Below are positions 1-24,223 of a stretch of 24,223 bases of DNA, piece after piece (the stretch's first letter is position 1; the number at the start of each line of letters is the position of its first letter). The translations under genes and the position numbers were made by a program. This DNA comes from a virus. A model generated the notes under the pieces. That model saw nothing but the letters and a program-made list of their open reading frames with translations, did not search any database and was not told where the DNA came from. The stretch is taken from IMG/VR virus record IMGVR_UViG_3300009149_000275, positions 1 to 24,223 of that record; one strand, given 5' to 3'.

Positions 1-306
1 GATGCAGCAAATGCACTCCGCAGAAGAATAGACGATATTGACTTCAATAACACAACAGAACTAAACTCAACAATATATTTCTGTCGTTTGAATCACAATG
101 AGTTCAACTATAGTTCAAACCCAACTTATCTAAGTTCAAGCAAAATAGTTGTAAAGAATACACAACTTGACAACCCAGTTGCTTATATAACATCAGTTGG
201 ATTATATTCAGCAGATAATGAACTTCTTGCTGTTGCTAAACTCAGTGAGCCATTGAAGAAAGATCCAGCCAACGAGATGATCCTTCGCGTGAGACTTGAC
301 TATTAA
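1..306 (+). CDS. Virion structural protein, C-terminal part (5' end outside window)
   Basis: The frame is open from base 1 to the TAA at 304-306, so this is the last ~101 codons of a longer gene; a TTG at 88 is internal and not a start. The tail of the product (SSNPTY, then AYITSVGLYSADNELLAVAKL and a K/R-rich end) matches the tail of the gene at 1361-2317 (SNNPTY, YISKIAIYDEEKNLIGIAKL). The two are therefore paralogues, probably both virion surface or tail-associated proteins. No catalytic motif is seen. The structural role is inferred from the paralogue and the run of structural genes that follows. An endonuclease gene lies between the two paralogues. Confidence 0.7.
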   Translation, partial: DAANALRRRIDDIDFNNTTELNSTIYFCRLNHNEFNYSSNPTYLSSSKIVVKNTQLDNPVAYITSVGLYSADNELLAVAKLSEPLKKDPANEMILRVRLDY

Positions 307-321
307 TTCCTATATAGGAAT
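306..321. repeat. 16-bp perfect palindrome
   Basis: ATTCCTATATAGGAAT is its own reverse complement and starts at the last base of the preceding stop codon. As RNA it would form only a 6-bp stem, and no T-run follows, so it is a poor terminator. It could be a protein-binding site or the edge of the endonuclease insertion. Confidence 0.45.
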
Positions 322-333
322 AGAGGTTCTTAC

Positions 334-362
334 TTTACACTCCACAAGTTTTCTGTTATAGT
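334..362 (+). promoter_or_regulatory. Sigma70-type promoter for the endonuclease gene
   Basis: TTTACA (334-339), a 17-base spacer and TATAGT (357-362), with TG at 354-355 giving an extended -10 (TGTTATAGT). Each box matches the consensus at 5 of 6 positions. The expected transcription start is near 369, just upstream of the ribosome-binding site of the endonuclease gene. The left arm of an inverted repeat (343-355) lies in the spacer, so transcripts from this promoter would lack it. Confidence 0.6.
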
Positions 363-404
363 GCTATTTACCAACAGAGGTGATAGCGATGCAGAAAACT
401 TGTG
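343..404 (+). promoter_or_regulatory. Long inverted repeat flanking the endonuclease RBS and start
   Basis: CACAAGTTTTCTG (343-355) and CAGAAAACTTGTG (392-404) are perfect 13-base complements. Their loop (356-391) holds the Shine-Dalgarno GAGGTGA (377-383) and the ATG at 389. Only transcripts starting upstream of 343 can form this hairpin. By analogy with T4 I-TevI, whose early read-through RNA hides its start in a hairpin while a promoter inside it yields translatable RNA, this is probably a translational switch. Confidence 0.6.
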
Positions 405-1312
405 TTATTTGTAATAATAGTTTTGAAGCAAAAAGAAAAGATGCATTATATTGTTCTGCCAAATGTAAAAAAACATCTGAATATTTGAGACAAGAAAAAC
501 TTGTAAAAAACTGTGAACATTGCGGGCAAACTTTTGAAACCAAAAGAAAAGAAACAAAATATTGTTCTTCTTCTTGTTCAAATACTGCTTGTAAAACTCA
601 CGATGATGTAACTTTATCTTGCAAAGAGTGTGGAACTGATTTTGTCAGAAAATATATTCACAGAGATAAGTTATTTTGTTCTCGTAGTTGTGCCACTGTT
701 CATCAAAACAAAATAATATTTTCTGATGATAAAATCAAAAATAAAATATCCGAAACAAAAAAGCGACAGTATGAAACAGGAGAAGTGGTTCATCCATTTC
801 TTGGAAAAAATCTAACAGAAGAACATAAACAAAAATTGAGTGATATAAAAATAAAAGAAGGTAAATGGAAAGGAGAAAACAATCCGGCATATGGCGGTCA
901 ATCAAAAGAAATAAGAGAAAAAATGTCTAAGACAAGAGCCGAAAGAATACAAAGCGGAGAAATTCACGGAAGACTGATGGGAACGATAGTCACTACAAAA
1001 GGCGGAACAATTAAATATAGAAGTAACTGGGAAAAAAATCACATTGAAAACCTGGAGAAGGATGAAAAAGTTATTTCATATATTTTTGAGCCTTTTGTTT
1101 TAGAATATACATATGATCAAACAAGAAACTACATTCCAGATATTTTAATATTTTATAAAGATGGAACTAAAAAACTTGTAGAAATAAAGCCAAGTTATTT
1201 TCTTGACGCCGAAATCAATAAGTGTAAGTTTTCAGCAGCACAAAAATATTGCGACGAAAAGGGAATGACATTTGAAGTATGGACCGAGAAGAACAATCCA
1301 TATTCAGTATAA
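389..1312 (+). CDS. Homing-type endonuclease: zinc fingers, NUMOD3-like repeats, PD-(D/E)XK nuclease
   Basis: The 307-residue product has three treble-clef-like zinc units (C5/C8/C22/C26, C42/C45/C59/C63, C78/C81/C97/C101). Next come NUMOD3-like DNA-binding segments (about 135-185: GKNLTEEHKQKLSD, GENNPAYGGQSKEIREKMS). The C-terminal domain is PD-(D/E)XK type, with RSNWE at 211-215, P250-D251 and E265-I-K267. The architecture suggests a free-standing homing endonuclease that cuts phage DNA lacking the gene. It sits between two paralogous structural genes. The ATG at 389 is preferred over the in-frame GTG at 380 because GAGGTGA ends 5 bases before it. It has its own candidate promoter and hairpin, and a strong hairpin terminator after it. 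The target site is unknown. Confidence 0.8.
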   Translation: MQKTCVICNNSFEAKRKDALYCSAKCKKTSEYLRQEKLVKNCEHCGQTFETKRKETKYCSSSCSNTACKTHDDVTLSCKECGTDFVRKYIHRDKLFCSRSCATVHQNKIIFSDDKIKNKISETKKRQYETGEVVHPFLGKNLTEEHKQKLSDIKIKEGKWKGENNPAYGGQSKEIREKMSKTRAERIQSGEIHGRLMGTIVTTKGGTIKYRSNWEKNHIENLEKDEKVISYIFEPFVLEYTYDQTRNYIPDILIFYKDGTKKLVEIKPSYFLDAEINKCKFSAAQKYCDEKGMTFEVWTEKNNPYSV

Positions 1313-1328
1313 AACTACTAAAATAAAG

Positions 1329-1357
1329 AAACTGCCTATTTATTTTAGGCAGTTTTT
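1329..1357 (+). terminator. Rho-independent terminator after the endonuclease gene
   Basis: AAACTGCCTA (1329-1338), loop of 7 (1339-1345), TAGGCAGTTT (1346-1355), with a T-run at 1353-1357: a perfect 10-bp stem. It ends 3 bases before the ATG of the next gene, and the only AGG upstream of that ATG (1347-1349) lies in its 3' arm. It may therefore also limit translation of read-through RNA. Confidence 0.75.
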
Positions 1358-1360
1358 ATT

Positions 1361-2317
1361 ATGGCAAAACCAAAACAGTTTATAACAAAAGACGGAAACC
1401 TAAATAACTTCAAAACAGTTTCCGCAAACAACTTTAGCCAGTTTCAGTATGGCGATACTATAACGGGTTCAGAATATCCATATGTTGCAAATGTATTGAG
1501 ATATTTTGTAACAGATCAACAAGACAGAAATTATATAAAAGCATTAGAAAATACATTAAATTATTATACTTTTCTAAGTCCTCATTATACTTATAGTTCT
1601 TCTCTTGGCAATAAAGAAACACAAGAGTTGAGTTTTGTAAGTATTCCTTCTATATTTTATGGTTCTTCAATAAGAAAAGGTTCTATAACTTGTAAATGGT
1701 ATCTTACTGGAAGTCTTATAGCAGAACTTCAAGATATAAACCAAAACGGCGAACTGGTTCAAGTTGGACCAAGTGGAAGTGTTGGCTCTGGAAGTGTTGC
1801 TGGAGTTGTTCTTTATAAAGAAGGATTTATTATCCTTACCGGATCTTGGAGTTTGCATCCAACCTATACTGATCTTTTTGGAATAGGTCTAACCTACTAT
1901 CCTCCTTCTTGGAAATATTTTATGCATACAGGTTCCGATGACACAAATCGTGCTGTATCCTCAAGTTTTCTTCTTGATTTTGAAGGAACAAACTATATTC
2001 CAACAATAACAATGCTTGCGCACGCAGAACAAGGCGAACTAAACCATTCAAACAATCCAACTTATATTGAATACGGACAAAATACCCAGCCTACAACTGG
2101 AACATTTGGATATATAGAAAATACAAACAATACTATAAAAAATATAGTGAGTTCATCATATATTGATGAAGAGCCTGAGTTCAAAAAAACAACTTATATT
2201 TCAAAAATTGCTATTTACGATGAAGAGAAAAACTTGATTGGTATAGCAAAGTTGGCAAATCCGGTAAGAAAAAGAGAAACAGACGCTTATACCTTCAAAA
2301 TCAAAATGGACATGTAG
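1361..2317 (+). CDS. Virion structural protein, paralogue of the gene at the left edge
   Basis: A 318-residue protein with no transmembrane segment or enzymatic motif. It is rich in Ser, Thr, Gly, Tyr and Asn with a beta-type pattern and repeated TGS turns (WYLTGSLIAELQD, GPSGSVGSGSVAG), as in phage tail or fibre proteins. Its last ~95 residues align with the C terminus of the left-edge gene, including a long insertion here between SNNPTY and YISKIAIY. It starts 3 bases after the endonuclease terminator, and no clean Shine-Dalgarno is visible outside the hairpin. It ends in TAG two bases before the next ATG, suggesting coupling. The exact virion location is unknown. Confidence 0.7.
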   Translation: MAKPKQFITKDGNLNNFKTVSANNFSQFQYGDTITGSEYPYVANVLRYFVTDQQDRNYIKALENTLNYYTFLSPHYTYSSSLGNKETQELSFVSIPSIFYGSSIRKGSITCKWYLTGSLIAELQDINQNGELVQVGPSGSVGSGSVAGVVLYKEGFIILTGSWSLHPTYTDLFGIGLTYYPPSWKYFMHTGSDDTNRAVSSSFLLDFEGTNYIPTITMLAHAEQGELNHSNNPTYIEYGQNTQPTTGTFGYIENTNNTIKNIVSSSYIDEEPEFKKTTYISKIAIYDEEKNLIGIAKLANPVRKRETDAYTFKIKMDM

Positions 2318-2319
2318 AA

Positions 2320-2571
2320 ATGCTAAAAAAGCTTGAAAGCAGTGATGTATTTGTAAACAGAATAAAAACCTATCCAAAGGTAAGAATATTTACCTATTCG
2401 GGAAGTTTATACTATAATAATAGTGCTGTTTCTGGCGATGGTGTAAAACTGTTTGATTTCTTGATGGAGCCAGTAGCGCCATCTGGTCCAGTAATACCAA
2501 CCACTGCTATAGTCACTAAGGACGGACAATATCTATTATCAGAAGATGGACAGTTTATTCTAATAGAATAA
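2320..2571 (+). CDS. Small structural protein of unknown role
   Basis: 83 residues, starting two bases after the preceding stop, without its own clear ribosome-binding site, so probably translated by coupling. The C terminus (about residues 60-82) has two similar beta-hairpin-like strings, IVTKDGQYLL and LSEDGQFILIE. This DGQ(Y/F)-L pattern is common in short phage virion proteins. Cotranscribed with structural genes on both sides. The family is not recognised beyond that. Confidence 0.6.
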   Translation: MLKKLESSDVFVNRIKTYPKVRIFTYSGSLYYNNSAVSGDGVKLFDFLMEPVAPSGPVIPTTAIVTKDGQYLLSEDGQFILIE

Positions 2572-2622
2572 ATATCCATTAGATACATCCAACTATTTAT
2601 AATATATTGAGGAAGAAAATAA

Positions 2623-3192
2623 ATGTCAGTAAAAATATCCCAACTATCTGCTTCAAGCGACATAACATCAGATGATTTTTTCCCAGTTGTTGATAGTGGA
2701 AGTCTGACAACAAAAAGAGCATCTGCACAGCAAATGCTTGATTATATTACTGGCTCAACTTTTAACACCCTAACTGTAACAACTCTTGGTGGAACAACCG
2801 CACAGTTTACAACAACAACTGCCACTACTGGAGCATTTACTATACTATCTGGCTCTTCTGGAAATATAACTATTTCCGGTTCACTTTCTGGTATGATAGC
2901 ATCTTTGACTTCTTCTGCTGCTGACTATGTTCTTGTAGCAGCAGATAGTGGAAAAGTAGTTGTCTTGAGTTCTTCCTCTGGTATTACTGCGTCTGTTCCT
3001 GCAGGACTTCCTGCTGGATTCACCACAACTATTATTCAAAATGGTTCTGGTTCAATATTTGTATCAGCAAGTTCTGGTGTAGTGATAAGAAATAGACAAA
3101 ATCACACAAGAACTGCTGGGCTTTATGCAACAGTTGCCATTATTGGAACTGGTAGTAATGGATATATATTTGCAGGAGACACAACCTCTTGA
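2623..3192 (+). CDS. Tail-fibre-like protein
   Basis: 189 residues. The N terminus (KISQLSASSDITSDDFFPVV, then TTKRASAQQMLDYI) follows the KISQL...D.FPVVD...T.K....Q.L pattern that I associate with phage tail-fibre or virion adaptor proteins. It is followed by Thr/Ser-rich repeats (GGTTAQFTTTTATTGAFTILSGSSG) typical of fibrous trimeric beta structures, and a compact C-terminal part. The repeats resemble those of the gene starting at 23281, suggesting related fibre components. Shine-Dalgarno GAGGAAG (2609-2615) stands 7 bases before the ATG. Receptor binding or fibre assembly is inferred, not shown. Confidence 0.65.
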   Translation: MSVKISQLSASSDITSDDFFPVVDSGSLTTKRASAQQMLDYITGSTFNTLTVTTLGGTTAQFTTTTATTGAFTILSGSSGNITISGSLSGMIASLTSSAADYVLVAADSGKVVVLSSSSGITASVPAGLPAGFTTTIIQNGSGSIFVSASSGVVIRNRQNHTRTAGLYATVAIIGTGSNGYIFAGDTTS

Positions 3193-3575
3193 TAATAGTT
3201 TTTCCTGGTGTTATTGGAGCCATAGCAACAAAAAAGGAACTAAATATTCCAACTTTTGCTGGCTCTGCAACATTTACAGAAACTTATGAATATCCAGATT
3301 GGGTTGGAACATATGATACTGGTTCAATAGTTATTCCAACCTTTTCCGGTTCTGCAACATTTACAGAAACTTATGAATATCCAGATTGGGTTGGAACATA
3401 TGATACTGGTTCAATAGTTGTTCCAACATTTTCTGCTTCAGCAACATTTACAGAAACTTATGAATATCCAGATTGGGTTGGAACATATGATACTGGTTCA
3501 ATAGTTGTTCCAACATTTTCTGCTTCAGCAACATTTACAGAAGAATTTGAATCTGGTTCTTGGCCGAACCCATGA
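3189..3575 (+). CDS. Repeat protein made of 29-residue units
   Basis: 128 residues; nearly the whole protein after residue 19 is 3.8 copies of a 29-residue unit (IPTF-x2-SATFTETYEYPD, WVGTYDTGSIV). The last copy changes to TEEFESGSWPNP. The TTG start overlaps the previous TGA (TTGA), and AGGAGA (3174-3179) stands 9 bases upstream, which supports it; there is no ATG option. The units look like stacked beta-strands with aromatic faces. A virion or fibre role is likely from context, but the fold is not recognised. Near-identity of the units at DNA level suggests recent expansion. Confidence 0.65.
   Translation: MIIVFPGVIGAIATKKELNIPTFAGSATFTETYEYPDWVGTYDTGSIVIPTFSGSATFTETYEYPDWVGTYDTGSIVVPTFSASATFTETYEYPDWVGTYDTGSIVVPTFSASATFTEEFESGSWPNP
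3246..3575 (+). repeat. 87-bp tandem repeat, about 3.8 copies, in frame
   Basis: Unit boundaries are 3246-3332, 3333-3419, 3420-3506 and 3507 to the gene end. The last ~66 bases of the first three units appear identical in DNA, and differences cluster in the first ~21 bases. The fourth copy matches the third until its TEEF divergence. The unit length is a multiple of three, so copy-number change keeps the frame. Confidence 0.9.
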
Positions 3576-3599
3576 TATATACTATAGGAGATACGCATA

Positions 3600-4394
3600 A
3601 TGGCACAAACTGACTGGACATTTACACTAAAAGATACCAAAACTTTTCTTGGTGGAACAAGTGGTAGTGCTTTTCAACACAACACTCTAACAAACCCAAT
3701 AACAGGCGCTGGAGATTGGTGTCGTGGATTTTTTGCTTCTGGCTCACTGAATCAGTATAGATATGTTGCCATGTTGCCAATAAATAATTCAGAACTAACA
3801 AGTTCAACTGGATATGAATATGGTTATGGATACTCCTTGAGATGTTGGGCACGATGCGGCAATACTTTGGCTTCTTCTCTAAATGGAGCTGTGTTGTCTT
3901 TCAAAAATCAATCAAACTTAAGCATAAATAGTGCCCAAACCTCCGGAGGTTCCTTTAGCTTTGTTACTGGCTATTTTCTACACTTAACTGAAACAAAATT
4001 GGAACTTCGTTGTGCGAGTTCTTCTTCTATCCCGAGTTATGCGGAAAGTCTCAGTGCTTCAAACAATGCAATCGGTTATCAAAAAACAATAGCAACTTTA
4101 AACTTATTCAACCGCTGGATTCGTCTTCGCATGGATGTGTATCCTGTCAGTGGAGCATATGACCGCATAACCGTTTATACGGCAAGTCAAGCACAAGAAG
4201 ATAACTGGCAGCAAGTTCATACAGTTGATATACCAAGAGAAAAAGTTGGCGGTTATGTGCCTTGGGCAAACAACCCAAATGGCGATGGAGCACAGGCAAA
4301 TGGAAAAGGCTTTCTTGGTGCTATAGCTTATTCCTTCACCAACACTTCTGCAGCATATATAGACCAGTTTGAGGTTTATAAAGAAACACTATAG
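3600..4394 (+). CDS. Virion structural protein, jelly-roll or lectin-like
   Basis: 264 residues. AGGAG (3586-3590) lies 9 bases before the ATG. No catalytic motif, signal peptide or membrane segment is seen. The late pattern (NRWIRLRMDVYPVSGAYDRI, TVYTASQ, then YIDQFEVYKE near the end) resembles concanavalin/LamG-type beta-sandwich proteins, in which a W-x-R-L-x-M/V-D-V strand and a terminal ID-x-F strand are common. This suggests a carbohydrate-contacting tail or head-decoration protein. That is inference from strand pattern and neighbours; I do not recognise a named family. Confidence 0.65.
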   Translation: MAQTDWTFTLKDTKTFLGGTSGSAFQHNTLTNPITGAGDWCRGFFASGSLNQYRYVAMLPINNSELTSSTGYEYGYGYSLRCWARCGNTLASSLNGAVLSFKNQSNLSINSAQTSGGSFSFVTGYFLHLTETKLELRCASSSSIPSYAESLSASNNAIGYQKTIATLNLFNRWIRLRMDVYPVSGAYDRITVYTASQAQEDNWQQVHTVDIPREKVGGYVPWANNPNGDGAQANGKGFLGAIAYSFTNTSAAYIDQFEVYKETL

Positions 4395-4437
4395 CTTATT
4401 GTATTATACTGTTCTACTTATAACAGAGGATAAACAA

Positions 4438-4845
4438 ATGACAGACTTCATGAAACTACACAGACCAGGAATAGGAAACGCAGCCAGTTATCAAGTATCT
4501 GGAATACCGTGGGTTTCAAGTTCGCTTGCAGTCCCAGCAAGTGGTTCTACTGTGTTGGAAATAAGTTTTCCACAGGTATCAAAAAGCATAATAGTAAAAA
4601 ATGTCAGCACAGGTTCTGGCTTGAGGCTGATGCGTGTTGGTTTTAGTGAAAATGGTGTAAAGAATAGTAGTAACTTTTTTTTACTATCTGCTGGAGAAAG
4701 TTTTGCTGCAGATCTAAAAGTTACAAAAGTTTATCTCATGAGTAATGACGGCACTGCTCTGACAGCAAGTGTGACAGCGGGTTTGACAAACATACCCGCA
4801 ACAGAACTTGTCAATAACTGGTCCGGTTCGGCAGGAGTAGGTTGA
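4438..4845 (+). CDS. Small virion protein
   Basis: 135 residues from the ATG at 4438, which has AGAGGA (4425-4430) 7 bases upstream. The frame is open back to a TTG at 4369, but that lies inside the previous gene and lacks a ribosome-binding site. The product is beta-rich and Ser/Val-rich (LEISFPQVSKSIIVKNVS, then LRLMRVGFSENG), the look of a compact virion decoration or adaptor protein. It ends one base before the next ATG. The specific function is unknown. Confidence 0.65.
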   Translation: MTDFMKLHRPGIGNAASYQVSGIPWVSSSLAVPASGSTVLEISFPQVSKSIIVKNVSTGSGLRLMRVGFSENGVKNSSNFFLLSAGESFAADLKVTKVYLMSNDGTALTASVTAGLTNIPATELVNNWSGSAGVG

Positions 4846-4846
4846 A

Positions 4847-5005
4847 ATGAGTTTTAATGACGGTTTTAATATTAGATCAGTTCCATGGCCACCAAATACG
4901 CCAGCAAATGCCGCTCATTGGACAGATCCCGATCCAACAACACTAAAACAAGCAATTGACAGAATAGCTGCACAATTATTTGCTATATTCGGTTCAATTC
5001 CGTGA
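4847..5005 (+). CDS. Micro-protein of 52 residues in the structural cluster
   Basis: The ATG at 4847 follows the previous stop by one base, with AGGAG (4833-4837) 9 bases upstream; it ends in TGA at 5003-5005. The product is Pro/Trp-rich at first (VPWPPNTPANAAHWTDPDP) and then forms one amphipathic helix (TTLKQAIDRIAAQLFAIFG). It fills an otherwise empty gap and shares the tight spacing of its neighbours, so it is probably real. A small virion or assembly factor is a guess. Confidence 0.6.
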   Translation: MSFNDGFNIRSVPWPPNTPANAAHWTDPDPTTLKQAIDRIAAQLFAIFGSIP

Positions 5006-5017
5006 TATGATAACTAA

Positions 5018-5533
5018 ATGATCCTTGGTTTAGATATATCAACAAGTTGTACCGGCGTAACCATTATTGATTACGCTGGTCGTGTTGTATTAAATACTTG
5101 TTGGAAATTCAAAGAAGAGGAAATGCTTGACAAACTGCAGGCAGCAAAAGAACACATAATAGAACTAAGAAAAAAATATCCAATAACAGAAGTTTTTATT
5201 GAAGAAAGCCTGCAAGCATTTCGTCCTGGTTTTTCATCAGCAAAAACAATATTGTCTCTGGCAAAGTTCAATGGAACCTTGTCGTGGATGATCTGGGAAC
5301 ATTTAGCAATAAAGCCACAATATATTGGTTCCGGAACAGCAAGAAAACTTTGTGGAATAAAAGTAACAAAAGGTATTCCAGCAAAACAACAAGTTATGGA
5401 CTGGATGCTGGAAAATCAAAATTGGTTCAAAGTTGAATATAAAAAGAACAGCACAAACATAAAAGATCACTTTTATGATATGGCAGATAGCTGGGTGATA
5501 GCACAAGCTGGTTTGCTACAAACAAAAAAATAA
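5018..5533 (+). CDS. RuvC-like Holliday junction resolvase (RNase H fold)
   Basis: 171 residues, near the usual size of RuvC-type resolvases. Visible acidic motifs are D6 in ILGLDISTS, E62-E63 in VFIEES, and D154/D157 in the C-terminal YDMADSWVIA, matching the D-E-D-D metal-binding set of RuvC/RNase H-fold resolvases. It probably cleaves branched DNA during recombination-dependent replication and clears junctions before packaging, the job of endonuclease VII (gp49) in T4. No clear Shine-Dalgarno precedes the ATG, and the previous gene ends 12 bases upstream. It sits between structural genes, away from the primase and nuclease. Confidence 0.8.
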   Translation: MILGLDISTSCTGVTIIDYAGRVVLNTCWKFKEEEMLDKLQAAKEHIIELRKKYPITEVFIEESLQAFRPGFSSAKTILSLAKFNGTLSWMIWEHLAIKPQYIGSGTARKLCGIKVTKGIPAKQQVMDWMLENQNWFKVEYKKNSTNIKDHFYDMADSWVIAQAGLLQTKK

Positions 5534-5546
5534 AACTAATTATATA

Positions 5547-5577
5547 AAGTCCAAATAATTTGGATTGATTTCTTTAT
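5547..5577 (+). terminator. Weak hairpin terminator candidate after the resolvase gene
   Basis: AGTCCAAA (5547-5554), loop TAA, TTTGGATT (5558-5565): an 8-bp stem with one G-T pair, followed by a T-rich stretch. It fills the short gap before the strong Shine-Dalgarno GGAGGGA of the next gene. Low GC content makes termination uncertain. Confidence 0.35.
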
Positions 5578-5597
5578 TTCCCCGGAGGGATTTTTAA

Positions 5598-6602
5598 ATG
5601 TTTTTTTATACAGAACTATCACCATTAGTGATAGCATCAAATGTAAGCTCTTTACAATTTACTAATATTGCTGTAAATGCCAGCAGTTCAATGACCTTTA
5701 CTGTTTCAGCTGCTTCTGGTGAAAAGACTGAAACTGTAACATTATCCGATGATACAAATCAATTTGAATTTTCACCTTCTTCTTTCTCGTTAGGTGAAGG
5801 TGGAAGTCAAGTCGTAACCGTTACTTTTAAACCAACGGCTTCTGCAACAAAAACAGGTAAAATAACAGCCAATTCAAGTGGCGGAAGTTCTGTTCAATTA
5901 AATTTAACTGGTTCAGCAACAAATTATATTCCAATTGCTTATAATTCCGATATCGCTCCTCTTGTATATGCAGATGCAGAACCAGGCTTAAAGCCACCAA
6001 CCGGTGTTGGTTCATTCCCAACCGGCAGTACAGGCTGGATGTTTATAAACAAAACATCAACAGGCGTTAGTTCATCAATGAATTATTACTTCTATGATGC
6101 ATCACTAGCAAATACTGCTTCTGTCTCACAATTAGACGGTGCATATGCTGTTGTATCAATGAACGCAAATACTGCGGCTTCTTCAAGTTGGCGTCCATAT
6201 TTAACTGTTTATACAACAAGAACAAGAGCAGTTACTCCAGCTGAAATGTCTGCAGGAACATTCTGGTTTGATAGTCGTATAAGTTATTCAATCTATACCG
6301 GTTCTGTTTCAGCAAATACAAAATATTTGATGTATTTTGGTAATGATCCAGGTGTTTATCCAGAATTACCAAGAATGAAGATGGGACTAATGACAAATCC
6401 ATTAGTAACCATAACTTCTTCACAGACACCAAGTGAAGCAATTTATTCAATATCAATTGCAACTTCCGCAGGTTCTTCAGCTAGTACTGGTTCGCCAGCA
6501 CATTCAACTAATTTAAATAAACAAATAGTTGTTACAGAAGCTGTTGGTTTCCATGCAACCAAAGGAACAGGTAGTTGGAACGAGATTCTTCTTCAATCTT
6601 GA
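5598..6602 (+). CDS. Structural protein with N-terminal Ig-like (ASH/MSP-type) domain
   Basis: 334 residues; GGAGGGA (5584-5590) stands 7 bases before the ATG, one of the best ribosome-binding sites here, suggesting high expression. Residues about 15-107 follow the Ig-like pattern of ASH/MSP-type domains: LQFTNIAVNASSSMTFTV, FEFSPSSFSLGEGGSQVV, VTFKPTAS, then LNLTGSA. The rest is beta-rich and Ser/Thr-rich without known motifs. Such domains decorate phage capsids and tails and may bind surfaces; that role is inferred. It lies between two DNA-metabolism genes, which is unusual for a structural gene. Confidence 0.65.
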   Translation: MFFYTELSPLVIASNVSSLQFTNIAVNASSSMTFTVSAASGEKTETVTLSDDTNQFEFSPSSFSLGEGGSQVVTVTFKPTASATKTGKITANSSGGSSVQLNLTGSATNYIPIAYNSDIAPLVYADAEPGLKPPTGVGSFPTGSTGWMFINKTSTGVSSSMNYYFYDASLANTASVSQLDGAYAVVSMNANTAASSSWRPYLTVYTTRTRAVTPAEMSAGTFWFDSRISYSIYTGSVSANTKYLMYFGNDPGVYPELPRMKMGLMTNPLVTITSSQTPSEAIYSISIATSAGSSASTGSPAHSTNLNKQIVVTEAVGFHATKGTGSWNEILLQS

Positions 6603-6611
6603 TAATTTTTC

Positions 6612-6655
6612 TAGACTAGCAGTTTGACAACTTTTTGCCACTCTGCTATGGTCTA
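6612..6655 (+). promoter_or_regulatory. Imperfect inverted repeat before the primase gene
   Basis: TAGACTAGCAG (6612-6622) is complementary to CTGCTA-TG-GTCTA (6643-6655) with a 2-base bulge. The 20-base loop contains the -35 box of the candidate promoter, and the right arm overlaps its -10. It could be an operator, or an RNA hairpin in upstream transcripts ending 3 bases before the primase ATG. Confidence 0.45.
6624..6652 (+). promoter_or_regulatory. Sigma70-type promoter before the primase gene
   Basis: A perfect TTGACA (6624-6629), 17-base spacer, and TATGGT (6647-6652) with an upstream TGC giving an extended -10. It lies in one of the few real intergenic gaps. The expected start is about 6659, the primase ATG itself, so its transcripts would be nearly leaderless. 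Confidence 0.55.
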
Positions 6656-6658
6656 GGG

Positions 6659-7600
6659 ATGTCCGATCAGAAAAAAGAAGAAATCTTAATTGATGTTCTT
6701 GGCACTCCCCATCGTTCTGGTGGGGAGTTGCTTTTTTATTGCAAAAAGTGCAATCATCATAAACCAAAACTCTCCTGTAATGTCCGTAAAAACGCTTTCA
6801 AGTGTTGGGTATGCAACTTTACGGGAAGCAACTTAGGAAGGCTCATAAAGCGTTATGGCTCGTATAAACAGAAACAAGAATGGGGTAGGTATGATGACAA
6901 AATTGATTTGTCTTCCGTTTCGTTTGCAGATACTTTATTTGGAGAACAAAAAACAGATCAAGCAAACATTTCACTACCTAAAGAGTTTGTTACCCTAACT
7001 GGAAAATACAACCCAGTGAGTTCCGCTCCATTGAGATATTTGCATGAGCGCGGGATAAGTAAAGAAGATATTCTAAAATGGAAAATAGGATATTGTCCCG
7101 ATGGAGAATATGTTGGTCGTGTTGTTGTTCCAAGTTTCAATCTTGAAGGAAAAATAAACTATTTTGTTGCCCGTTCATATCGCGATGATTGGATGAAATA
7201 TAAAAATCCACCGGCTCACAAGAATGAAATAATATTCAACCAGTTGTATATTGACTGGTCCAGCGATCTTGTATTGACAGAGGGTGTATTTGATGCTATT
7301 ATAGCCGGCAATGCTGTACCATTGCTTGGCTCAACACTGCCGGAAACCAGCAAACTATTTCAAGAAATAGCAAAACACGACACTGCCATATACGTAGCAC
7401 TTGATCCGGACGCAGAAAAGAAAGCAAAGCATCTCATAAAAGATATGATCCAGTATGGTATAGAAACTTATAAAGTTGATGTTCGTGGCTTTCAAGATGT
7501 TGGCAGTATGACAAAAGAGGAGTTTCAGGAAAGAAAAGCAGTGGCATTACCAATGACACAAGAAAGTTTGTTTAGATATCAAATACAAGGAATAACATGA
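6659..7600 (+). CDS. DNA primase (zinc-binding and TOPRIM domains)
   Basis: 313 residues from the ATG at 6659. The N-terminal zinc site comprises C28, C31, C49 and C52 in FYCKKCNHH...FKCWVCNFTG. The C-terminal TOPRIM core has the glutamate motif VLTEGVFDAIIAG (E208) and the acidic motif YVALDPDAE (D249, D251). Between them lies the usual primase segment (RYLHERGISKEDI, then GRVVVPSFN). It should make RNA primers at the replication fork, the role of gp61 in T4; no helicase gene is in the window. The open frame reaches a TTG at 6635 without an RBS. The ATG has only AGGG directly before it, so initiation may be leaderless. Its TGA overlaps the next ATG. Confidence 0.85.
   Translation: MSDQKKEEILIDVLGTPHRSGGELLFYCKKCNHHKPKLSCNVRKNAFKCWVCNFTGSNLGRLIKRYGSYKQKQEWGRYDDKIDLSSVSFADTLFGEQKTDQANISLPKEFVTLTGKYNPVSSAPLRYLHERGISKEDILKWKIGYCPDGEYVGRVVVPSFNLEGKINYFVARSYRDDWMKYKNPPAHKNEIIFNQLYIDWSSDLVLTEGVFDAIIAGNAVPLLGSTLPETSKLFQEIAKHDTAIYVALDPDAEKKAKHLIKDMIQYGIETYKVDVRGFQDVGSMTKEEFQERKAVALPMTQESLFRYQIQGIT
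6704..6737 (+). terminator. Terminator-like hairpin inside the primase reading frame
   Basis: ACTCCCCA (6704-6711), 9-base loop, TGGGGAGT (6721-6728), then a run of six T (6732-6737). It is a perfect 8-bp GC-rich stem, about 45 bases after the predicted transcription start. It encodes GTPHRSGGE, a conserved-looking stretch of the zinc domain, so it may be coincidental or act as an attenuator. Confidence 0.4.
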
Positions 7601-7731
7601 AAGTCTATATTGTAATAGAAGTTTGGTATAGCAATACAGATTTAGTTGCTTGTTTTGCCAAAAAAGAAGATGCAGAAAAGCTTATTGAAAATAAACGTAA
7701 TTTTTCTATTGTAGAAATGGATGTAAAATGA
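7597..7731 (+). CDS. Micro-protein of 44 residues
   Basis: Joined to both neighbours by ATGA overlaps: its ATG overlaps the primase stop and its TGA overlaps the next gene's ATG. AAGGA (7587-7591) stands 5 bases upstream. The product begins MKVYIVIEVWYSNTDLVACF and continues with AKKEDAEKLIENKR, a beta-beta-helix pattern often seen in tiny phage proteins of unknown role. The perfect nesting in the operon supports it as a real gene. Confidence 0.7.
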   Translation: MKVYIVIEVWYSNTDLVACFAKKEDAEKLIENKRNFSIVEMDVK

Positions 7732-9893
7732 TTAAAATCGCTCATATAAGTGACACACACGTCAGAAATCTAAAATATCACGAAGAATATACCCAAGTAT
7801 TCAATAAAATCTTTTCTCTTCTCCGGGAAGAGAAACCAGATTGCATCGTCCATACGGGCGATATTGCTCATACAAAAAATCAAATATCGCCAGAGTTTGT
7901 TGAAATGTGTTCTTGGTTTTTAAACCACCTTGCGAACATTGCTCCAACTTTTGTTATTCTTGGCAATCACGACTGTAACCTCAAAAATGATACTCGCCTA
8001 GACAGTATTTCTCCTATTGTTTCGGCACTAAATCATACAAATCTGGCACTTTGGAAGTATTCCGGAGAAAGATTCTTCGGTCATAATCTTGCTTTCAATG
8101 TAATGTCACTAATTGATGAAGACAAATGGGTAAAACCAAGTGATCCAAATCGTATTAATATTGCTCTTTATCACGGTGCTATAGCTGGTGTATCAACAGA
8201 TATCGGATACACTATGGAACACAGTGATCATGATGTTTCAATTTTTGAAGGTCACGATTATGCTTTTCTTGGCGATATTCACAAGACAAATCAAATTGTT
8301 GATACAGAAGGTCGTGTTCGTTATCCAGGCTCAACCATTCAACAGAATCATGGAGAAACAGACGATAAGGGCTTTCTTATTTGGGAAATTGAAGATAAAA
8401 ACCAGTTTGATGTTAGGCATGTTGCTATCCCACACCCAAAGCCATTTGTAACTATCAAGCTTGATGAAAATGGCAAGTTTGATGAAACAGCCAGTATAAA
8501 GACAAACGCCCGTATTCGTGTTATGGCTGATAGCAATATTTCGGCAAATGAAATAAGAAAAACACTTGATATTATCAAAGTAAAGTTTCAACCAGAAAGT
8601 GTTGCCTTTCTAAACAAGGCAACAAGCAGAATAGATATAACAGAAACCATCAACAAGATGGAAGATGAAGATTTACGTTCAATATCAACACAAGAAAAAC
8701 TGCTTGCTCAATATCTAAAAGATTACAATCCAACAGCAGAAATATTGCAAAAAGTATACGAACTAAATAAAAAATATAACTCTATTGCCGAAGAAAATGA
8801 AGAAGTATCCAGAAACATTCGTTGGACAATCAAGTCATTGATGTGGGACAATATGTTCAACTATGGAAAAGATAACTCAATAGATTTCCAAAAACTAAAT
8901 GGTGTTGTTTCTCTAAATGGTCCCAACGGTCAAGGAAAGTCTGCCATTTTGGACTCAATGCTTTGGGGTATGCAGAACTCAACAAGTAAAAATGTTCGTA
9001 AAAATGTAAATATTATCAACCAAAACCAAGACAATTGTCGTGTTGTTGTTGATCTGCTTGTTGATGACAAACAATATACTATTGAAAGAACTGCTGAAAA
9101 ATATACTAAAAAACTAAACGGCGAAGAAACACTTGAAGCAAAAACTGATGTTTCTTTTAGTGTTTGTGACATTGGAGAGAGTGAAGATTGTGAAAAGTTT
9201 GAAAAAGGCAACCTAAATGGTCTTGATCGTAACGAAACAGATAAAAATATTCGTAAAGTATTTGGAACACTGGAAGACTTTCTTTTTACCTCTATGTCTT
9301 CCCAACTTGGCTCTCTTGACTTCATCAACGAAGGTTCAACTCGTCGCAAAGAAATACTTGGAAAGTTTCTTGACCTTGATATATTCGCTAAAAAATATAA
9401 ACTTTCCAATAGTGAAGCAACAGAACTAAAAGCAGCACTAAAAAGACTTGAAACAAAAAACCACGATCAAGAAATATTGGAAACATCTATAAAGTTAGTT
9501 GAACTAAAAGGTAAAGCACAGCAACAACTTGACGAGTGCGAAGAAATAAAAAATGAAATAAAAACACTAACAGAACAAATAAACAACATAAACATAGAAA
9601 CTGCTTCTATGCCGAAGATAGATGTTGTTGATATTGACAATGCCAAACTGTCACTGGAAAAAATATGCAGCGATATAGAAAAGTTTGGCAAAACAATGAA
9701 AGAAAATAGCGACTTTTATACAGAAAAAGAGCGAGCACTTGATGTTGCTAAAAAAGTTGTTGCTGGCATAAAAATAGAAGAAATAAATAAAAATAAAAAT
9801 ATTATAACAGAAAAAAACAAAGAACTTGACAAAGTATTGAGGCAAATAAGTGAGCTTGAAAAAGATATTCTCCGTGACAAAAAAGATATATAG
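7728..9893 (+). CDS. Mre11/SbcD nuclease fused to the N-terminal half of Rad50/SbcC (gp47-gp46 type)
   Basis: 721 codons to a TAG. Residues 1 to about 345 are an Mre11/SbcD-type phosphoesterase: D9-x-H11, G44-D45, G79-N-H-D82, H149 and G182-D-I-H185. From about 364 a Rad50/SbcC ATPase begins (WTIKSLMWDNMFNYG) with Walker A GPNGQGKS (398-405), then a long Lys/Glu-rich coiled coil to the stop. In T4 these are separate genes, 47 and 46, whose products resect DNA ends for recombination and degrade host DNA; here they are one frame. The next reading frame is in phase and supplies the rest of Rad50, so this is a fusion interrupted by one stop codon. An assembly or sequencing error is also possible. 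Confidence 0.85.
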   Translation: MIKIAHISDTHVRNLKYHEEYTQVFNKIFSLLREEKPDCIVHTGDIAHTKNQISPEFVEMCSWFLNHLANIAPTFVILGNHDCNLKNDTRLDSISPIVSALNHTNLALWKYSGERFFGHNLAFNVMSLIDEDKWVKPSDPNRINIALYHGAIAGVSTDIGYTMEHSDHDVSIFEGHDYAFLGDIHKTNQIVDTEGRVRYPGSTIQQNHGETDDKGFLIWEIEDKNQFDVRHVAIPHPKPFVTIKLDENGKFDETASIKTNARIRVMADSNISANEIRKTLDIIKVKFQPESVAFLNKATSRIDITETINKMEDEDLRSISTQEKLLAQYLKDYNPTAEILQKVYELNKKYNSIAEENEEVSRNIRWTIKSLMWDNMFNYGKDNSIDFQKLNGVVSLNGPNGQGKSAILDSMLWGMQNSTSKNVRKNVNIINQNQDNCRVVVDLLVDDKQYTIERTAEKYTKKLNGEETLEAKTDVSFSVCDIGESEDCEKFEKGNLNGLDRNETDKNIRKVFGTLEDFLFTSMSSQLGSLDFINEGSTRRKEILGKFLDLDIFAKKYKLSNSEATELKAALKRLETKNHDQEILETSIKLVELKGKAQQQLDECEEIKNEIKTLTEQINNINIETASMPKIDVVDIDNAKLSLEKICSDIEKFGKTMKENSDFYTEKERALDVAKKVVAGIKIEEINKNKNIITEKNKELDKVLRQISELEKDILRDKKDI

Positions 9894-9896
9894 ATC

Positions 9897-10904
9897 TTGG
9901 ATGAGGTTCCATGTGGAAATACTTTTCCTACCTGTAAGTTTCTTACCAGTGCCTTTCAAAAGAAAGATCAAGTCGCTGATAAAAGCGATCTTGTTCTTAT
10001 AGCAAATAGAAGAAAGCAAGAAATAGAAAAAACAATAACAGAACTAAATCCAGAAGAAATAGAAAAGTCTATAGTTTCTCGTAACCTTATTTTAGAAAAA
10101 ATAAGAAATATGGAAACTATTGTAGCAAACAAGAAACTTGAGAACGAACAACTAAATGGCAAAATAATAGTTTCACAAAGTATGATAGAGAAGTTGGAAA
10201 AGAAAATAGAAAACTATTATAAAAACGAAGAAGTAGCACTCAAACTAAATGAACTAACTAAAACAAAGCAAAGTCTTGTTGAAAAAAGCGATAAACTAAC
10301 GAAACAACTAAGTGTTTGCGAAGCAAGTATAGTAAAACTACATCGGGAGCAGGGTTCTTTGGAACAAAAACAAACTGACCTTGAAGAATCAAAAGCAGAA
10401 CTTGCCAAACTGCGAGATGAATATGCTGCTATTTCTATGTTTGAAAGAGCGATGCACAGCAATGGAATAAGTTATGATATTATTCGTAAAAAACTTCCAG
10501 TTATAAATGAAGAAATAGCAAAAGTTCTTGCCAATATTGTTAGTTTTGAAATCTTTTTTGAAGATGATGGCAAAAAACTTGACATTCTTATCAAGCATCC
10601 AAAATACGAAAAGCGCCCTATAGAACTGGCAAGCGGAGCAGAAAAAAGTCTTGCTGCTATGGCAATAAGACTTGCTCTAACAAAAATAACTTCACTTCCA
10701 GTGGGCGATATAATGATATTAGATGAACCAGCAACATCTCTTGATGAAGAAAACATGGAAGGATTCACAAGAATGCTTGATATGCTAAAAGCCAGTTACA
10801 AAACAATATTATTAATATCACACTTGCCAGAACTAAAAGATATTGCCGACATGCAGATACTTATTAGTAATAACAATGGTTATGCACATGTGGAGGTAAA
10901 ATGA
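9897..10904 (+). CDS. Rad50/SbcC C-terminal half (gp46 type), in phase after the TAG
   Basis: Same phase as the preceding frame, separated only by TAG (9891-9893) and ATC. It opens with a zinc-hook-like cysteine pair (PCGNTFPTCKF), continues as the returning coiled coil, then has the ABC signature (ELASGAEKSLA, near residue 245), Walker B (IMILDEPATSLDEEN, near 275) and a switch histidine (LLISHLPE). The only start near the beginning is the TTG at 9897, with no Shine-Dalgarno, so independent translation looks weak. Either read-through yields a ~1057-residue SbcD-SbcC, or the halves are separate chains meeting at the apex, or the gene is broken. It ends by ATGA overlap with the next gene. Confidence 0.8.
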   Translation: MDEVPCGNTFPTCKFLTSAFQKKDQVADKSDLVLIANRRKQEIEKTITELNPEEIEKSIVSRNLILEKIRNMETIVANKKLENEQLNGKIIVSQSMIEKLEKKIENYYKNEEVALKLNELTKTKQSLVEKSDKLTKQLSVCEASIVKLHREQGSLEQKQTDLEESKAELAKLRDEYAAISMFERAMHSNGISYDIIRKKLPVINEEIAKVLANIVSFEIFFEDDGKKLDILIKHPKYEKRPIELASGAEKSLAAMAIRLALTKITSLPVGDIMILDEPATSLDEENMEGFTRMLDMLKASYKTILLISHLPELKDIADMQILISNNNGYAHVEVK

Positions 10905-11131
10905 TAATGGCCAGACTAAAAAAAGAGTTACTTGACAAAGGTATATCAAAACTTGTTAGTAGAAAACTACTTGTTTGGCTTGTAGCAACTGCTGGTGTTC
11001 CTTTGCATCTTATTGATGGAGAACAGTGGTTACAAATAAGCATGGTTTATATTGGCTCCCAAGCAGCGAAAGACTTTATTCTAGAATATGTCAAAGCAAA
11101 AGCAGGAACCCAAGGCACACCACCTGTATAG
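10901..11131 (+). CDS. Holin-like small membrane protein
   Basis: 76 residues. GGAGG (10892-10896) precedes two in-frame ATGs, 10901 (overlapping the previous TGA) and 10907, a layout reminiscent of dual-start holin genes. A basic N terminus (ARLKKELLDKG) precedes two hydrophobic segments (about 22-38, and 43-62 in WLQISMVYIGSQAAKDFI) and a polar tail. Basic start, SRK before TM1 and (I)YIGSQA in TM2 resemble two-TM phage holins. It opens a run of four membrane or envelope proteins. A holin role is inferred from topology and context. Confidence 0.55.
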   Translation: MIMARLKKELLDKGISKLVSRKLLVWLVATAGVPLHLIDGEQWLQISMVYIGSQAAKDFILEYVKAKAGTQGTPPV

Positions 11132-11228
11132 TGCCATAAAAAGCGGACTGGTCACAGCCATCATATTGGTGGCTGTGATCGGTCTTATTTTAGAAATAAT
11201 GAGAAATAGGGAAAGAAATGATAAATAA
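11088..11228 (+). CDS. 46-residue single-TM protein overlapping both neighbours
   Basis: The ATG at 11088 lies out of phase inside the holin-like gene and the TAA at 11226-11228 inside the next gene. The product has a polar basic N terminus (MSKQKQEPKAHH), one strong transmembrane segment (TAIILVAVIGLILEI) and a basic tail (MRNRERNDK). No Shine-Dalgarno is evident, and the region also holds a long hairpin, so it could be a chance frame. The clean TM and its position in a membrane-protein cluster favour a real lysis-accessory or spanin-like gene. Confidence 0.45.
   Translation: MSKQKQEPKAHHLYSAIKSGLVTAIILVAVIGLILEIMRNRERNDK
11145..11190 (+). terminator. Long hairpin, possible terminator
   Basis: GGACTGGTCACAGCCA (11145-11160) pairs with TGGCTGTGATCGGTCT (11170-11185): 16 bp with three G-T pairs and a 9-bp perfect core (TCACAGCCA/TGGCTGTGA), loop of 9, followed by TATTT. 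The T-run is interrupted. It lies between the holin-like and Rz-like genes and could set their ratio. Confidence 0.45.
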
Positions 11229-11586
11229 AATATTCAAAACAATAAAAAAATATTGGTATATGTTTGTTGTTCTTGGTCTAACTGGACTTGTTATAGCGGT
11301 AAGTTTTGTTGAAAATGCAAAAGTTGCCGGTCTAACTAATATGATAAAGAAACTTGCTGATGGCTATAAAAAACAGTTTGATAAACTTGAAACACTAAAT
11401 GATAAAAAAACTCAAAAAGATAAATCTATTATCAGTAAGGCAGAAAAAAAAGCAAAACAGATAGAAATGAAAAAAGAAGAACAAATAAAAAAAGTTTTAG
11501 AAGATAAGCAAAAAACAATAAATACTCTAAAAGATAAAACATCACAAGAACTTGCAGATAAACTGAAAGAAGAGTTCAAACTATGA
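11218..11586 (+). CDS. Rz-like inner-membrane coiled-coil protein (candidate i-spanin)
   Basis: 122 residues. After a basic N terminus (KTIKKYW), one transmembrane helix (about 13-31, MFVVLGLTGLVIAVSF) is followed by about 85 residues of Lys/Glu-rich coiled coil, the topology of the Rz-type inner-membrane spanin or an envelope-anchored filament. AGGGAAAG lies just upstream of the ATG. Its TGA overlaps the next ATG, the usual arrangement for paired spanin genes. Low complexity prevents a family call; the role is inferred from topology and neighbours. Confidence 0.5.
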   Translation: MINKIFKTIKKYWYMFVVLGLTGLVIAVSFVENAKVAGLTNMIKKLADGYKKQFDKLETLNDKKTQKDKSIISKAEKKAKQIEMKKEEQIKKVLEDKQKTINTLKDKTSQELADKLKEEFKL

Positions 11587-12011
11587 GAGCAATATGTATA
11601 GCATTTTCATTTATATTATCCGCCAACTCTTTGGCACAAACACCGGTCGGCAAAGGACAACCATCTCCAACAGACGGTATATTTCTAACAAAAGAAGAAG
11701 CCGCAAAAATATTGGCAGAAAAACAAGCAGCAGCAGAAATATGTAGAATAAACATGGAAGCAGCGGTTGAGAAAGAAAAAAATAAATGTGATCTTGATCG
11801 TGGCTTGTTGAAAAATGAACTTGAACTTGAAAAGAAAAAGTTTGATGAAATAAACAGGCTGCGTAATGAACAAGACAAAGTATTCTTGGATCGTATTGAC
11901 GACGGCGGCGATAATGCATATTATTTTTTTGGTGGACTCGCTGTTGGCGCAGTAGTATCAACTGCTGCCATAGTGGGAACAATATTATTAATAAAACAGG
12001 TTCAACAATGA
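11583..12011 (+). CDS. Exported coiled-coil protein with C-terminal TM (lysis or envelope protein)
   Basis: 142 residues. An N-terminal signal peptide (MRAICIAFSFILSANSLA, likely cut near residue 18) lacks a lipobox. The middle is a charged coiled coil (about 35-105) with two Cys (C54, C68 by count), and the C terminus has a strong TM (about 115-137, GGLAVGAVVSTAAIVGTILL). A signal sequence plus C-terminal TM puts the coiled coil in the periplasm, as in some spanin-like proteins, but without the lipid anchor of classical o- or u-spanins. It overlaps both neighbours by ATGA. Function is inferred from the cassette. Confidence 0.55.
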   Translation: MRAICIAFSFILSANSLAQTPVGKGQPSPTDGIFLTKEEAAKILAEKQAAAEICRINMEAAVEKEKNKCDLDRGLLKNELELEKKKFDEINRLRNEQDKVFLDRIDDGGDNAYYFFGGLAVGAVVSTAAIVGTILLIKQVQQ

Positions 12012-12400
12012 CAACTGACTGGGATAAAATAGCCGCAATAGAAAGAGCCGTAAAAGAAAAATACGGAGAAGATGCTATTGCCAACCCAAAAGCAAACTGG
12101 AATGAAGAAAAAGAAAAAAACTACATAGAACAAGTAAAAGAACAAGCACATGTGGTTAGGCAAAAGGCCGAAAAACAAGAAATAGTTGAAGAAAATGGGT
12201 TTTTAGTAAAGAAAAAACTATTTACTACCAAAACCACCAGAGTTTGTCCGGTCTTACAATGTGGGCGTTATTCTTTTAGCATAAAAGATGATGTTTATAT
12301 GAATAAGTTTGGATGTTGCTATGAGTGTTTTATAAAGTATATTGAAGGTCGCGAAGACCTTTGGGAAGAAAGAAAGAAGGTGATTACAAATGGTAGTTGA
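12008..12400 (+). CDS. Zinc-ribbon protein of unknown function
   Basis: 130 residues, start overlapping the previous stop (ATGA). The N-terminal part is charged and helical (DWDKIAAIERAVKEKYGEDA, later NWNEEKEKNYIEQVKEQ). The C-terminal part has a four-Cys zinc ribbon: CPVLQC, then about 26 residues on, CCYEC, followed by FIKYIEGREDLWEER. I have the impression of similar proteins in marine T4-like phages, but no function is established. It may bind nucleic acid or a protein partner. The next gene starts within its last codons. Confidence 0.65.
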   Translation: MTTDWDKIAAIERAVKEKYGEDAIANPKANWNEEKEKNYIEQVKEQAHVVRQKAEKQEIVEENGFLVKKKLFTTKTTRVCPVLQCGRYSFSIKDDVYMNKFGCCYECFIKYIEGREDLWEERKKVITNGS

Positions 12401-12584
12401 AAAACTTGAAGAAGTAGCGAAAGCACTTGAAGCATGTAAAGCAGATGCAGTAAAAGTTGATAAAGGCAACCGTTCAGCGGCAACTCGTCTTCGTAAAGAT
12501 GTAGCCGCAGTAGCAAAGATGCTAAAAGATCTTCGCAATGCTGCTCTGGAAAAAGTTCGCGAAGTAAAAGCAAAAGAAGACTGA
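12390..12584 (+). CDS. Histone H1/Hc1-like DNA-binding protein
   Basis: 64 residues; AAGGTGA lies just upstream of the ATG, which overlaps the end of the previous gene. The core DKGNRSAATRLRKDVAAV followed by MLKDLRNAALEKVREVK matches the pattern of the Hc1-type bacterial histone H1-like proteins (ERGNKAAAQRVR... in chlamydial Hc1): a helical, basic domain without the long Lys/Ala-rich tail. It probably binds or compacts DNA, either replicating phage DNA or DNA to be packaged. The family match is by eye, so moderately sure. Confidence 0.6.
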   Translation: MVVEKLEEVAKALEACKADAVKVDKGNRSAATRLRKDVAAVAKMLKDLRNAALEKVREVKAKED

Positions 12585-12607
12585 ACCATACAAGGAGATG
12601 ATAATAA

Positions 12608-13138
12608 ATGGCTGAACTAATGGATGTAATAAGTGGTATTTCACAAGTAATGGCACAAACATATGATGGCGCTGCCGACAAAGACGGCAAGGCAATCAAA
12701 ACAGGTCTGCGCCGTGAAGAAGTCCCAGCATTTACCAGTTGTGAATGTCGTCTCCTTGATGGTTTTCGTGCTCGTGTAACGCATCACGCAGCAAAAGATG
12801 GTTCTTTTCCTTGCTTGATAATATCATATCACTCGGAACTCAAACTTGAAGAAGCACATAGTCCAAAACTTGGAGAACAAGTTGAAGAACATATTGCGGA
12901 AGCACTAAAGTATCTAAAAAAAGAGTTCAAAAAAGTATCAGGCAAAGAACTAAATGTTGAGAAACATGGTGAAGTAAAAATGCTTGTTGAAGAAACATCA
13001 AGAATCCGCGTTTTTGTAACAGCACAATGTCGTTATAAAATAAAAGATGTTGATATGCCAAAACTTGAAGATCAAAAAGATGTTGAGCGTAGCGAGCAAC
13101 TTCAAAAATGGCTGGCATTAGGTGGACTAAAGAAATGA
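12608..13138 (+). CDS. Conserved-looking phage protein, function unknown
   Basis: 176 residues with an excellent Shine-Dalgarno (AAGGAGATGA) before the ATG. The N-terminal part (about 1-25) may be helical and virion-like; the middle has mixed strands (SCECRLLDGFRARVTH, PCLIISYHSEL) and two helices (EQVEEHIAEALKYLKKEFKK), then VFVTAQCRYKIKDVDMP. No known motif is seen. Its position just before the terminase genes, and its strong RBS, suggest a structural or packaging-associated product, but I cannot name it. Confidence 0.6.
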   Translation: MAELMDVISGISQVMAQTYDGAADKDGKAIKTGLRREEVPAFTSCECRLLDGFRARVTHHAAKDGSFPCLIISYHSELKLEEAHSPKLGEQVEEHIAEALKYLKKEFKKVSGKELNVEKHGEVKMLVEETSRIRVFVTAQCRYKIKDVDMPKLEDQKDVERSEQLQKWLALGGLKK

Positions 13139-13425
13139 AAATAACTAAAGCAAGACTATTACAGATCATTCGTGAAGAAGTTGAACTTCACGAAAAGTAT
13201 GTTGAAGAAAATGTTCTTGAACTTGATGAAGAAGCCCTTGAAGAACTATCAAAAGAACAGGGCGAAAAAGCTATTGAAAAAGAAATAGCTTCTGATGAAG
13301 CTGCTGGAAGATTAGTTGCCAAGAAAAAAGCCGAAACTATGGAAGAAAGCGATGTTGAAGAAGACAAACTTTTAGATCCTAAAACTAAAAAACCAGTAAA
13401 TGGCACAAAAGCAAATGATATATGA
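13135..13425 (+). CDS. Small acidic helical protein before the terminase
   Basis: 96 residues from the ATG at 13135, overlapping the previous TGA; the frame opens upstream at 13108, but that lies inside the previous gene. The product is strongly acidic and helical (ENVLELDEEALEELSKEQ). Its N terminus (MKITKARLLQIIREEVE) matches those of proteins in the prohead block (MKVTKKELQKIIKEEL at 20344). It overlaps the terminase ATG (ATGA). By position it could be a small terminase subunit, but the N-terminal motif points instead to a prohead or internal protein. Undecided. Confidence 0.55.
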   Translation: MKITKARLLQIIREEVELHEKYVEENVLELDEEALEELSKEQGEKAIEKEIASDEAAGRLVAKKKAETMEESDVEEDKLLDPKTKKPVNGTKANDI

Positions 13426-16214
13426 GTTATGTTCTTACAAAAGATCAAGTAAAGGAAGAAATAAAGAAATGTGGGCGTGATCCCACATACTTCATTACAA
13501 ACTATTGTAAGATTTCACATCCAGAAAAAGGCTTGATACCATTCAGTTTGTATGGTTATCAACAAGAAACAATAAAAGCATTTGAAGATTATCGCTTCAA
13601 CATAGTTCTAAAAGCCCGTCAGTTAGGTTTATCAACCGCTGTTGCGGGTTATATTGCTTGGATGCTTCTTTTTCGTAGACAAAAAAGCGTTCTTGTTGTT
13701 GCGACAAAACTTGATGTCGCTGCCAACCTTGTAAAAAAAGTTAAAAAGATGATAAAAAGTCTGCCAACTTGGCTGAATATCGCTGATATATCAATAGACA
13801 ACCGAAATAGTTTTGAACTAAATAATGGTTCATGGATCAAAGCATCCTCAACCAGCGAAAGTGCTGGTCGTTCGGAAGCCTTGAGTCTTCTTGTTATTGA
13901 CGAAGCAGCATTCGTTGAAGGTATGGAAGATCTGTGGAAAAGTATATTCCCAACACTATCAACCGGTGGTCGTTGTATTGCTATTTCAACTCCAAATGGT
14001 GTTGGAAGTTGGTTTCATGAAACTTATATAAATGCTGAAAACAAAACAAATGACTTTAATGCCATAAAACTAAACTGGGATGCTCACCCAGAACGAGATC
14101 GCGACTGGTTTGAAGCCGCCACTCGTAACATGAATAGGCGAGATATAGCGCAAGAATATGAATGCCATACTGGAGATACGCGAATATTGACTCCCAATGG
14201 TTTTGAATTTATAAAAGACCTAAAATTAGGCGATTTAGTATTAACCCACCAGGGTAGATTTAGGAAAGTTATACGTACATTTAATAAATTTATAGAGAAA
14301 GAAAACTTGGTATCTATTTCTACTCCTATGAGTAGAAAAAATGTTATTAATATAACCAAGGAACACCCAATTCTAACTGCAGTTCGAACAAAAAGCGATA
14401 GTTATAATATATATAATGAAATTGATGTAGATTGTTATGAAGAAAAATGGCTCAACACGCAGCAAATAAAAGAATTGTATGAAGACTATACCGTCCCTCA
14501 ATATCTGACTGCTTTGATACCCAAGCTAACTAATGAAAATTTCAAAAACAACATTAACGTATTTGATTTCGCACATTTTTATATACACAAAGAAGTTGAT
14601 GAAAAAAATATCAGAACCCACAGACAAAAAGGAAATAACAACAGATTTATAAATATCAACTATGATACCGGAAAAATAATAGGTCTTTATCTCGCAGAGG
14701 GTCACTCTAATGCAAAAGAAACCACATTTTGTTTCAACAAGGATGAGGACGATTTGATCCAATTTGTTTCAGAGTGGGCAGACAAACATAACTTTATAAA
14801 TCGTAAAAATGTTCGAAACTATTCAAATTGTACAACTGTTCATGTATCAAATAAGTTTTTATCTTTATTCATAAAACACTTTGTTGATGGGAATAATTGT
14901 TATAATAAAATTTTAAATAATAATATATATGAATATTCATTAGATTTTATCAAAGGCATAGTTGATGGCATATGGCTTGGCGATGGTCTTCATATGCCTG
15001 ATAAGAAAAATGTTTTAGGACTAACAAATGATAAACTTATATATCAAATAAGAATGTTGATGACTGCATTCAATTTAATAACTCGTGTTTCATCAGTGCA
15101 TCAAAAAACTTTTAATAGAAATAATAAAACAAGATATTATTTGGAATTAAACAATGTAGCTGGAAACAATATTGAAAAATGTACATCAAATGGGATTGAA
15201 CATAAAAAAGGCCAAAGAACCAAATTTTCTCACAATAAGTGGTGGGGACGCCCAACTATAACAAAATTTGTTAGCGAAGAAAAGATAGTACAAGTCTTCA
15301 ATATAGAAGTTGAAGAAGACAATTCATATGTAGCTGAAAATCTTGTAGTACACAACTGCAGTTTCAATGCGTCTGGTGAAGGCGTAATAAACTCACAAGA
15401 CCTACAAGAAATAAGAGAAGGTGTCTTAGAGCCAAAATATCGCACAGGTTTTGATAGAAACTATTGGATATGGGAAGAAGCAAGACAAAACTTTTCTTAT
15501 CTTCTTGTTGCCGATGTTGCTCGCGGAGATGGAAAAGACTTTTCTGCTTTCCATGTTATAAAACTTGAAACAATGGAACAAGTAGCAGAATATCAAGGTA
15601 AAATAGCACCTGATATTTATGCCGATATGCTTTTCCAGACAGGTAAAGAATATAATACTGCTCTTCTTGTTGTAGAAAATAACAATATCGGCTATAACGT
15701 TCTTGATAAACTTATAGAAAGAAAATATCCAAATATTTATTTTTCAATAAAATCAACACATGAGTTCATAGAACAAGTTCAAGCAGAAAGCATGACCAAC
15801 AGCGTTCCAGGTTTTACAACAACACAAAAAACAAGACCACTCATAGTGGCAAAACTTGAAGAGTTTATCCGGAATAAGATGATAAAAATATACTCTAATA
15901 GAATGGTTGAAGAACTATCTACATTTGTGTGGAACAATGGTCGCCCAGAAGCAATGAAAAATAGAAACGACGATCTAACAATGTCGCTTGCTATTGCTTG
16001 TTGGGTGCGCGATACGGCACTTACAACTTCACAACGAGATGTTGAATATACAAAAGCAATGTTTAATGCTATAACGATGGCAAATACTCGCGTTCAGACT
16101 AAAATACCTGGCCAGATAGGCTATAATAGCAACTATTCGTTAGACGAAAAAAGAGTAAATCAAAAAGAACTAAAAGAGTTCTACAAAATGTATGACTGGC
16201 TTTATAAAGGATAA
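13422..16214 (+). CDS. Terminase large subunit (gp17 type) with an intein
   Basis: 930 codons; removing the intein (residues 248-645) leaves a 532-residue terminase. ATPase domain: deviant Walker A KARQLGLS (64-71), Walker B LLVIDEA (156-162), coupling motif AISTPNG (187-193). The RNase H-like nuclease domain starts after the intein with LLVADVARGDGKDFSAF (first Asp), then ALLVVENNNIG and the last acidic motif RNDDLTMSLAIACW. It packages DNA into the prohead through the portal and cuts it. The intein interrupts the ECSF sequence between the two domains, so packaging depends on splicing. The start overlaps the previous stop (ATGA) with no clear Shine-Dalgarno. Confidence 0.92.
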   Translation: MSYVLTKDQVKEEIKKCGRDPTYFITNYCKISHPEKGLIPFSLYGYQQETIKAFEDYRFNIVLKARQLGLSTAVAGYIAWMLLFRRQKSVLVVATKLDVAANLVKKVKKMIKSLPTWLNIADISIDNRNSFELNNGSWIKASSTSESAGRSEALSLLVIDEAAFVEGMEDLWKSIFPTLSTGGRCIAISTPNGVGSWFHETYINAENKTNDFNAIKLNWDAHPERDRDWFEAATRNMNRRDIAQEYECHTGDTRILTPNGFEFIKDLKLGDLVLTHQGRFRKVIRTFNKFIEKENLVSISTPMSRKNVINITKEHPILTAVRTKSDSYNIYNEIDVDCYEEKWLNTQQIKELYEDYTVPQYLTALIPKLTNENFKNNINVFDFAHFYIHKEVDEKNIRTHRQKGNNNRFININYDTGKIIGLYLAEGHSNAKETTFCFNKDEDDLIQFVSEWADKHNFINRKNVRNYSNCTTVHVSNKFLSLFIKHFVDGNNCYNKILNNNIYEYSLDFIKGIVDGIWLGDGLHMPDKKNVLGLTNDKLIYQIRMLMTAFNLITRVSSVHQKTFNRNNKTRYYLELNNVAGNNIEKCTSNGIEHKKGQRTKFSHNKWWGRPTITKFVSEEKIVQVFNIEVEEDNSYVAENLVVHNCSFNASGEGVINSQDLQEIREGVLEPKYRTGFDRNYWIWEEARQNFSYLLVADVARGDGKDFSAFHVIKLETMEQVAEYQGKIAPDIYADMLFQTGKEYNTALLVVENNNIGYNVLDKLIERKYPNIYFSIKSTHEFIEQVQAESMTNSVPGFTTTQKTRPLIVAKLEEFIRNKMIKIYSNRMVEELSTFVWNNGRPEAMKNRNDDLTMSLAIACWVRDTALTTSQRDVEYTKAMFNAITMANTRVQTKIPGQIGYNSNYSLDEKRVNQKELKEFYKMYDWLYKG
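14163..15356 (+). other. Intein with LAGLIDADG homing endonuclease in the terminase
   Basis: 398 codons in frame. It begins with Cys (CHTGDTRILTPNGFEFI, block A), has the block B histidine in NITKEHPIL, and ends in VAENLVVHN followed by Cys (blocks F/G with the terminal His-Asn and a +1 Cys). Two LAGLIDADG-type motifs lie inside: IGLYLAEGHS and IVDGIWLGDGLH, both with the acidic residue. The endonuclease thus looks intact. Its DNA is visibly richer in AT and TTT/AAT/TTA codons than the flanking terminase, consistent with a different history. Confidence 0.92.
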
Positions 16215-16218
16215 ATAA

Positions 16219-18318
16219 ATGGCCGACAATAGCAAACCAATAAATAGAAGTGATTTTCGCAATATAACTCCCTCAAAAAGAGGCAGAGTAAATCAAGATA
16301 AAAGTCCCTATAATCCAGAGAATGGTCTTTTCAAAAGACTTACAAAACTATTTTCTGGTCCTATTGTCAATCGTCGCCAACAAAACTATAAAAGCGAACG
16401 CCGCCGTCGTTTAGATAAATACCGATTTCAATCAGCGCAAGGTCAGCAGTTCAAAAAGTCTTCCTATAACCCATTTGACTATGTTCATTCTCAAAGCATG
16501 GCAAACCAAAACCGTGCTGAAAGATATGTCGACTTCGAGCAACATGAATATGTACCCGAGATTGCCTCGGCACTTGACATTTATGCCGACGAAATGACAA
16601 CAAGTAACTCTCTGGAAAAGGTTCTAACCATAGATTGCCCTAATGAAGAAATAAAAAACATTCTTCACAGTCTTTATTACGATATACTAAACATAGAGTT
16701 CAACTTGTTTGGTTGGTGCCGAACAATGTGTAAGTTTGGCGACTTTTTTCTTTATCTTGATATTGATGAACGCGATGGTATAAAAAATGCCATTGGTATT
16801 CCTCCATATGAAGTTGAGCTCATAGAAGGCGAAGACGAAAAAAATCCAAACTATGTTCAGTTTCAGTGGAATAGTGGCGGAATGACTTTTGAAAATTGGC
16901 AGATGGGCCATTTTCGTATTCTTGGAAATGATAAATATGCTCCATATGGAACAAGTGTGTTAGAGCCTGCCCGTCGTATTGTGCGTCAGCTAACACTACT
17001 TGAAGACGCCATGATGGCTTATCGTATTGTTCGTTCAGCGGAGCGTCGTGTTTTTTATGTTGATGTTGGAAATGTTGCTCCAAATGATGTTGAGCAGTTT
17101 ATGCAGAAAGCAATGACAGCCCTAAAACGCAACCAAGTTGTTGATGAAAAAACTGGTCGTGTTGATCTGCGCTACAACCCGCTGTCAATAGAAGAAGATT
17201 ATTTTATTCCAGTTCGTGGCCAACAATCAACAAAAATAGAAAGTCTTGCTGGTGGTCAATACACTGGCGACATAGAAGATGTAAAATATTTACGAGATAA
17301 ACTATTTTCTGCTATAAAAATACCACAAAGTTACCTTTCTCGTGGTGAAGGTGGTGAAGAAGATAAAACAACTCTTGCTCAAAAAGATATTCGTTTTGCC
17401 AGAACCATTCAGCGTCTTCAAAGATCTGTTGTTAGTGAGCTTGAAAAAATAGGTGTTATACACTTGTTTGTTCTTGGATACAGAAATGAAGATCTTATAA
17501 AGTTCAAACTACGACTAAATAACCCAAGTAAAATAGCAGAACTACAAGAGCTAGAAACTTGGAAAACAAAGTTTGAAGTTGCCAGTGCCGCAACAGAAGG
17601 TTATTTCAGTAAGCGTTGGGTTGCTAAAAAAATATTTGGTCTTTCCGACGAAGAATTCCTACGGAATCAACGCGAAATGTTCTTTGACTTCAAGTTCAAA
17701 GCCGCTGTTGAGAAGGCAGGTTCCGAACAAGAAGCAGCGGCAGGCGATGCTGATGCATTTGGTGGTGGAATGGATACTGGTGGCCTTGGTGGAAATACTG
17801 GTGCCGGTGGAACAGAAGGCGGTCCCGGTATAGATTTAGGAACACTTACTTCTGAGCCAGAAGCCGGTGCAGCACCAACTGAAACACCAACTGAAACACC
17901 AGCCGGTGGAGAAGAAGCAGGTCCATTATTGGCAGCACCAGGAAAAAGAGACGATAAACTAACAACAACTCCTGCATCAAGGGGCAAAATGTATATGCCT
18001 GTAAAATATCGCGGGGGAGATAGCCGTCCAGCAGGAGCAAGAACAAGAAGTTATCAGTCAAAATTCAGTAAAGAACTTGGCGGTGGCTCAATGAGAAATG
18101 TTATGGGTTCTGGCGCACAAGAACTATTTGGTCTTGGTAATGGCATTTACGAACACTATGAAAATAGTTATAGTGAAGAGATGTTGAGCGAAGCAGATAA
18201 AAAGCAAGACAATAATATTGTTGAGCAGAAAATATTATCTAACAACGACAGTTTAAAACAACTTATAAGTTCTTTGGAGAAGAAAAATGCAACAAACAAA
18301 GAAGATAGTGAAGACTAA
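16219..18318 (+). CDS. Portal vertex protein (gp20 type)
   Basis: 699 residues, longer than T4 gp20 (about 520). AAGGAT lies upstream of the ATG. The core has the T4-portal look: FEQHEYVPEIASALDIYADE, YAPYGTSVLEPARRIVRQL, SAERRVFYVDVG, then LRDKLFSAIKIPQSYL and RFARTIQRLQRS. It forms the dodecameric ring through which terminase drives DNA. From about residue 500 there is a Gly/Ala/Thr/Pro-rich low-complexity region (to ~575) and a polar tail ending in SYSEEMLSEADKKQDNN, with a possible prohead-protease site (LSE|A). The last 32 bases overlap the next gene. Confidence 0.92.
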   Translation: MADNSKPINRSDFRNITPSKRGRVNQDKSPYNPENGLFKRLTKLFSGPIVNRRQQNYKSERRRRLDKYRFQSAQGQQFKKSSYNPFDYVHSQSMANQNRAERYVDFEQHEYVPEIASALDIYADEMTTSNSLEKVLTIDCPNEEIKNILHSLYYDILNIEFNLFGWCRTMCKFGDFFLYLDIDERDGIKNAIGIPPYEVELIEGEDEKNPNYVQFQWNSGGMTFENWQMGHFRILGNDKYAPYGTSVLEPARRIVRQLTLLEDAMMAYRIVRSAERRVFYVDVGNVAPNDVEQFMQKAMTALKRNQVVDEKTGRVDLRYNPLSIEEDYFIPVRGQQSTKIESLAGGQYTGDIEDVKYLRDKLFSAIKIPQSYLSRGEGGEEDKTTLAQKDIRFARTIQRLQRSVVSELEKIGVIHLFVLGYRNEDLIKFKLRLNNPSKIAELQELETWKTKFEVASAATEGYFSKRWVAKKIFGLSDEEFLRNQREMFFDFKFKAAVEKAGSEQEAAAGDADAFGGGMDTGGLGGNTGAGGTEGGPGIDLGTLTSEPEAGAAPTETPTETPAGGEEAGPLLAAPGKRDDKLTTTPASRGKMYMPVKYRGGDSRPAGARTRSYQSKFSKELGGGSMRNVMGSGAQELFGLGNGIYEHYENSYSEEMLSEADKKQDNNIVEQKILSNNDSLKQLISSLEKKNATNKEDSED

Positions 18319-19153
18319 ACATAACAAAAAGCGAAACACTGCTTTTTTATATGAAGTCATTGTTCGTGAAATAACAAATGCTGTATTGCAAAAAAACGAA
18401 GAACAAACAAAGTTTCTTGTAAAAGTTTGTAAGTCTTTTTTCTCTCACGGTCAGGTTCTAAAAAAAGAACTTGATTTATATCGTGCTGTTCATGAATCGT
18501 ATGAAGTTTCTAATGAAATAGCACAAAAGATATTAAATGAAGCAAAGTTTCAGTATGAACTTTTAGATAAAAAGCAAATATTCAATGAACAAACAAAACT
18601 TATAAATATTTTAAACAAAATATCAAATGGGTCCATGTTTAATACTTTTATTTCCGATTACAAAAATCTTGCCACAATATCTCAAATATTCAACAACAGT
18701 GTTCCAGTAAAAGAAAAAGTGCTATTAGAAACACAAATAGTTAGCAAAATGACTTCAACACCAGAAAGTGCTGAAAAAGATAAACTTGCTACACTTGATT
18801 CGCTAACTTACAACTTGTTTGTAAAAAAGTTTAACGAACAATACAGCAACTCTCTTCTTGCAGAACAAAAAGAACTTCTTACAAAATATGTAATGAGTTT
18901 TGCTGATGGCGGAACAGAGTTTAAACTATATCTAAATGAAGAAATAGAAAGAATAAAAAACTCACTAAAAACAAGCCTTCAAGAAAAACAAATAGCAGAA
19001 GATCGCTTTCTAAAAGATAAAACAGTAGTAGTTTTGGAAAGAGTAGAAAACTATAAACAAAAAGACATTGACAACTCACTAATAGAAGAGGTCATGAAAA
19101 TACAAAGTCTTATAAAAGAAATAGAAAGCAAGGAAGAAACAAATAATGGCTGA
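18287..19153 (+). CDS. Conserved head-cluster protein, helical, unknown
   Basis: 288 residues; the ATG lies inside the portal gene with GGAGAAG upstream, so it is translated from its own site in another phase. A basic start (KKIVKTKHNKKRN) is followed by an almost wholly helical, Lys/Glu-rich protein (ending VMKIQSLIKEIESKEE). In T4, small prohead-core genes 67 and 68 occupy the space between genes 20 and 21, so a core or scaffold role is plausible, but no similarity was recognised. Ends 8 bases inside the next gene. Confidence 0.6.
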   Translation: MQQTKKIVKTKHNKKRNTAFLYEVIVREITNAVLQKNEEQTKFLVKVCKSFFSHGQVLKKELDLYRAVHESYEVSNEIAQKILNEAKFQYELLDKKQIFNEQTKLINILNKISNGSMFNTFISDYKNLATISQIFNNSVPVKEKVLLETQIVSKMTSTPESAEKDKLATLDSLTYNLFVKKFNEQYSNSLLAEQKELLTKYVMSFADGGTEFKLYLNEEIERIKNSLKTSLQEKQIAEDRFLKDKTVVVLERVENYKQKDIDNSLIEEVMKIQSLIKEIESKEETNNG

Positions 19154-19724
19154 TCTAAAAGTAAAAATAACAAGCACAGATCCACAGCCAGATCAGGCTC
19201 TTGATGATAATGTTCCTGCACAAGAACCAGAAAAGAAAAAACAACTTTTTACAGTAAAAGTAAAAGCAAGGCGAACATTAGATGGAAATATTATTGTATC
19301 AGATCATCCAGATATTGATATTGTTATAATGCCAGATAAAATGCGAGTTATAACTTTTTCAAAAGAAAACTTTGACGATCACATTTACCAAACACAAGAT
19401 CGTTTTATGAAATATCTAACTAAAAAAGGCACATTAGTTTTTGACAGCATTGCTTCTGGTAATGTTTATGGTTCATTAGAAGCCAAAATAATAAAACCAG
19501 CACAAGAAATACCAATAGACAACCTTATGTTGATGCTTGTCTCAAAATGGATAGATAGTGAAAAACCATCAGTTGTTTATCAGCAAGCAGTTGCCGATGC
19601 TTACACAGACAGTGTTACTGATCCAAATGATAAAGAAAGCACTGAACTTGGCAAAGTTGCTGCAGCACAAGAAAAAGGTTCAGTTCCAATACATCAAGTT
19701 CGTCGTTATGCTTATGGTTTATGA
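19146..19724 (+). CDS. Head-cluster protein, function unknown
   Basis: 192 residues with AAGGAAG upstream of the ATG. A disordered acidic N terminus (about 1-32) is followed by a compact alpha/beta domain (LFTVKVKARRTLDGNIIVSD, PDKMRVITFSKENF, GNVYGSLEAKIIKP) and a C terminus ending HQVRRYAYGL. No enzymatic motif. The conserved place between portal and protease suggests a prohead-assembly or virion protein. Its TGA overlaps the start of the membrane-protein gene. Confidence 0.6.
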   Translation: MADLKVKITSTDPQPDQALDDNVPAQEPEKKKQLFTVKVKARRTLDGNIIVSDHPDIDIVIMPDKMRVITFSKENFDDHIYQTQDRFMKYLTKKGTLVFDSIASGNVYGSLEAKIIKPAQEIPIDNLMLMLVSKWIDSEKPSVVYQQAVADAYTDSVTDPNDKESTELGKVAAAQEKGSVPIHQVRRYAYGL

Positions 19725-20029
19725 TAGTTAATGTTGTATTGTTTATTTTATCATGTGCTGGTGCAACACAAATATTGTGTTATGGAAGCATATTAGATAA
19801 AATAAGACCAACCAATGGAATACTTGGAGAACTATTCCGTTGTAGTATGTGTGTTGGTTTTCATGTTGGATATATTCAATTTATATTGTTCTGGCTTGCT
19901 GGTGTAACTTTATTTTCTAACTTTTATATTGGAGCATTTGTATTTGCACTCGTTTCTTCATATACCAGTTATATATGCGACAAAATATTGAGCGATGAAG
20001 GAATAATGATAAAAATAGTGAATAAATAA
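19721..20029 (+). CDS. Small membrane protein with CxxC motif (DUF1360-like)
   Basis: 102 residues, ATGA overlap with the previous gene. Three hydrophobic segments (about 3-23, 46-66 and 67-86) flank a short soluble loop with GELFRCSMCVGFHVG (C41, C44). The pattern of a C-x2-C-V-G-F/W turn entering a helix resembles the DUF1360 family of small membrane proteins; I believe such genes occur in T4-like marine phages. An inner-membrane location is clear; the function is unknown. A membrane protein in a head-gene cluster could help anchor proheads during assembly, but that is speculation. Confidence 0.65.
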   Translation: MIVNVVLFILSCAGATQILCYGSILDKIRPTNGILGELFRCSMCVGFHVGYIQFILFWLAGVTLFSNFYIGAFVFALVSSYTSYICDKILSDEGIMIKIVNK

Positions 20030-20055
20030 AAGTTACGAGATATTTATAAGTTGTG

Positions 20056-20211
20056 ATGTGCATAAGAGAGATAAGGCAAAAATATAAAGATATTTATGGA
20101 ATCTTGTCGACAAGAGATTTAGCAAAACTATATACAGTCGACTGTAGCCAAATTAGCAGAATAATTATTAATAAGACTTGGAAGGAAGTGGAAAATGTTA
20201 ATAACCAATAG
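20056..20211 (+). CDS. 51-residue HTH micro-protein
   Basis: From the ATG at 20056 (a GTG at 20053 is just before it) to TAG at 20209-20211. The product reads IREIRQKYKDIYGILSTRDL and then AKLYTVDCSQISRIIINKTW. This follows the helix-turn-helix pattern (IR..Y..G..S.R.LA..Y.V..S.IS.I....W) that often accompanies phage HNH homing endonucleases, so it may be a relic of one, or a free regulator. There is no strong ribosome-binding site. Two GTCGAC palindromes lie inside it. Confidence 0.5.
   Translation: MCIREIRQKYKDIYGILSTRDLAKLYTVDCSQISRIIINKTWKEVENVNNQ
20102..20146. promoter_or_regulatory. Twin 14-bp palindromes with a GTCGAC core, 31 bp apart
   Basis: TCTTGTCGACAAGA (20102-20115) and TACAGTCGACTGTA (20133-20146) are both perfect palindromes. 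Their centres are 31 bp apart, about three helical turns, so dimers bound at both would face the same side. They lie inside the HTH micro-gene, which would suit autoregulation. The spacing and shared core argue against chance in AT-rich DNA, but function is unproven. Confidence 0.5.
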
Positions 20212-20332
20212 CAGCGTTTACACGGCAAATTTTATGATGGCAAAACATCGTCTTCCGCAGACAAAGCAAAGATTCTGTTGTAAGGGGAGTTATATCGTGC
20301 GGGTTGCGCCCGCATTTGGTTTCTGCATATAA
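20195..20332 (+). CDS. Doubtful 45-residue frame after the HTH gene
   Basis: AAGGA (20182-20186) stands 8 bases before the ATG at 20195. The product (starting MLITNSSVYTANFMMAKHR, ending RVAPAFGFCI) has no recognisable motif and includes a GC-rich patch unlike the neighbours. It could be a chance frame or the scrap of a lost gene. Listed because the ribosome-binding site is good and this 314-base gap otherwise holds only the HTH gene. Confidence 0.25.
   Translation: MLITNSSVYTANFMMAKHRLPQTKQRFCCKGSYIVRVAPAFGFCI
20298..20320 (+). terminator. GC-rich hairpin before the head-cluster gene at 20344
   Basis: TGCGGG (20298-20303), loop TTGCG, CCCGCA (20309-20314), then ATTTGGT. The stem is 6 bp, mostly G-C, in otherwise AT-rich DNA, with only a short T-rich follow-up. 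It may be a modest terminator or mark the end of inserted DNA. Confidence 0.35.
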
Positions 20333-20343
20333 GGGCTTATCGA

Positions 20344-20919
20344 ATGAAAGTAACAAAAAAAGAACTACAAAAAATAATAAAAGAAGAACTTGATGAAATG
20401 ACAGCAGCAGGAGAACTTGAAGAAGGTTTTCTTGACAAACTACTTGGCAAAGAGCCAAAGTTTGGTGATTTTGTTACAGATGATGATGTAAAAAAGAAAC
20501 TTGATGTAGTTCAAAAAAATCTCGGTGATCTGCGAGGACTTGCTTCAAAACAAGATAACAAAGAACTTGGCTTACAAGTAACAAAAATATCAAAAGATGT
20601 AGCTGGTCTTTATAGCAAGACAACGCCTAAAGGCCCAGAACTAAAGACAATAACCGATAAACCAGAAGATATAACACTTCGCAATACGATGTCTGCTCTT
20701 GCTGATCCAAAAAGAAGAAGTAAGTTATCAACAGAACGTTTAGTAGGAATGCTATCTAAAATAGCGCCAACAGAAAAGGTTCCAACAGGTCCAGATGGTA
20801 GACCTGATAGAGCGAAACTAATGAGTTTAGTTCAACAAAAACTACAAAGTATGCCAGATGTTAGAACATTTCAAGGCGGAAGACCAGCCAGACTTCGTTC
20901 TCGGCCTGTTGGTGAATAA
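20344..20919 (+). CDS. Putative prohead-core or internal protein with targeting-like N terminus
   Basis: 191 residues; AAGGG lies 9 bases upstream of the ATG. The N terminus (MKVTKKELQKIIKEELDEM) is followed by GELEEGFLDKLLG; the next gene has the matching pair EFDTILQEE and GVQEGFLDRIKD. In T4, internal head proteins carry a short N-terminal capsid-targeting sequence removed by gp21 after L/I-x-E, and LEE|G fits that rule. The remainder is helical and charged with a basic C terminus (RPARLRSRPVGE), as expected for DNA-associated internal proteins. The role is inferred from motif and place between portal and protease. Confidence 0.6.
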   Translation: MKVTKKELQKIIKEELDEMTAAGELEEGFLDKLLGKEPKFGDFVTDDDVKKKLDVVQKNLGDLRGLASKQDNKELGLQVTKISKDVAGLYSKTTPKGPELKTITDKPEDITLRNTMSALADPKRRSKLSTERLVGMLSKIAPTEKVPTGPDGRPDRAKLMSLVQQKLQSMPDVRTFQGGRPARLRSRPVGE

Positions 20920-20940
20920 AAATAAATAAAGGTTTATAAA

Positions 20941-21966
20941 ATGTCTTTTTCAAAAAAAGAGTTTGATACAATATTACAAGAAGAAACTATCAAACTCCTT
21001 GCTGAAGAAGGAGTTCAAGAAGGTTTTCTTGATAGAATAAAAGATCTTTATAAAAGTTTTACAAAACCAAGACCAAATGCATCGCAGGGTGTTGGTAGAG
21101 CATTTGCTGGATATAAATATAAGCCACCAGCCAAACAGGCAGCAACAACACAGCAACAACAAGAACCAGAAAAAAATCAAACATCACTAGCAGTAAAACA
21201 AACTGCACCCATGCAACCAAGTGATGTTTATGTTGGTTCGCAAGATAATACATCGGCAACTGGCACATACGATATAGGAACTCAACCCAGATTACCTCCT
21301 TCTCAACAAAAAGCACTATCACCAAGTCAAAAATCACCAGAAACCGTTCAACCATCCGGCGATCTTCCTCCATCTGGAAACATACCAATTCAATTGCCAG
21401 CACCAGAAAAAATAGGTGTTATTCCGCAATATCAACCACTAATGCTTGATATAGATAAAATAGATTTTGAAAACTTGAGAAACAAAACAATATTAGAGTT
21501 AACTAAAGCAGAAATATATTTAAATAAAAACCGTTCACAAAAAGCTAAAATAATAAAAGAAGCTGAAACTGTTTTAAAATATCTTGTAAGCACAAAAAGA
21601 GTGATACAAAATCCAACTATTGGCCCAACACAAGAAAACGCAGCAAGGCCGACTCCTTCTTTGCAGCAAATTGGAACTGCTAAGTTTGATTCTTGGTACG
21701 TAGCAAGTCTTATTGTAACTACTGAAAAATACTTTGCAGGATCTATTGATAGTGATGTTATAAAGTTTGTAATCGGCAGTCTATTTATTGATGGACGATT
21801 GGCAATAAGTCAAAGACTTTATAATAAACTAATACACACAAACGATCCAAGAATCACGGACACCTTGAGCACAGAAGATCACGGCAAAAACACACAAGAA
21901 TCAAAAGACTATAAAAACTTTTATAATACTTGGAAACAATACACCAAAACAGGAACCACATTATGA
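20941..21966 (+). CDS. Putative internal head protein with Pro/Gln-rich linker
   Basis: 341 residues; AAAGG lies upstream of the ATG. The first ~35 residues (SKKEFDTILQEET, then VQEGFLDRIKDLY) match the N terminus of the preceding gene product. Residues about 50-165 form a Pro/Gln/Ser-rich, probably unstructured linker (TQQQQEPEK, PPSQQKALSPSQKSPE). The C-terminal ~160 residues form a helical domain (ILELTKAEIYLNKNRSQKAK, then FDSWYVASLIVTTEKYF). A targeting-type head, linker and folded cargo domain suggest a protein packed into the prohead. Its TGA overlaps the protease ATG. Confidence 0.6.
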   Translation: MSFSKKEFDTILQEETIKLLAEEGVQEGFLDRIKDLYKSFTKPRPNASQGVGRAFAGYKYKPPAKQAATTQQQQEPEKNQTSLAVKQTAPMQPSDVYVGSQDNTSATGTYDIGTQPRLPPSQQKALSPSQKSPETVQPSGDLPPSGNIPIQLPAPEKIGVIPQYQPLMLDIDKIDFENLRNKTILELTKAEIYLNKNRSQKAKIIKEAETVLKYLVSTKRVIQNPTIGPTQENAARPTPSLQQIGTAKFDSWYVASLIVTTEKYFAGSIDSDVIKFVIGSLFIDGRLAISQRLYNKLIHTNDPRITDTLSTEDHGKNTQESKDYKNFYNTWKQYTKTGTTL

Positions 21967-22568
21967 GTCAGTTTCTACTTCGTGAATATTTTGAACTTTG
22001 TGAAGGCGGAGTCTGCCAAGATTTATTGACAGAAGCAGAAAAAGTATTTGTCAAAAGCGGTGGAATGATGCTTTCAGGTGTTATTCAACGAGCAGACGCC
22101 AAAAATGGAAATGGTCGTGTTTATCCAGAAAATATCCTACGCCGCGAAGTAGAAAACTATAAAAAACTTATTGCTGAAAATCGTGCTCTTGGAGAACTTG
22201 ATCATCCAGACGAAAGTGTTATAAACCTAAAAAATGCTTCACACATTGTTACAGACATTTGGTGGAACGGCAAAGATGTAATGGGCAAAGTAAAAGTATT
22301 ATCAACACCATCAGGTCAAATATTAAAATCACTTGTTGAAAGTGGTGTAAAACTTGGCATTTCAAGTCGCGGTCTTGGTAGTGTAAAAGAGCGTGGTGGT
22401 CTAACAATAGTAGAAGACGACTTTCAACTTATTTGTTTTGACTTTGTCAGCGAACCATCAACAGGTGGTGCATTTATGAGTCTTTCAGAAAGTAAAAAAG
22501 CACCTAACATTTTCACAAAATCAGATAGAATAAACCGCTTACTAAATGATATTATAGGTGAAAAATGA
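21963..22568 (+). CDS. Prohead core protease (gp21 type, peptidase U9/S80)
   Basis: 201 residues from the ATG at 21963, which overlaps the previous TGA; the frame extends upstream to 21930, but only inside that gene. Family features: SGVIQRADAKNGNGRVYP, the histidine motif GELDHPDES (H81), the serine motif KLGISSRGLGSV (S134/S135) and CFDFVSEPSTGGAFM (D160). These fit the His-Ser-Asp set of T4 gp21. It should be assembled inside the prohead and cut scaffold, internal and capsid proteins after L/I-x-E. LLTEAEKV near residue 21 is a possible self-cleavage site. The TGA overlaps the next ATG. Confidence 0.9.
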   Translation: MSQFLLREYFELCEGGVCQDLLTEAEKVFVKSGGMMLSGVIQRADAKNGNGRVYPENILRREVENYKKLIAENRALGELDHPDESVINLKNASHIVTDIWWNGKDVMGKVKVLSTPSGQILKSLVESGVKLGISSRGLGSVKERGGLTIVEDDFQLICFDFVSEPSTGGAFMSLSESKKAPNIFTKSDRINRLLNDIIGEK

Positions 22569-23017
22569 AAAAAAGTGAACTCAAAGAAATAATAAAACCA
22601 ATAGTTCAAGAGTGTGTCCGCGAAAGTGTTGAAGAAATACTTCTTGAAAGTGGTCTATTGTCAAGTGTTATAAAAGAAGTAATGAAAGGTGCTTTACCTG
22701 TTCTGACAGAAGCATCCAAAGCACAAACAGCAAATGTTTCACAACAATCAAAAATAAAACCACAAGTTAATAATGAATTGATGGAACAAATAAAACGAGA
22801 ACGACAAGAAATGGCTGCTGACTTTCGCAAACAAAGTGAACAAGTTAGCAAAAATCTATCAATGAAAGTTGGTGGAGTTGATGTGTTCAAGGGAACCACT
22901 CCCGCACCAGCGACAGTTCAAGAAAGTGTAGGAAACCCGCTTGGTGGAATATCACCAAATGATCCAGGCGTTGATATAAGCAGACTGTTTGGTGGAAAAA
23001 AGTTTAATATTACTTGA
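22565..23017 (+). CDS. Likely prohead core/scaffold protein (gp22 position)
   Basis: 150 residues; AGGTGA precedes the ATG, which overlaps the protease stop. The N terminus (MKKSELKEIIKPIVQECVRE, then EEILLESGLLSSVIKEVMKG) is helical and resembles the K-x2-L-x2-II-x2-E starts of other head-block proteins. The middle is charged (LMEQIKRERQEMAADFRKQS), and the C terminus is Gly/Pro-rich ending DISRLFGGKKFNIT. In T4 the core gene 22 follows 21, so a core role is likely by position, though it is shorter than T4 gp22 and no direct similarity was recognised. Confidence 0.6.
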   Translation: MKKSELKEIIKPIVQECVRESVEEILLESGLLSSVIKEVMKGALPVLTEASKAQTANVSQQSKIKPQVNNELMEQIKRERQEMAADFRKQSEQVSKNLSMKVGGVDVFKGTTPAPATVQESVGNPLGGISPNDPGVDISRLFGGKKFNIT

Positions 23018-23037
23018 TAAAAGAATACGAGGAAAAC

Positions 23038-23241
23038 ATGAAAGTAAGTTTAGATGAAGTTGATGGCAATGTAGAAAAAATGATAAAAAAGTTTGTCAAA
23101 AAAACAAAAAAAATGAAAATAGTAGAACAAGTGTATGATCGCAGATATTTTGTAAAGCCTTCTATGGAAGAACATACAAAGCGTAGACAAAAGGCAAGAG
23201 CCATAGAAAAAGAAAAAGCAGAAGCAGGAAAAGAAGACTGA
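23038..23241 (+). CDS. bS21-like ribosomal protein
   Basis: 67 residues from the ATG at 23038 (GAGG 6 bases upstream); an in-frame TTG at 23014 overlaps the previous stop but lacks an obvious site of its own. The product aligns by eye with bacterial bS21 over most of its length: VEKMIKKFVKKTKKMKIVEQ against the helix around ALRRFKRSCEKAGVLAE, and YDRRYFVKPSMEEHTKRRQK against RREFYEKPTTERKRAK. bS21 sits by the anti-Shine-Dalgarno on the 30S subunit. Phage copies are known and thought to enter host ribosomes and favour phage mRNA. Location at the end of the head block is odd for that role. Confidence 0.65.
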   Translation: MKVSLDEVDGNVEKMIKKFVKKTKKMKIVEQVYDRRYFVKPSMEEHTKRRQKARAIEKEKAEAGKED

Positions 23242-23246
23242 AAAAC

Positions 23247-23276
23247 TACCTATATATAAATGTATATGTGTAGGTA
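23247..23276 (+). promoter_or_regulatory. Hairpin hiding the RBS of the tail-fibre-like gene, with late-promoter-like box
   Basis: TACCTATATATA (23247-23258) pairs with TATGTGTAGGTA (23265-23276): 12 bp with two G-T pairs, loop of 6. The AGG of the likely Shine-Dalgarno (23272-23274) lies in its 3' arm. TATAAATG (23255-23262) differs at one base from the T4 late promoter TATAAATA; a transcript starting from it would lack the left arm. Confidence 0.4.
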
Positions 23277-23280
23277 AATA

Positions 23281-23871
23281 ATGGCAAAAATAATAATAAA
23301 AAACAGCGAAATATCAAGTTCTGCCGGGATAAACATTCCTGGCAACCTGTCTATTGCTGGAGATACAGTAATAGGCGATTTATTTACTGACACTCTTACT
23401 ATTAATGCCCACGCAACTTTTAATGAAGATATAAGTGCAGAAGAAGTTGTTATAAGTTCTTCTTTCAAAGGTGATGGTTCCCAGCTGCACAGCCTAACTG
23501 CTTCAAATATATCAAATTTTACAAATGATGTAAGAAGCAAATTTTCAGCCGGAACAAATATAACAATATCTAATGGTGTTATTTCGTCAACTGCTGCCGG
23601 TGGAACTGCCGGTGGAACTCCCGGTGGAACAAACCAAACAGTTCAGTTCAACAGTGGTAGCACATTCAGTGGTTCAGCAAACCTGATATACAATTATACA
23701 ACAAACACATTAAGTGGAACAACGGCAGAATTTACAACAGTAACGGCGAGCAATGTTCTTATACATGGCACAGCAAGTTTATTTTCAAGTCCTCAAACAG
23801 CATATGTTTATATGATAGTGCAAGCGATAAAGTTTCAGTTTTTCCAGGTTTATCTGTTACTGGCTCTATAA
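23281..23871 (+). CDS. Tail-fibre-like protein, N-terminal part, frameshifted near 23811
   Basis: 196 codons to TAA. The first ~180 residues are fibre-like: GINIPGNLSIAGDTVIGD, FKGDGSQLHSLTASNISNF, a Gly/Thr-rich turn region (GGTAGGTPGGTNQTVQFN) and T-A-x-F-T-T-V-T-A-S-N repeats, akin to the protein at 2623-3192. After SSPQTAYVY the frame turns into an unlikely hydrophobic tail (MIVQAIKFQFFQVYLLLAL), while the -1 phase continues the fibre pattern to the window end. The real protein is thus probably longer, and the TAA an artefact of a frameshift or a truncation. Confidence 0.65.
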   Translation: MAKIIIKNSEISSSAGINIPGNLSIAGDTVIGDLFTDTLTINAHATFNEDISAEEVVISSSFKGDGSQLHSLTASNISNFTNDVRSKFSAGTNITISNGVISSTAAGGTAGGTPGGTNQTVQFNSGSTFSGSANLIYNYTTNTLSGTTAEFTTVTASNVLIHGTASLFSSPQTAYVYMIVQAIKFQFFQVYLLLAL

Positions 23872-24223
23872 CTGCCTCGGGGCCAACACAACTTACAACA
23901 GTTAGTGGAACAACAGCACAATTTACAAATATAACTGGTTCAAACATAAGTGCAACAACAGCACAATTCACAACAATAACAGCATCAAATATATATCCAC
24001 TAAGCTTTGGAGGAAAATATCCGTTATTGCTTGAAGGTCCACAAGTTGAAATGCCAGGATGGCAAGTTATTGGTGTGGGCGTTACTGGCCTGGCTTGTCC
24101 TGTTTCTTCATCGTATATTGTACCATTTTGGTTTGGCGCTCCTATTACTATAGATGCTGCTTCTTTTTATGTTTCGCAAACAGTGCCTGGTGCTTTGGCA
24201 GACTTTTCTATTTGGAGTTGCGA
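23811..24223 (+). CDS. Continuation of the tail-fibre-like protein in the -1 phase (runs off window)
   Basis: Open without a stop from before 23811 to the window end, with no plausible start codon or ribosome-binding site. It reads YDSASDKVSVFPGLSVTGSI and then fibre repeats (SGTTAQFTNITGSNIS, ATTAQFTTITASNIY) that mirror those upstream of the shift, followed by a folded-looking domain (PLLLEGPQVEMPGWQVIGVG, later FWFGAPITIDAASFYV). It is best read as the rest of the gene starting at 23281. Removing two bases of the TATAT at 23809-23813 would join the frames into YVYDSASDKV. Confidence 0.6.

Follow-up and report, generated by a model that had tools for sequence, protein, structure and literature searches.

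How is an endonuclease gene expressed when it lies just downstream of a structural-region gene, the read-through RNA of which could fold over its ribosome-binding site? We addressed this question in a 24,223-nt stretch of viral DNA (hereafter the window), an IMG/VR record that represents a 24-kb fragment only. The features of the locus are collected in Table 1.

Table 1. Features at and around the endonuclease gene of the window
Feature	Position	Strand	Description and basis
End of upstream structural-region gene	1..306	+	Conserved 71-93% in relatives; its read-through RNA would form the hairpin
Sigma70-like extended -10 match	334..362	+	TTTACA 334-339, 17-nt spacer, TG 354-355, TATAGT 357-362; predicted start ~369
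Hairpin 5' arm	343..356	+	13 bp perfect, plus U356-G391; repeat search and folding
Inner stem, 5' side	362..372	+	Pairs with 379-388, includes end of Shine-Dalgarno; minimum-energy and centroid fold
Late-promoter-type box GCTATTTA (CTATTTA 364-370)	363..370	+	Inside hairpin; strand-biased intergenic word; predicted late start ~376
Shine-Dalgarno AGAGG	376..380	+	Sequence; partly paired in read-through RNA (fold)
Inner stem, 3' side	379..388	+	Folding
Endonuclease gene, 307 aa	389..1312	+	CxxC zinc-finger repeats, weak NUMOD3, C-terminal TnsA-like PD-(D/E)XK nuclease domain
Hairpin 3' arm	391..404	+	Last ATG base and endonuclease codons 2-5; repeat search and folding
Second hairpin	1329..1355	+	CTATTTA box 1336-1342 at loop, T-run; directly before gene at 1361

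The TnsA-like nuclease domain of the encoded protein was identified by Pfam (PF08722, E 5e-14), and NUMOD3 stayed below the cut-off. The PHROG profiles matched by the protein were HNH-endonuclease and head-closure. The neighborhood of the gene is T4-like, with a gp20-type portal, a T4-type terminase, and primase and gp46/47-like genes. Judged by the portal protein, the closest cultured relatives are Microcystis phage Mel-JY01 and Flavobacterium phage immuto. Since the portal identity to these cultured phages was only about 40%, the group was regarded as uncultured.

Hairpin over the endonuclease start

A perfect 13-bp inverted repeat was found at the start of the endonuclease gene, with its arms at 343-355 (CACAAGTTTTCTG) and 392-404 (CAGAAAACTTGTG) separated by 36 nt. 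It is the sole perfect inverted repeat of at least 13 bp with a loop of at most 60 nt that the window holds; when all 24 kb were dinucleotide-shuffled, the average was 0.06 such repeats. The RNA fold of 335-415 reached -31.3 kcal/mol (shuffles, -13.3 +/- 2.8; z -6.4) and that of 343-404 reached -28.9 kcal/mol (z -7.3), values reached by no shuffle in either case. The fold z at the endonuclease start was the lowest among 30 gene starts in the window. By these z values and by the cost of opening it (15.6 kcal/mol, see below), the computed hairpin over the Shine-Dalgarno (SD) sequence and AUG in the read-through RNA is stable and exceeds chance.

Both the minimum-energy and the centroid fold contained an inner stem, in which 362-368 and 370-372 pair with 379-388, including G379-G380, the last bases of the SD sequence. 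In the outer stem, the third base of the ATG and endonuclease codons 2-5 are paired, and A389 and U390 are left unpaired. A previous reading of this locus, made from the letters alone (hereafter the sequence-only reading), had described the 13-bp repeat as looping out the SD sequence and the ATG. The repeat was exact, and the structure proved to be stronger than described, with the inner stem and a z of about -6 to -7. The SD sequence and the ATG are indeed enclosed by the repeat, but they are not merely looped out, because G379-G380 and the G of the ATG are paired.

Late-promoter-type box inside the hairpin

The hairpin contains a late-promoter-type box at 363-370, about 26 nt before the endonuclease ATG. 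This box had been overlooked in the sequence-only reading. In intergenic DNA of relatives, words of this type were confined almost entirely to the forward strand. The counts (forward vs reverse) were 33 vs 0 for ACTATTTA, 37 vs 3 in one set and 17 vs 0 in another for CTATTTA, and 11 vs 0 and 7 vs 0 for the variant words ACTAATTA and ACTACTTA, respectively. Over whole records, the strand skew of CTATTTA was 40:4, 34:3, 3:36, 1:33 and 1:20, and the reversed control word was far less skewed. The boxes cluster 24-29 nt upstream of start codons, and those of the window precede the genes at 389, 1361, 2623, 4438 and 5598, all of which belong to the structural region or encode the endonuclease. A gp55-like late sigma factor is encoded in 22 of the 22 relatives tested (phrog_234, E 1e-9 to 3e-4), by a profile that matches cellular sigma factors too in some control genomes. 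We infer that the CTATTTA-type box is the late promoter of this phage group. What counts against this assignment for the window box itself is the G before its CTATTTA, since A occupies that place in 87% of boxes. None of the papers listed named CTATTTA as the late promoter of a phage, which is weak evidence given the limited literature coverage.

The box is placed so that an RNA from the predicted start at about 376 would lack the 5' arm, a geometry equal, at the sequence level, to that of I-TevII.

Other candidate words were discarded. The T4 late box TATAAATA occurs 5 times in the window against 2.3 expected, with none at the hairpin. An exact-pattern scan of viral contigs for CAAGTTTTCTG as a shared promoter word was uninformative, the matches listed lying on scattered contigs. 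Most occurrences of TATCGTGC, considered as a second promoter word, fell in coding DNA or in a single conserved element upstream of the gene at 20344.

Accessibility of the ribosome-binding site

The opening cost was computed as the cost of keeping positions -14 to +3 single-stranded. It was 15.6 kcal/mol in the read-through RNA, 5.4 kcal/mol in an RNA started at 369 and 2.6 kcal/mol in one started at 376. This calculation agrees with the earlier proposal that read-through RNA would hide the start and that RNA begun at about 369 could not. For most other boxed endonuclease genes the opening cost dropped from 10-20 to 1-5 kcal/mol, and the median gain was 9.4 for endonuclease genes vs 1.3 for 155 control genes. 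When the window and its homolog in the relative L093 were left out, the test still gave p 7e-5. T4 I-TevII served as a positive control; it carries TATAAATA at -26 inside its hairpin, and its opening cost fell from 15.0 to 7.8. The opening cost alone is unspecific, as T4 gene 55 scores high too. The argument therefore rests on the hairpin, the position of the box and the recurrence of both, in combination.

Recurrence in unrelated endonuclease genes

Endonuclease genes in related records were sought with GIY-YIG, HNH_3, NUMOD3 and the window protein, and their families were checked by Pfam. In the GIY-YIG genes of L327, L329, L330 and L012 and in the HNH gene of L332, the box was enclosed by a hairpin over the ribosome-binding site (RBS) or lay in its 5' arm. 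The same layout was observed in L326, before a Phage_endo_I-type zinc-finger gene. In these unrelated genes the enclosed segment always held the SD sequence, the ATG or both. The neighbors of the L327 gene are primase and gp47-like.

The recurrence was also examined mechanically over 177 boxed genes, with the endonucleases selected only by protein regular expressions. A z below -2.4 was found for 8 of the 11 boxed endonuclease genes vs 11 of the 166 other boxed genes (Fisher p 5e-7), and the two classes also differed in z (Mann-Whitney p 9e-5) and in RBS pairing (1e-5), although these p values are indicative, since the z threshold was set after seeing the values, the seed case was included and there is some relatedness among the other genes. 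In endonuclease genes that have no box, the hairpin was mostly absent, and in the pool of all endonuclease matches, with or without a box, the contrast to control genes was weaker (p 0.003). Some non-endonuclease genes carry box hairpins too, a point against the switch proposed below. Within an HNH endonuclease family, RBS hairpins were frequent, and the covariation analysis found no clean compensatory pair.

Gain and loss of the gene at one site

The only full-length homolog of the window endonuclease in the viral and genome scans was that of L093, an intact gene, 47% identical, at the same site. In L093 the partner of the corresponding 5' region (TGTTTTCTGCTACTATA) is another 3' arm, TATAGGAGGCAAAAAACA, which lies over the SD sequence and the AUG (-12.4 kcal/mol; 1-2 of 200 shuffles as good), and the box is present. 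This structure, apparently kept despite changed pairing partners, is supportive as a single comparison.

Other relatives showed different states of the same site. In L233 and L235 (about 2801-2930) the repeat AAGTTTTC marks a junction between half of the promoter region, the first, and the last 28 endonuclease codons, and these scars apparently arose by deletion at this repeat. About 24 endonuclease codons remain in L251. L082-L084 keep the promoter and the 5' arm, with the endonuclease gene absent, and in L085, L086, L230 and L232 nothing of the endonuclease was found at the site. Such presence and absence at one site, with decay remnants, is what gain and loss of a homing endonuclease would be expected to produce. 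The promoter region, we infer, was part of the endonuclease cassette.

Proposed switch

On the combined evidence, the region probably works as a translational switch with a nested promoter, as in T4 I-TevI/I-TevII, and its late promoter is divergent. Read-through RNA that comes from the structural gene upstream would fold over 343-404, as computed, so that the SD sequence and the start codon would be hidden, and it would yield little or no endonuclease. At the box, a gp55-like sigma factor would start RNA at about 376, some 6 nt downstream of the box; this RNA would lack the 5' arm and its SD sequence would be free. The motif, the geometry and the comparison suggest that endonuclease synthesis would be late and confined to the gene's own transcript. 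The effect would be that the expression of the mobile gene is uncoupled from the transcripts of neighboring genes. The I-TevI logic invoked in the sequence-only reading was recovered in that the RBS-hiding hairpin would form only in the read-through RNA, and the later-started RNA would lack the 5' arm.

The neighbors of the gene in the window are a structural region with late-type boxes; early or middle read-through RNA, a typical but not necessary feature of T4-type switches, is thus not what the window gene would be silenced in. Since the upstream structural gene itself appears to be late, the switch would not be purely a timing device as in T4. Among structural genes, its effect would lie more in the choice of the RNA to be translated than in the time of translation.

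Sigma70-like match and alternative explanations

The left arm of the hairpin sits, as had been described, within the 17-nt spacer of a sigma70-like match that scores 10/12 and has a TG before the -10 element. In the first 3 kb, 16 sites of such quality were found vs 11.7 +/- 3.3 expected in this A/T-rich DNA; taken alone, the match is not beyond chance. In the homologous gene of L093, TTAACA-N17-TACTAT with TG shows two blocks with 17-nt spacing as in the window, and the layout is still present in L082, which has lost the endonuclease gene (TTWACA-N17-TGYTA is common to L093 and L082). The conserved blocks in L093 and the presence of the site in L082 leave room for a second start. The sigma70-like site, which overlaps the late box, may provide it at about 369, and RNA from there would likewise escape the hairpin.

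A bolder and more doubtful extension is that two working promoters share one hairpin, an early one of the sigma70 type and a late one of the gp55 type, and that RNA from either begins 3' of the 5' arm. Its own RNA would then yield the endonuclease at early and late times alike, and RNA of the neighbors would never do so; the arrangement would be a context-independent expression cassette of mobile genes, built independently in this phage group for GIY-YIG, HNH and PD-(D/E)XK endonucleases.

In the sequence-only reading, the host-type site at 334-362 was itself the working promoter, and the endonuclease would be made early, while late read-through RNA would leave it silent, which reverses the T4 order. 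We consider this unlikely. The frequency of such matches is at chance level. Directly 3' of the match, the same hairpin holds the late-type box, which is the element common to the other endonuclease genes, whereas no sigma70-like site of the 334-362 type was found before the box-in-hairpin endonuclease genes of related phages. The proposal does draw on the 10/12 match with its extended -10, the recurrence of the layout in L093 and L082, the strong sites of this kind that precede apparent tRNA genes in relatives, and the release of the RBS by a start at 369 (5.4 vs 15.6 kcal/mol). Expression that is on early and off late had rested on the host-type promoter; with a late-type box in the same hairpin it is not the best reading, and it would be possible only if the sigma70-like site were the main promoter.

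The inverted repeat could instead be a DNA operator, with the zinc-finger endonuclease binding the dyad across its own promoter and repressing transcription, as I-TevI autorepresses at its operator (PMC2988022). The dyad spans both promoter elements and one arm persists without the gene in L082-L084. The arm sequence, however, is not kept in L093, where other partners pair, and the other endonuclease genes have unrelated arms with the same RNA geometry. An operator in place of the RNA switch is highly improbable, while an additional operator role would be compatible with the switch. Least credible of all is a hairpin that acts mainly as a terminator/attenuator or RNase III processing site, ending or cutting the read-through RNA: a T-rich TTATTTGT follows the 3' arm and the group has further hairpins that combine a late box with a T-run (e.g. 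1329-1355), but the stem base is A/T-rich, the enclosed segment is long and, in unrelated endonuclease genes, always includes the SD sequence and/or ATG, and the hairpin was not called by a terminator scan.

Comparison with known systems

Control of endonuclease genes by RBS hairpins is known for I-TevI, I-TevII, I-TevIII, segB and Aeh1 mobE (PMC2988022; PMC3014915). T4 I-TevI and I-TevII resemble the proposed switch in that the endonuclease SD sequence and start are hidden in a read-through hairpin and the RNA from the nested promoter lacks the 5' arm; I-TevII also shares the late box at about -26 from the ATG. The T4 genes are intron-encoded, with early or middle host genes and the late box TATAAATA, whereas the window gene is free-standing between structural genes and has the box GCTATTTA and an overlapping sigma70-like match. 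Aeh1 mobE and T4 segB, like the window gene on the proposed reading, are free-standing mobile endonuclease genes with a late promoter and an RBS hairpin (PMC2988022). Those two encode HNH and GIY-YIG enzymes in T-even relatives; the window gene encodes a zinc-finger TnsA-like nuclease in an uncultured group. At the level of sequence, the window case has the features of the known T4-type RBS-hairpin endonucleases.

What is known of this control comes mainly from T-even phages. The proposed switch would broaden it to a TnsA-like nuclease and to a large T4-like group that is uncultured and has another late-promoter box. The box-in-hairpin layout shared by unrelated endonuclease families suggests repeated selection, by which mobile genes would be shielded from read-through expression. 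For phages that have no cultured members, the box is also a candidate late-promoter sequence, testable in metatranscriptomes.

Other features of the window and its relatives

The same computed switch was seen at the second hairpin, where the opening cost changed from 16.6 to 3.3 kcal/mol. This hairpin is terminator-like and is kept in relatives with and without the endonuclease. It resembles the control of T4 genes e, soc and 49, in which the same read-through silencing acts on the phage's own genes, not mobile ones (PMC3014915). The ATG of the structural gene at 1361 adjoins the hairpin, with no clear SD sequence. Similar boxes in hairpins followed by a T-run precede other genes in L040 (8342) and L076 (4060). 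The boxes in these three T-run hairpins are putative late promoters nested in terminators.

Promoter-like sequences were also noted elsewhere. In L047 (about 3086-3146) the TTGACT-N17-TATAAT match of a gp47-like gene is followed within 10 nt by a ACTATTTA box, a possible tandem early/late promoter outside the endonuclease genes. Apparent tRNA genes in L311 (1180 and 4018) and L312 (550 and 3349) are directly preceded by near-perfect sigma70-type promoters with an extended -10 (TTGACA-N17-TATNNT), and HNH endonuclease genes that carry RBS hairpins follow in L335 and L334. At 6624-6659 of the window, TTGACA-N17-TATGGT with TG before the -10 has its predicted start on the ATG (6659) of a primase-like gene, the mRNA of which is possibly leaderless. 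A strong 12-bp hairpin at 23223-23281 (z about -4 to -5) contains TATATAAATG and lies directly before the gene at 23281.

Further genes of the window deserve mention. The terminase large-subunit gene (13422-16214) holds an intein, with Hint matches near residues 243-330 between the terminase halves. The reading frames 7728-9893 and 9897-10904 are in the same frame and resemble a single fused gp47/gp46-like protein that is interrupted by one TAG (9891-9893) near a CxxxxxxC-type hook; this may be a real split, read-through or a sequence error. The short gene at 3189-3575 encodes near-identical protein repeats (TFTETYEYPDWVGTYDTGSIV).
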